The notes beneath the pieces are model-generated. The model did no database searches. It worked only from the letters and a program-made list of their open reading frames with translations, and was not told the origin of the DNA. Positions 1 to 52,248 of a stretch of 52,248 nt of DNA are shown one piece after another. The stretch comes from Myxococcaceae bacterium (GTDB lineage: Bacteria > Myxococcota > Myxococcia > Myxococcales > Myxococcaceae): the NCBI GenBank assembly GCA_016793095.1, contig JAEUJQ010000040.1, positions 1 to 52,248 of the forward strand, given 5' to 3'. Made by a program: the position numbers and the translations under genes. The number at the start of each line of letters is the position of its first letter. Position 1 is the first letter of the stretch.

Positions 1-136
1 CCTCAGGTGGTGGCCTGCTTCCGGGCTCTCCGGCGATTACCCGTGCGGGACTTTCACCCGCTGGTGAAGTGCAGCGTGACTCCGCCTCCTGCTCGGCCGG
101 TCGCCCGTCCGTCGGCTCTGAGTCGTCACGACGCAC
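1..136 (-). other. Possible 5' end of a group II intron, cut by the window edge
   Basis: Read on the minus strand, the stretch starts with GTGCG at 136-132, the usual 5' boundary of bacterial group II introns. About 70 bases further on it has GGTGAAAGTCC, a phrase I associate with domain I of such introns. It then runs off the left edge, so no maturase gene, domain V or 3' end can be seen. The assignment rests on short motifs and memory only. Positions 137-352 hold no convincing gene; the open frames there run antisense to, or upstream of, the aminotransferase. Confidence 0.3.
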
Positions 137-352
137 CATGCTGCTCCCCGTAGCAACTTCGACACCAGCGGACTGCTCCAGCGATTCCAGCCATCTGCGC
201 CGTCATGCGAAGCCGCTCGAGTGACAGCCGCGCCCGCACACACGCGCGTCGCGGACAAACTGACACGACGGCCGGTGTGTTCCCGCATTTCGGAATTCCC
301 GCGCCCACCCGCACGAATGGACAGGCCCCTGCCCATCGGGTTGAACGGGGGC

Positions 353-1528
353 ATGACGCCCGCAGACGTGCGCGCCCTCTTCCCGGCTCTCCAGGAGTAC
401 GTGTGGCTCAACGCGGCGGCCTCGTCGCCGCTGTGCACGCCTGTCGCCCAGGCCATGCGCGGCCACGTCGAGGAGTGCGAGCGGCACGGCGACCTCGGCT
501 TCCCGAAGTGGCTGGCGCAGAAGGAGACGGTGCGCGCGCGCCTCGCGGCCTTCGTCGGCGCCAGCCCGCCGGAGGTGGCCTTCACCCCGTCGACGTCCTT
601 CGGCTTCCACGTCATCGCGCAGTGCCTCAAGGCCCGTGGCGTGACCGAGGTGCTGACGCTCGAGCACGAGTTCCCCTCCACCACGGTGCCGCTGCTCTAC
701 GACGGGCTGACGGTACGCGGGGTGCGGCGGCGGCCCGACGGCAGCTACCCGCTCGAGGACCTCGAGGCGGCGCTGCGCCCCACCACCGGCGCCGTCGTCG
801 CGTCGCTGGTGCAGTTCAACTCGGGCTTCCGGGTGGACGTCGAGGGGCTCGCGAAGCTGTGCAGGGACCGGAAGCTGCCGCTCGCCCTCAACGGCGCGCA
901 GGCGCTGGGCCACGTGCCCATCGACGTGCACGCCCTGGGCGCGTCCTTCCTCTCGATGACGAGCCACAAGTGGCTGGGCGCCGGCTACGGCACCGGCATG
1001 CTCGTCGTCGCGGAGCCGTGGCTCGACGCGCTGCCGATGGCCGGCTGGCTGTCGGTGAAGGCCGAGTCGCTGTGGCAGGCCTTCCCCGAGACGACGCGCA
1101 CCGACGATGCGCAGGGCTTCGTCGCCCGGGGCACCAGGGTGCGGCGCGAGGCCTCGGCGCTCGAAGGCGGTGGCGGCCTGTGGCTCAACTGTCACGCGCT
1201 CGAGGCCGCCCTCGACCTGCACGAGCGCGTCGGCGTGGCGAAGACGCTGGCGCACGTCCAGGGGCTTCAGCGCGCGCTGCGGGACGGGCTGCGGCGACGA
1301 GGCTTCACCCCCAACGCGCCCGACGCGCCCGAGCGGTCGAGCGGCATCTGCGTGGTGCCCGTGCAGGGACCGCCAGAAGACGTCGTGCGGGCGCTCATCA
1401 AGGCCCGCCGCGTGGTGACGACGCCGAGGGGCGGGGGCGTGCGCATCTCGACGCACGTCTTCAACACCGGGGAGGACGTTGAGCAGCTGCTCCAGGCCTT
1501 CGATGCGGTGGGCGTCAAACCGGCGTGA
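353..1528 (+). CDS. Class V aminotransferase-fold PLP-dependent enzyme (cysteine-desulfurase/isopenicillin-N-epimerase-like)
   Basis: The 391-residue protein has the class V aminotransferase (NifS/CsdA/epimerase) fold. It opens with the family-typical WLNAAASSPL strand. The PLP-binding lysine is K206 in SHKWLGAGYG, and the NGAQALG motif at 180-186 aligns with the DGAQ motif of cysteine desulfurases. The usual PLP N1-contacting aspartate is replaced by Asn180, while Gln183 and the 26-residue spacing to Lys206 are kept. I see no catalytic-loop cysteine typical of a desulfurase, so the substrate is unknown and a lyase, epimerase or desulfurase-like role is only inferred. The frame stays open upstream to 221, but the ATG at 353 follows a GGGGGC stretch and directly precedes the conserved region. 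ATG at 317 is an alternative. Confidence 0.85.
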   Translation: MTPADVRALFPALQEYVWLNAAASSPLCTPVAQAMRGHVEECERHGDLGFPKWLAQKETVRARLAAFVGASPPEVAFTPSTSFGFHVIAQCLKARGVTEVLTLEHEFPSTTVPLLYDGLTVRGVRRRPDGSYPLEDLEAALRPTTGAVVASLVQFNSGFRVDVEGLAKLCRDRKLPLALNGAQALGHVPIDVHALGASFLSMTSHKWLGAGYGTGMLVVAEPWLDALPMAGWLSVKAESLWQAFPETTRTDDAQGFVARGTRVRREASALEGGGGLWLNCHALEAALDLHERVGVAKTLAHVQGLQRALRDGLRRRGFTPNAPDAPERSSGICVVPVQGPPEDVVRALIKARRVVTTPRGGGVRISTHVFNTGEDVEQLLQAFDAVGVKPA

Positions 1529-1574
1529 GTCGTACGCGGATTGAGAGCATCATGCCTGCCCACGGAGGGTTCTC

Positions 1575-2660
1575 ATGCTCGTGAAGTGTCCCAACTGCGC
1601 TGCGCCCGCGAGGCTCGCCGACGGCCAGGCGTCGATGGAGTGCGAACACTGTCACACGCTCATCCGCGCGCCAGCCGCGCCCGAGCTGTCGGCGCCGAGG
1701 AGCGGCTCGACCGGCGTCATCGTCGCGGTGGTGGCCGTGCTGCTGCTGGTCGTCGTCGGCGTGCTCGTCGTGGGCGGCGCCGGCGCGGCCCTCTTCCTCG
1801 TGCGCTCGCCGCCGCCCGCCCCGCCGGCGCCCGTGGTGACGCCAGCGCCGGTGGCCCCGGCTCCCCTGCCGGTGAAGGCCGAGCCGCCGAAGCCGTACCG
1901 CCAGGTGCTGGCGTTCGGAGAGGAGGGCACCGGGCCCGGGCAGCTCACCCAGCCCTCGCACGTCGAGGCCGCGCCCGACGGCAGCTACTTCGTCGCCGAC
2001 AGCCGCTCTGGCCGCGTGCAGAAGTTCGACGCCAGCGGGAAGTACGTCGACGTCATCACCCTGCCGCCCGACAAGCTGACGAAGCAGCTGGGCGTGTTCG
2101 GCCTCGCCGTCGACGTGAAGGGCCACCTCTACGTCAACCGCGTCTACGACATCCTCGTGTATGATGCCGCGACGCTGAAGCTCGTGCGCACCATCGCCGG
2201 CGACTACCCCGACCTCTCGTACCACGGCGGCCTCTCGGTGGACCCGACCGGCGCCGTCTTCGCGCTCACCGACCGCATGGGCGACGTCGACCTGCGCACC
2301 ATCGACGCGAAGGGCAAGCTCACCGGGAAGACGCGCGTGCGCGCGAAGGACGTCGCGGTGGATGGCATCGGCACGAAGGTGCTCGTCGGCAACGAGCTGC
2401 TGGTGCTCGACGCGAAGGGCGAGACCGTCTCGAAGGTGCCCGGCGTCAACGGCCGCGCGATCGCTCTGGATGGGAAGGGGCATGCGTTCGTCGCCACCGG
2501 CTCCGCAGTCGCCGTGTACGACCTCGAGGGCACCCGGCTGCTCTCGCTCGAGGTGGGGGCCGATGACCTCTCCCTCGATGCCCAGCGCCGCCTCGTCACC
2601 CTCTCGCGGAGCGCCGTCACCGTGTACGAAGTCGACGTACCCGGCGCGCCCGTGCAGTAG
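1575..2660 (+). CDS. Zinc-ribbon, single-TM, NHL/beta-propeller protein
   Basis: The 361-residue protein starts with a zinc ribbon (CPNC at about 5-8 and CEHC at about 23-26). A Ser/Ala-rich stretch, a strong transmembrane segment (about 48-76), a Pro/Ala-rich linker to about 110, and a C-terminal region of repeated strands follow. Those strands (for example GTGPGQLTQPSHV and VADSRSGRVQKFD) are typical of NHL-repeat six-bladed propellers. The likely topology puts the zinc ribbon in the cytoplasm and the propeller outside. The start is supported by GGAGGG about seven bases before the ATG. No enzymatic motif is seen, so a scaffold or sensing role is inference. It lies 47 bp after the PLP enzyme and just before the WYL pair. 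Confidence 0.8.
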   Translation: MLVKCPNCAAPARLADGQASMECEHCHTLIRAPAAPELSAPRSGSTGVIVAVVAVLLLVVVGVLVVGGAGAALFLVRSPPPAPPAPVVTPAPVAPAPLPVKAEPPKPYRQVLAFGEEGTGPGQLTQPSHVEAAPDGSYFVADSRSGRVQKFDASGKYVDVITLPPDKLTKQLGVFGLAVDVKGHLYVNRVYDILVYDAATLKLVRTIAGDYPDLSYHGGLSVDPTGAVFALTDRMGDVDLRTIDAKGKLTGKTRVRAKDVAVDGIGTKVLVGNELLVLDAKGETVSKVPGVNGRAIALDGKGHAFVATGSAVAVYDLEGTRLLSLEVGADDLSLDAQRRLVTLSRSAVTVYEVDVPGAPVQ

Positions 2661-2670
2661 AACGAGCGCC

Positions 2671-3678
2671 GTGGAACGCACCGAACGCCTGCTCGACCTG
2701 GTCGCGCTCCTGCTCGACTCGAAGGAACCCGTCTCGTGGAACGAGCTGCGAGAGACGTTCAAGGACGACTACGGGGTCGGCTCCACCGAGGCGTGCGAGC
2801 GGAAGTTCGAGCGCGACAAGGCTGAGCTGCTCGAGCTGGGCATTCCCCTCACCTTCGTGAAGGGCGACGACGAGCGGCCCGATGGCTACCTCGTCGAGCG
2901 CGATGCCTACTACCTGCCCGAGGTGTCGCTCACCCCCGAGGAGCTCGCCGTGCTCTACGCCGCCGGCTCGGCCGCGCTCGCCTCGGGCGCGTTCCCCGGC
3001 AGTCAGGACCTCGCCCACGCGCTGCGGAAGATCGGCTTCTTCTCTGGCGGCCCGCCTCCGGCGCCGAAGGTGCGGCTCGAGCTGGGCGGCGTCGCCGACA
3101 CCAGAGACCTGCCCGCGCGCCTCGACGCGCTCTGGAGCGCCATCAGCTCACGAAAGTCCGTCACCCTCGACTACTGGTCGCCGCGCACGAAGGAGCACTC
3201 GCACCGGGTGGTGGACGGCTACGGCCTCGCGCTGCGCCGCGGCTTGTGGACGCTGGTCGGCTACTGCCACCTGCGCCAGGGCATCCGCACGTTCCACGTG
3301 CACCGCATGCGGAAGGTGACGGTGAACACCGCGAAGCCGAGGTCTCCCGACTACGAAGTCCCCGCGTCGTTCTCCCTCGACGAGTACGTGGCCACCTGGC
3401 CGTGGCAGCACCGCTTCCACGAGCCGCTGAGGGTCGACGTCCTCCTCACCGGAGAGCTCAGCCCGCTCGCGGGCACCTTGTTCCCCTCGACGCCCGCGGA
3501 CGACCCTCGCGGGAGTCGGGTCACCGTGCAGGCGACCGACCTCGACGGACTGGTGAAGTACGTGCTGTCGCTGGGGCCCGCGGCGAAGGTGCTGGGGCCG
3601 GCGCGCGCCGTGGAGCGCCACCATGAGCTCGCCCGTGCCGTGCTCGCCGCCCACCCGACCGTCAAGGAGGCCCCATGA
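2671..3678 (+). CDS. WYL-domain transcriptional regulator, first of pair (PafB-like)
   Basis: The 335-residue protein has an N-terminal winged-helix region (about 1-70) and a WYL domain whose core reads KSVTLDYWSPRT, then GLALRRGLWTLVGYCH and the arginine-containing IRTFHVHRMRKV. A C-terminal WCX-type extension follows. In actinobacteria PafB and PafC are encoded together and activate DNA-damage genes, and the adjacent paralogue here fits that two-protein layout. The start is GTG at 2671, ten bases after the previous stop, because the conserved helix begins there; the open frame upstream overlaps the propeller gene. The stop overlaps the next start (ATGA), which suggests translational coupling. 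The ligand and targets are unknown. Confidence 0.85.
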   Translation: MERTERLLDLVALLLDSKEPVSWNELRETFKDDYGVGSTEACERKFERDKAELLELGIPLTFVKGDDERPDGYLVERDAYYLPEVSLTPEELAVLYAAGSAALASGAFPGSQDLAHALRKIGFFSGGPPPAPKVRLELGGVADTRDLPARLDALWSAISSRKSVTLDYWSPRTKEHSHRVVDGYGLALRRGLWTLVGYCHLRQGIRTFHVHRMRKVTVNTAKPRSPDYEVPASFSLDEYVATWPWQHRFHEPLRVDVLLTGELSPLAGTLFPSTPADDPRGSRVTVQATDLDGLVKYVLSLGPAAKVLGPARAVERHHELARAVLAAHPTVKEAP

Positions 3679-4613
3679 CTGGCGAGGGCCGCACCGACGT
3701 CTACGAGCGCCTGCGCCGGCTGCTCTTCCTCGTGCCCTTCGTCTCGCGCAACCCGGGCCTCACGGTCGATCACGTGGCGAAGGAGCTGGGCCTCAGCCGC
3801 GACGCCCTGCTGGAGGAGCTCGACCTGCTCACGCTCGTCGGCCGGCCACCCTTCCAGCCCGACGACTTCATCGACATCTACGTCGAGGACGACCGTGTGT
3901 ACGTGGACCTCCACCAGCGGCTGTCGGCCCCGCCGCGCCTCACCGCCGCAGAAGGGGTCGCCCTCGCCGCCGCCGCCGCGCTGCTCAAGCCCGGGCAGGA
4001 CGACGCGCTGCGCTCGGCCATCGAGAAGCTCGAGCGGGTGTTGCCGCCCCACGCCGTCACCCGCTTCCGCGAGATGGGCAAGCGGCTCGACGTGGCGCTC
4101 GAGGCGCCGTCTGGCCTCGCCACGCTGAGCCAGGCCATCGTCGAGCGCCGCGTGGTGGCCTTCGACTACCTGCCGACGAGCACCGGGCAGCCCGAGCGCC
4201 GCCGCGTGCAGCCCGCCGAGCTCTTCAGCCACCGGGGCCAGTGGTACCTCGCTGGCTTCGACGTGGCGCGCGCTGGAGAGCGGCTGTTTCGCCTCGACCG
4301 CATGGGCCCTCCGGAGGTGACGAGCGAGACCTTCGCGCCCACCCCACACCGACGAGCCACCATTCCCGGCGCGGCCGAGTCGCACGAGCGCGTCACGGTT
4401 CGCTTCGAGCCCGCCGTCGCGCCCTACGTCCGCGAGCGCTTCGGCCCCGAGGCGAAGGCGCTCGCCGACGGCCGCGTGGAGGTGGAGGTGCCAGGCGAGA
4501 ACCCACGCTGGCTCACCGGCTGGGTCCTGTCGTTTGGTGGTGACGCCGTCGTCACCCGGCCCGACTGGGCGATTCGAAGCGTTGCCCAAGCCGCCGGGGC
4601 CTCACTAGAGTAG
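3675..4613 (+). CDS. WYL-domain transcriptional regulator, second of pair (PafC-like)
   Basis: The 312-residue protein has an N-terminal helix-turn-helix-like region (VDHVAKELGLSRDALLEEL at about 31-49). A WYL domain around 155-225 includes ERRVVAFDYLP, a hydrophobic WYLAGFDVAR strand and RLFRLDRM. A WCX-like tail follows. It overlaps the preceding WYL gene by four bases and is probably co-translated with it, so the two may act as a heterodimer, as PafB and PafC do. An AAGGAGG site lies just before the ATG, within the upstream gene. The regulated genes are not evident. The FHA gene follows after 12 bp. Confidence 0.85.
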   Translation: MTGEGRTDVYERLRRLLFLVPFVSRNPGLTVDHVAKELGLSRDALLEELDLLTLVGRPPFQPDDFIDIYVEDDRVYVDLHQRLSAPPRLTAAEGVALAAAAALLKPGQDDALRSAIEKLERVLPPHAVTRFREMGKRLDVALEAPSGLATLSQAIVERRVVAFDYLPTSTGQPERRRVQPAELFSHRGQWYLAGFDVARAGERLFRLDRMGPPEVTSETFAPTPHRRATIPGAAESHERVTVRFEPAVAPYVRERFGPEAKALADGRVEVEVPGENPRWLTGWVLSFGGDAVVTRPDWAIRSVAQAAGASLE

Positions 4614-4625
4614 CGGCTTCATTCG

Positions 4626-6200
4626 ATGGGCTTTCAACTCGTCATCGCCGAGGGCAAAGAGGCTGGCCGCGAGTTCCTCTTCGACCAGAGCTCGGTCGTC
4701 ATCGGCCGTACGCCCGAGTGCGACGTCATTCTGTACGACGCGGGCGTCTCGCGACGGCACGCGCGCATCTTCGACGAGGGCGCCGGCTTCCACATCGAGG
4801 ACCTGGGCAGCTCGAACGGCACCGTCGTCAACGGCTCGAAGGTGGCGAAGCAGGCCCTGAAGGACGGCGACGCCATCACGCTGGGGCCGGTGAAGTTCAC
4901 CTTCGCTTCCGTCGCCGGTGACACCGTCGACGAGCCCGAGCCGGCGCCGGCCGAGGGGGGCCAGCACACCCGCGTCGTCAACGCCTCCGAGCTCAAGCGC
5001 TCGCGCAACAAGGGCGTGGCGATGCTGCCCAAGAACGTCAACACCGGGGAGCGCGAGAAGATCGAGCGCCGCTCGACCCAGATGATGCCGGTGCTCAGCG
5101 GGCCACGGCCGAGCGCGCCGAAGCCTCCGCGCTCGAGCCGACCGAGTGGCCCGAGCCCCATCGTGAAGCTCGACGCGGCCGCGGTGGAGGCGCCGGACAG
5201 CGGCACCGACCTCGGGACCGTCAAGGTGGGCGGGGCGGCCCAGGAGCAGCGGCTCTCAGCGGCCGACCGCGCGCGCCTCAAGCGTGGAGGCGCCGTCGGG
5301 GCCGCGAAGCTGTTCTGGCTCGACGCCTCGAAGCCGAAGCGCGTCATCGTCGCCGGCACCGGCGGCCTCTTCCTGCTGCTGGTCCTGGCCCTCTTCGTGT
5401 CGGTGCTCATCCCGCCGGAGGCGAAGAAGAAGGCGCCGGAGATGATGGAGCTGCTCGATGAGCCGATGGACCAGAGCTACGGCGTCGGCGACGGCGTCAG
5501 CTACGAGCGCGTCGATCAGAAGGAGTTCGACTTCCAGGTGAAGTCGCCGGTCGAGGTGATGGTGGTGCTCCACTACCAGTGCAGCGACCTCTCGGAGAAC
5601 GAGGTGAGCATCGTGGTCAACGGCATCGACATGGGGTTCGCGCCGCCCGACACGCTGGCGGTGAACGAGCGCACCGTCGAGCTGCTCATCCCCTCGAAGC
5701 ACATCAAGCGCAACCAGGTGAACTCGGTCATCTTCGACAACGTGAAGAACCCACCCGAGACGGACCGGTGGCGCATCTGGAACGTGTGGATCGAGGTGAC
5801 GGTGTTGCCCGAGAAGGACCCGGTGGGCCTCAAGGCCGACGCGAACGAGCGCTACAAGCGCGGCGAACAGAAGTGGGATCAACGCGACATCGGCGCGTCG
5901 AACCGGTGGGAGGCCTACAAGGCGTTCCGCGAGGCGTGGCTCACCTACGAGGCGCTCGACCCGGCGGAACGGGGCCCCGTGTACCAGCTCGCGCGCGACA
6001 AGATGAACGAGGCGCGCCGCGAGCTCGACCTGCAGTGCAACAAGCTGCTGCTGCAGGCGCGCGGTGAGTTCAACCAGGGCAAGTACGAGGCGGCGTCGGC
6101 GACCCTGGACTGGGTCGAGAAGTTCTTCCCCACCAAGGCGCACCCGTGTCAGCTGCGAGCGATGCAGGAGCGCGCTGACCTCGCCTCGACGCTGGAGTGA
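4626..6200 (+). CDS. FHA-domain membrane protein
   Basis: The 524-residue protein starts with an intact FHA phosphothreonine-binding domain (about 1-100). It keeps Arg28 (VVIGRTPE), Ser42-Arg43-x-His45 and Asn64 (GSSNG). A charged, Pro/Ser-rich linker leads to one transmembrane helix at about 240-263. The C-terminal half is probably outside the membrane, with a beta-rich part and then an alpha-helical part (about 390-524) resembling a tetratricopeptide-type repeat. FHA domains read Ser/Thr kinase signals, so this protein could link cytoplasmic phosphorylation to an envelope assembly. The partner kinase is not adjacent; the only kinase in the window starts at 40639. DUF4234 follows by three bases. 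Confidence 0.85.
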   Translation: MGFQLVIAEGKEAGREFLFDQSSVVIGRTPECDVILYDAGVSRRHARIFDEGAGFHIEDLGSSNGTVVNGSKVAKQALKDGDAITLGPVKFTFASVAGDTVDEPEPAPAEGGQHTRVVNASELKRSRNKGVAMLPKNVNTGEREKIERRSTQMMPVLSGPRPSAPKPPRSSRPSGPSPIVKLDAAAVEAPDSGTDLGTVKVGGAAQEQRLSAADRARLKRGGAVGAAKLFWLDASKPKRVIVAGTGGLFLLLVLALFVSVLIPPEAKKKAPEMMELLDEPMDQSYGVGDGVSYERVDQKEFDFQVKSPVEVMVVLHYQCSDLSENEVSIVVNGIDMGFAPPDTLAVNERTVELLIPSKHIKRNQVNSVIFDNVKNPPETDRWRIWNVWIEVTVLPEKDPVGLKADANERYKRGEQKWDQRDIGASNRWEAYKAFREAWLTYEALDPAERGPVYQLARDKMNEARRELDLQCNKLLLQARGEFNQGKYEAASATLDWVEKFFPTKAHPCQLRAMQERADLASTLE

Positions 6201-6203
6201 CGC

Positions 6204-6599
6204 ATGACGCGCAGAGACCTGGTCGTCGTCGCGCTGCTGACCGTCTTCACCTGCGGCCTCTACGCCCTCTACTGGCAGTACAAGACGACCGATGAGCTCA
6301 AGGCCGTGACAGGAAAAGACCTGAACCCGGGGCTCGAGCTGCTGCTCTCGCTGGTGACGTGCGGCCTCTTCTCCATCTACGCGCACTACCGCAACGCGCA
6401 GCTCGTCACCGAGCGCATGCGGGCGCTGAAGGGCGCGCACGAGGACAAGGCGACGATGGTGCTGGCGCTCGACCTCGCGAGCCTCGTGGTAGGCGTCACG
6501 TGGATCGTCGCGGTGGTCATCCTGCAGGACGAGCTGAACAAGCTGGCTGAGGCGCAGCCAGTGGGCGTGATCGCGTCGGGGCCCGAGCGGGTCGGCTGA
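6204..6599 (+). CDS. DUF4234 small membrane protein
   Basis: The 131-residue protein matches the DUF4234 pattern. An N-terminal hydrophobic helix carries CGLYALYWQYKT, followed by a polar loop, a second helix with CGLFSIYAHYRN, and a third C-terminal helix at about 90-112. Family members are small three- or four-helix membrane proteins of unknown function. The start is three bases after the FHA gene stop, so the two are probably expressed together. The function is unknown. Confidence 0.8.
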   Translation: MTRRDLVVVALLTVFTCGLYALYWQYKTTDELKAVTGKDLNPGLELLLSLVTCGLFSIYAHYRNAQLVTERMRALKGAHEDKATMVLALDLASLVVGVTWIVAVVILQDELNKLAEAQPVGVIASGPERVG

Positions 6600-6707
6600 G
6601 GAGCGTCGTCGATTCGCTGCGCGAACGAGGACACCGCGTGAGCTCGCGGACGATGCCCGGCGTGTGGTGAGGCGCTGCGGGCAGCTCGCCTGTGCTACCA
6701 CGCGGGC

Positions 6708-7277
6708 ATGAGGCTCGTGCTGGTGGTGATGAGCGTTGTCGTGGTGCTGGCCTGCGGGTCTGGGCCATCGCTCGCTGATGGAGGCACCCGCGGAGGCGGC
6801 GCTGGGGGAGGGCTGTCGGGCGCGGCAGGCGGTTCTTCAGGCGGCACGGGCGGAGGGGCGGCCCCGTGCACCTGCGGCACCGGGCGGACCTGCGTGGAGC
6901 TCGTCGTCACGAGGAGCCCCGACGCGGGCATGCAGCCGTGGGTGGTGTGGCCGATGGAAGCCGATGGTGTCGGGACGCTCATCGGGAGCGTGCTCGTGGC
7001 GTCGTCGTCTCCGACCATCGTCGCCGCGCGGGCCGTGGTGAACGACGCTGACATGAAGCCGCTCGACGCGCGGTACGTCATCGACCTGGGCTGCGTCGAC
7101 GCAGGGACCTACCAGGGTCAGGCGTTCCTCGACGACGACCTGAACGCGCTGCCCACGCAGACCGGCAGCGCGGGCTACCGTGACTCGTGTGCACGTGGCG
7201 GTACTCCGCCTCCGACCGATGTGCAGGGCGCGACGCGCGTCTCGATCCCCGTCGTGCTCACGTCGACCTGCGATTGA
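6708..7277 (+). CDS. Small exported lipoprotein, unknown function
   Basis: The 189-residue protein has a short hydrophobic signal ending in a lipobox (VVLAC, Cys at about 16). A Gly/Ser-rich spacer (about 20-45) typical of myxobacterial surface lipoproteins comes next, then a cysteine-bearing domain (CTCGTGRTC). No known family is recognised. The last 20 bases overlap the end of the convergent gene on the opposite strand. The reading frame is supported by codon bias and the lipobox. Confidence 0.65.
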   Translation: MRLVLVVMSVVVVLACGSGPSLADGGTRGGGAGGGLSGAAGGSSGGTGGGAAPCTCGTGRTCVELVVTRSPDAGMQPWVVWPMEADGVGTLIGSVLVASSSPTIVAARAVVNDADMKPLDARYVIDLGCVDAGTYQGQAFLDDDLNALPTQTGSAGYRDSCARGGTPPPTDVQGATRVSIPVVLTSTCD

Positions 7278-8610
7278 GGCGCGAGACCACGAGCAGCACG
7301 AGCAGCAGACCACCGCTCACGCCCGTTGACGTACAGCCACTGGCGACCGGCCCGCTCCCGCTCGTCAGCCGGGGAAGCTCGAGGGGCGCTTCGATCGCCG
7401 GGCCGGCGTCGTCACCCGCGTCTCGCGCCGTCGGGGCAGGGACGCCCGCGTCCGCGGCGACACCACCATCGTAGCCGGCGTCGGGGCGGGCCGGGGCGCC
7501 CGCGTCAACGCCTGCGTCGCGCGCCGCCACGCACTGCGGGTCGCCCCCCGGAATCCAGCGGAGGTAGCGGGACCGATCGGCGGGCGAGCGCGCCACGCCC
7601 CCATCGTCGCTCTCGTCCCACGCGAGGGCTTCGGCAGCGGCGAACATCGCTGGCGTGATGCCGGCGTCCTGGAAGAAGCCCGCTCCGAGCTCAGCCTCGA
7701 CGACGGCCTGCAGCGTTCCCCGACGCGGGAGCAGCCCTGACCTGCGTCGCCCCTCTGGGTGGCAGGCGAGACTGTCCTCCGCGCTCCTGTGAGTCGAACA
7801 GGTGGGAATGAGCCACCGCAGGTCGCTCTGAATCGCCCGCTTCATGCACGTCTGGCGGTCTGGCGCGGCGAGCAACGAGGGCGTCAGCACGACGGGTGCG
7901 GAGCAGGGGGCGACCGAGAGCGGGAGCTCTCCGTCCTGGGTCGCGAACGTTCCGAGCCTCTCCGAGAAGATTGAGCCGACGGGCGCGCCCTCGACCCAGG
8001 GGCGGTATTCCTCGCCTGTCCAGGCTCCGCCCAGGCTGGTGTACGGCTCACCCCGGCACTGCATCCCGCTCGACTCGGCGAAGAGGAACGGCGTGTGTCC
8101 CCCGTCAGCGGCCAGGGGCGTCACCACCAGCCACCCGCCGGTTCCCCCCGCGCAGTGAAACAGCGGCGGAACGCACCGGTAGTAGGTGGGCTGCACGAGC
8201 GCGGCCTCTTCAGCGGTCATGCCATGCGCGACGAGCCACTCCGCGAGCCCAGGTTCGTTCGCCAGCGTGCCGACCGTCTCGAGGTTCCGCGCCAGGCGGA
8301 TGCGCTCGACGAGAGCGCTCGCTCCGGTGCCAGCGAGGAGGGCGCCCATCGCGCAGTGCGCACCGGCTTCATCGACGAAGACGGGGCTCGGCGTGCCCTG
8401 ACGTCGGGGGAACCGGCCTTCTGCCGCGTAGGCATCGAGCAGCGCAATGACCTCTGTCCGCGCGACCCGCTGCGCACCCGTCAGCCCGCTCGGGGTGGTG
8501 GTTCGCAGCTGCGTGAGCGCGTCGGCGAGGTGGCGGCGAATGCGAGCGTCTTCACGGTCGCACGTCCAGGGCGCGCTCCCGAGCAGCGCGACGGCCGCGA
8601 GCGTCAGCAT
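7258..8610 (-). CDS. Exported protein with Asp-Ala-Gly-rich linker and MYXO-CTERM-like tail
   Basis: The 450-residue protein has a signal peptide (MLTLAAVALLG). A segment (about 70-145) with PVFVDEAGAHCAMG, RNLETVG and AEWLVAHGMT resembles a short domain I recall from exported proteins of several phyla; I cannot name it. A cysteine-rich middle follows, then a low-complexity Asp-Ala-Gly linker (bases about 7420-7530). The last 30 residues (GCTSTG, a hydrophobic run, RLNRRST) look like a MYXO-CTERM sorting tail. Such tails anchor or sort proteins to the myxobacterial surface. The start overlaps the stop of the upstream lyase-like gene by seven bases, so the two are likely coupled. Confidence 0.7.
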   Translation of the reverse strand: MLTLAAVALLGSAPWTCDREDARIRRHLADALTQLRTTTPSGLTGAQRVARTEVIALLDAYAAEGRFPRRQGTPSPVFVDEAGAHCAMGALLAGTGASALVERIRLARNLETVGTLANEPGLAEWLVAHGMTAEEAALVQPTYYRCVPPLFHCAGGTGGWLVVTPLAADGGHTPFLFAESSGMQCRGEPYTSLGGAWTGEEYRPWVEGAPVGSIFSERLGTFATQDGELPLSVAPCSAPVVLTPSLLAAPDRQTCMKRAIQSDLRWLIPTCSTHRSAEDSLACHPEGRRRSGLLPRRGTLQAVVEAELGAGFFQDAGITPAMFAAAEALAWDESDDGGVARSPADRSRYLRWIPGGDPQCVAARDAGVDAGAPARPDAGYDGGVAADAGVPAPTARDAGDDAGPAIEAPLELPRLTSGSGPVASGCTSTGVSGGLLLVLLVVSRLNRRST

Positions 8611-9638
8611 GAGACACCCGCGGAGCGTTCGACCTCGTGCTGCCGCCGACGCGTGACCAGGGCGACGAGGGCGAGGAGGGCCCAGCCTTCACCCCCGAGC
8701 CCGCACGAACAGCCGGTCGCCGTCTCGGGGCCCCTGAGGTCTCCAGCGTCCGAATCCGTACCGGTGCCTCCATCGGACGAAGGCGGTAGACCAGCGTCAC
8801 CCTGCGGCGCGCCAGCGTCGAACGGGGCGCCGGCGTCACCGGGCAGTCCCGCGTCGGGGCGCACGCCCGCGTCCACTGGAGCTCCGCCGTCGACGGGCAT
8901 CGTCCCGCCATCAGGGGCGACCGGCTGCACGTCCCCCGGCCGCAGCCCTTCGAGGGCATCGTCGAGGTAGATGACGGGCACGTCGGCGAAGTTCAGGTTC
9001 CCGCGCAACAGCCCCATCTGCACGAAGGCGGAGTTCGCGTCCGCCAGCGTCTGCGCCCGCACGCTGCGGACGACCTGCGCGCCGTCGAACCAGACGTCCA
9101 CGGTGCCCACCATCGGGTCCGTGGACCAGAGCACGCACATCGCGATGCGGTGCCACACCCCGGGCGTCACCACGCCCTGTCCCGTCCAGTGCGCGCGCCA
9201 CGTCGGCCGGTTCGTCGAGAAGCGCAGGTCGTTGCCGATGACGGCGAACGCCATCAGCTGCTGGTAGCTCGTGTTCGATTCCCAGTAGCCGATGGTCTGC
9301 TCGGGCGAGCGCGGCAGCGGCTGCGGCACGAGGAAGCTCCAGCCGAAGCACAGGGTCGCGCCCGCGGCGGTCCGCCCCATCGCTGGAGAGTGCTGCACCT
9401 CGACCCGGCGCAGACCGTTCGACCAGCGCGCGTCGTCGTGCAGCTCGATGCGGCCCGCGAAGGTGCCGCTCGCCACCACGTCGCGCACCACCGAGAGGTA
9501 GGGGCGGCCCGTGATGGTGGGGTTGAGCAGGTAGTTGAACTGCGAGGTGTTGCTGGTCTCGAAGTCGCCGCGCCAGGTCACCTGGGCGGACGAGACGGTT
9601 GCGAGCAGCACCAGGACGATCGGGGGAAGCCGGCGCAT
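8604..9638 (-). CDS. Polysaccharide-lyase-like exported protein with MYXO-CTERM tail
   Basis: The 344-residue protein has a signal peptide (MRRLPPIVLVLLATVSSAQ). A concanavalin-like jelly-roll domain (about 20-235) follows, with strand signatures such as WRGDFETSN, ELHDDARW, WHRIAMCV and DVWFDGAQV, seen in heparin-lyase/PL-type proteins. A Gly/Ala/Asp linker (bases about 8740-8900) leads to a MYXO-CTERM-like tail (TGCSCG, hydrophobic helix, TRRR). Lyase activity is inferred from fold similarity only, and catalytic residues were not verified. The ATG at 9638 is chosen because the signal peptide begins there. The next gene overlaps its stop. Confidence 0.75.
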   Translation of the reverse strand: MRRLPPIVLVLLATVSSAQVTWRGDFETSNTSQFNYLLNPTITGRPYLSVVRDVVASGTFAGRIELHDDARWSNGLRRVEVQHSPAMGRTAAGATLCFGWSFLVPQPLPRSPEQTIGYWESNTSYQQLMAFAVIGNDLRFSTNRPTWRAHWTGQGVVTPGVWHRIAMCVLWSTDPMVGTVDVWFDGAQVVRSVRAQTLADANSAFVQMGLLRGNLNFADVPVIYLDDALEGLRPGDVQPVAPDGGTMPVDGGAPVDAGVRPDAGLPGDAGAPFDAGAPQGDAGLPPSSDGGTGTDSDAGDLRGPETATGCSCGLGGEGWALLALVALVTRRRQHEVERSAGVSC

Positions 9639-9682
9639 GGCCCTCGAGGGTGACAGGGCCCGCGCGACATCACAAGCCGCGC

Positions 9683-10333
9683 TCAGAAGCGCAGCACGAC
9701 GAGCCCCGGGTTCGCGGGCGGCGCTCGTCCCCACTCGAACGCGATGAGGGTGCCGGCGGCCGGCAGCGCCCACAAGAGGCCGAGGCCCACGAGGAAGCCG
9801 GCGCCCGGCAGCGTGGCCAGCGGCAACCCGATGAGCAGGCCGGCGAGGAGCCCGAGGAGCGCGCCCACCACCCCACGACCGACGCCCCCTTCGGCGCCGA
9901 GCAGGCGCCCCGCCACGAGCACGCCGATGGGCGCGAGGACCACGCCCACCACCGTCGCCGAGAGGAAGCCCGCGAAGAAGCCCACGAAGGACTGCATGGC
10001 CGTGAAGCCGGCGTAGAGCGCGAACGGCGTCGCGACGCCCAGCCCCACCCCGACGGCGCCCTCGGCCAACAGCCGAGCACTGCGGGAAGCGGGTGGAGGC
10101 GCGGAGACGAGCACTGTCGCAGTGGGCGTGTCAGCCGGTGTCGTCGCGGAGCCGGGCTGCGACGCTGTGGGTGCGTCCGTCGCGGAGCCGAGCTCCGATG
10201 GTGGCGACACATCAACGTCGCGTGACGGGACGGGATCCGGCGCGACCTGCACGTCGGCCGCCAGCACCGACGTCGGCACACCCGCGCCGAGCAGCACCCC
10301 CAGCAGCAGCGCGCTCGAGTCAGCGAGCCGCAC
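9683..10333 (-). CDS. Glycine-rich polytopic membrane protein with signal peptide
   Basis: The 216-residue protein has a signal-peptide-like N-terminus (LLLGVLLGAGVPTSVLAA), a Ser/Pro/Thr-rich stretch to about 80, and then four or five glycine-rich hydrophobic segments (about 90-200) with GxxxG-type spacing. No family is recognised. The GTG start at 10333 lies inside a 67-bp-period duplication shared with the end of the upstream gene, so the first residues are a copied segment. It sits between the hydrolase and lyase genes on the same strand and is probably co-transcribed. Confidence 0.6.
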   Translation of the reverse strand: MRLADSSALLLGVLLGAGVPTSVLAADVQVAPDPVPSRDVDVSPPSELGSATDAPTASQPGSATTPADTPTATVLVSAPPPASRSARLLAEGAVGVGLGVATPFALYAGFTAMQSFVGFFAGFLSATVVGVVLAPIGVLVAGRLLGAEGGVGRGVVGALLGLLAGLLIGLPLATLPGAGFLVGLGLLWALPAAGTLIAFEWGRAPPANPGLVVLRF

Positions 10334-10420
10334 GGGTCACCTCCAGCGTCGTGGGCACGTCGGCCGCCAGCAGCGGCGCGCGCGAGTCAGCGAGCCGCAC
10401 GGGTCACCTCCAGCGTCGTG
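10317..10420. repeat. 37-bp direct repeat, period 67, at a gene boundary
   Basis: The identical 37-bp unit occurs at 10317-10353 and 10384-10420. The 30-bp spacer is itself partly similar (gcacgtcggccgccagcagc versus the sequence before the first copy), so the whole looks like a diverged tandem duplication of about 67 bp. On the minus strand the upstream copy encodes the last residues and stop of the hydrolase (TLEVTRAAR). The downstream copy supplies the GTG start and first codons of the membrane protein in another frame. Confidence 0.85.
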
Positions 10421-11319
10421 AGGAGGTCGGAGTCGAGGAAGCTTCGCGCGACCTCGTCGTCCTGCAGGCGCCAGCGGAAGAACGCCGCCAGCGCGCCGCC
10501 AGTCACCCGGCGCGTCTCCTTGCGGTCGGGGCCCTCGGCGCACAGGCCCGCGGTGCCGACGTCGGCGTCGAGCATGTCCGCGTGGCCCTGGTTCTTCACG
10601 AGCAACAGCCTCGTCGGCGGCGTGGTGCGGTCGAAGAAGTGCTGGAAGTTGTCACCCTCGGGCGCGCAGGCGCCTCCGAGCGCCATCCCCACGACGAGCG
10701 ACGGTGGCGCCGTGTCGAGGGGGCCGGGCAACGCCTCGGGCTGCGCCGAGAGCAGGGGCCCGCCTCTCCCGTCCACGGGATCGACGCCGACGATGCCCCG
10801 CGCCGGCTGCCCGAGCTGCGCGGTGAGCAGCCACGTCACCTTGCCTCCCCGCGAGTGGCCGGCGACGCCGAGCGGCCGTGGGTCTGCCGCGCTGCCCATC
10901 ACCGCCGCCGCGAACGCCTGCGCCCAGTCCGCGACCTGCTTCGCCGCCTTCGCCTCCTCCAGCGCCGTCATCTTCCCCAGCGGCACGCCGTCGGCCGGGT
11001 ACAGCTGCGGCGCGACCACCACGAAGCCGTGCGACGCGAGGTGCCCGAGGATCTCGTCGTAGGTGCGGCGGTCGCTCAAGAAGCCGTGCTGGAACTGCAC
11101 CACCGGGTACGTGCCCGGCGTCGTCGGAGCGGTCACGCGCACCGGCTTCGGCGCCCCCAGCTCGCCCTCGCGCAGGTCCCGCTGGGTGACCTCGAGCGGC
11201 CCCGGCAGGAACGGGTCTCCCCGGCTGAGGAAGACGGCCCCCGGCGTCAGCGGCGCAGGTGGCCCGGTGCCCATCGGCCCACAGCCAGCGAGGACGAGCA
11301 GCAGCAGCCCTGGACGCAC
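10387..11319 (-). CDS. Exported lipoprotein alpha/beta hydrolase (chlorophyllase/PAF-acetylhydrolase-like)
   Basis: The 310-residue protein starts with a lipoprotein signal (LLLLVLAGC, Cys at 13), so it is probably membrane-anchored. The alpha/beta-hydrolase core has a PVVQFQHGF oxyanion strand at about 72-80, the nucleophile elbow GHSRGG (Ser156), GVDPVDG as a candidate acid region and KNQGHADML as the candidate catalytic-histidine region. GHSRGG is typical of chlorophyllase-like hydrolases; the substrate is unknown. The start is taken as GTG at 11319, where the lipoprotein signal begins, although the frame is open to 11454 through the acnA start region. It is divergent from acnA with 94 bp between starts. 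Confidence 0.8.
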   Translation of the reverse strand: MRPGLLLLVLAGCGPMGTGPPAPLTPGAVFLSRGDPFLPGPLEVTQRDLREGELGAPKPVRVTAPTTPGTYPVVQFQHGFLSDRRTYDEILGHLASHGFVVVAPQLYPADGVPLGKMTALEEAKAAKQVADWAQAFAAAVMGSAADPRPLGVAGHSRGGKVTWLLTAQLGQPARGIVGVDPVDGRGGPLLSAQPEALPGPLDTAPPSLVVGMALGGACAPEGDNFQHFFDRTTPPTRLLLVKNQGHADMLDADVGTAGLCAEGPDRKETRRVTGGALAAFFRWRLQDDEVARSFLDSDLLTTLEVTRAAR

Positions 11320-11413
11320 AGCGCCTCTGTAACTGCCCCGGCCCGGCTCCGCACGGCAGCACGGTGCTCTTTCGTTGCGATCGACCGGCCGGGGCGAAAT
11401 AACGCGCTCCGCC

Positions 11414-14095
<2,682 letters not shown>

Positions 14096-14098
14096 GTC

Positions 14099-14126
14099 AG
14101 CGACGGCAGCTCACGCGGGCGTCGCT
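14099..14126. terminator. Weak hairpin between convergent acnA and ABC ATPase genes
   Basis: A seven-base stem (AGCGACG at 14099-14105 pairing with CGTCGCT at 14120-14126) sits in the 33-bp gap between two convergent genes. It has no T-tract on either strand, so it is at best a weak or Rho-assisted terminator. Confidence 0.25.
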
Positions 14127-14128
14127 CC

Positions 14129-14902
14129 TCAGGCGGGAGCGGCGCCCGTGGTGTCTTCACGCCGCGCCAGCCAGTCGTGCAGGAACGCCTTCACGGCAGG
14201 GTGCGGCGACGCCTTGAAGACCTCGGGCGGACCGACCGCGACGAGCTGCCCCTCGTGGAGCAGCCCCAGGCGGTCGCCGAGCTCGAAGGCCGTCGGCAGG
14301 CTCTGGGTGACGAGGAGAATGGTGGCGCCCAGCTCGCGCTTGCCGATGCGCAGCGCCTCGTCCACCGCCTCGGTGAGAATGGGGTCGAGCCCGGCCGTCG
14401 GGTCGTCGCACAGCAGGATCTTCGGCCGCACCGCGTAGGCCCGGGCGAAGGCGAGCCGCGTGCGCATGCCTCCCGAGAGCTCGGCCGGCAGCTTCTCGAC
14501 GGCGTCCGCGAGGCCGACGAGGGCCAGCGTCTCGTTCACCCGCCGCTCGATGGCCGCGGCGGTCGGGAGCAGCCGGCGCTCCCGGAGCGGGAAGGCGACG
14601 TTGTCGAACACGCTCATCGAGTCGAAGAGCGCTCCCGACTGAAACTGAATGCCTAACAGCCCGCGCAGCTCCCGCAGCTCCCGGCCCGTCGCCGTCTCGA
14701 GGTCGTGCCCTTCGAGGGCCACCATCCCCTGATCCGGGTGGACGAGTCCCTCGATGAGCTTGAGCAGCACGGTCTTGCCCGAGCCCGAGCGCCCCAACAG
14801 CACGAACGTCTCGCCCTCGGCGATGGCCAGCGAGACGCCGCGCAGCACCTGGTTGTCGCCGAAGGCCTTGTGGACGTCGCGCAGCTCGATGATGGGGCTC
14901 AT
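14129..14902 (-). CDS. ABC transporter ATP-binding protein (MlaF-like)
   Basis: The 257-residue protein is a complete nucleotide-binding subunit. It has Walker A GRSGSGKT (37-44), Q-loop IQFQSGALFDSM, signature LSGGM, Walker B ILLCDDPTAGLD and switch histidine replaced by LLVTQSL. The QSGALFDS motif and LSGGMRTR are typical of MlaF/Ttg2A, which power retrograde phospholipid transport with MlaE and MlaD. No permease or MCE-domain gene is adjacent, so it is an orphan subunit here. The H-loop position carries Gln (TQS) where most ABC ATPases have His. ATG at 14902 begins the conserved IIELRDVHKAF; the longer frame to 14968 overlaps the next gene. Confidence 0.85.
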   Translation of the reverse strand: MSPIIELRDVHKAFGDNQVLRGVSLAIAEGETFVLLGRSGSGKTVLLKLIEGLVHPDQGMVALEGHDLETATGRELRELRGLLGIQFQSGALFDSMSVFDNVAFPLRERRLLPTAAAIERRVNETLALVGLADAVEKLPAELSGGMRTRLAFARAYAVRPKILLCDDPTAGLDPILTEAVDEALRIGKRELGATILLVTQSLPTAFELGDRLGLLHEGQLVAVGPPEVFKASPHPAVKAFLHDWLARREDTTGAAPA

Positions 14903-14942
14903 CGCAGGGGAGGATGCCTCAGGCCTCGTCGAAAAGAACCGG

Positions 14943-15500
14943 TCATTCCCAGCGGAGCACGAGCTCACAGGCCTTGTGGCCCAGCGTCCGGCAGCGCTCC
15001 TCCTCGGCGTACGTCACCGTGGCGCCGGCGAGCTCGACGGACTTCCGCGCCCAGCCCAGCACCGAGAAGCAGTGCGCCCGGTGCGGCGTCGCGAAGTCGG
15101 CCAGCACCAGCCGGCCGCCGTGGTCAGACGGCTCCTCCAGCGTGAGCGTCCCCGAGTCGTAGTGTGCGCTCCAGAGCTTCGCGGCGCGCTCGAAGATGAA
15201 GGTGGGCGAACCGAAGCGGTAGAAGAGCTTGAAGAGCTTCGGCAGGTTCTCCTGCGCCGCCCAGGCGCCCAGCTCCCGACAGAGGGTGAGATCGCCCTTC
15301 CCGAACAGCCGGTCCGCGACGACGTTGAGCTCGATGAAGTGCTCCATCGGGACCCAGCCGTGAGGCAGCACGTGCTGCTCCAGCGCCTCGCGCGTCGCGG
15401 GGCTCAGCGCCTCGAGGAAACGTCGCGAGCCTTCGGCGCCGTGATGCACCTGCACCCACTTCACCCGAGCGAGGACCGCGATGCCCTTGCAGTGCGCCAT
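14943..15500 (-). CDS. DUF2378/TIGR02265-like (V4R-like) myxobacterial protein
   Basis: The 185-residue soluble protein resembles the DUF2378 (TIGR02265) family, which is strongly expanded in myxobacteria. Typical features are RFLEALSPATREAL near 25-38, VPMEHFIELNVVADRLFGKGD, and a C-terminal part (YAEEERCRTLGHKACELVLRW is the region 163-183) recalling the Cys/Gly pattern of V4R small-molecule-binding domains. The function is unknown. ATG at 15500 is chosen because the upstream frame overlaps the next gene's end. It lies 40 bp upstream of the ABC ATPase on the same strand. Confidence 0.7.
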   Translation of the reverse strand: MAHCKGIAVLARVKWVQVHHGAEGSRRFLEALSPATREALEQHVLPHGWVPMEHFIELNVVADRLFGKGDLTLCRELGAWAAQENLPKLFKLFYRFGSPTFIFERAAKLWSAHYDSGTLTLEEPSDHGGRLVLADFATPHRAHCFSVLGWARKSVELAGATVTYAEEERCRTLGHKACELVLRWE

Positions 15501-15532
15501 GCGACCCCCGCACGGCCCGTCGGCCGCCCTGT

Positions 15533-15931
15533 CTACTTCGCGAGCTGCTTCGCCTGCTCCTTCAGAGAGGCTGACTCGGCCGCGAGCGAGCGCTGCCACT
15601 TCGCGATGGAGTCCTTCCACGCGGCCGTTGCCCCCAGCAGCTCCATCGACTTCGGCACGGGCGCGGTGGAGAGAACGACGCGGTACTTGTCCGCGACGAG
15701 AGCGCGGACGTTCAGCAGCGCGATGGCGTCCTTCTTCGCGAGGGTCGGCCGGGCCTGCACGGCCGCGGCTTCTTTCTGCCAGGCGCTCACCTCGCTGCTG
15801 TAGGCGTTGTAGCGCTGCTCGGTCCAGGTGGAGTCGCCCTTCTCGGCGAACGTCTTCCCGCTCTTCACGAGCGCAGCGACGTCAGCGGCGTCGCCGGCGG
15901 CAAGTAGAGAGACGACGACTGCAGCGAGCAT
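15533..15931 (-). CDS. Small exported protein, unknown function
   Basis: The 132-residue protein has a short signal peptide (MLAAVVVSLLAAGDA) and a helical, Lys/Ala/Glu-rich mature part with no cysteines or recognised domain. The mature part may form a coiled coil or helical bundle. It lies 32 bp upstream of the DUF2378-like gene on the same strand and may share its transcript. ATG at 15931 is the signal-peptide start; a longer frame exists to 16519 but runs antisense to the reductase gene. Confidence 0.55.
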   Translation of the reverse strand: MLAAVVVSLLAAGDAADVAALVKSGKTFAEKGDSTWTEQRYNAYSSEVSAWQKEAAAVQARPTLAKKDAIALLNVRALVADKYRVVLSTAPVPKSMELLGATAAWKDSIAKWQRSLAAESASLKEQAKQLAK

Positions 15932-16057
15932 GTCGAGAGGGTACCACGCTGCCGGGCTGCAGTCGGCTCGGCGGAGGCAATGCGCCCCGAGGTCGGGAGG
16001 CGACGACGCGGTGTTCCGCTCGCGTTTGTCCGCAGGGGTCGTTACACGCGCGGCCTC

Positions 16058-17299
16058 ATGAGCACCCGTCCGTGGGACATCGTCGTCTTCGGGGCGACCG
16101 GCTTCACCGGCGCGCTCGTCGCCGAGTACCTGGCCTCCAACGCTCCGGCGCACCTGCGCATCGCCCTCGCCGGCCGCAACGCCGACAAGCTCGAGGGCGT
16201 CAGGCGCTCGCTCGGCGGGGCGGGTGCGCGCTTCGGGGCGCTGCGAGCCGACACCTCGGACGCGGCGTCGGTCCACTCGCTCGCCAGCCAGGCCCGCGTG
16301 GTGTGCACCACCGTCGGGCCCTACGCGAAGTACGGGCTCCCGCTCGTCGAGGCCTGCGCCCGCGCCGGCACGCACCTGTGCGACCTCACCGGCGAGGTGC
16401 AGTTCATGCGGCGCTCCATCGACGCCTTCGACGGCGTGGCGAGGTCCACCGGCGCGCGCATCGTCCACGCGTGCGGCTTCGACTCCATTCCGTCCGACCT
16501 CGGCATGGCGACCGTCCACGACTTCGTGAAGCGCGAGGGCGGCTCGGGACAGCTCGTGCGGGCGACGTTCGCGGTGGTGAAGCTGAAGGGCGCCGCCAGC
16601 GGGGGCACGGTCGCCTCCATGCTGAACGCCGTCGAGGAGGCGACCGCCGACCGCGCCGTGCGTCGCCTCTTTGCAGACCCCTACGCGCTGAGCCCAGACC
16701 GCTCGAAGGAGGCCGACCTCGGCCGCCAGCGGGACCTCACCAGCCTCCGGTACGACGACTTCCTCGGAGGGTGGACGGCGCCCTTCATGATGGCGTCGGT
16801 GAACACGCGCGTCGTGCGCCGCTCGAACGCCCTGCTCGACTACGCGTGGGGCCAGCGGCTCGACTACCGCGAGGTGTCGCTGCTCAGGCCCGGCTTCAAG
16901 GGCCTCCTCTTTGGCGCGGGCATGACGGCGGGCCTCGCGGCGCTGGTGGCGTCACAGCTCTTCACGCCCACGCGCGACCTCGTTCGGCGCAGGCTGCCCC
17001 AGCCTGGAGAGGGTCCCGACCGCGCACGCCGCGAGGCCGGCTCCTTCCGCGTTCGCATCGAGGCCGAGACGGTCGAAGGGCGCCGGGTCACCGGCACGGT
17101 CGCGGGCACGTCGGACCCCGGCTACGGCGAGACGTCGAAGATGCTCTCCCAGGCGGCCCTCTGCCTCGCGCAGGACGAGGCCTCGCTGCCGGAACGGGCT
17201 GGGGTGCTGACGCCTGCGACCGCGATGGGCATGACGCTCGTCGAGCGGCTGCGAAGGGCCGGCATGACCTTCGACGCGACGTGGGCGACTGCGCGTTGA
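16058..17299 (+). CDS. Saccharopine-dehydrogenase-like NAD(P)-binding reductase
   Basis: The 413-residue protein starts with a Rossmann fold (IVVFGATGFTGALVAEYL at about 8-25) and a CTTVGPYAKYG region typical of the saccharopine dehydrogenase NADP-binding family. A GEVQFMRRSIDAF segment and a C-terminal catalytic-like domain follow. Close relatives include trans-acting enoyl reductases of polyketide/lipid biosynthesis and saccharopine-dehydrogenase-like oxidoreductases; which applies here cannot be told. Hydrophobic residues near 285-305 suggest membrane association, as in mammalian SCCPDH. ATG at 16058 is chosen because the Rossmann strand starts eight residues later. Confidence 0.85.
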   Translation: MSTRPWDIVVFGATGFTGALVAEYLASNAPAHLRIALAGRNADKLEGVRRSLGGAGARFGALRADTSDAASVHSLASQARVVCTTVGPYAKYGLPLVEACARAGTHLCDLTGEVQFMRRSIDAFDGVARSTGARIVHACGFDSIPSDLGMATVHDFVKREGGSGQLVRATFAVVKLKGAASGGTVASMLNAVEEATADRAVRRLFADPYALSPDRSKEADLGRQRDLTSLRYDDFLGGWTAPFMMASVNTRVVRRSNALLDYAWGQRLDYREVSLLRPGFKGLLFGAGMTAGLAALVASQLFTPTRDLVRRRLPQPGEGPDRARREAGSFRVRIEAETVEGRRVTGTVAGTSDPGYGETSKMLSQAALCLAQDEASLPERAGVLTPATAMGMTLVERLRRAGMTFDATWATAR

Positions 17300-17332
17300 T
17301 CGCTGGGCCCGGCCGGGCCAGCATGCCGCACC

Positions 17333-18028
17333 ATGGACCCTGGCTCCTACTTGTCCCGCACCGGGCTCGTCGTTCCTGAACGCGCAGTGCGAGAGGCGCA
17401 GACGAAGCTGTGGGAGGTCCTCGAGGAGGCGCGCAAGGCGTCCATCCCCGCGACGCCGCACGCCCTGTCACGGCTGTACACGTACAAGGTGCCGAAGCTG
17501 TCGGACGACGGCGCCTGCAGCCTCGTCGACGAGCTCGCTCCGACGCCGTACGACCTCACCGACGCCCTCGGCAGCCGCGGCATGCGCGCCACCTTGTCGC
17601 TCATGGTGCTCAACGGCTTCCTCGACGCCGCGCAGCAGCACGCCGGCCTGGACTGGCTCGGCATCTACCAGGCGCGCGCGAGAGGCTCTGGGCGCGCGCT
17701 GGTCAAGCTCGCGTCACGGGGAGTGCCCAGCCGGGCCGAGTTCCCTCTCACCGAGGCCTTCGCCGCGAAGAGCACCAACGTCGCGGTGGCGCTCTCTGGC
17801 ACTCCCAGGCTCATCGCCGACGTGAAGGCCCACGTGAGCGCCGGGGGCGCCTGGTACGAGTGTGATCCGAAGGTGCAGAGCGAGGCCTGTCTGCCGCTCT
17901 TCGGCCGCGACGGTTCCGTGGTGGGCATCGTCGACGCCGAGCACTCGACAGTGAACGCCTTCGACGAGGCGCGGCTGGGCTGGCTCGTCGCGCTGGCGTG
18001 CGAAGCGCCGCAACACCTGCCCGGGTGA
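17333..18028 (+). CDS. GAF-domain protein resembling free methionine-(R)-sulfoxide reductase
   Basis: The 231-residue cytosolic protein has an N-terminal helical part (about 1-90) and a C-terminal GAF domain. The motif YECDPKVQSEACLPLFG (Cys177, Cys186) followed by GSVVGIVDAEH aligns with the CD(x)nSEIVLP and GVLDxD signatures of fRMsr enzymes. The two N-terminal active-site cysteines expected in fRMsr (about 24 and 34 residues before CD) are absent; the region reads AEFPLTEAFAAKST. It is therefore more likely a GAF sensor or an altered enzyme. It precedes the hybrid kinase gene on the same strand with 137 bp between them. Confidence 0.7.
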   Translation: MDPGSYLSRTGLVVPERAVREAQTKLWEVLEEARKASIPATPHALSRLYTYKVPKLSDDGACSLVDELAPTPYDLTDALGSRGMRATLSLMVLNGFLDAAQQHAGLDWLGIYQARARGSGRALVKLASRGVPSRAEFPLTEAFAAKSTNVAVALSGTPRLIADVKAHVSAGGAWYECDPKVQSEACLPLFGRDGSVVGIVDAEHSTVNAFDEARLGWLVALACEAPQHLPG

Positions 18029-18165
18029 CCGCGGCCTCGGCCTCGTCACACTGCCTTCGGCCCGGTTGGTGAGGCGCTCGTGGCCGCCAGCGGTCGCGCT
18101 GACAACCGTGGCGCTGGAATCGGGTGGGTCATGAACGACCGAGGCGGTCACTCAGCTGGTTGGCT

Positions 18166-20457
18166 ATGCTTTCAGCGATGCAGGTGGCGATGCTGGTGTC
18201 AGCCGACGACTCCGTCTCCTCCGTCTCGCACGGAGCGTCTGACCTCGACGCCCGCCTGCTCCAGGGCGCCCGACTGGAGTCCATCGAGGCGCTGCGCGAC
18301 CTGCTGCCGCTGATCGCCGAAGCCCGTCGAGCAGGGCGTGCGGAGGGCCGCCTTCGAGTCGGTCCCCGCCTCTTCGCCGTCTCGGCGATGGGAGGCGCGC
18401 AAGACGTCTTCGTCACGTTCGAGAGCGCCGCTCCTCTCTCTCGTGTGAGCCTCGAGCTCGTGGACGTGCTGCTGTCTGGCGAGCTGCCCCGCGTCTTGAC
18501 CGAGGTGTGCCGGGCGGCTGCCTCGGTGTTGCCCGACGCCATGTGCGCCGTGTTTCTCATCGGTGACGATGGGCTGCTTCGGGTGGGGGCCGCGCCGAAC
18601 GTACCCGAGCCGCTGCTCGCGCCCTGGCGGGGCGTCGCTCCCAGCGCGGAGCTGGGCGTCGTGGGACAGGCACTCGAACAGAAGCAGTTCACCGTGGCCT
18701 CCGACGTCGCGATGGACCCGCGCTTCGCCTCGCAGCGGGAGGCGGCTCAGCAGGCCGGCGCGCGACAGTGTTGGGCCTGGCCGATCCTCGCCCGCTCGGG
18801 AGGGTCCCTCGGGGTCCTGGTGGCCTGGGGCCGGGGAGCCCACCGGCCCGTCGAGCTCGAGGTCGCCCACACCTTCGCCATCGTCCGCTTCGCAGCCCTC
18901 GCCATCGAGCACGCGCGCTCAGCCCGTGCGACGACGGAGACCCTCGAGCGCTACCACCTCGTCGGCCAGGCCAGCACCAACGTCGTCTACGACTGGAACC
19001 TCCGCTCCAACACGCTCGAGTGGAGCCCGCGCATGCAGCAGGTGTTCGGCTACGACGAGAGCCACGCGATGAGCCTCGACTGGTGGGAGAGCTGCCTGCA
19101 CCCGGTCGAGCGTGAGCGGGTCGTCGCCGCGCTGCAGGAGGCCATCACCGAGCGCCGCGGCGCCTGGAACCAGACCTATCGGTTTCGACGCAAACACGGC
19201 ACGTGGGCCACCGTGGTCGATCGCGGCCACCTGCTCTTCGACGAGACCGGTGTTCCCACCCGGCTGATCGGAGAGATGAGCGACGTGTCAGGCCAACAGC
19301 AACTGCAGGCGCGCCTCGCGCTCACGGAGCGCCTCGCGTCGGTCGGCACCCTCGCCGCCGGCGTCGCTCACGAGATCAACAATCCCCTCGCGTGGATCAC
19401 CTCGAACCTGCAGTTCGCCATCGAAGAGCTCGGGCGGATCCGCGAAGAGTCGTCGATGGCCTCGCTCGACGAGCTGCTCGAGGCGCTCCACGACGCGCGG
19501 TCCGGCTCGGTGCGGGTGAGCACCATCGTCCGCGACCTGAAGCTCTTCGCGCGCGCCCAGGACGACCAGGTGGCCATGGTGGACGTGCGCCGCGTGCTCG
19601 AGTCAGCCATCACGATGGCGCGCAACGAGATCCGCCACCGGGCCTCGCTCGAGCGACGCTTCGACGAGGTGCCGCTGGTGCGGGGCAACGAGGGCAAGCT
19701 GAGCCAGGTCTTCCTGAACCTGCTCATCAACGCGGCCCAGGCGCTCCCCGAAGGAGAGCTCAGCCGCCACCGCATCGTGGCCTCGACGGGGGTGGACCCG
19801 AACGGGAACGTGGTGGTGTCGATCAGCGACACCGGCCACGGCATCGAGCCCGACCTGCTGCCGCACATCTTCGACCCCTTCTTCACCACCAAGCCGGTGG
19901 GCCAGGGGACCGGGCTGGGTTTGTCCATCTGCCACACCATCGTGAGCGGCCTCGGCGGCTCGATTCAGGTCGAGAGCACCCTGAAGAAGGGCACCACCTT
20001 TCGCGTCGTGCTGCCCGTCGGCGCGGTGGAGGCGCGAAAGAGCCCGGTCCCCCTCGTCGAGCCCACGGTGGCGCACGCGCGCGGAGTCGTGGTGCTCATC
20101 GACGACGAGCCCTCCGTGCTGACGGCGCTGCATCGGGTCCTCGCGGGCCAGCATGAAGTGAAGGCCTTCACCGAGCCGCAGGAAGCGCTCGCCGAGCTGC
20201 CGGGCCTCTCCCCCGACGTCATCTTCTGTGACGTGATGATGCCGCACATGTCGGGCGGCGAGCTCTACGGTCGTCTCCGCACGAGCCACCCCGGCCTGGC
20301 CGAGCGCCTCGTCTTCATGACGGGCGGCGCCTTCAGCCCCAACGCGCGGGAGGCGCTCCAGGATGCCCAGCGGCCGGTGCTCGAGAAGCCCTTCTCGGCT
20401 GACGGCGTGCGCCGGCTCGTCAACGAGCAGGTGGCACGCGTGCGCGCGACGCGGTGA
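18166..20457 (+). CDS. Hybrid sensor histidine kinase/response regulator (GAF-PAS-HisKA-HATPase-REC)
   Basis: The 763-residue protein has no transmembrane segment. In order it has a GAF domain (about 104-252), a PAS domain (about 260-365; VVYDWNLRSNTLEWSP), a HisKA dimerisation domain with phospho-accepting His402 (GVAHEINNPLAW), and a HATPase_c domain with LLINAAQAL, DTGHGI and GTGLGLSI. A receiver domain with Asp689 (VIFCDVMMP) and Lys in LEKPFS ends it. It is a cytosolic hybrid kinase with an unknown signal and output; no DNA-binding partner is adjacent. The start is uncertain: ATGs at 18166 and 18178 and a GTG at 18124 are in frame with no clear ribosome site. Confidence 0.9.
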   Translation: MLSAMQVAMLVSADDSVSSVSHGASDLDARLLQGARLESIEALRDLLPLIAEARRAGRAEGRLRVGPRLFAVSAMGGAQDVFVTFESAAPLSRVSLELVDVLLSGELPRVLTEVCRAAASVLPDAMCAVFLIGDDGLLRVGAAPNVPEPLLAPWRGVAPSAELGVVGQALEQKQFTVASDVAMDPRFASQREAAQQAGARQCWAWPILARSGGSLGVLVAWGRGAHRPVELEVAHTFAIVRFAALAIEHARSARATTETLERYHLVGQASTNVVYDWNLRSNTLEWSPRMQQVFGYDESHAMSLDWWESCLHPVERERVVAALQEAITERRGAWNQTYRFRRKHGTWATVVDRGHLLFDETGVPTRLIGEMSDVSGQQQLQARLALTERLASVGTLAAGVAHEINNPLAWITSNLQFAIEELGRIREESSMASLDELLEALHDARSGSVRVSTIVRDLKLFARAQDDQVAMVDVRRVLESAITMARNEIRHRASLERRFDEVPLVRGNEGKLSQVFLNLLINAAQALPEGELSRHRIVASTGVDPNGNVVVSISDTGHGIEPDLLPHIFDPFFTTKPVGQGTGLGLSICHTIVSGLGGSIQVESTLKKGTTFRVVLPVGAVEARKSPVPLVEPTVAHARGVVVLIDDEPSVLTALHRVLAGQHEVKAFTEPQEALAELPGLSPDVIFCDVMMPHMSGGELYGRLRTSHPGLAERLVFMTGGAFSPNAREALQDAQRPVLEKPFSADGVRRLVNEQVARVRATR

Positions 20458-20466
20458 AGTGCGCCG

Positions 20467-21483
20467 GTGCGACTGCGACTGCTGATGGTGCTGTTGTTCC
20501 CCGCGTGCGGGCCTGCGCCCGATGAGGTGGGAGTGGGCGTGCTGCGGCAGCCGCTGCCCTCGACGACGCTCGTCATCAGCGCGGTGTTCGGCGCCGGCGG
20601 AGTCATCGGCACGGGGTCCACGCCGGCCTTCCGAACGGACTTCGTCGAGCTGCACAACGTCTCGGGGCAGCCCATCGCGCTGGGCCCCTTGACGCTCCAG
20701 CACGCTGCCTTCATGGGCTCGAACTGGCAGGTCGCGGACTTCGAGCCGACCGCGTCGGTCCCGGCCGGCGGCTACCACCTCGTCGCCTTCACCTCGGGCA
20801 TGACGACCATCGGCGCCCCCCTGCCGCCACCCGACACGTCGAACGCCTTCATCGACCTCGCGCGCTCGGAGCTGAAGCTCGCCCTGGTGACGGGGGCGGC
20901 GGCGCTCGGAACGACGTGCCCGCTGAGTGGCGCCGAGGCGTCACGCGTCATCGACTTCGTCGGCTCTGGCACGGCCAACTGCTTCGAGGGCGCCCCCGCG
21001 CCGCCCGCGTCGGTGACGGCGGGCCTCGTGCGCAGAGCCCAGGGGTGCCTCGACACCGACCGCAACGCCGACGACTTCGAGGCGCTCGCTCCCGTGCCAC
21101 GCAACGCCGCCGCGCCGCCCATCTTCTGCTTCCCTGACGGCGGGTCGAGCGCCGTGCCAGACGCCGGCGCACCAGCGCCCGACGGCGGCGTCGATGCGGG
21201 CGCGGTGGCGCCTGACGCCGGCCCGCCACCCGACGCGGGCTCGACGCGGCCCGACGCGGGCGCGCCGACGAGCGACGCCGGGAGCCCCGTCGACGCCGGC
21301 CGCCCACCACCTGACGGCGGCGACGTGGGCGATGCCGGACAGACGATGATGACCGATGGCGGGGGAGGCCCGGGCCTCAGCGCGCGCAGCGGCTGCCGCT
21401 GCTCGTCCGTCGACGCCAGCACGTTCTTCGCAACCCTCGCGCTGGCCTCGCTGCTGCGCCGACGCTCACCGCGCGCGGCGTGA
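20467..21483 (+). CDS. Lamin-tail-domain lipoprotein with MYXO-CTERM-like tail
   Basis: The 338-residue protein starts at GTG 20467, nine bases after the kinase stop. A short signal ends in the lipobox FPAC. A lamin-tail-like domain (about 35-160) follows, with LVISAVFGAGG, FVELHNVSGQPIALG and YHLVAF. It continues with a long Asp-Ala-Gly linker encoded at about 21160-21345 and a MYXO-CTERM-like tail (SGCRCS, hydrophobic stretch, LRRRSPRA). Lamin-tail domains occur in many secreted bacterial surface or nuclease proteins; no catalytic role is evident. Having both a lipobox and a C-terminal sorting tail is unusual. Its end overlaps the convergent cysteine-cluster gene by 18 bases. Confidence 0.75.
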   Translation: MRLRLLMVLLFPACGPAPDEVGVGVLRQPLPSTTLVISAVFGAGGVIGTGSTPAFRTDFVELHNVSGQPIALGPLTLQHAAFMGSNWQVADFEPTASVPAGGYHLVAFTSGMTTIGAPLPPPDTSNAFIDLARSELKLALVTGAAALGTTCPLSGAEASRVIDFVGSGTANCFEGAPAPPASVTAGLVRRAQGCLDTDRNADDFEALAPVPRNAAAPPIFCFPDGGSSAVPDAGAPAPDGGVDAGAVAPDAGPPPDAGSTRPDAGAPTSDAGSPVDAGRPPPDGGDVGDAGQTMMTDGGGGPGLSARSGCRCSSVDASTFFATLALASLLRRRSPRAA

Positions 21484-21924
21484 GCGCTGTCCCAGGAAGT
21501 GGAAGGCGAGCTGCCGGTCGAGCCGCGCGACTGCGTCAGCCGCGGCCTGAGACACCCCGGGTGCGCGCGCCGCCTCCACCACCGTCCCCGCGTCAGGCAC
21601 GCCGAGCGCCTCGGCCACCTTCGCGCGCAGGGCCCGCGTCGAAGCGACGACCTCCACCGCACCGGCCAGCGAGACTTCGTCGGCCTCGTGCGCCTCGAGG
21701 AGGAGACAGCGGAAGCGACGACAGGTGAGCGGCCGCTCGGCGTAGACGCGGCAGCTCCGCCCTTCGAGCGCCGGGCACGGCTGCCGCGCGTGATGCGCCC
21801 CGGGAGCGACCTGCAGCACCGACGAGAGCAGCGGCAGCTCGTCCTCGACGAGGGGAACCCGGTCGAACAGCGTGCCATCACAGCAGAAGCCGCAGGCGAG
21901 GCAGAGGCTCACGGCGGCGTGCAT
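21466..21924 (-). CDS. YkgJ-family cysteine-cluster protein
   Basis: The 152-residue protein carries the YkgJ zinc/iron-chelating cysteine cluster: CLACGFCCDG at about 8-17, CPALEGRSCRVY and ERPLTCRRFRC at about 63-73. The C-terminal half is helical. The family is widespread and its role is not established, though binding a metal or Fe-S cluster is expected. The ATG at 21924 is strongly supported by GGAGG six bases upstream (21931-21935). The in-frame extension to 22215 lacks this. It is convergent with the lamin-tail gene (18-base overlap) and divergent from the transglycosylase gene. Confidence 0.85.
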   Translation of the reverse strand: MHAAVSLCLACGFCCDGTLFDRVPLVEDELPLLSSVLQVAPGAHHARQPCPALEGRSCRVYAERPLTCRRFRCLLLEAHEADEVSLAGAVEVVASTRALRAKVAEALGVPDAGTVVEAARAPGVSQAAADAVARLDRQLAFHFLGQRSRRAR

Positions 21925-21927
21925 ATT

Positions 21928-21936
21928 CCACCTCCC
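21928..21936 (-). promoter_or_regulatory. Strong ribosome binding site fixing the cysteine-cluster start
   Basis: On the minus strand GGGAGGTGG ends three bases before the ATG at 21924, with the GGAGG core six bases away. Most genes here lack so clear a site, and it decides this start against the longer frame. Confidence 0.7.
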
Positions 21937-22105
21937 ACCGAAGTGCTCGCGCCTGCCCGTCGTGCTCCGTCTCCGAAGGCCGGCCAGACCGCGAGAGGAG
22001 GCCCGGCGGGCGGCGCGAGGCAGCGCCTTCGCCTCAGCAGCGCCCGGCCCCCGCCGAAGGAGCCCGGCGCGCCCCCGTGCCGGCCTCGGCGCTAGAGTCG
22101 TGCGA

Positions 22106-24124
22106 ATGCTCGCCCTCTTCCTGGGACTGTGTCTGGCCGCGCCCGACGCTGGAGCGGCCGCGCGGCCCGACGGCGGAGCCCCGCGCAAGCTGCGCGTGCT
22201 GGTGCGGCTCTTCAACGACGGCTTCCTGCCGCCGCAGGCAAACCCCGAGGCGCACGAGCTCGAGCTGCTCGAGCTCTTCGCGCAGCGTCACGGCTGGGCG
22301 CTCGAGCGCGTTCCGATCGAGCGCTTCGACGAGCTCGTCCCTGCGCTGCTCGACGGCCGGGGCGACGTCATCGCCGCGGGCCTCACGGTGACGCCGTCGC
22401 GGCAGAAGCTGGTGGCCTTCACGCGCCCCACCGAGGTGGTTGACGAGCTGCTGGTGACGCAGGCCATCGACGGCGGCGTGCCCGCGAGCCCCGCCGCGCT
22501 CGCCGGCGCCACCGTGCACATCGCCAGAGGCAGCGCCTTCGTCGAGTCGCTCGAGGCCCTCAGGGCGAAGGGCATCGCCCTCACCATCGAGCAGCTCGAC
22601 GGCCCCTTCCCGCCCGATCAGCTCGCGTGGGAAGTCTCACGAGGCGCCCGGCGCTTCACCGTGGTGGACAGCCGCCGCTACGAGGCCATCACGGCGTACA
22701 CGCCGGCCCTCACCGCGGCCTTCGCCATCGCCACCGAGCGACCCATCGCGTTCGCGCTCCACCCGAAAGACACCACCCTCCGCTCGCAGCTCGACGCGTT
22801 CCTCATGGAGCGCTCCTTCCTCGAGGCGCGCGTGGACAGCACCGGCGACCTCGACGCCATCAAGCAGCGCGGCACGCTGCGCCTGCTCACCAGGAACAAC
22901 GCCGTCACCTTCTATCTGCACAAGGGCGAGCGGCTGGGCTTCGACTACGAGCTCTCGAAGCTGCTCGCGCGACAGCTGGGCGTGCGGCTCGAGGTGGTGG
23001 TCGCGCCCTCTTACGAAGCGCTGGTGCCGATGCTCCGCGCCGGCAAGGGCGACCTCATCGCGGCGTCGCTCACCGTCACGCCCGAGCGCGCGGCCCAGGT
23101 GGCGTTCTCGACGCCCTACCTCTTCGTGAAGGAGGTGATCGTCGAGCGGAGCGCTGCAGACGCGGGCACGCCCGTGACCGCGCTCGAGCACCTGGCGGGC
23201 CGAACCGTCACCGTGCGGCCCTCGTCGTCGTACGCCGCCACGCTCGCGCCGCTCGCCACGAAGTACGGCTTCACGGTGGTGCCTGCCGACGAGGATCTCG
23301 AGGTGGAGGACCTCATCGCCGACGTCGCGAGCGGCGCGCAGGACCTGACGGTGGCCGACAGCCACTTCCTCGAGGCCGAGCTGCTCACCCGTCGCGACGT
23401 CCGCGCCGGCCTCGCGCTCTCGTTGGACCGCCCCATCGCCTTCGCCGTCCGCACCGAGAACCCGAAGCTGCTCGCGGCGGTGAACGCCTTCGTCAAGAAG
23501 ACGTACCGGGGCCTCGAGTACAACGTCATCAAGAAGCGCTCGTTCGAGAACCGGAAGCAGGCCGTCGCCGCGCGCACCGCGGACTCGTTCAAGACCGGCT
23601 CGCTCTCACCGTACGATGGCCTCATCAAGAAGCTCTCGGCGCAGTACGGCTTCGACTGGCGGCTCATGTCGGCCCAGGCGTGGCGAGAGAGCCGCTTCGA
23701 CCCGAAGGCCACCTCGTGGGTCGGTGCGCAGGGGCTCTTCCAGGTGATGCCGGCGACCGGGAAGGAGATGGGCTTCACCCGGCTGTATGAGCCCGCCATC
23801 GGCGCGCACGCCGGCGTCAAGTACATGGCGACGCTGCTCAGGCGCTTCGACCCGGCGCTGCCGCTCGACGAGCGGGTGCGGTTCTCGCTCGCCGCCTACA
23901 ACGCGGGCTTCGGCCGGGTGGAGGACGCGCGGCGCCTGGCTGTCGAGCTCAAGCTCGACCCCGACGTCTGGGCGAACAACGTCGAGAAGGCGATGGCGCT
24001 GCTCGCGCGGCCGAAGTACGCCCGACGGGTCCGTGGCGGCTTCTGCCGGTGCCAGGAGCCCGTCGACTACGTGAACGTCATCGAGAACAAGTACCACTCG
24101 TTCGCGCAGCTCGTGGAGGAGTGA
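22106..24124 (+). CDS. Lytic transglycosylase with two tandem solute-binding domains (MltF-like)
   Basis: The 672-residue exported protein has a signal peptide (about 1-20) and two SBP_bac_3-type periplasmic binding domains. The first spans about 27-245 (LRVLVRLFND, DVIAAGLTVTPSRQ) and the second about 250-475 (GTLRLLTRNN, GDLIAASLTVTPERAAQ). A C-terminal SLT lysozyme-like domain follows (about 503-665) with catalytic Glu528 in AWRESRFDP and GLFQVMPATG, then AAYNAGFGRV. MltF cleaves peptidoglycan glycan strands and normally carries one binding domain (E. coli MltF is about 518 residues); the extra domain is unusual. ATG 22106 starts the signal peptide; the upstream open frame overlaps the divergent gene. 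Confidence 0.88.
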   Translation: MLALFLGLCLAAPDAGAAARPDGGAPRKLRVLVRLFNDGFLPPQANPEAHELELLELFAQRHGWALERVPIERFDELVPALLDGRGDVIAAGLTVTPSRQKLVAFTRPTEVVDELLVTQAIDGGVPASPAALAGATVHIARGSAFVESLEALRAKGIALTIEQLDGPFPPDQLAWEVSRGARRFTVVDSRRYEAITAYTPALTAAFAIATERPIAFALHPKDTTLRSQLDAFLMERSFLEARVDSTGDLDAIKQRGTLRLLTRNNAVTFYLHKGERLGFDYELSKLLARQLGVRLEVVVAPSYEALVPMLRAGKGDLIAASLTVTPERAAQVAFSTPYLFVKEVIVERSAADAGTPVTALEHLAGRTVTVRPSSSYAATLAPLATKYGFTVVPADEDLEVEDLIADVASGAQDLTVADSHFLEAELLTRRDVRAGLALSLDRPIAFAVRTENPKLLAAVNAFVKKTYRGLEYNVIKKRSFENRKQAVAARTADSFKTGSLSPYDGLIKKLSAQYGFDWRLMSAQAWRESRFDPKATSWVGAQGLFQVMPATGKEMGFTRLYEPAIGAHAGVKYMATLLRRFDPALPLDERVRFSLAAYNAGFGRVEDARRLAVELKLDPDVWANNVEKAMALLARPKYARRVRGGFCRCQEPVDYVNVIENKYHSFAQLVEE

Positions 24125-24139
24125 GCCGGGGCGCGCGGC

Positions 24140-25576
24140 TCAGCTCGCGCGCGGCACCGTGAGGCGGAAGACCGTTCGACCCGGCTGCGACTCGAGCGAG
24201 AGCGTTCCCCCGTTGGCCTCGACGAGCTTGCGCGCCAGCGGCAGCCCCAGCCCGGTGCCCTTCTCGCGCGTGGTGAAGAAGGGCTCGAACACGCGCGCCT
24301 GCAGGTCCGCCGCGATGCCCGGCCCCTCGTCGTGCACCTCGAGCGCGCCGTGGTCGCGCTCCTCCCGGCCGACCACCCGCACGCGCTGGCCCGCCTTCGA
24401 CACCTGCAGGGCGTTCTTCACGAGGTTGACGAGGGCGCTGGTGAGCAGGCTCTCGTCGCCCTCGAGCCTGAGCGCCGGCACGTCCACGTCGAGCGTCACT
24501 CCACGCCCGGCGGCCTCTCCCTGCAGGTGCCCGACGGCGCTGGTGACGAAGGCCTTCGCGTCGAACGGGGTCCTCGTCACCTTCTGCTCGCGCGCGAAGG
24601 CGAGGAAGTCCTCCACGATGCGCTTGAGGTAGTCGAGCTCGCGCCGGATGCGCCCGAGGTGTTCTCGGGACTCGGCGAGGCCGGGGGAGGGGCTGCGCAG
24701 CTCCTCGTCGAGCAGCCCCGAGAAGAGCTCGATGCCGCCGAGCGGGTTCTTCACCTCGTGCGCGACGCCGCCGAGCATCATCTTGAGCTGGCGGTCCCGG
24801 CTCTCGAGCCCCGCGCGCATGAGCTCGAGCTCGCGAGAGAGGGCCGACACCTCGACCGTCTTCGCAGCCGTCGAGACCGGCGAGGACAGGTCTCCCCGGC
24901 CGATGGACTGCGCGGCGCGGACCAGCGCCTCGAGCGGGCGTGACACCTGCCGGGCCGACAGCACCGCCGCGACCGCCAGGAGCAGCAGCGTGAGCGCCGC
25001 GAGCCCGATGAAGGCGTTCCGCAGGTCCGCGAGCGGCCCGAAGAAGGCGGCGCTCCCCTCGACGGCCACCACCGCGACCGTTCGACCGTCCTGGACGATG
25101 GGCGCGTAGCCGGTCTTGTAGAAGGCGCCGTCGGTGCCCTTGAAGAGCACCTGCGAGGCGTTGCGCTGGCCGGCGAAGACGACCTCGAGCTCGAGCGCGT
25201 CGCGCAGCAACTCCGGCACCTCGGCGCCCGGCGGCAGCCCCCCACCCACGTCCAGCCGCGCGCGCCGCTCGGCGTCGAACACGAGAATGCGCCGGGCACC
25301 CGAGGCCGCCTGCGCGACCTCGAGCGTCTTCTTGAGCGACCGCCAGGTGCGGCTGCCCTCGCCCACCGCGTCGTCGGCGGTCACCGAGAGCACCCGCTCG
25401 GGGCTCAGCTGCGCGGCGATGGTGGAAGCCGTGGCCGAGAGCGCCTCGCCGAGCTGTCGCTCGAGCACGTTGCGGCTCGCCCGGAAGAGCAGGAAGCCGC
25501 CGAGCGCCAGCAGCGCCAGGGTCGGGGCCAGGAAGGCCAGCAGCAGGCGGCCGCGGAGCGTCACGAGGCCATTCAA
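24140..25576 (-). CDS. Membrane sensor histidine kinase
   Basis: The 478-residue protein has TM1 (about 11-31), a periplasmic sensing domain (about 35-185), TM2 (about 188-208), a HAMP domain (about 208-262) and HisKA with His273 (GGVAHEVKNPLGG). Its HATPase_c domain has LVKNALQVSKAG, DEGPGI and GTGLGLPLARKLV. The sensing domain has DAERRARLDVGGG and FYKTGYAPIVQDG, as in double-PAS/dCache-like sensors. It is an orphan kinase: no response regulator gene is adjacent, and the neighbour is a PilZ protein 19 bp upstream on the same strand, probably co-transcribed. It is convergent with the transglycosylase gene (15-bp gap). Confidence 0.9.
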   Translation of the reverse strand: MNGLVTLRGRLLLAFLAPTLALLALGGFLLFRASRNVLERQLGEALSATASTIAAQLSPERVLSVTADDAVGEGSRTWRSLKKTLEVAQAASGARRILVFDAERRARLDVGGGLPPGAEVPELLRDALELEVVFAGQRNASQVLFKGTDGAFYKTGYAPIVQDGRTVAVVAVEGSAAFFGPLADLRNAFIGLAALTLLLLAVAAVLSARQVSRPLEALVRAAQSIGRGDLSSPVSTAAKTVEVSALSRELELMRAGLESRDRQLKMMLGGVAHEVKNPLGGIELFSGLLDEELRSPSPGLAESREHLGRIRRELDYLKRIVEDFLAFAREQKVTRTPFDAKAFVTSAVGHLQGEAAGRGVTLDVDVPALRLEGDESLLTSALVNLVKNALQVSKAGQRVRVVGREERDHGALEVHDEGPGIAADLQARVFEPFFTTREKGTGLGLPLARKLVEANGGTLSLESQPGRTVFRLTVPRAS

Positions 25577-25595
25577 CCCGAGCCGCCGCGGTGAG

Positions 25596-25964
25596 TCAGT
25601 TCTTCTTCGCCTGCCGGCCCGAGACGATCTCCTCGATGAGCCGCGTCGAGTCTTCGTCGAAGTTGAGGAACTCGATGCCCATGCCCGCGACCCGGCCTGG
25701 CACTCCCGCCGGGTTCACCCGCACCACCCGGCCCATCCCCTCGATGAGGCGGCTGCCGTCCTTCAGCGAGAACTGCAGGTAGATGATGCTGCCCTCGGCC
25801 TTCGGCTGATCGGTGCGGATGAAGATGCCGCCCGCCGAGAGGTTGACCGAGTACTCGGCGAGGAAGTCTTCGAAGGTGTTGAACCGGTACTGGACGAGGA
25901 GCGACAGCGCCGTTCTCGCGAACCGGCGCTTGTCGGCCCCTGACCCACCGTCGCTGTCGCTCAT
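25596..25964 (-). CDS. PilZ-domain protein
   Basis: The 122-residue protein is a single PilZ domain. The c-di-GMP-binding RxxxR is present as RRFAR (about 13-17) and the NxSxxG motif as NLSAGG (about 41-46). It resembles the TIGR02266 branch of myxobacterial PilZ proteins. It likely binds c-di-GMP and transmits it to a partner; motility or envelope control is usual for the family. ATG 25964 is preferred because PilZ proteins of this type begin with a short acidic N-terminus. It is upstream of the membrane kinase gene and divergent from the next unit, with a 73-bp gap. Confidence 0.88.
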   Translation of the reverse strand: MSDSDGGSGADKRRFARTALSLLVQYRFNTFEDFLAEYSVNLSAGGIFIRTDQPKAEGSIIYLQFSLKDGSRLIEGMGRVVRVNPAGVPGRVAGMGIEFLNFDEDSTRLIEEIVSGRQAKKN

Positions 25965-26037
25965 TGCACCCACTGTAGCGCGCCGGGGCGCGTCTGCCGC
26001 TTCGTCGTACAGGGCGTCTTGAGCGAGACTGCGAAAG

Positions 26038-26949
26038 ATGGCCGTGACGGACCTGCTCAGGACGGTGCGCTTCGGTGGGGCCCAGGGCCGCGCGGCGGCG
26101 AGCTCTCTCCTCGAGGCCGCGCAGACCGGCGCGCTCAAGCCCCACGAAGCCGCCGAGGTGAAGAGCCTCATCGCCGAGCCCGCCCTGCACGACGTCTTCA
26201 AGGACGGCCTCGGCGCGTCGCTGCGGCAAGCCCTCACTGGCAGCGGCGGCCCGGTGCTCGACGTGAAGGCCCTGTTGCCCGACCCGAAGTCGCTCACGAA
26301 TCCGAAGACGCTGGCCCCGCGGTTCGCGGCCGATCTCACCCTGATGAAGCCACAGCTCGCCGACGAGCGGCTGCCGAAGGACGAGAACGCCGAGCGGCTG
26401 ATGGAGTTCTTCGTCGCCTACGCCGAGCGCTTCGTCGACCTCACGAGCCACGCGCGGCTGCCAGACACGCCGGTCACGCCCATGCGGCCCGAGGAGCACG
26501 CGAAGGCGCTCAAGCAGTTCGAGAAGGCGCTCACCGACGGTGGCTTCAAGGCCCTCGTCGATCGCACCTCCGGGCAGAACGGGGTCGAGCTGGGCCGCTC
26601 GCTGCTCGACTCGAAGTCGGTGGACGAGCTGCGGCAGCGCACGAAGGAGGTCTCGCTCGAGGGGCCAGCGAAGAAGGACCCCGCCAACCCCAACGCCGCG
26701 ACGTCCATCGCCGTGAGCGCGGCGCACGACAAGCTGCTCAAGCAGAAGAACGAGGAAGAGGAGCGCGCCCACCGGCGCGGGAGGAAGGGCAAGCTGGGCG
26801 CCAACATGGTGTGGAACGTGCTGCACCTCTTGCGAGACGGCGCCGAGACGCCCGAGGAGAAAGAGGCCCTCAACCAGCTGATCGTCTCGGCTGCGCTGGT
26901 GCTCGTCTTCTTCGCGGTCGTGCTCACGGTCCTGCTGATGACGCTGTGA
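26038..26949 (+). CDS. Uncharacterised protein with C-terminal transmembrane anchor
   Basis: The 303-residue protein is mostly helical and charged. A predicted C-terminal transmembrane helix (about 280-301, LIVSAALVLVFFAVVLTVLLM) makes it a candidate tail-anchored protein with a cytosolic bulk. A Lys/Glu/Arg-rich basic stretch (KKDPANP to RRGRKGKLG, about 215-260) precedes the anchor. No known domain was recognised. It is followed after ten bases by a methyltransferase gene and probably belongs to a three-gene unit. Confidence 0.65.
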   Translation: MAVTDLLRTVRFGGAQGRAAASSLLEAAQTGALKPHEAAEVKSLIAEPALHDVFKDGLGASLRQALTGSGGPVLDVKALLPDPKSLTNPKTLAPRFAADLTLMKPQLADERLPKDENAERLMEFFVAYAERFVDLTSHARLPDTPVTPMRPEEHAKALKQFEKALTDGGFKALVDRTSGQNGVELGRSLLDSKSVDELRQRTKEVSLEGPAKKDPANPNAATSIAVSAAHDKLLKQKNEEEERAHRRGRKGKLGANMVWNVLHLLRDGAETPEEKEALNQLIVSAALVLVFFAVVLTVLLMTL

Positions 26950-26959
26950 CGGAGACCGC

Positions 26960-27877
26960 ATGACGCCTGACTGGCCCGAGCTCAGCGACCTGCTCCTCGA
27001 CGTCGACGCCCAGACGCTCGAGCGCCGGCCGGTGCGCCGCGCGGCCGTGCTCGCCCCCCTCGAGCGCCACGGCATGAGGGAGGCGAGGCGCATCGTCGAC
27101 GGGCTGCCCGGGCAGGACGTGCTCGACGAGGCCGCCATCGACGCCGTGCTGCTGCGGGCCCACACCGAGCTGACGCGCCTCGCCTTCGAGTTCCGCAACG
27201 GCGTGCGGCTCGTCCAGCTCCTGCGACCGCTCCTCGAGGTGCTGCGAGCCGTCACCCCCGAGCGCCCGCTGCGCGTCGTCGACATCGGCTGCGGGCTCGG
27301 CTTCGTCGTGCGGTGGCTGGCGGCGTACGGGCGCCTGGGCGACGACGTCGAGCTGCTCGGGTGTGACTTCAACCCGGCGCTGATCGGCCTCGCCGAGCGA
27401 CTGAGCGTCGAGGAGGGCTTGCGCTGCCGCTTCCGCGTCGCCAACGCCTTCACGCTCGAGCGGAGCGCGCACGTGTTCATCTCGACGGGCGTGCTGCACC
27501 ACTTCCGCGGCGACGCGCTCGATCGCTTCTTCGAGCGGCAGGCCGGCGCTGGCGCACGGGGGGTGCTCCACTGCGACATCAAGGCGTCGTGGGCGGCCCC
27601 GCTCGGCGCGTGGCTCTTCCACGAGGCCCGCATGCGAGAGCCGCTCGCGAAGCACGACGGCGTGCTCTCAGCCGTCCGTGCCCACCCTGCGCCCACGCTG
27701 CTCGACTCGGCGAGGAGGACGGGGAGGCCGCTGCGGTTCGCGCTCTTCGACGGCGCACCCTCGCCGCTCCCCCTCCTGCGCACGTTGAACACCGTCGTCG
27801 GGGTCGACGCGGCCATCGAGCAGGCGTTCCTCTCGGCCCTGGGTGACGGCCGCCAGCGGCTGGGAGCGTTCACGTGA
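26960..27877 (+). CDS. Class I SAM-dependent methyltransferase
   Basis: The 305-residue protein has a Rossmann-fold methyltransferase domain: motif I VVDIGCGLGFVVRWLA (about 107-122), motif II acidic LLGCDFNPALIGLAERL, and post-I VFISTGVLHHFRGDALDRFF (about 173-192), typical of SAM methyltransferases. An N-terminal helical extension of about 90 residues is not typical of the core. The substrate is unknown. Its GTGA overlap with the following membrane protein (27874) suggests coupling, and the tail-anchored gene precedes it by ten bases. Confidence 0.8.
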   Translation: MTPDWPELSDLLLDVDAQTLERRPVRRAAVLAPLERHGMREARRIVDGLPGQDVLDEAAIDAVLLRAHTELTRLAFEFRNGVRLVQLLRPLLEVLRAVTPERPLRVVDIGCGLGFVVRWLAAYGRLGDDVELLGCDFNPALIGLAERLSVEEGLRCRFRVANAFTLERSAHVFISTGVLHHFRGDALDRFFERQAGAGARGVLHCDIKASWAAPLGAWLFHEARMREPLAKHDGVLSAVRAHPAPTLLDSARRTGRPLRFALFDGAPSPLPLLRTLNTVVGVDAAIEQAFLSALGDGRQRLGAFT

Positions 27878-28395
27878 CGCCCTGGCTGCTCGCGCTGCTG
27901 GTGGTGGTCGATGGAACGTTGTGCGGCTTCCGCGCAGCCGCGGGGCGAAACCCGCGGCTCTTCCTGCGCGCCTACTACGCGGCCTCGATGAGGCGGGCCG
28001 CGCTGCTGGCCCTCGTCGTCGCCGCCGGGTTCCTGGGCGTGACGATGGCGGTGCGCGCACACGACGCCGAGGCGTTCAGCGCCATCGTCGCGGCCGGCGA
28101 GGTGATGGTGCTCGTGTACGGCGTCTACGCAACCGTGGTGCTGCTGGCGCTCGGCCTCTACCTGCTCGGCCACTTCGATCTCGGCGTGCTCGCCACCGTG
28201 CTCGTGCTGGGCCCCTTCACCCTCGCGCGGCCCCTCGTCATCGTCGCGGGCGCTGCGTTCGCGGCGTGGTCGTCGCCGCACCCTGCCGCCGTGGCCTTCG
28301 CCGTGGCGGGCGCCAGCGCCATGCTCGTCTTCGAGCGGCTGTTGGACCTCGGCCGTCCCCCCTGGCGTGGGGTGCTCACTGCCGTTCACAGGTAG
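27874..28395 (+). CDS. Polytopic membrane protein, unknown function
   Basis: The 173-residue protein starts at GTG 27874, overlapping the methyltransferase stop. It has an N-terminal hydrophobic helix and three or four further helices (about 42-60, 75-95, 98-118, 120-145). Charged residues are sparse. No family is recognised. The coupling to a methyltransferase suggests the two work together, perhaps on a membrane substrate, but this is inference. Confidence 0.6.
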   Translation: MTPWLLALLVVVDGTLCGFRAAAGRNPRLFLRAYYAASMRRAALLALVVAAGFLGVTMAVRAHDAEAFSAIVAAGEVMVLVYGVYATVVLLALGLYLLGHFDLGVLATVLVLGPFTLARPLVIVAGAAFAAWSSPHPAAVAFAVAGASAMLVFERLLDLGRPPWRGVLTAVHR

Positions 28396-28451
28396 GACAC
28401 CGCCCCCCATGCGCGGGTGAGGGGTGGTGGCTAGGCTGATCGCACCTCCGC

Positions 28452-30083
28452 ATGCGTCCACTCCTCTTCTGCGTCCTTGCCCTCGCGGGTTGCGAGGGAA
28501 GCCTGACTGGCGGCGTCATCGGCACCGGGCGTCCGGGAGACCCCGCCGTCGAGTCCCCGGGCCCCTCCTCCCGGCTGCCCCGGCTCAACAACGTCGAGTA
28601 CGAGAACACGGTCACCGATCTGCTGCGCCTGCCCGCGAGGCCGAACGTCGCGAGCACCTTCGTCGCCGACAGCACGGGTGCGCGCTTCGACACGAACGGC
28701 GCCCTGCTCAACGTGGACTCGACCGTCTGGGCCGACTACCAGCGGGCCGCCGAGCAGCTCGCCCTCGCCGCGACCGCCGACATGGCGGCCCTGAGCCGCA
28801 CCTTCGGCGGCAGCGTGCCTGCGGGCGCGACCGGGCAGGTGACGGCGCTGGCCCGGCGGGCCTTCCGCCGTCCCCCGACCGACGCCGAGGTGATGGTGCT
28901 CGCCGCGCTCCACGGCCAGGCGACGACCCTCACGCCGAACGTCTCGCCGGCGCTCGCGGGCCCGCGCCTGGTGCTCGAGGCCCTGCTGCAGTCGCCCCAC
29001 TTCCTCTATCGGCCCGAGCTCGGGACCGAGGTGAAGCTGGGCGTGGTGCCCCTCGACCCGTACGAGGTCGCGAGCCGGCTCTCGTATGCGGTCTGGCGCA
29101 CGATGCCCGACGACGCGCTCTTCGCTGCCGCGGCCTCGGGCGAGCTCGGCACCAGAGAAGGCTACCTCGCGCAGGCGCGCCGCCTGCTGAGCGACCCGCG
29201 GGCGAGCGACACGGTGACCTCGTTTCACGATCAGCTGCTGCAGGTGCAGAAGGTCTTCGACGTCACCCGGAACAGCACCCTCTTCCCCGAGTTCTCCACG
29301 GCGCTGCGCGGGTCGATGGCCGAGGAGCAGCGCGCCTTCGTCCGCCACGTCGTGCTCGACCAACGTGAAGGGGTGAAGAGCCTGCTCACCGCGCCCTACT
29401 CGTTCCTCGACGCCAACACCGCGCGCGTATACGGGCTCACGGGCGTCGCGACGCTCTCGAAGGTGTCGTTCACCGACGCCCGGCGCGGCGGCCTGTTGAC
29501 GCAGCCGGCGTTCCTCGCCGTCAACGCGACCTCGACGACCTCTGACCCGATTCACCGCGGGACTTTCGTCAACCACAGCCTGCTCTGCTCGGGGCTCCCG
29601 CCTCCGCCGAACGTGGTGCCGATGCTGCCGCCAGAGGACCCGATGGTGGTGCGCACCCTGCGGCAGCGCATCGACGCCTTCACGGGGAGGGGCACCTGCG
29701 GCGAGGGCTGCCACAGCATCTTCATCAACCCGGTGGGCTTCGCCTACGAGCACTTCGACGCCCTCGGGCGCTGGCGCGACACCGAGCGCTCGCTGCCGGT
29801 GGACGCGACCGGCGAGTTCATGTTCGACGAGAAGCTCGAGCGGTTCGCCGGCGCCAGCGAGTTCGGCGCGAAGATGGCCGAGTCGAACGCCGCGCACGCC
29901 TGCTACTTCCAGCATTGGCTCGAGTACCTGTACGGCCGACGCATGGCGGAGTCCGAGCGTCCCCTCGTCGAGCGCCTCGCCAGGCAGTCGCGGGAGAACG
30001 ACGCGGCGGTGCTGACGCTGCTCGAGGAGCTGGTGGCGAGCGACGCCTTCCGGGCGCGCCGCGCCGAAGGAGGCACGCCATGA
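28452..30083 (+). CDS. DUF1592/DUF1588-type exported lipoprotein (cytochrome-like)
   Basis: The 543-residue protein has a lipoprotein signal (LALAGC). DUF1587/DUF1592/DUF1588/DUF1585-type blocks follow: RLNNVEYENTVTDLL near 40-55, ARRAFRRPPTDAE, ASRLSYAVWRTMPDDALF, HRGTFVNHSLLC, and the DUF1588 NPVGFAYEHFDALGRWR. The expected heme motif CxxCH appears as CGEGCH (Cys416, Cys420, His421), with three residues between the cysteines instead of two. Proteins of this family are paired with DUF1552 partners and thought to be exported redox-type proteins of unknown function. Its stop overlaps the DUF1552 start (ATGA). Confidence 0.85.
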   Translation: MRPLLFCVLALAGCEGSLTGGVIGTGRPGDPAVESPGPSSRLPRLNNVEYENTVTDLLRLPARPNVASTFVADSTGARFDTNGALLNVDSTVWADYQRAAEQLALAATADMAALSRTFGGSVPAGATGQVTALARRAFRRPPTDAEVMVLAALHGQATTLTPNVSPALAGPRLVLEALLQSPHFLYRPELGTEVKLGVVPLDPYEVASRLSYAVWRTMPDDALFAAAASGELGTREGYLAQARRLLSDPRASDTVTSFHDQLLQVQKVFDVTRNSTLFPEFSTALRGSMAEEQRAFVRHVVLDQREGVKSLLTAPYSFLDANTARVYGLTGVATLSKVSFTDARRGGLLTQPAFLAVNATSTTSDPIHRGTFVNHSLLCSGLPPPPNVVPMLPPEDPMVVRTLRQRIDAFTGRGTCGEGCHSIFINPVGFAYEHFDALGRWRDTERSLPVDATGEFMFDEKLERFAGASEFGAKMAESNAAHACYFQHWLEYLYGRRMAESERPLVERLARQSRENDAAVLTLLEELVASDAFRARRAEGGTP

Positions 30084-31477
30084 CGACCCGCCTCTCGCGA
30101 CGGCTGCTGCTCAAGGGCGTCGGTGGCGTGACGCTGTCCTTCCCCGCGCTGGAGTCGCTCTTGCCCCGCGCCGCCTGGGGGCAGGCCGCCCGCAAGCGCT
30201 TCGCCATCTTCGTGCGCGCCGGGAACGGCATCGTGCAGAACAGCGGCGGAGACCCCGAGCGCTTCTGGCCCGAGATGACGGGGCCGGTGACGACCGCGGC
30301 GATGTCGTCGGGCGCGAACGCGACCCGGGCCACGACCGAGCTGTCGAGCTACGCCTCCCAGCTCGTCCTCATCAAGAACGTCCGCCTGCAGTTTCCCCGG
30401 AACGCGTGCGGGCACGCCGAGGCGCTGCCGCAACTCCTGACGGCGGCCAACCACACCGGCGGCACCAGCAACAGCCCCCGCGCCCGCGGCCCGTCGATCG
30501 ACTGGCGCATCGCTCAGTCCAACAACGCGGCCGGCACCGCGCCCCTCACCTTCATGGCGGGGCCACGCCAGACGTACATCGCCGAAGGGCTCTCGTGGAG
30601 CGCCTCGGAGATGCGGACGCCGGCCGAGCGCTCTCCGCTCAACGCCTTCATGCGCCTCACCGGCCTCGCGTCAGCCCCGCCCGAGGTGCAGCGCCTGGTG
30701 GTGGAGCGCCGCAAGAGCGTGAACGACTTCGTGCGCGAGCAGCTGCGCGAGCTGTCCGGCAAGGCCCAGCTGTCGGCCGACGACAAGCGCCGGCTCGCCC
30801 TGCACCTCGACGCGGTGCGCGACACCGAGCTGCGCATGACGTGCGACCTCGACCCGATGCAGGTGACGCAGGTGCGCGCCATCACCAGCCCCGAGGGCAA
30901 CGACGTGCGGCCCGAGGTGGTTCGCCGCTTCATGGACGTCGCGGCCTGGGCGTTTCACTGCCAGCTCAACTCCGTCGCGACCCTGCAGGTGGGCGAGGGG
31001 AACGACCAGACGCAGTACGAGATCGGCGGCACGCGCTACCCGCGCTTCCACTGGATCTCGCACCGCATCAACTCCGACGGCTCTTCAGGTGAGCCGATTC
31101 CCAACGCGGTCGAGCTGCACCACCAGGTCGATCGGTTTCAGCTGCGCCTGTTCAAGTACCTGCTCGACCGGCTCGCCTCGTACCCCTCTGCCTACGGGCC
31201 GAACCTGCTCGACGACTGCGCCGCGGTCTGGGTGAACGACCTGGGCAACGGGCCCCCGCACTCGGCGGACAACACGCCGTGGATCATCGCCGGCAGCGCG
31301 GGCGGAGCGCTGCGCACGGGCGTGCACCTCGATCACCAGCGGCGCACGAACAACCTGGTGCTGAACACCATCGCCAGCGCGGTGGGCGTGCGGAAGGCCG
31401 ACGGCTCGCTGCTCAACGACTTCGGCGATCCCAGCCTGCCGCAGGGCGTGTTGAGCAACGTGCTCACGGTCACGTGA
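30080..31477 (+). CDS. DUF1552 exported protein, Tat-type signal
   Basis: The 465-residue protein begins with a twin-arginine-like signal (LSRRLLLKGVGGVTLSFPAL). A mature domain matches the DUF1552 layout: FAIFVRAGNGIV, SIDWRIAQ, AERSPLNAFMRL, LHLDAVRDTEL and HYNSVATLQVG-like QLNSVATLQVG. No catalytic assignment exists for the family. It overlaps the DUF1592 stop by four bases, so the two are co-translated; such pairs are common in Planctomycetota and Myxococcota. Tat export suggests folding, possibly with a cofactor, before secretion. Confidence 0.85.
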   Translation: MTTRLSRRLLLKGVGGVTLSFPALESLLPRAAWGQAARKRFAIFVRAGNGIVQNSGGDPERFWPEMTGPVTTAAMSSGANATRATTELSSYASQLVLIKNVRLQFPRNACGHAEALPQLLTAANHTGGTSNSPRARGPSIDWRIAQSNNAAGTAPLTFMAGPRQTYIAEGLSWSASEMRTPAERSPLNAFMRLTGLASAPPEVQRLVVERRKSVNDFVREQLRELSGKAQLSADDKRRLALHLDAVRDTELRMTCDLDPMQVTQVRAITSPEGNDVRPEVVRRFMDVAAWAFHCQLNSVATLQVGEGNDQTQYEIGGTRYPRFHWISHRINSDGSSGEPIPNAVELHHQVDRFQLRLFKYLLDRLASYPSAYGPNLLDDCAAVWVNDLGNGPPHSADNTPWIIAGSAGGALRTGVHLDHQRRTNNLVLNTIASAVGVRKADGSLLNDFGDPSLPQGVLSNVLTVT

Positions 31478-31602
31478 GCCGAAGCCGTCAGTGAGGGCGG
31501 AGTCGACGAGGCAACGTCACTTCATCACCTGAGGCCGAGGAGCGCCGGCCGAACGAAGGCGAAGTCGAACTGAGAACCCGTGAGACGAAGCCTCATTTCA
31601 AC

Positions 31603-31619
31603 GCCCGCTTGATTCGGGC
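31603..31619. terminator. Short hairpin in convergent intergenic region
   Basis: GCCCG at 31603-31607 pairs with CGGGC at 31615-31619 across a seven-base loop, just before the stop of the convergent hydrolase. The stem is short and has no T-run, so it is only a weak terminator candidate. The rest of the 31478-31620 gap shows no gene. Confidence 0.2.
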
Positions 31620-31620
31620 T

Positions 31621-32406
31621 TCAGCGGAAGGCGTGGAGGAGCCACGGCAACAGCCGCCCGCTCGTCACCAGCCCCATGTGGTCGAAGCGCTCGGACTGGA
31701 AGAAGACGATCTTCGCCTTGCGCACGCTCGCTGGCAGCTCGTCGTACAGGTACGGCAGGTCGTCGAACTTCACGGCGTCGGGGTGCTTCTTGAGGAACCA
31801 CTCGGTGCGCTGCTGGGTGTCGAAGCCGACGAGCACCAACTGGCGCGCGCGCCCCTCCTCGGCGGCGCTCACCCAGTCGCGGAACTCCTCGTCGTTGCCG
31901 TAGAGGCCGTCCACCAGCACCACCTGCTCGAGGGGCTCGTGCTCGAGCCACTCCACCACCGTCTTGTAGGCGCCCGAGTGGCCGATGACGACGACGCGCT
32001 CGGGCGGCTTGAGCTTCGTGCGCTGCTGGACGAGCGAGAGCAGCGCCTTCAGGTCCGCCCAGAAGACCGGGTCGGTGCGGCCGCTGCGGGCCTCGGGCAC
32101 GACGAAGAGCGCGTTCCTCCCGGAGTCGCGGAACTGGCCCAGCAGGTTGTGCTCGAGCACCGCGCGATCGACGTCCGTGAAGAAGCCGTGCAGGTAGATG
32201 ACGGTGACCGCCGTCGCGGGCCTGTAGGCGCGCGGCCTCCACACGTGCACCGCGCCCTTGTCCCGGGTGCCGAAGCGCAGATGCCGCCCGTCTTCGTTGA
32301 GCTGATCGACGAACTCCGACTCGCTCGTCGCGCGGACGGCGGCGACCGCCGGCGTGGGTGGCTCCGGCGCCTGCGCGAGGCTCAAGGTGGCGAGGAGCGC
32401 CAGCAC
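31621..32406 (-). CDS. Exported alpha/beta hydrolase
   Basis: The 261-residue protein has a signal peptide (MLALLATLSLAQA). The hydrolase core has VTVIYLHGFFTDVD (oxyanion strand, about 68-80), the nucleophile elbow GHSGAY (Ser144) and a C-terminal QSERFDHMGLV as the candidate histidine region. The closest match by eye is an esterase/lipase or dienelactone-hydrolase-like protein; the substrate is unknown. It follows the 392-residue exported gene by four bases on the same strand. Confidence 0.75.
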   Translation of the reverse strand: MLALLATLSLAQAPEPPTPAVAAVRATSESEFVDQLNEDGRHLRFGTRDKGAVHVWRPRAYRPATAVTVIYLHGFFTDVDRAVLEHNLLGQFRDSGRNALFVVPEARSGRTDPVFWADLKALLSLVQQRTKLKPPERVVVIGHSGAYKTVVEWLEHEPLEQVVLVDGLYGNDEEFRDWVSAAEEGRARQLVLVGFDTQQRTEWFLKKHPDAVKFDDLPYLYDELPASVRKAKIVFFQSERFDHMGLVTSGRLLPWLLHAFR

Positions 32407-32410
32407 GCCG

Positions 32411-33589
32411 TCAGGGCTTCGGAGGCTCGACCGGCTTCGCTCTCTGCGTCACCAGCATGTGCATCGACAGCTTCTTGTCGAGGTAGCCGTAGCGGAACGT
32501 GAGCGGCTTCGCCGTCTTCCACAGCGCGCGGAAGTCTTCGTTGTACTGCGGGTTCGCGCCGAGGAACGACTCGTTGAACTTCCCGAAGGCCTGCTGCTCG
32601 AAGCCCGCCTTCGTGGCGAACCTCGGCGGAATGCCGGTGGAGTCGCTCACCATGAACTCCATGTGGGCCAGCAGGTAGGTGCGGATGGTGGAGAAGTGGT
32701 CGCGCCACAGCAGGTAGCTGGCGGCCTTCGTCATCGCGACGATGCGGCCCTTCTTCTCGAGGTACTGCTTCATGCCCTCGTCCTGGCCGAAGTTGGTGTC
32801 GGACAGGTTCTGGGCGAAGTGCCGGTGCACGCGCGCCTGGGTCTTCGGGTCCTCGCCCTTCTTCACGAAGACGAGCTCGAGGTTGTCGAAGGCCTCCGAG
32901 AAGTCCGGCGACACCCACGCCTTGTGGAGCAGCTTCGCGTGCTTCTCCTCCGACGCCTGCAGCTCGGCCGCCGTGAGGTACCGGAGCGTGCCGTCGGGGT
33001 TGGTCTTCACGTACTTGAGCGAGACGGGCTCGAAGCCGTGCACCGCCAGCCCGATGAGGAAGAACGAGAGCTGGCCCGGCAGCTCTCCGCGCTGCCCCTT
33101 CATGAGGTTCTCGGTCTTCGAGTCGTTGGCGACGAGCAGGCCCGAGGAGGTGGAGCGGATGAGCGCGAGCGAGTCGGCGAGGGACTTCGAGTTGACGCTG
33201 TCGATGCGCCGCGGATCGCCGGCGTGCTCGAGCGACATGGTGGTGATGTCGGTGGCCTCCGGGTAGGTGGTGAGGGCCGAGATCAGGTCTCCGCCACCGA
33301 ACGGGTACACGACGGTGGTGGGGAGGCCCTGGGGCTTGAGGCGCTGAATGAAGGGCATCGCCTCGCCGACCCACGTCTTGCGGTACTTCTCGATGCGGCG
33401 GTTGAGCTCCTTGCAGTGCGCCTCCACCACCTTCTGGTCGATGTGCGCCGGCAGCGGCTCCTCACCCGCGCAGGCGACGACGCGGAACAGCAGCTTCGCC
33501 TGCTTCGTGAAGTCGAGCGGCTCGGACGACGGCGCGGCGGGCGCGGCCGGGGCCTGGGCGAGGACGACGGCGAGGACGGACAGGAGCAT
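32411..33589 (-). CDS. Exported protein of unknown function
   Basis: The 392-residue protein has a signal peptide (MLLSVLAVVLAQAPAAP) and a long mature part with YPFGGGDLISALTTYPEATDITT near 100-122, a motif I recall from a widespread uncharacterised family. Later it has DDNLELVFVKKGED-like FDNLELVFVK and WRDHFSTIRTYLLAHMEFMV. Cysteines at about 38 and 60 could form a disulfide. ATG 33589 is chosen as the signal start; the frame is open to 33793 antisense to the FHA-like gene. It is coupled by a four-base gap to the hydrolase. Confidence 0.65.
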   Translation of the reverse strand: MLLSVLAVVLAQAPAAPAAPSSEPLDFTKQAKLLFRVVACAGEEPLPAHIDQKVVEAHCKELNRRIEKYRKTWVGEAMPFIQRLKPQGLPTTVVYPFGGGDLISALTTYPEATDITTMSLEHAGDPRRIDSVNSKSLADSLALIRSTSSGLLVANDSKTENLMKGQRGELPGQLSFFLIGLAVHGFEPVSLKYVKTNPDGTLRYLTAAELQASEEKHAKLLHKAWVSPDFSEAFDNLELVFVKKGEDPKTQARVHRHFAQNLSDTNFGQDEGMKQYLEKKGRIVAMTKAASYLLWRDHFSTIRTYLLAHMEFMVSDSTGIPPRFATKAGFEQQAFGKFNESFLGANPQYNEDFRALWKTAKPLTFRYGYLDKKLSMHMLVTQRAKPVEPPKP

Positions 33590-33765
33590 GGCGCCGCGAC
33601 GTAGCACGACCAGAGGCCATTCAACGGCTCCGCGTGCCGGCGCGCGTCCTGGCCCGGCGCCCCCGGCCCCGGAGGCCGCAGCGGACGAACGCCAGCGACG
33701 AGCCGCTGGGCCGGGGAGCCACACCCGGCGTATCGTCGGGGAGCACCCGCCGGAAAGGCCTCTGC

Positions 33766-34506
33766 GTGACCTCTCCATCGAGCAAGGCGTCACCCGACCA
33801 GCGACTCGAAGAGCTCCTCGCGTCGGCGCGCGAAGACGAGGAGGCCGGCCGCTGGGACTCGGCGGACCTGAAGCTGAGGCTCGCGCTGAAGCACGGCAGC
33901 ACGCCCGCGCTGGTCGAGCGGCTCGCGCGGGTCGCCCGTCGCGGCGCGCCGGCCGCCACCCCGGCCACCCAGGCTGCGCCCTCGAGCCCCTCGCCGCGCA
34001 CCACGCCCGCGGCCCGACCCGCCCCTCCGGCGCCGGTCGTCCGCACGCCCCCGATGCCGATGATGCTCTTCTCGGTGCTGCAGCGGCAGGCGCTCGTGCT
34101 GGGCGCCGGGTTCGCCACCCGCTACCCGCACCCCTGGCTCGTCTGGGAGCTGGGCCCGCAGCGGCCTGCCGGCGACGCGGCCGAGCGCAACGTGCTCGAC
34201 ACGCTGCTGCCGTCGAAGGCCGGCTCTCCGAAGTCCGTCGGGAGCGACCCCGTCTGCTTCGCGCTGTTCGGCGCCGGTCCGCTGCGCGTGGGGCGGGCCG
34301 ATGGCTGCTCCGTCGTCATCGACGACGTCACCTTCTCCCGCGACCTCGGCCTGCTCGTCTGCACGGCGGGGCGGTGGTCGTTCGAGGCCACCACGGGCGG
34401 CCGCGTCGAGCTCGCCGCCGGGTCCCAGCTTCAGAACGGCGACGTGACGTTGAGCTTCGAGACGCCCGAGTCATTCCAGCGGCGGCTCGCGGGCGGCCCC
34501 CGGTGA
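33766..34506 (+). CDS. Protein with degenerate FHA-like domain
   Basis: The 246-residue protein has an N-terminal helical segment (DQRLEELLASAREDEEAG) resembling a TPR-like helix pair, a Pro/Ala-rich linker (about 60-105) and a C-terminal FHA-like fold. The core reads LRVGRADGCSVVIDDVTFSRDLG, with GRADG in place of the FHA Arg motif and SRD in place of SxxH. The phosphothreonine-contacting residues appear altered, so pThr binding is doubtful. The GTG at 33766 is preceded by AAAGG at a suitable distance; the longer frame to 33634 lacks conserved content. The end is one base from the convergent lipoprotein gene. Confidence 0.6.
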   Translation: MTSPSSKASPDQRLEELLASAREDEEAGRWDSADLKLRLALKHGSTPALVERLARVARRGAPAATPATQAAPSSPSPRTTPAARPAPPAPVVRTPPMPMMLFSVLQRQALVLGAGFATRYPHPWLVWELGPQRPAGDAAERNVLDTLLPSKAGSPKSVGSDPVCFALFGAGPLRVGRADGCSVVIDDVTFSRDLGLLVCTAGRWSFEATTGGRVELAAGSQLQNGDVTLSFETPESFQRRLAGGPR

Positions 34507-34507
34507 C

Positions 34508-36055
34508 TCACGGGACGCAGGCGGCGGCGGGGTACGCGGCCTTGCGGTCGGCGTCGCGCCCGAGCTCGGCGACGTAGAAGCGGCCCGGCTCCTCGCCGCG
34601 CAGGAACGCGCTCGCGACCCGACACTCGAGGGCCCGGCCGGGGCTCGGCTCGGTGCACTGCGCGTCCTTCGCGCGCGCGAGCGTCGAGAGCGAGGTCTTC
34701 ACCCACGCGCCCAGCGCCGTCTCGAGCGACTCGAGCGCCTCGTCGTCGAGCTCGGCCTGCCCCGGCGCCCGCGCGACACGCCCCTCGACGCCCGCCGGCG
34801 CGAACTTGGGCTGCTCGACGCCGGTGCGGGCCACCTCGAACGTGACGTCGCGAGTGGGCAACGCGGCGTTCGACGAGGTGATGACGAGGCGGAAGTTCTG
34901 CCGCCAGGTGTGGGTGCGCCGCGTGTACCGGTAGACGTCGGTCACCTCGGTCACCAGCTCGCGGTCGGTGGTGCGCACGCGGCGCTCGGCGTCGTCGAGC
35001 TCGCGCACCGCCTCACGCCGCACGTCATCGAGCGTCGACGCGCGCCGGCAGAGCGCCTCTTCGGTGCGGCGGGCTTCGCAGTCGCGGCAGCGCTTCACCC
35101 GGGACAGGTCGCTGCGCGCCTGCTCGCAGTCGTCGGCCGCCAGCTTCGCGTTCAGCTTCGCCTCGCGGGCGCGGTGCTCGGCCTGCTCCCGCAGCCGGTC
35201 GAGCCTTCGCCACTCCGGGTTCTGATGCACGTCGCGGCGCGCGACGTACGTCACGTCGTGCACGGTGTCGGCGATGTCGTGCGTCAGCTCACTGCGCGTG
35301 AGCCCCACGCGCAGGCCAAGCTCCGAGCCCGACGCGCACGAGAGCCGGCCGTTCGACAGGCGAGTCAGCCCGGCGCAGACCTGCTGCGCTGACGCCACGC
35401 CGTCGGTGGCGACGTTCGTGCGAACCCTCAGCCGCTCAACCAGCTCCTGCCGCTTGACGTCGAGCGGGAGCGGAGGCTCGACGTCGCCTGACAGACAGCG
35501 CGTCAAGGCCGACAACCCGAGGCTGTTGGCGAGCAGCCCCTGCGCCGAGGCCTGCTTCGCCTGCTGGGCGACGAAGTCGGCCATCGCGCGCCGCTCCCGG
35601 CCGACGCGCTGCAGGTAGGCCGCAGTGGACACCGCAGACCGGAGCGCCTCGACGCACCGCACCCGCACCACCGCGTCCACCGGCGTCGAGATGACGGGCT
35701 GACTGCAGGTGTCGAGCCAGGTGGCGCCGGCGGCGTCGGCGAGCGCCGCGAGGCGGGGAGCGTCCTTCACGCGGCGGGCGCGGTTGAGAATGGCGAGGCA
35801 CCGGCGCTCCTCGCCCACAGTGCCACAGACCGGCTTCGCCTCGTCGAGCAGCGTCGCCTCGAGGTCGCCGTAGAAGCGGTCGGCGCGCTCGCACCATTCC
35901 TTGTCGCCGCTCTGCCGGCAGGCGGACCAGTAGTGCGCGACGGCCGAGTCCAGGTCGCCGCGCTCGAGCGCCTCGTCTCCCTGCCTCGCCGCGCGGTACG
36001 CCGCCGAACAGCCCACCGTTCCCAGCATCGCGAGCACCGCCAGCGTCGTCCGCAT
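34508..36055 (-). CDS. Large cysteine-containing lipoprotein, unknown function
   Basis: The 515-residue protein has a lipoprotein signal (MRTTLAVLAMLGTVGC, Cys16) and a mature region with TPR-like QGDEALERGDLDSAVAHYW. A long helical, charge-rich middle (about 300-400) has several Cys pairs (for example RCRDCEARRTEEALCRRAS) and could form a coiled coil. No known domain was recognised beyond the TPR-like start. ATG 36055 is chosen because the lipobox follows it. It is divergent from the APC permease gene, with 76 bp between starts. Confidence 0.65.
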   Translation of the reverse strand: MRTTLAVLAMLGTVGCSAAYRAARQGDEALERGDLDSAVAHYWSACRQSGDKEWCERADRFYGDLEATLLDEAKPVCGTVGEERRCLAILNRARRVKDAPRLAALADAAGATWLDTCSQPVISTPVDAVVRVRCVEALRSAVSTAAYLQRVGRERRAMADFVAQQAKQASAQGLLANSLGLSALTRCLSGDVEPPLPLDVKRQELVERLRVRTNVATDGVASAQQVCAGLTRLSNGRLSCASGSELGLRVGLTRSELTHDIADTVHDVTYVARRDVHQNPEWRRLDRLREQAEHRAREAKLNAKLAADDCEQARSDLSRVKRCRDCEARRTEEALCRRASTLDDVRREAVRELDDAERRVRTTDRELVTEVTDVYRYTRRTHTWRQNFRLVITSSNAALPTRDVTFEVARTGVEQPKFAPAGVEGRVARAPGQAELDDEALESLETALGAWVKTSLSTLARAKDAQCTEPSPGRALECRVASAFLRGEEPGRFYVAELGRDADRKAAYPAAACVP

Positions 36056-36131
36056 CGAGGTCTCCGGCTGGCATCGACGACCTCCGGTGCGCATGTATTC
36101 ACTGGAGCTCTGGGGTACACCCCGCGACTCC

Positions 36132-37571
36132 GTGAGCACCACCCGCACCTTCGGCCTCTGGTCCGGCATCGGCCTCGTCATCGCGAACATGGTGGGCGCG
36201 GGCGTCTTCCTCTCGACGGGCTTCATGGCGCAGTCGATGCGGCCGGGCACCATCGTGCTGGCCTGGGTCGTCGGCGGCGTGCTGGCCCTCGCCGGGGCGC
36301 GCGCGTACGCCGAGGTGGCGCGCTTCCTGCCGTCAGGGGGTGGAGAGTACCGCTACGTCGGCAGCCTGCTGCACCCGGCGCTCGGGTACGTCGCGGGGTG
36401 GGGCTCGCTGCTGGTTGGCTTCTCAGCGCCCATCGCGCTCGATGCGCTCGCGGCCGGCGCGTTCGCGCGAGTCCTCTTCCCCTCGCTCGACCCACGGCTG
36501 TTCGGCGCGGCGCTCATCATCGCGCTGACGGTGCTTCACGCGCTGGGGCTGCACCTGTCGGCGCGGGTCCAGAACGGGCTGGTCGCCGTCAAGGTGGCGC
36601 TGCTCGCGGGCTTCGTGCTCGTGGGGCTCTTCGCGGGCTCCTTGTCCTGGCCCGCGTGGCAGCCGCCGTCGCTCGAGGGCGAGTCGCTCAGCGGCTTCGC
36701 GTCGAGCCTCTTCTACATCGCGTTCGCGTACTCGGGCTGGAACGCGGCCGTGTACGCGGCGGACGACTTCAGGGAGCCGCAGACGACGGTGCCCCGCGCG
36801 ATGCTGCTGGGGTGCCTCATCGTCGGGGTGCTCTACCTGGTGGTGAACTTCATCTTCGTCGCGAACCTCACGCCAGAGCAGGGCACGGTGGTGTTCCGCT
36901 ACGACGCCTTCACCTCGGGCACGGCGCAGTACGACCAGGTGACGCTCGGCCAGGCGGTGATGGCGCACCTGCTGGGCCCTGGCGCGGCGAAGGTGATGAG
37001 CGTGGTGACGTTGGTGCTCTTCGTCTCGGCCATCAGCGCGATGACGCTGGTGGGCCCGCGCGTCTACGCCGTGATGGCGCGGGACGGCGTGCTGCCGCGG
37101 GTCCTCGCGGGCGTGGAGGGCAGGCCGCCGACCGCCGCGGTGCTGCTGCAGGGCGCGCTGTCGCTCGCGGTGCTCTTCACGCACGAGCTGCGTACGGTGT
37201 TGTCGAATGTCGGCGCCATTCTCGTCTTCTTCGCGGCGTTGACGGTCGCCGGCCTCTTCAAGCTCGCGGTGAAGCCGATGAACGGCGTCCGGCCCACGCT
37301 GGTGGGCCTCGCGAGCGCCGGGCTCTACCTCGTCGCCTCGGCGTGGATGCTGTACGTCGGCTTCACCTCGTCGGGCCTCATGCTCGTGAAGTTCGGGACC
37401 GCCGCGGACCCGGCGCACGAGGCGGTGCTCGCGAAGCTGGCCGGGCTGCACGTGCCCCTCGGAAGCGGGAGCCTCTACGCCATACCTTCGCTCAGCCTCT
37501 GGGTGTCGGCCATCTTCGCGGTCGGCCTCGCCGCCTGGGCGGTGACGCGGGCGCTCAAGTCGAGGTCCTGA
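36132..37571 (+). CDS. APC-family amino acid permease
   Basis: The 479-residue membrane protein has about twelve transmembrane helices. The APC signature is at the first helix (GLVIANMVGAGVFLSTGF) and FLPSGGGEYRYVGSLLHPALGYVAGWGSLL follows in two parts near 71-105, then FIAFAYSGWNAAVYAADD. It would import or exchange amino acids or polyamines; specificity is not visible. Starts at 36087, 36093 and GTG 36132 are in frame. GTG 36132 puts the conserved TTRTFGLWSGIG next to the start, as in relatives, and leaves room for a divergent promoter, so it is preferred with moderate confidence. Confidence 0.88.
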   Translation: MSTTRTFGLWSGIGLVIANMVGAGVFLSTGFMAQSMRPGTIVLAWVVGGVLALAGARAYAEVARFLPSGGGEYRYVGSLLHPALGYVAGWGSLLVGFSAPIALDALAAGAFARVLFPSLDPRLFGAALIIALTVLHALGLHLSARVQNGLVAVKVALLAGFVLVGLFAGSLSWPAWQPPSLEGESLSGFASSLFYIAFAYSGWNAAVYAADDFREPQTTVPRAMLLGCLIVGVLYLVVNFIFVANLTPEQGTVVFRYDAFTSGTAQYDQVTLGQAVMAHLLGPGAAKVMSVVTLVLFVSAISAMTLVGPRVYAVMARDGVLPRVLAGVEGRPPTAAVLLQGALSLAVLFTHELRTVLSNVGAILVFFAALTVAGLFKLAVKPMNGVRPTLVGLASAGLYLVASAWMLYVGFTSSGLMLVKFGTAADPAHEAVLAKLAGLHVPLGSGSLYAIPSLSLWVSAIFAVGLAAWAVTRALKSRS

Positions 37572-37781
37572 GCCGATCAGAGGGCGCCGGCCTTCGCCTT
37601 CGCCACCGCGGAGGAGCGGAGAAGAGGCAGCAGCTCATTGGCGAGCAGGTACAACAAACCCGATGGTGACCGAGAACTACGGGCTCTTGAGCTCCGCGAA
37701 CTCCTCGGACGGACGCTCGACCCTCCCCGCGAGCTCCGATGAGGCGGCCGGGCCGGAGAAGGAAGCACGTCGAGCTGGACG

Positions 37782-38978
37782 TCACGCGAAGGGGTGCGGG
37801 TTGGCGCCGAAGGGAGAGGAGGAGACCCCCGCGGCCGCGGCGAAGAAGGCCCAGAGCTGCTGAACGCCCGGCCGCTGACCGTTCGTGGGCGTGTAGCTGT
37901 TGTAGGCGCCGCCGATGGTGAAGCCACCGGTGGAGCCCGCGCGCAGGTGCTTGCCCCACGCGCTCGCGACCAGCATCGACGCGTGTTCTCCACCCACCGC
38001 GCGGGTGAAGTCTCCCACCAGGGCCGTCACGACGTTGTGGCCCTGCATCGCCAGCGTGCGCTGGAGGAACACCTTGAGCGACGGCAGCAGCACGTCGTTG
38101 AAGCCAGCGCGCGCGCAGGCGCCATCAGGGTCGCCGTGGGTGTCCCAGCCCAGCGTGCAGCCGGGGCCACCAGCGCTGATGATGACGACGCTGGTCCCCG
38201 CGTGGATGAGCAGCTCGGCCGTCGCGAACTGGCTGGCGAACCCGCTCACCAGCGTCGAGCCCGCCGACAGCCCGTACGCTTGCGCGATGGACGGCCAATC
38301 GACCGCCACCGGTGGCGCCGCGAGCGCCCGCACCACGCCGGTGAGGCCGCCGGTCAAAGACGACAGCGAGCGCTGGTTCTTCGCCAGGGTCGGCGCCGAC
38401 ATGCGCACCGAGGCGCGCAAGCCAGCGAGGGCGGGGGCTCGCTGGGGCACGAACTCTCCACCCGGTGACGCGCCGAGCGCCGCCAGCACGCCCCCCGCGT
38501 CGGACACGCGCTGCAGGCTCGCGGCGCCGATGGGCTCGTGGCGCCCGGCCAGCGAGCGGCCCAGCAGCGCACAGGCCACCGGCGACTGCCCGCCCATCGC
38601 GTGGGCCAGTTGGAGCGGCAGGCTCTTCGAGCGGCCATCGATGAAGAGCGCATGCTGCGCGAGGTCGTGCGCGCTGATGCCGTGCCACACGCCGAGGTTG
38701 CACAGCTTCGTCAGCGTGGCGTCGTCGAGCTGGCCGAACGTCGCGCGGTCGATCACCACGCCGTTCCCGAGGTCGCGGGAGTTCGTCGCCGTGCAGCCAA
38801 ACACGTTCTTCGGGATGAACGAGTCGGCCTGCGCGCCGAGCGAGTGGAGCCCGCCAGGCAGGTTGACGATGACGAGGGTCGGCGTCTCGGACGCCTGCGC
38901 CCACGCGCGCCCGGGGAGCACCGACGCGCCCGCCGCCGAGAGCCCTGCCTGCATCAGCGTGCGTCGCGAGAGCGCCAT
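37782..38978 (-). CDS. DUF1501-like Tat-exported protein
   Basis: The 398-residue protein has a Tat-type signal (MALSRRTLMQAGLSAAGASV). The DUF1501-like domain has TLVIVNLPGG near the start, VVIISAGGPGC, and the GWDTHGDPD motif matching the family-typical DTH. It ends in an Ala/Gly/Phe-rich stretch. DUF1501 is a member of the alkaline-phosphatase/sulfatase-related exported proteins of unclear activity. A ribosome site (GAGAGG) lies upstream of ATG 38978. It is the last gene of a tight three-gene group, and the 210 bp downstream to the permease hold no supported gene. Confidence 0.75.
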   Translation of the reverse strand: MALSRRTLMQAGLSAAGASVLPGRAWAQASETPTLVIVNLPGGLHSLGAQADSFIPKNVFGCTATNSRDLGNGVVIDRATFGQLDDATLTKLCNLGVWHGISAHDLAQHALFIDGRSKSLPLQLAHAMGGQSPVACALLGRSLAGRHEPIGAASLQRVSDAGGVLAALGASPGGEFVPQRAPALAGLRASVRMSAPTLAKNQRSLSSLTGGLTGVVRALAAPPVAVDWPSIAQAYGLSAGSTLVSGFASQFATAELLIHAGTSVVIISAGGPGCTLGWDTHGDPDGACARAGFNDVLLPSLKVFLQRTLAMQGHNVVTALVGDFTRAVGGEHASMLVASAWGKHLRAGSTGGFTIGGAYNSYTPTNGQRPGVQQLWAFFAAAAGVSSSPFGANPHPFA

Positions 38979-38989
38979 GACGTTTCCTC

Positions 38990-39670
38990 TCAGAAGACCA
39001 GGAAGCTCGCCGCGCCCGCCACCGACGCGCAGACATAGGCCCACTGCCGCTTCACCTCGGGCTCGAGCGACGGCACCTCGAGGGCGTAGTCCACGCAGGC
39101 TGACAGCTCCTCGGCGTCCATCTCCCGCTTCCACAGCAGCCGCCCCATCACCTGGCACTGGCGCGGCGCCGAGGCGGCGTTGGGCGCGCTCGCGAAGTCC
39201 GCGTGGCCGAACGGGTGGTAGTTCACGGGCCGCAGCGCCTTCTCGAGGCAGCCGTGGAAGGCCATCGCGTACGCCGCGTAGACCGACGCGAAGCTGGCCT
39301 GGGTGTTGGCGTACCAGTGCTCGGGCACGACGCCGAAGGTCTGCACCACGCTGTCGGTGACGCGCGCGCCGGGGATGCCGCGGCTCTCGAAGAAGTTGCC
39401 GAGGTCGCTGCCATCGCGAAGGCGCGCGAGATCCTGCCCGGCCGCGAGCGGGAGCCGATCGCCGTCGAGCGCAGCACCATCGAAGCCGCGGTAGCTGCGC
39501 CCCGTCACCGTGCCGTTGCACGCGACCGCGGCAGGCAGCCGCACCACCGGCTCGGGCTCGCGGCTGGACCCGGGTGAGACGAGCTCCTCGGGCGAGCCGG
39601 CGCTGCCGCCGACGATGTTGCCCGCGCACGACAGCGCGACGAGGGTGAGCGGCACGAGCACACGACGCAT
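38990..39670 (-). CDS. Lipoprotein of the cytochrome-DUF1501 group, unknown function
   Basis: The 226-residue protein has a lipoprotein signal (VALSC, Cys15). A domain with LGNFFESRGIPGARVTDSV and VPEHWYANTQASFASVY follows, with paired cysteines near the end (CLEKAL, CQVMGRLLWKREMDAEELSACV). The latter part resembles the C-terminal portion of DUF1592-like proteins, where a cysteine pair is followed by helices. There are one and eleven bases to the neighbours, so it is certainly in their operon. The function is not known. Confidence 0.6.
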   Translation of the reverse strand: MRRVLVPLTLVALSCAGNIVGGSAGSPEELVSPGSSREPEPVVRLPAAVACNGTVTGRSYRGFDGAALDGDRLPLAAGQDLARLRDGSDLGNFFESRGIPGARVTDSVVQTFGVVPEHWYANTQASFASVYAAYAMAFHGCLEKALRPVNYHPFGHADFASAPNAASAPRQCQVMGRLLWKREMDAEELSACVDYALEVPSLEPEVKRQWAYVCASVAGAASFLVF

Positions 39671-39671
39671 C

Positions 39672-40544
39672 TCACGGCCCTCCGCAGAGGGCGGGATCGT
39701 CGGCCAGCACCTTCACCGCCGCCTGCAGCTTGCCGGTCGCGACGAAGGCATCGACACACCGGTCGAACAGCGCGGCCTCACAGGCGTACTCGGGCCGCCC
39801 GTACACGAACTCGAAGGCGAGCCGACACGTCCAGAAGTTGAAGGCGTCAGACGCCACCAGCGTCTCGACGAGCTCGCGGGTGGTGGAGACGGAGCGGTTC
39901 AGCACGGGCTGCGGGGTTCCCGGTGGCGGAAGGAACGTCGCCCGACCGTTCATCACCTGCTTGCGCGGCAGGACCCGCGCCACGTGATCGAGCGCGTAGG
40001 GCCCGACGTAGTGGCAGCCAGCGCACGCAGCCGCCTGTCGTCCCTGCGCGTTGTTCGGAATGTCGGCGTCGGAGTTGTTCGCCGCCGCCACCCGCTCACT
40101 CCCGATGGTGTTCTGCAGAATGCGGTTGGCCGCGACCAGCATCCACCCGTCTGGCTCGTTGCCGGCGTAGCGGAGCAGCCAACCCTCGCTGGTGAAGTAG
40201 CCCAGCCCGTTCGGGTCTCCCTGCACCGTGGGGTAGTTTTTGTTCGGCACGTTGAACCGACCCACGAAGACGTCGCGCCACGGCAGATCGTTGGCCAGCA
40301 CGTGCTGCACCACGTACCAGCTGGCGTCTGCGCCGTGGTTGCGGCCAGGCTCGGGGTTGAACCTCGAGTTGACGAAGGACGCGAACCGGCTGACGAAGGC
40401 GGGATGAGCGAGGGCCTCTTCGGTGGACTTCGCCGTCACCGGGTAGGCGCTGCGAGTCCCCAACAAAGCCCGCCACTTCCGCGCGTCGCACTGCGCCGAG
40501 GCCGGCAGCGCGGTGGCGAGGAGCAGGGTCAGCAGCAGGCGCAC
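39672..40544 (-). CDS. Exported c-type cytochrome-like protein (DUF1592-like tail)
   Basis: The 290-residue protein has a signal peptide (LLLTLLLATALPASA) and a canonical heme motif CAGCH (Cys174, Cys177, His178). The C-terminal segment (TTRELVETLVASDAF, then CRLAFEFVYGRPEYACEAALFDRCVDAFV) resembles DUF1585/DUF1588-type tails of exported DUF1592 proteins. The start is GTG 40544; the in-frame extension to 40640 has no signal. It is the first gene of a three-gene unit, divergent from the Ser/Thr kinase gene with 94 bp between starts. It parallels the DUF1592/DUF1552 pair at 28452. Confidence 0.7.
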   Translation of the reverse strand: MRLLLTLLLATALPASAQCDARKWRALLGTRSAYPVTAKSTEEALAHPAFVSRFASFVNSRFNPEPGRNHGADASWYVVQHVLANDLPWRDVFVGRFNVPNKNYPTVQGDPNGLGYFTSEGWLLRYAGNEPDGWMLVAANRILQNTIGSERVAAANNSDADIPNNAQGRQAAACAGCHYVGPYALDHVARVLPRKQVMNGRATFLPPPGTPQPVLNRSVSTTRELVETLVASDAFNFWTCRLAFEFVYGRPEYACEAALFDRCVDAFVATGKLQAAVKVLADDPALCGGP

Positions 40545-40638
40545 ACCCTTGATGCCTCGGCGGCCGCCAGGCCTTCCCCAGCCCGTGCAGAAACCGCGTG
40601 GCCAATCGTCCAACCCGTACCAATATCGGGTCTGACGC

Positions 40639-43221
40639 ATGGCGAGCCCTCACAAGCTGGGTCGATACGAGCTCCTCGAGCAGCTCGGCGAAGGTGGCAT
40701 GGGCGCGGTGTGGCTGGCGCGCCTCACCGGCACGGGTGGCTTCGAGAAGCTCTGCATCGTCAAGACGGTGCTGCCCGCCATCGCGAAGGACGCGTCGTTC
40801 GTCTCGCGCTTTCTGCATGAGGGCCGGGTGCTGACGCAGCTGCAGCACTCCAACATCGCCCAGGTGTTCGACATGGGCGAGGAGGGCGAGACCCTCTACC
40901 TCGCGCTCGAGTACGTCGCAGGCATCGACCTCGCGCGCCTGCACCAGCACGTGCGCGAGTCGGAGCAGGCGCTGCCGCTGCCCGTGTGCGTCTACCTCGT
41001 GCAGCAGGCCGCCGAGGGGCTCGGGGCTGCGCACCGGAAGACGGCGGTGGACGGCTCGCCGTTGAACGTCGTGCACCGCGACGTCAGCCCTCAGAACCTC
41101 ATGGTGTCGTACGAGGGCGAGGTGAAGGTCATCGACTTCGGCATCGCGAAGTCCGAGGCCCGCTCGAAGGCGACCGGCACTCCGACCGTGATGGGCAAGC
41201 TCGGCTACATGGCCCCTGAGCAGGCCCGCGGCGAGAACGTCGACCACCGCGCCGACCAGTACGCGCTCGGCATCGTGCTCTGGGAGCTGCTCGCCAACCG
41301 TCCCTTCGTCCCACGCGGCACCCTCACCGAGATGGTGGTGGCGATGGCGAACCCGGCGCTCAAGCCGCTCGCCCCGCTGCGGCCCGAGGTGCCCCAGTCT
41401 CTCGAGACGGTCGTGCTGAAGGCCCTCGCGCCGCAGCCCGAGCACCGCTACGCCAGCACCGACGACTTCGCGCGCGCCCTGCTCGACGAGCTGCTCAAGC
41501 TGTCAGGCATGCCGTCGAAGGTGCAGGTCGGCGAGTTCGTGAAGCAGTTCTGCGCGTCGGAGTTCAAGTCAACGCAGGCGCTGCTCACCCGCGTGTCGAC
41601 CATTCGTGGGCTGCCGACCGGCGTCGCGCACGCGAAGACCGACGGGCTCGCGACGCCGGCCTCGGCCGAAGAAACCGACCCGACCCTCGTCAAGCCAACC
41701 GGCCAGCACGGCGCTGTGCAACGTGCGACGCCAGCCTCACCACCTCCACCCCAGGGAGTCCCCATGACCACGGCACAACTCCAGGCCGCAGCACTTCCGC
41801 CCAGCCGGGCACCCCTCTTCATCGGCGCAGGCCTCGTCGCCGCGCTCCTGCTCGCCGGCGGGGCGTACGTGCTGACGCGCCCTCGTCACAAGGTCGTGGA
41901 GACACCGCCCGCGACGCCCGCCCCGACGACGAAGGCCCTCGACCCCGTCGCTGAGCCGGTGAAGACGACGGACCCGACCAACGCCCCGCCTGCCAACACG
42001 CCGCCCGTCAACGAGCCGCCCGTCAACGAGCCGCCCGAGGTCGCCCCCGTCGTGGTGCCGCCGGTCGCCGAGGTGGTGAAGGCCGCCGCGGGAGACGTGG
42101 TGGAGGCGAAGAAGATGGTCGAGCTCTTCGTCGACGCAGGGAAGACGTACGTCCGCGCGGGCCAGGGTGACAGCCTCGTCGTCGGCAGCACGCTCGTCAT
42201 CGTCGGGGCCCCCCAGGCCGACGGCAAGCGCACCCAGGTGGGCACGGCCACCGTGATGGAGGTGTTCCCGAAGATGTCGCGCGTGGCCCTCGACGAGGCC
42301 GCCGCGCAGGCCGAAGGGGCCCGCTTCGCCGCGCTGGGCGACGTGAAGGTGACGGCGGCGCCGAAGACCGGCGGCCCCTCGACGGTCGAGGTGAAAAAGG
42401 CCGTCGAGCTCTTCAAGGACGCTGACAAGACGTACGCGCGCGCGGGCACGCCCGAAGGCCTCGTGGTGGGCCAGACGCTCACCATCGTCTCGGGCCCGAC
42501 GGCTGACGGGAAGCGCACGAAGCTGGGGACCGGCACGGTGATGGAGGTGTTCCCGAAGATGGCGCGCCTCGCCCTCGACGCGGAGGCGTCAGCCGCGTCG
42601 GGAGATCGCTTCGTCGCCATCGGCGAGGTGAAGGAGGTCGTCGCGCCGAGCAACGCCCTGGACGTCAAGAAGGCGGTGGAGATCTTCGCCGATGGCGACA
42701 AGACCTACGCCCGCGCGGGCAAGCCCGAGGGCCTGGTGGCGGGGCAAGAGCTCGTCATCGTCGGCCCACCGCAGAACGACGGGAAGCGGCAGAAGCTGGG
42801 CACCGCGACGGTGATGGAGGTGCAGGGCAAGCTGGCGCGAGTGCTGCTCGACCCCGAGGCAGGCAAGGCCGCCGGCGCCCGGTTCGCGGCCCTCGACGCC
42901 TCGAGCGCAGCCCCCGCCAGCGCGGGAACGGGCACGCCCGCGAGGGGTGGTGCTCCCGCCGTCGGCTCGATGACGGGGCTGCTCAAGCTCCAGACCCAGC
43001 CCATCTGGTCCGTCTACCTGACGAACACCTCGAAGTTCGCGTGGAACAACTGCACCCTCTTCGCGCCGGGGCAGCGCCGCATGATGTTCCCCTCGCTCGT
43101 GCCGGGTGCGCGCCGTGAGTTCCCCGTCAACCTCTTCGTCTTCGACCCGACCGCGCCCAACCTCATCAACGAAGTGCAGGTCGGCTGCAAGGAAGGCACC
43201 TTCCGCATCCAGTCGCAGTGA
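40639..43221 (+). CDS. Transmembrane Ser/Thr protein kinase with three C-terminal repeats
   Basis: The 860-residue protein has an N-terminal Hanks-type kinase domain: glycine loop GEGGMGAVW (17-25), Lys42, HRDVSPQN (Asp148, Asn153), DFG 166-168, and APEQARGENVDHRADQYALG. A Pro/Thr-rich linker leads to one transmembrane helix (about 391-412). Outside it are three tandem repeats of about 90 residues starting near 488, 583 and 674, each with VKKAVEIF, DGDKTYARAG, GTATVMEV and RLALD. A final domain (about 779-860) holds two Cys. The kinase is probably active; the repeats are not one of the common PASTA or NHL sensors. It heads a co-oriented run of surface-protein genes. Confidence 0.9.
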   Translation: MASPHKLGRYELLEQLGEGGMGAVWLARLTGTGGFEKLCIVKTVLPAIAKDASFVSRFLHEGRVLTQLQHSNIAQVFDMGEEGETLYLALEYVAGIDLARLHQHVRESEQALPLPVCVYLVQQAAEGLGAAHRKTAVDGSPLNVVHRDVSPQNLMVSYEGEVKVIDFGIAKSEARSKATGTPTVMGKLGYMAPEQARGENVDHRADQYALGIVLWELLANRPFVPRGTLTEMVVAMANPALKPLAPLRPEVPQSLETVVLKALAPQPEHRYASTDDFARALLDELLKLSGMPSKVQVGEFVKQFCASEFKSTQALLTRVSTIRGLPTGVAHAKTDGLATPASAEETDPTLVKPTGQHGAVQRATPASPPPPQGVPMTTAQLQAAALPPSRAPLFIGAGLVAALLLAGGAYVLTRPRHKVVETPPATPAPTTKALDPVAEPVKTTDPTNAPPANTPPVNEPPVNEPPEVAPVVVPPVAEVVKAAAGDVVEAKKMVELFVDAGKTYVRAGQGDSLVVGSTLVIVGAPQADGKRTQVGTATVMEVFPKMSRVALDEAAAQAEGARFAALGDVKVTAAPKTGGPSTVEVKKAVELFKDADKTYARAGTPEGLVVGQTLTIVSGPTADGKRTKLGTGTVMEVFPKMARLALDAEASAASGDRFVAIGEVKEVVAPSNALDVKKAVEIFADGDKTYARAGKPEGLVAGQELVIVGPPQNDGKRQKLGTATVMEVQGKLARVLLDPEAGKAAGARFAALDASSAAPASAGTGTPARGGAPAVGSMTGLLKLQTQPIWSVYLTNTSKFAWNNCTLFAPGQRRMMFPSLVPGARREFPVNLFVFDPTAPNLINEVQVGCKEGTFRIQSQ

Positions 43222-43270
43222 GGCGCCGCCGCGTTTCCAGACGGAGAGAAGGGCGCTACACATCGGCTGC

Positions 43271-44200
43271 GTGAGGCTCCTCCTCGTCGCCGTCACCGTC
43301 GTCTCCAGCGTGTCGAGCGCCCAGGCGCTCACCTCGGCCGTGCTCGACTCCAACGGGCCGTCGGAGGCGACCGCCCGCAAGGCCCAGCGGGCCGTCGATG
43401 CGGCGCTGAAGGCGCTGTCCGGTGCACCGGTGAAGGAAGGCGCTCCCTTCAAGAAGGGCGCGCCGCGCAAGTGCGACGACTGTGCGGCGGACCTCGTGGG
43501 CGCGGCCGGCGCTCCAGGCGTGGCGCTGCTCGACCTCAAGGGCAGCGACACCCGCATCGTCTTCGAGCTGTCCTTCTGGCTCGACGGTGAGCGCGCCGGC
43601 ACCCGCAAGGGCGAGACGCCACCCGAGGCGCTCGAGCCCTCGATGAAGGCGGCCCTCGAGCAGCTCCTCCCCGGGTGGATGCGGAAGGGCTTCGGCGCGA
43701 TGGCCGTGCGGGTCGAGGGTGGCTCGGTGGTGAAGGTGGACGGCCGCGTGCTGAGCGCGCGCAGCGGCGACCTCGTGCCGGTGCCCGCCGGCGTCCACCA
43801 GGTCGATGTCGTCTTCCCCGACGGCAGCGCCGTGCTGCAACGGCTCGAGGTGCCCGAAGCAGGCCGGGTGCCCCTCGAGCTCGACGCGCCCGCCCTCGTC
43901 GCCACCCGCGCCAACAGCGGTCCGACTGCGCTCCGCTACGCGAGCTACGGGCTCTTCATGGCCGGCGCGGGCACCGTGGCCGCGGGCTTCATCGCCGGGG
44001 CGTTGAGCCGCGGCACCGGAATCGGCCTCACCGCCTGCGACACACCCGACGCGCGCGCGTGCAGCACTCTGGCCGAGGTGCAGGCGGCGCACACGCAGGC
44101 GCGCCAATACGCCTCCACCGGCAACGTGCTGCTCGGTGTGGGCGGCTCTCTGCTCGCGCTGGGCGTCAGCCTCTTCGTCGTCGACGTGTTCCTGAAATGA
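43271..44200 (+). CDS. Exported protein with PEGA-like segment, unknown function
   Basis: The 309-residue protein has a signal peptide (LLLVAVTVVSSVSSAQA). A Lys/Gly-rich stretch with a CDDC motif (about 73-76) comes before a PEGA-like strand pair (VRVEGGSVVKVDGRVL, then VPVPAGVHQVDVVF, about 145-185). Two C-terminal hydrophobic segments (about 222-240 and 280-300) follow. The start is GTG 43271 and the stop overlaps the next ATG by four bases. Its place between the kinase and MopE-like genes suggests a shared surface role. Confidence 0.6.
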   Translation: MRLLLVAVTVVSSVSSAQALTSAVLDSNGPSEATARKAQRAVDAALKALSGAPVKEGAPFKKGAPRKCDDCAADLVGAAGAPGVALLDLKGSDTRIVFELSFWLDGERAGTRKGETPPEALEPSMKAALEQLLPGWMRKGFGAMAVRVEGGSVVKVDGRVLSARSGDLVPVPAGVHQVDVVFPDGSAVLQRLEVPEAGRVPLELDAPALVATRANSGPTALRYASYGLFMAGAGTVAAGFIAGALSRGTGIGLTACDTPDARACSTLAEVQAAHTQARQYASTGNVLLGVGGSLLALGVSLFVVDVFLK

Positions 44201-45618
44201 AGCGCCTCGCCGCCATCGCAGCGTTCACCACGGTGACGGCGTGCTTCGAGCCGACGCTGCCGGCGAAGCTGTACGCCTGCAACGCCGATGGCACCTGCCC
44301 CGCCCGCTACGCCTGCGACCAGGCCCACGGGCGCCCCGCCGTCTGCTGCCTGCCCGGCGTCCTGCCGTGCCCCACCCTGCGCAACCCCGACAGCACCTGT
44401 CCAGGCGGAGGCGGAGGCGACATCTGGCTGCGAGACCGCGACGGCGACGGCTTCGGCAACCCCAACGAGCAGGTCATCCGCTGCGACCGGCCCCAGGGCT
44501 ACGCGGCGAAGGGCACGCGCCCCGACTGCGACGACTCGCAGCGAGAGGTGAACCCGGACACGGCCGAGGAGTGCAACGGCATCGACGACAACTGCGACGG
44601 CGTCATCGACGAAGGGCTCACCAACCGCGAGCTGTTCGTGCGCGACGAAGACGGCGACGGGTACCCCGAGCTCGACGGCGGAGTGCTGGCGTGCAGGGCC
44701 CCGCCGGGCACGGTGCGCGCCGCGGGAGCCATCGCCGACTGCGCGCCCTTCGAGGCCTCCCGGCACCCGGACGCTGGCGAGCGGTGCAACAACATCGACG
44801 ACGACTGTGACGGCAGCAGCCTCGCGGCCCGCTACGCCGACACCCAGCTCGTCTCGGAGCCCGTGCGCTTCCCGTGCGTGGTGCCCAACGCGCGGGGCAT
44901 CTGCGTCGACGGTGTGCTCACCTGCCCGACCGGCGCGCAGCCCGTCTGCACCGCGCTGCGTGGCCCATCGCCAGAGGTGTGTGACGGCATCGACACCGAC
45001 TGCGACGGCGCCCTCGACAACCAGCCCGGCTGCGGCGGCCCGACGTCCCTCGTTGGGCAGGCGAACCTGCGCTACGGCGGCGGCACGGTGCCCGGTGGCA
45101 CTGGCTTGTTCGACCGCTGCCAGAAGAACCGCATCACGGTGGCTGGCACCAACGTCGGCGGACGCCTGACGGGCACGCGGACCAACTCCGACGTCAGCCT
45201 CGTCTGGTGGGCCGAAACGACCACCGACGCGGGGTGGGACCTGTCGGCCGAGAACCTGCGCCTGCTGCTCTCGTGGAGCGCGAGCGGGACGAACCCCAAC
45301 GCGACGCGCGGCCTCTGGGGCCAGGCCGGCACCGGCGCCGGACAAGACGGGGTGCACCCGGTCGTCTACCTCTGCGGCGAGGCTGACACCGACCTCGTGC
45401 GCTACCGGTGGGAGCGCGACACCACCTCCTTCCAGCTGAACGACACCTCCTTCACCGGCCAGCTTCACCTCGACCCGACCCAGCCTGACGGCGGCTTCGT
45501 GCTGGGCCTCGGCAGCGGCTTCGACACGCGCCGGGTGCGCCGCGTCGAGATTCAGGTGCGCTTCCTCGGGACCAACTACGAGCTGAACGTGCGCGCGCCG
45601 ACGGGGTTCGTGAAATGA
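44197..45618 (+). CDS. MopE-like metal-binding-motif lipoprotein, first copy
   Basis: The 473-residue lipoprotein (VTACF lipobox, Cys at about 16) has a Cys-rich N-terminal module (YACNADGTCPARYACD). Three or so MopE-type repeats follow, of the form DRDGDGFG plus CNGIDDNCDGVIDEG, CNNIDDDCDG and CDGIDTDCDGALDNQPGCGG. The Asp/Cys pattern suggests Ca2+ or other metal binding and disulfides; MopE itself binds copper in methanotrophs, but these motifs are widespread in myxobacteria. The C-terminal 180 residues form a beta-rich domain ending RVRRVEIQVRF. It overlaps the preceding and following genes by four bases each (ATGA). Confidence 0.82.
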   Translation: MKRLAAIAAFTTVTACFEPTLPAKLYACNADGTCPARYACDQAHGRPAVCCLPGVLPCPTLRNPDSTCPGGGGGDIWLRDRDGDGFGNPNEQVIRCDRPQGYAAKGTRPDCDDSQREVNPDTAEECNGIDDNCDGVIDEGLTNRELFVRDEDGDGYPELDGGVLACRAPPGTVRAAGAIADCAPFEASRHPDAGERCNNIDDDCDGSSLAARYADTQLVSEPVRFPCVVPNARGICVDGVLTCPTGAQPVCTALRGPSPEVCDGIDTDCDGALDNQPGCGGPTSLVGQANLRYGGGTVPGGTGLFDRCQKNRITVAGTNVGGRLTGTRTNSDVSLVWWAETTTDAGWDLSAENLRLLLSWSASGTNPNATRGLWGQAGTGAGQDGVHPVVYLCGEADTDLVRYRWERDTTSFQLNDTSFTGQLHLDPTQPDGGFVLGLGSGFDTRRVRRVEIQVRFLGTNYELNVRAPTGFVK

Positions 45619-47078
45619 CCCGCGCGCACCTGACGAGGCTGGTCGCCGCGACGGCGCTCCTCGGGGGCGCCTGCCTCGAGCCCTGGAAGCCGACGGGGCC
45701 GTATGCCTGCGCGAGCGACGGGACCTGCGCCGAAGGGCTCGTCTGCGACGACGGCGTGTGCTGTCAGCCCGGCGGAACGCCCGCCTGTCCCACCCTGCCG
45801 GTCGAGGGGGTCTGTCCCTCGGGCGCGCCGAGGCGCTTCTACCGGGACCTCGACGGAGACGGCTCGGGGGCGGGGCAGCCGCGGCTCTTCTGCGCGCTCC
45901 CACAGCGCGAAGCCTGGGCGCCGGAGTCTCTCGACGGCGGGCGCGTCACCCTCGACTGCAACGACGACCCGGACGGCGGCGTGCCCGTCAACCCGCGGGC
46001 GCCGGAGCGCTGCAACGGCCTCGACGACGACTGTGACGGGGTGATCGACGAAGGCCTGATGCCGCAGTCGGCCTGGTACCGCGACCTCGACGGCGACGGC
46101 TTCGGCTCCGACGGTCCGGGCGACGTGACGATGGCCTGTGGGCAGCCGGCTGGCACCGCGCCACGGGCGGGCGACTGCGACACGATGAACCCCGACGTGT
46201 TCCCCGGCGCCCGGGAGCGCTGCAACAACGTGGACGACAACTGCAATGGCGTCACCGACGAGCCGCCGCTGGCCGACGCCGAGACGCCTGGCGTGACGGG
46301 CAGCCCCACGGTGGGCTGCGACGGCGGCGTGGGCGTGTGCCGACTGGGCGGCCTCGAGTGCCGCCGGAACGCGGGCACCCAGTTGAACGAGCTCGTCTGT
46401 GTCCCGCGCACCCGGCCGTCGTTCGAGCGGTGCGACGACCTCGACAACGACTGCAACGGCCTCGTGGATGATCCACCTGGCTGCGGCGGCCCCACGAGCT
46501 TCCTCAACACGCCGCGCGTGCAGGTGGGCGCGTTCCGGACGCCCATCGCGTCGACCATGCAGCCCAGCCTGCTGCCGCAGCGCTGCCTCACCGGCCTGCC
46601 GTCGAACGACGCGCAGAGCTGGTTCAACCCCGCGTGGGTGGGCGCCCAGGCCGAGACGAGCACCATGGTGCCCCTGCGCCACACGTGGTTCGCCGAGGCC
46701 GAGCCCGGCTCCGAGTGGGACCTCTCCCGGCGTACGGCTCTCGAGCTGGTGCTCCGCGATCGCACCGAGCTGGGGTCGAACCTCTTCAACACCTCGCACT
46801 TCCCGGGGCCGGTGGTGACCCTGTGCGGACCGCTCAACCAGCACTACCTGCGCCTCTCGCCCACTATGAACCAGCTCGCGCAGCAGGGCACCTTCCGCGC
46901 GGCGCTGCCCTTCGCGGGCATGACCGGCTGGAGCCGGGAGCAATCGCCGGGCTTCGACTTGTCGCGAGTCACGCGCGTCGAGGTCACCGTCGGTCCCGTG
47001 CCGGTGGTGGGGGGCGGGCTCTTCGACGTGAAGACGCTCACCATCGTGGTCTCGCCCGACGCGGGGTTCCTTCGCTGA
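45615..47078 (+). CDS. MopE-like metal-binding-motif lipoprotein, second copy
   Basis: The 487-residue paralogue of the preceding gene keeps the same layout: lipobox (GGAC), Cys-rich module (PYACASDGTCAEGLVCD), MopE-type repeats (DLDGDGSG, CNGLDDDCDGVIDEG, CNNVDDNCNGVTDE, CDDLDNDCNGLVDDPPGCGG) and a beta-rich C-terminal domain ending RVTRVEVTVGP. The two have clearly diverged while retaining order and motif spacing, which implies an older tandem duplication. It overlaps the first copy by four bases, so both are probably translated together. Confidence 0.82.
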   Translation: MTRAHLTRLVAATALLGGACLEPWKPTGPYACASDGTCAEGLVCDDGVCCQPGGTPACPTLPVEGVCPSGAPRRFYRDLDGDGSGAGQPRLFCALPQREAWAPESLDGGRVTLDCNDDPDGGVPVNPRAPERCNGLDDDCDGVIDEGLMPQSAWYRDLDGDGFGSDGPGDVTMACGQPAGTAPRAGDCDTMNPDVFPGARERCNNVDDNCNGVTDEPPLADAETPGVTGSPTVGCDGGVGVCRLGGLECRRNAGTQLNELVCVPRTRPSFERCDDLDNDCNGLVDDPPGCGGPTSFLNTPRVQVGAFRTPIASTMQPSLLPQRCLTGLPSNDAQSWFNPAWVGAQAETSTMVPLRHTWFAEAEPGSEWDLSRRTALELVLRDRTELGSNLFNTSHFPGPVVTLCGPLNQHYLRLSPTMNQLAQQGTFRAALPFAGMTGWSREQSPGFDLSRVTRVEVTVGPVPVVGGGLFDVKTLTIVVSPDAGFLR

Positions 47079-47123
47079 CGAAGGCGCTTGCATCGACGCC
47101 GGAGCCCTCCATGCTGCCGCGCC

Positions 47124-48803
47124 ATGCGACTCGTCCTCCTCCCGTGCCTCGGCTTGATGCTCGGCTGCGCCGCTTCCCGCAGCTCGACGCGCTTCACCTC
47201 CGAGAACGAGCTCAAGCAGGTGATGGCGCAACCGAAGCCCGCGAAGGTCTTCACCGAGGGGACGATCGCCATCGACTCCTGGGAGCTGGTCGGCCCTCTG
47301 CCCGAGACGACCGCCGACGGGCCTCACGAGACGGGCTCGCTCTTCGCGAAGGTGCTGCTCGACACCGCGGCCACGAAGGGCTTCCGCGCGTCCGAGCCGC
47401 TCGCCTGCGTCGCGCGGCAGCTGGGCCGCTTCCTCGCGCTCAAAGGCGCCCGCGCCCCCAGCGCGCTGCGGACGTTCATGAGCGCGCGCTGCGGGGTCAC
47501 CACGCCCGGCGTGGGTTCCCTCTGGCTGACCGGCAAGGCGCCGACGGACACCACCAACGAGGCGCTGCTGACCCGGTGGAAGGAGCAGGTCGAGAAGCTC
47601 GCGAGCCAGGTGAGCGCGGGTGAACGCGCAGGCATCGCCTTCGTTCGGGAAGGCGAGCAGGTCGTCGTCGCCATCGCCCACGTGCGCGACCACACCGATC
47701 TCGAGCCGGTGTCGCTCAAGCCCGACGCCAACGGCTTCGTCTGGGTGCGCGGCGTGAGCACCCGCAAGGCCGACACCATCTTCGGCACCGCCAACCAGGG
47801 CCGCGCCGGAACGGCCGACTGCGTCGACACGCAGACGAGGGCAGCGCCGGCCTTCGAGCTCAAGTGCCCCGTCGCGAAGGACGACGCGGCGGCGTGGATC
47901 TCGGTGAGCGCTCGCGAGAAGGGGCGCGTGCTGGGCTACGAGGTGGTGCGCGTGCTCGCCATGCCATCGGGCGCTCCAGTCACGACCTGGACGGCCCCTT
48001 CGCTCGTCGCCGCAGCGCCCGGGGCGACGCCGGGAGACTTCATCGCGCAGCTCAACTCGGTGCGCAGCCAGCTCGGCGCCAGGCCGCTGACGCTGTCTGA
48101 CGCGCAGTCGAACGACCTGAGAGAGCTCGCGCCGTTCTACTTCGAGGCGATGCTCAAGGACGACGACGCCCTCGAGGACAAGCTGGCGCTGGGCGTGATG
48201 GCCGGCTGGCGGGTCGATCAGGAGATCATGCACGGCAGCTTCGCGGCGTCTTTCGGCGAGGCCACCACGGTGTCCGAGCTGCTCTCGTCGATGCTCGACT
48301 CCCCTGGCTACCGGCGCGACCTGCTCTCGGCGCGCGCGGGCGTGCTGGCCGTCGGCCTGCTGCAGGAAGGCCCGGTGCTCGCTGCGCTGGTGTCCACCTA
48401 CGACCCGATTCAGCCGCCGACCTGGCCGGCCACGGCGGACAAGGTGCTCACCGCGCTCAACGGCCAGCGGCAACGGAACGGCAAGAAGCCCGTCCAGTGG
48501 GTGCTGCTGCCCTCGTCGTCGGAGCCGACCTACGCAGAGGCCGTGACGAAGCGGGAGTACGACTCGGAGACGGCGCTCGAGAAGTTCATGTCGGTCGCGT
48601 CCACCACGACCCAGCGGCCCGTGCGGGGCTGGCGCATTCCCGCCGTCGACCTCGACGACATCAACTGGCCCGACGAGGTGCTCTCGAAGGACTCGCTCGA
48701 GGTGCTCTTCGTCGTGGCGAGCGAGCGCAACCCGAAGGACGCGTGGGGCCAGTACGTGCTGCTCCTCGTCATCCTCGAGGGGGCCAGCCAGCCGCAGACC
48801 TGA
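47124..48803 (+). CDS. CAP/SCP-domain-like lipoprotein
   Basis: The 559-residue protein has a lipoprotein signal (LPCLGLMLGC, Cys14). An unknown N-terminal region (about 30-300) includes a Cys pair, and a segment at about 310-420 (GDFIAQLNSVRSQLGARPL, ASFGEATTVSELLSSMLDSPGYRRDLLSARAGVLAVG) resembles CAP/SCP (allergen V5/Tpx-1) domains. A C-terminal region follows. The catalytic-like His/Glu pairs of CAP proteins could not be confirmed. ATG 47124 is chosen as the signal start. It comes 45 bp after the MopE-like pair on the same strand and is seven bases from the convergent membrane-protein gene. Confidence 0.65.
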   Translation: MRLVLLPCLGLMLGCAASRSSTRFTSENELKQVMAQPKPAKVFTEGTIAIDSWELVGPLPETTADGPHETGSLFAKVLLDTAATKGFRASEPLACVARQLGRFLALKGARAPSALRTFMSARCGVTTPGVGSLWLTGKAPTDTTNEALLTRWKEQVEKLASQVSAGERAGIAFVREGEQVVVAIAHVRDHTDLEPVSLKPDANGFVWVRGVSTRKADTIFGTANQGRAGTADCVDTQTRAAPAFELKCPVAKDDAAAWISVSAREKGRVLGYEVVRVLAMPSGAPVTTWTAPSLVAAAPGATPGDFIAQLNSVRSQLGARPLTLSDAQSNDLRELAPFYFEAMLKDDDALEDKLALGVMAGWRVDQEIMHGSFAASFGEATTVSELLSSMLDSPGYRRDLLSARAGVLAVGLLQEGPVLAALVSTYDPIQPPTWPATADKVLTALNGQRQRNGKKPVQWVLLPSSSEPTYAEAVTKREYDSETALEKFMSVASTTTQRPVRGWRIPAVDLDDINWPDEVLSKDSLEVLFVVASERNPKDAWGQYVLLLVILEGASQPQT

Positions 48804-48809
48804 GCAACG

Positions 48810-50579
48810 TCAGAGCGAGAGCAGCCCCGTCGCCCTCGGCAAGACGAGCGATTCGCCCACCGCCGGCAACTCCAACGGGCCCAGCACGCCGTCATCCCAG
48901 CGCGCCAGCGTGAAGGTGGCGCCGTCGGGGAGCTGATCGAGTGTCACCAGCAGCGTCTTCGGCCGCGCCTCGCCATCGAGCGACGTCACCTCGATCGTCG
49001 CGCGCGCGAGCTTCACCCGGTAGCCGATGGGCACGGGCACGTCACTGGAGCGCACGAGCTGCTCGAAGACGGACTGGAGCATCTGGCCGTCGGTCACCTC
49101 GACCTCGACCTCGCGCTCGGAGCGGCGCGTCAGCCGGTGCGCCGAGCTTGCGAACGAGACGGTGACCCACGACTTCGCGGCTGGCTTGCCGTGGAGTTGC
49201 CGGATCATCGACGTGTAGAGGACAGCAGAGGGATCGGGCGCGGCGAACACCAGCACGTGACCCGCGAGCGCCTCGTCGCCCAGCGCGGTCTCCATCGCCA
49301 TCGAGCGCTGAAGAGACGAGCCCACGCCGTAGACTCCGGCATTCACGGGCCACATGACGGCGCACTGGGCGACCGCGGGCACCACGAGGGCGCGCGTGGC
49401 CCAGCGCACTGCGCGGCCTGGTGCGCGCCACCCATGCACCAGCACCAACGCGATGATGGCCGAGGCGAAGACCGAGGGCACCAGCAAGAGCCGGTTGAGC
49501 GGGAACGTGGCCAGCACCGGCGCCAGCGACGCACCGAAGGCCGCGCCCAGCCAACGCAGCGCGCGGCGCTCGTCGTCGGTGAAGTCAGGCCAGAGCGCCC
49601 GCAGCAGCCACGACACCGCCGCGAGCGCCACCACACCGGCTGCCACGAGGGCCGGCCGGAGCGCCACCTTGATGAGCCAGAGGTCGGCGGTGGTCCCGAG
49701 GAACTGCGCCCCCGCCAGCGCGAGGGCCTTCGGCGGTGCGCGGGTGAGGAAGGCGAACGGCTCGGCCAGCGGGTCGTTGTAGATCTCCGAGCCCGCCGCG
49801 CCCGAGCCCGTCAGCTTGTAGACGACGAGGTAGGTGACGCCCACGAGCGTCATGGGCGCCAGCGCGAGCAACCGCCGACGCCACCCGCCAGGCCCGAGGG
49901 TCACCTCCCAGGCGCCGATGGTGAGCAGCGCCCCCACCGCCGACTCTCCCCCGGCGAGCCCCAGGGCGGCGGCCCCCATCGACAGGGGAAGGCCCCACCA
50001 CCAGCGCTCCTCTCGCCAGCGCAGATGCGCGAGCAGCGCGAGGAGCGCGAACACCGCCGAGACGAGCGCGTTGCGGTTGGCGATCCACCCCGCCACCACC
50101 GCGTGCGCGTCGTCGATGGCGAAGAGGATCATCGCCAGCGGCGCGGCGGTCGAGGTGCGGAGCGCTCGCGCGAGCACCGGGTTCGCGACGGCGATGAGCG
50201 CGACGTACCAGGCGATGGAGTGCAGGTGCAGCAGCACCGCGTTGCCGCCGACGAGGCCGTGCTCGACGTTGGCGATGAGGGCGGTGAGCGGCCTCAGAAA
50301 CGAGAACTTGAGCGTGGGCAGCGTCCACCAGGGGAACGGGCCGTTCTCGATGAGCGGCCTGGCCACCGCGGGGTCTCCGTTCACGAAGGTGAAGAGGTTC
50401 CACCGGTCTCCCGCGGCGAAGCCCGGCAGGCCCCGCAAGAGCGCCTGGTGCAGGAAGTCGTCGGCGAAGAAGCCGGTGAAGCAGAACGGCAGCGCGACGA
50501 GCGCGCCCAGCACGAGCGCGAACCGCGGAGCGGCCGATCCGAAGACGAGACGCCGCCACCCGACGGTCGTGTCTGCCAC
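48810..50579 (-). CDS. Polytopic GT-C-like membrane glycosyltransferase, retron-linked
   Basis: The 589-residue protein has about ten transmembrane helices and a soluble C-terminal part (about 435-589). The first extracytoplasmic loop carries FFADDFLHQ (Asp40, Asp41), the acidic pair typical of GT-C glycosyltransferases using lipid-linked sugars (PMT/ArnT/GT39-like). Donor and acceptor are unknown. The GTG start at 50579 comes one base after the retron RT stop, so translation is probably coupled. No other gene intervenes. Whether it works with the retron or just shares the transcript cannot be told from sequence. Confidence 0.75.
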   Translation of the reverse strand: MADTTVGWRRLVFGSAAPRFALVLGALVALPFCFTGFFADDFLHQALLRGLPGFAAGDRWNLFTFVNGDPAVARPLIENGPFPWWTLPTLKFSFLRPLTALIANVEHGLVGGNAVLLHLHSIAWYVALIAVANPVLARALRTSTAAPLAMILFAIDDAHAVVAGWIANRNALVSAVFALLALLAHLRWREERWWWGLPLSMGAAALGLAGGESAVGALLTIGAWEVTLGPGGWRRRLLALAPMTLVGVTYLVVYKLTGSGAAGSEIYNDPLAEPFAFLTRAPPKALALAGAQFLGTTADLWLIKVALRPALVAAGVVALAAVSWLLRALWPDFTDDERRALRWLGAAFGASLAPVLATFPLNRLLLVPSVFASAIIALVLVHGWRAPGRAVRWATRALVVPAVAQCAVMWPVNAGVYGVGSSLQRSMAMETALGDEALAGHVLVFAAPDPSAVLYTSMIRQLHGKPAAKSWVTVSFASSAHRLTRRSEREVEVEVTDGQMLQSVFEQLVRSSDVPVPIGYRVKLARATIEVTSLDGEARPKTLLVTLDQLPDGATFTLARWDDGVLGPLELPAVGESLVLPRATGLLSL

Positions 50580-50580
50580 T

Positions 50581-51987
50581 TCACGCTCGCGGGAGCGCAG
50601 CGACCTGCTCGAGCAGCTTCGAGCCCTTCTTCGGGTCGCTCATGTAGACCCAGGCGGCCAGGCCCTGCAGGTGCGCGTGCGACTCACCCTCGCGGTACGG
50701 CTTGCCCTTCTGCCGGTTGTGGATGGCTGCGCGCAGCCGTCGCAGCACGTCACGCGAGACCCGCGCCGACGCCACCTGCGGCCCTGCGGGGTTGATGGTG
50801 AGCCCCGTCACCCGCTGCGCGGCGCCACGCCGCAGCACCTGCGTCTTCTTCGCGTGCAGCGTGAAACCCTCGCTCTTGAGCACGTCCTTCGTCTTCTCGA
50901 CGAGGATGCCCAGCGCCAGCCGCTTCCGCTCCGGTGTCTTCTTGAACGAGAACGTCAGGTCGTCGGCGTAGCGCGTGTACGTGCAGCCCAGCGCCCGCGC
51001 GAGCGCCGACAGCCGCCGGTCCATGCGCAGGCAGAGCGCGTTGGTGATGGCCGGAGACGTCGGCGCGCCCTGCGGCAGGCAGCGCGGCCCCGTCGCCACG
51101 TGGAGGGTCTGCTCCCTGAACTCGACCAGCTGGCGCGGCGCCTCGGTGCACAGCAGCGCGAGCAGCGTGGCGACCGGCTCGGTGACGCCGGCCTTGCGCA
51201 AGAGGCCCTTCACGCGCTGCCAGGTGACGGTGGGGAAGAAGTCCTTCACGTCGAGCTTCACCACCACGTCGGCGCCGACGTGGGCGAGCGCGTTGGTGAG
51301 CACGCTCCGCGCGGGCAGGAAGCCGTGGGCGGCCGCGTGCACGGGCAGCTTCTCGAAGTACTGCTCGAGCGCCCACCGCTGCAGCGCCTTCAGCTTCGGC
51401 ATCGGGGCGGTGATGGTGCGCTCGCCGCCGGTGCGCTTGGGCACCTTCCACGAGTGGTAGTGCGAGCCGGTGTCGACCTCGCGGTGGAAGGTGAGCCAAC
51501 GCAGCTCGGACAGCGACAGCTCCATCGCGGCCGCCAGCTCGTTGGCCGTCTCCCATGGCGGCAAGCCGTTCTGCTCGGCGCGCTGGGCGCGGTCCTTCAG
51601 GTCGAAGTCATCGGCGTCCTTCAGCTCGTCCCAGTGAACCGTATTGCCGAGGTACCCGATGGTGCCGAAGCGCCGGGCCTCGTTGGCGAGCGCCTTCAGC
51701 TTCTTGCGCTCGGCGCGCTCGGCGCCCTTCTTCTCCTTGAACGTCTTCTTCTCGTCCTCGTTGGCGGGGGCGGCCGCGTCGGGGGTGTGGCCCGCCTCGA
51801 TGAGCTTCGCGCGCACCCAGCCGTCGACGCCGCCCTTGCTCTCGATCTCGAGCCAGCGGGCCTCGGCGGCGGTGCGCTGCTTCTCACGCTCGGCGCGCTC
51901 GGCCTCCGTGAGGGGCTTGCGGGGAGGCGCCCGGTTCGTCAGCGCGGGCGGCGCCGCGGGCACGTGGTCGTCGATGCGGTTCGTCAC
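50581..51987 (-). CDS. Retron reverse transcriptase (myxobacterial Mx162-like)
   Basis: The 468-residue protein is a retron-type reverse transcriptase, which makes msDNA from the adjacent non-coding RNA. Retron signatures are NALAH (NAxxH, 232-236) and VTG (393-395). Catalytic motifs are KLDVKDFFPTV (Asp246), PQGAPTSP (305-312) and YADD (340-343). It is longer than Ec86-type RTs (about 320 residues) because of a charged, Lys/Glu/Ala-rich N-terminal extension of about 170 residues, as I recall for Mx162/Sa163 enzymes. GTG 51987 is preceded by AGGAGGG five bases upstream. The retron RNA lies just upstream at 52074-52248. Confidence 0.95.
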   Translation of the reverse strand: MTNRIDDHVPAAPPALTNRAPPRKPLTEAERAEREKQRTAAEARWLEIESKGGVDGWVRAKLIEAGHTPDAAAPANEDEKKTFKEKKGAERAERKKLKALANEARRFGTIGYLGNTVHWDELKDADDFDLKDRAQRAEQNGLPPWETANELAAAMELSLSELRWLTFHREVDTGSHYHSWKVPKRTGGERTITAPMPKLKALQRWALEQYFEKLPVHAAAHGFLPARSVLTNALAHVGADVVVKLDVKDFFPTVTWQRVKGLLRKAGVTEPVATLLALLCTEAPRQLVEFREQTLHVATGPRCLPQGAPTSPAITNALCLRMDRRLSALARALGCTYTRYADDLTFSFKKTPERKRLALGILVEKTKDVLKSEGFTLHAKKTQVLRRGAAQRVTGLTINPAGPQVASARVSRDVLRRLRAAIHNRQKGKPYREGESHAHLQGLAAWVYMSDPKKGSKLLEQVAALPRA

Positions 51988-51992
51988 GACTT

Positions 51993-51999
51993 CCCTCCT
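51993..51999 (-). promoter_or_regulatory. Ribosome binding site of the retron RT
   Basis: AGGAGGG on the minus strand, five bases before the GTG at 51987, supports that GTG as the translation start. It is one of the clearest Shine-Dalgarno sequences in the window. Confidence 0.75.
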
Positions 52000-52073
52000 G
52001 CTCGACCGCCTGGACCGCTCCTGTCACGTCAGTGAGTGAGGTGCCGAAAGCACCACCTTCTCTCCTGGGGCTC

Positions 52074-52200
52074 GGTAGCCTCACCGGCTCTCCCGGCAGA
52101 GGGGCCTCCTCCGCGTGGGAGAAACTGCGTTCGCGCAGTTGTCTCAGCTCTCCCACGCGGAGGAGGCCCCTCTGCCGAGGAGAGCCAAGAACAGGCTACC
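52074..52200. repeat. Long inverted repeat forming the msd hairpin
   Basis: The outer arms at 52074-52081 and 52193-52200 pair perfectly. Unpaired stretches 52082-52085 and 52187-52192 separate them from the main stem of 37 pairs with one bulged base (52178). An eight-base one-sided bulge (52141-52148) separates the main stem from the apical TTCG hairpin. All pairs were checked base by base. Confidence 0.97.
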
Positions 52201-52227
52201 TAGCGGCGGATGTCGGACGAAACTCCA

Positions 52228-52246
52228 GAGCGGCGCAACGCCGCTC
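52228..52246 (-). other. msr stem-loop with three-base loop
   Basis: GAGCGGCG (52228-52235) pairs with CGCCGCTC (52239-52246) around a CAA loop, which reads UUG in the retron RNA on the minus strand. Retron RTs recognise short msr stem-loops with small U-rich loops, so this is the likely RT recognition element. It lies 27 bases upstream of the msd outer stem. Confidence 0.7.
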
Positions 52247-52248
52247 CT

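What the first reader, a model, noticed from the sequence alone, without database searches (positions are those of the whole stretch)
50581..52248. Retron with long msd hairpin at the window edge
A minus-strand RT with NAxxH (232-236), YADD (340-343) and VTG (393-395) follows an RNA with a long msd hairpin and a UUG-loop msr stem. The layout (msr-msd, then RT with a long N-terminal extension) matches myxobacterial Mx162/Sa163-type retrons as I remember them. Sequence identity to those could not be checked.
Basis: partly seen in the sequence, partly recalled or inferred. Interest (0 to 1): 0.85.

Follow-up and report, generated by a model that had tools for sequence, protein, structure and literature searches.

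The report
Myxobacterial retron with two templates
The sequence is a bacterial retron, a probable anti-phage defence device that makes small DNA-RNA hybrids; it carries two templates instead of the usual one, and worn fragments resembling its DNA product are scattered around the host chromosome.

Summary
RT motifs, msd hairpin, UUG-loop msr stem and a2 are in the window. a1 and the CAGC branch site lie on contig C66, whose last 116 bases equal the window's end. The a1/a2 and msd helices covary over 42 units. The RT and the upstream HEAT/ARM and SWIM genes hit PADLOC's type XIII retron models. The ncRNA anchor occurs in 65 of 96 family genomes. So the core is a new member of a known kind.

Two things are unusual. 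Two msr-msd units with different, fully paired stems precede one RT in 5 of 64 genomes read, plus G011 judged from contig ends. And 20 places elsewhere in this genome hold degraded msd pieces (lists capped); a reversed query finds none here. Of 23 pieces scored, 14 carry the a2-side flank, none the other flank or the msr, as 5' halves of msDNA would. Nannocystis msDNA-like repeats are a precedent (PMC6868368). Insertion is inferred; one recurrent base change in the pieces speaks for a shared master copy.

The parts
50581..51987 (-). Retron reverse transcriptase, 468 aa, with N-terminal extension
52023..52047 (-). a2 of ncRNA unit 2; its partner a1 is on contig C66
52048..52208 (-). Predicted msDNA template, 161 nt; ends inferred (start set 8 nt before the hairpin, after the 8-base overlap reported for Mx162; end just before a2)
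52074..52200 (-). msd hairpin: GGTAGCC/GGCTACC base, long variable stem, conserved loop
52228..52246 (-). msr stem with UUG loop (the second msr stem; the first is on C66)
52133..52248 (-). Stretch identical to the last 116 bases of contig C66, which continues upstream with a1, ncRNA unit 1 and the SWIM and HEAT/ARM genes

Best explanation
A type XIII retron of the myxobacterial Mx162/Sa163 kind, in the order HEAT/ARM - HEAT/ARM - SWIM - ncRNA unit 1 - ncRNA unit 2 - RT, split over two contigs. Each unit folds through its own a1/a2; priming at the G of CAGC and an msDNA of about 160-161 nt are inferred, so one RT would make two msDNAs with different stems. By analogy with other retrons the RT-msDNA complex would restrain the HEAT/ARM and SWIM proteins until a phage disturbs it, the two stems serving as two baits (inferred). 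Pieces matching the 5' half of the msDNA (a2-side flank, arm, loop) lie in intergenic DNA of this genome and, fewer, of sister genomes (shown); that they were captured from msDNA is the likeliest origin (inferred).
For: Covariation of a1/a2 and msd. PADLOC hits RT_XIII 1.9e-149, HEAT-ARM_XIII 4e-211 and 0, SWIM_XIII 4.7e-144. HEAT, SWIM and RT in the same order in L006, L008, L009. Tandem units on single contigs in G095, G010, G040, G042. Dispersed pieces: 20 places, reversed query 0 in this genome; a2-side flank above the null maximum in 14 of 23, other flank and msr in 0 of 23; pieces with the stem of unit 1 as well as unit 2; two G095 pieces carry G095's own stem change; 19 of 24 outside coding sequence by a GC-frame rule against 7 of 200 random window places.
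Against: No msDNA was observed. The junction of C66 and C36 rests on a 116-base overlap and synteny. Seven of 9 readable pieces, in four species, share TCGCC where every aligned unit would give TAGCC, which suggests descent from a common master. Most G000 pieces that keep the loop have it inverted relative to plain cDNA. The one copy tested gave no clean empty site. G093 and G009 hold a piece although no full-length orthologue of this RT was found in them.
Confidence: 0.8

Rival explanations
1. The dispersed pieces are an ordinary palindromic repeat (REP- or MITE-like) copied as DNA from one master element, not captured msDNA.
For: The shared TCGCC in 7 of 9 readable pieces and the inverted loop in G000 point to common descent; a tandem pair of pieces in G091.
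Against: The retron ncRNA is family-wide whereas clear pieces cluster in one genus; stems follow the resident retron, of unit 1 or unit 2; no intact symmetric element was seen among the pieces read.
Confidence: 0.3
2. The two units are redundant copies for dosage; the stem sequence does not matter.
For: The mid-stem varies with compensation even between close relatives, as expected if only the duplex matters; most genomes have one unit.
Against: GATC sits at one fixed offset in the first unit of 4 tandem loci and in no other of 68 units; but three of the four may share descent, and the first unit of G042 lacks it.
Confidence: 0.45
3. The second unit in this genome is an assembly artefact and the retron is an ordinary single-unit one.
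For: The units here sit at the ends of two contigs that break inside the repeat.
Against: Unit 1 is complete on C66 with its own a1/a2 and stem, followed by the start of another unit; four relatives show two units within single contigs.
Confidence: 0.05

Closest known systems
Retron-Mxa1 (Mx162) and Retron-Sau1 (Sa163)
   Same: CAGC branch motif, N-terminally extended RT, msDNA of about 162 nt, vertical inheritance in myxobacteria (PMC6868368, passages)
   Different: Two tandem ncRNA units here; identity to the named records not tested
Type XIII retrons (PADLOC-DB models)
   Same: RT_XIII, HEAT-ARM_XIII and SWIM_XIII all hit strongly
   Different: Two ncRNA units; the original classification paper was not held
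Nannocystis exedens msDNA-like repeats and partial msDNA copy (Lampson and Rice 1997; Lampson et al. 2002)
   Same: Chromosomal msDNA-like copies without an RT nearby, proposed there as retrotransposition (reference titles and one sentence in PMC6868368; originals not read)
   Different: Nex1 is described as repeats of msr and msd; here the scored pieces have no msr and only the a2-side flank

Membership tests
Retron | RT with NAxxH, YADD and VTG motifs | tested here: met
Retron | a1/a2 inverted repeat around msr-msd | tested here: met
Retron | branching guanosine just after a1 | tested here: met
   CAGC found there in sequence; its use as primer not testable
Retron | msDNA made in cells | not testable with these tools
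   needs nucleic acid from the host
Type XIII retron | RT of the XIII clade | tested here: met
   RT_XIII is the best PADLOC model, 1.9e-149 against 9.7e-90 for the next; no tree built
Type XIII retron | HEAT/ARM and SWIM partner genes | tested here: met
   on C66, joined to the window by overlap and synteny
Mx162/Sa163 group | sequence identity to the named records | not tested
   no named M. xanthus or S. aurantiaca record was reachable
Mx162/Sa163 group | msDNA of about 162-163 nt | tested here: inconclusive
   160-162 nt predicted in 42 of 42 rows, but the start was placed with the published 8-base overlap
msDNA-derived chromosomal copies | copies confined to the reverse-transcribed part | tested here: met
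   msr 0 of 23, a2-side flank 14 of 23, other flank 0 of 23
msDNA-derived chromosomal copies | clean empty site in a relative | tested here: inconclusive
   one copy tested: upstream gene found in five relatives without the element beside it, downstream side rearranged

The most novel reading that the evidence does not exclude
A natural retron writes its msDNA into the chromosome: 5' halves of hairpin msDNA, perhaps filled in by self-priming and opened at the loop, are repeatedly joined into intergenic DNA, while one RT serves two msDNAs whose fast-changing stems act as separate phage baits.
Probability: 0.35. Interest if true: 0.85.

Novelty: new variant of a known kind. Interest (0 to 1): 0.6.

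Why it matters
Whether msDNA returns to the chromosome was raised by the Nannocystis reports. This genome offers another lineage with many pieces, a one-sided signature and the intact source retron, so the question can be tested directly. One RT with two different templates would also show that a retron can carry more than one sensor, and gives a natural two-template RT for DNA production.

Tried and rejected
Rfam: no family reaches its gathering score in the window. The other retron-like RT at C71:51612-52547 as source of the pieces: the 3.6-kb locus held shows no significant match to the units (best E 0.02). Clean empty site for the best copy: not found. Downstream membrane protein (48810-50579) as operon member: next to the RT in 2 of the 5 closest loci (L005, L006), no Pfam hit, so left out. 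HEAT gene: no match in the three Psychrobacter loci and L025 within the flanks held. Dispersal elsewhere: the 18-mer has 19 off-locus matches in 18 of the other 95 family genomes, at most 2 each, against 6 backward-control matches in 96 genomes, so a low background exists; in the genus of G010 one 32-nt loop piece (G009) and one marginal match (G011:C123) were found. Tandem retron ncRNAs in print: the listings showed none; the originals on type XIII and on Nannocystis were not available, so no claim of absence is made.

Rows dropped or redone: mis-oriented minus-strand loci and was redone. One search scored 23 pieces and left out C77:23144, C11:121261, G091:C446 and G009:C626; one search scored 24 (with C77). 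One search kept 42 of the units after removing near-identical ones; one search used 41 of these (L032 left out, truncated) plus the window's part-unit. Of 64 genomes read, G021 gave no unit because its RT contig starts inside the RT gene. The lists scored 40 of 51, 62 and 58 first-look candidates, so the counts are lower bounds.

Full report
What is in the window. The minus strand from 52248 to 50581 holds an msr stem with UUG loop, the msd hairpin, a2 and an RT of 468 aa. NALAH, YADD and VTG start at residues 232, 340 and 393. The RT hits PADLOC RT_XIII at 1.9e-149; its best solved relatives are the Ec86, Ec67 and Ec78 retron RTs. In NCBIfam the best model (retron_St85_RT) is below its curated cut-off. 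Rfam gives nothing at gathering score.

The missing end. The window is the whole of contig C36. The last 116 bases of contig C66 are identical to the first 116 bases of the window's minus strand. C66 supplies a1 and CAGC of this unit. In the relatives L006, L008 and L009 the genes found on C66 (HEAT, SWIM) lie directly upstream of the RT, which supports the join.

A second unit. Just upstream on C66 is another complete unit with its own a1/a2, 90-91% identical by BLAST, but with a different, fully paired mid-stem. I read the RT upstream region of 64 genomes: 63 gave at least one complete unit, 68 units in all; five genomes have two (this one, G095, G010, G040, G042), the last four within single contigs. 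In G011 one contig ends in a unit after the SWIM gene and the RT contig begins in what looks like the a2 of that unit, so it probably has two as well. G091 has one unit next to its SWIM gene.

Covariation. For 42 aligned units 94.2% of cells pair, against 39.3 to 47.5% when partners are slid; 44 of 79 pairs change on both sides; no shuffle of 500 reaches any of the five measures. The msd helix has 27 of 34 pairs with double changes, a1/a2 15 of 26. The mid-stem is free in sequence and fixed in pairing. The predicted msDNA is 160-162 nt in all 42 rows, with its far end placed by the 8-base overlap that PMC6868368 gives for Mx162 (162 nt, CAGC; passages), so the length is only partly independent.

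The operon. Upstream on C66 lie proteins of 914 and 2351 aa (both HEAT-ARM_XIII) and 610 aa (SWIM_XIII). A SWIM gene also precedes the RT in the three Psychrobacter loci and one other Myxococcota locus compared (27-31% identity); no HEAT match was found there within the flanks held. The ncRNA anchor occurs in 66 of 147 genomes of the class: 65 of 96 in this family and one two-mismatch hit in the same order.

Scattered pieces. together list 20 further places in this genome at E up to 0.01 (lower bound). The reversed query gives 0 in this genome and one marginal match (E 0.0085) in seven genomes. An 18-mer of the a2-side flank occurs 12 times here, two of them in the retron, and 0 to 3 times in each of the other 95 family genomes. 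There, 19 matches in 18 genomes are off-locus, against 6 backward-control matches in 96 genomes. Sister genomes hold G095 three, G091 two, G093 one, and G092, G090 and G094 none. By a rough GC-frame rule 19 of 24 pieces lie outside coding sequence, against 7 of 200 random places in the window.

What the pieces are. Of 23 scored, the a2-side flank exceeds the maximum of 300 shuffles in 14, the loop in 10, the other flank in 0 and the msr in 0. If both sides were equally likely, 14 of 14 has a two-sided chance near 0.0001, taking the pieces as independent, which they may not be. The a2 side is the 5' side of the msDNA. Two pieces (C60:13121, C6:127874) have the stem of unit 1, others that of unit 2, and two G095 pieces carry G095's own stem change. 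This fits capture of msDNA 5' halves. In G000 most pieces with a loop have it inverted relative to plain cDNA, whereas two in G095 have it in cDNA sense. Self-primed fill-in and opening at the loop would invert it; that is conjecture.

Against it. Seven of nine readable pieces, from G000, G095, G091 and G093, share TCGCC where the units would give TAGCC. Descent from a master copy explains this better than repeated capture, but not the species-specific stems; overwriting of old copies by msDNA might reconcile both. One copy was tested for an empty site: its upstream gene is found in five relatives without the element, but the downstream side is rearranged.

Function. Nothing was measured. From the tripartite design of other retrons (abstract of PMC12548924 in the listing) I infer that RT and msDNA restrain the HEAT/ARM and SWIM proteins until infection. 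GATC at one fixed offset in the first unit of G000, G095, G010 and G040 (4 of 68 units; absent in G042) hints that the first stem might report methylation; phage Dam as a retron trigger is recalled, not read here.

Noticed in passing
L010-L024, L026, L027: Psychrobacter loci (Gammaproteobacteria) carry RTs 39-43% identical to this one; in the three compared a SWIM gene lies upstream.
   Followed up: partly
L003 (G000:C71:51612-52547) and L004, L001: Three further RTs in the genome. The C71:51612 RT is 51% identical and has a different possible msr-msd upstream.
   Followed up: partly
G000, G095, G010 and G040, first units: GATC at the same offset of the msd stem in 4 of 68 units, all first units of tandem loci.
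   Followed up: partly
L064, L075, L076, L199, L211, L214, L215: Recurrent TAGCC to TCGCC change in dispersed pieces of four species.
   Followed up: partly
window 48810-50579: 589-aa probable membrane protein starting one base after the RT stop; conserved beside the RT in L005 and L006 only of the five closest loci; no Pfam family.
   Followed up: partly
ends of G000:C36, G000:C66, G011:C57, G011:C21, G004:C24, G004:C38, G092:C339: Contigs of several assemblies break inside or beside the ncRNA units.
   Followed up: no
L226 (G009:C626:23943-23974): A 32-nt exact piece of the msd loop in a genome without a full-length orthologue of this RT.
   Followed up: no
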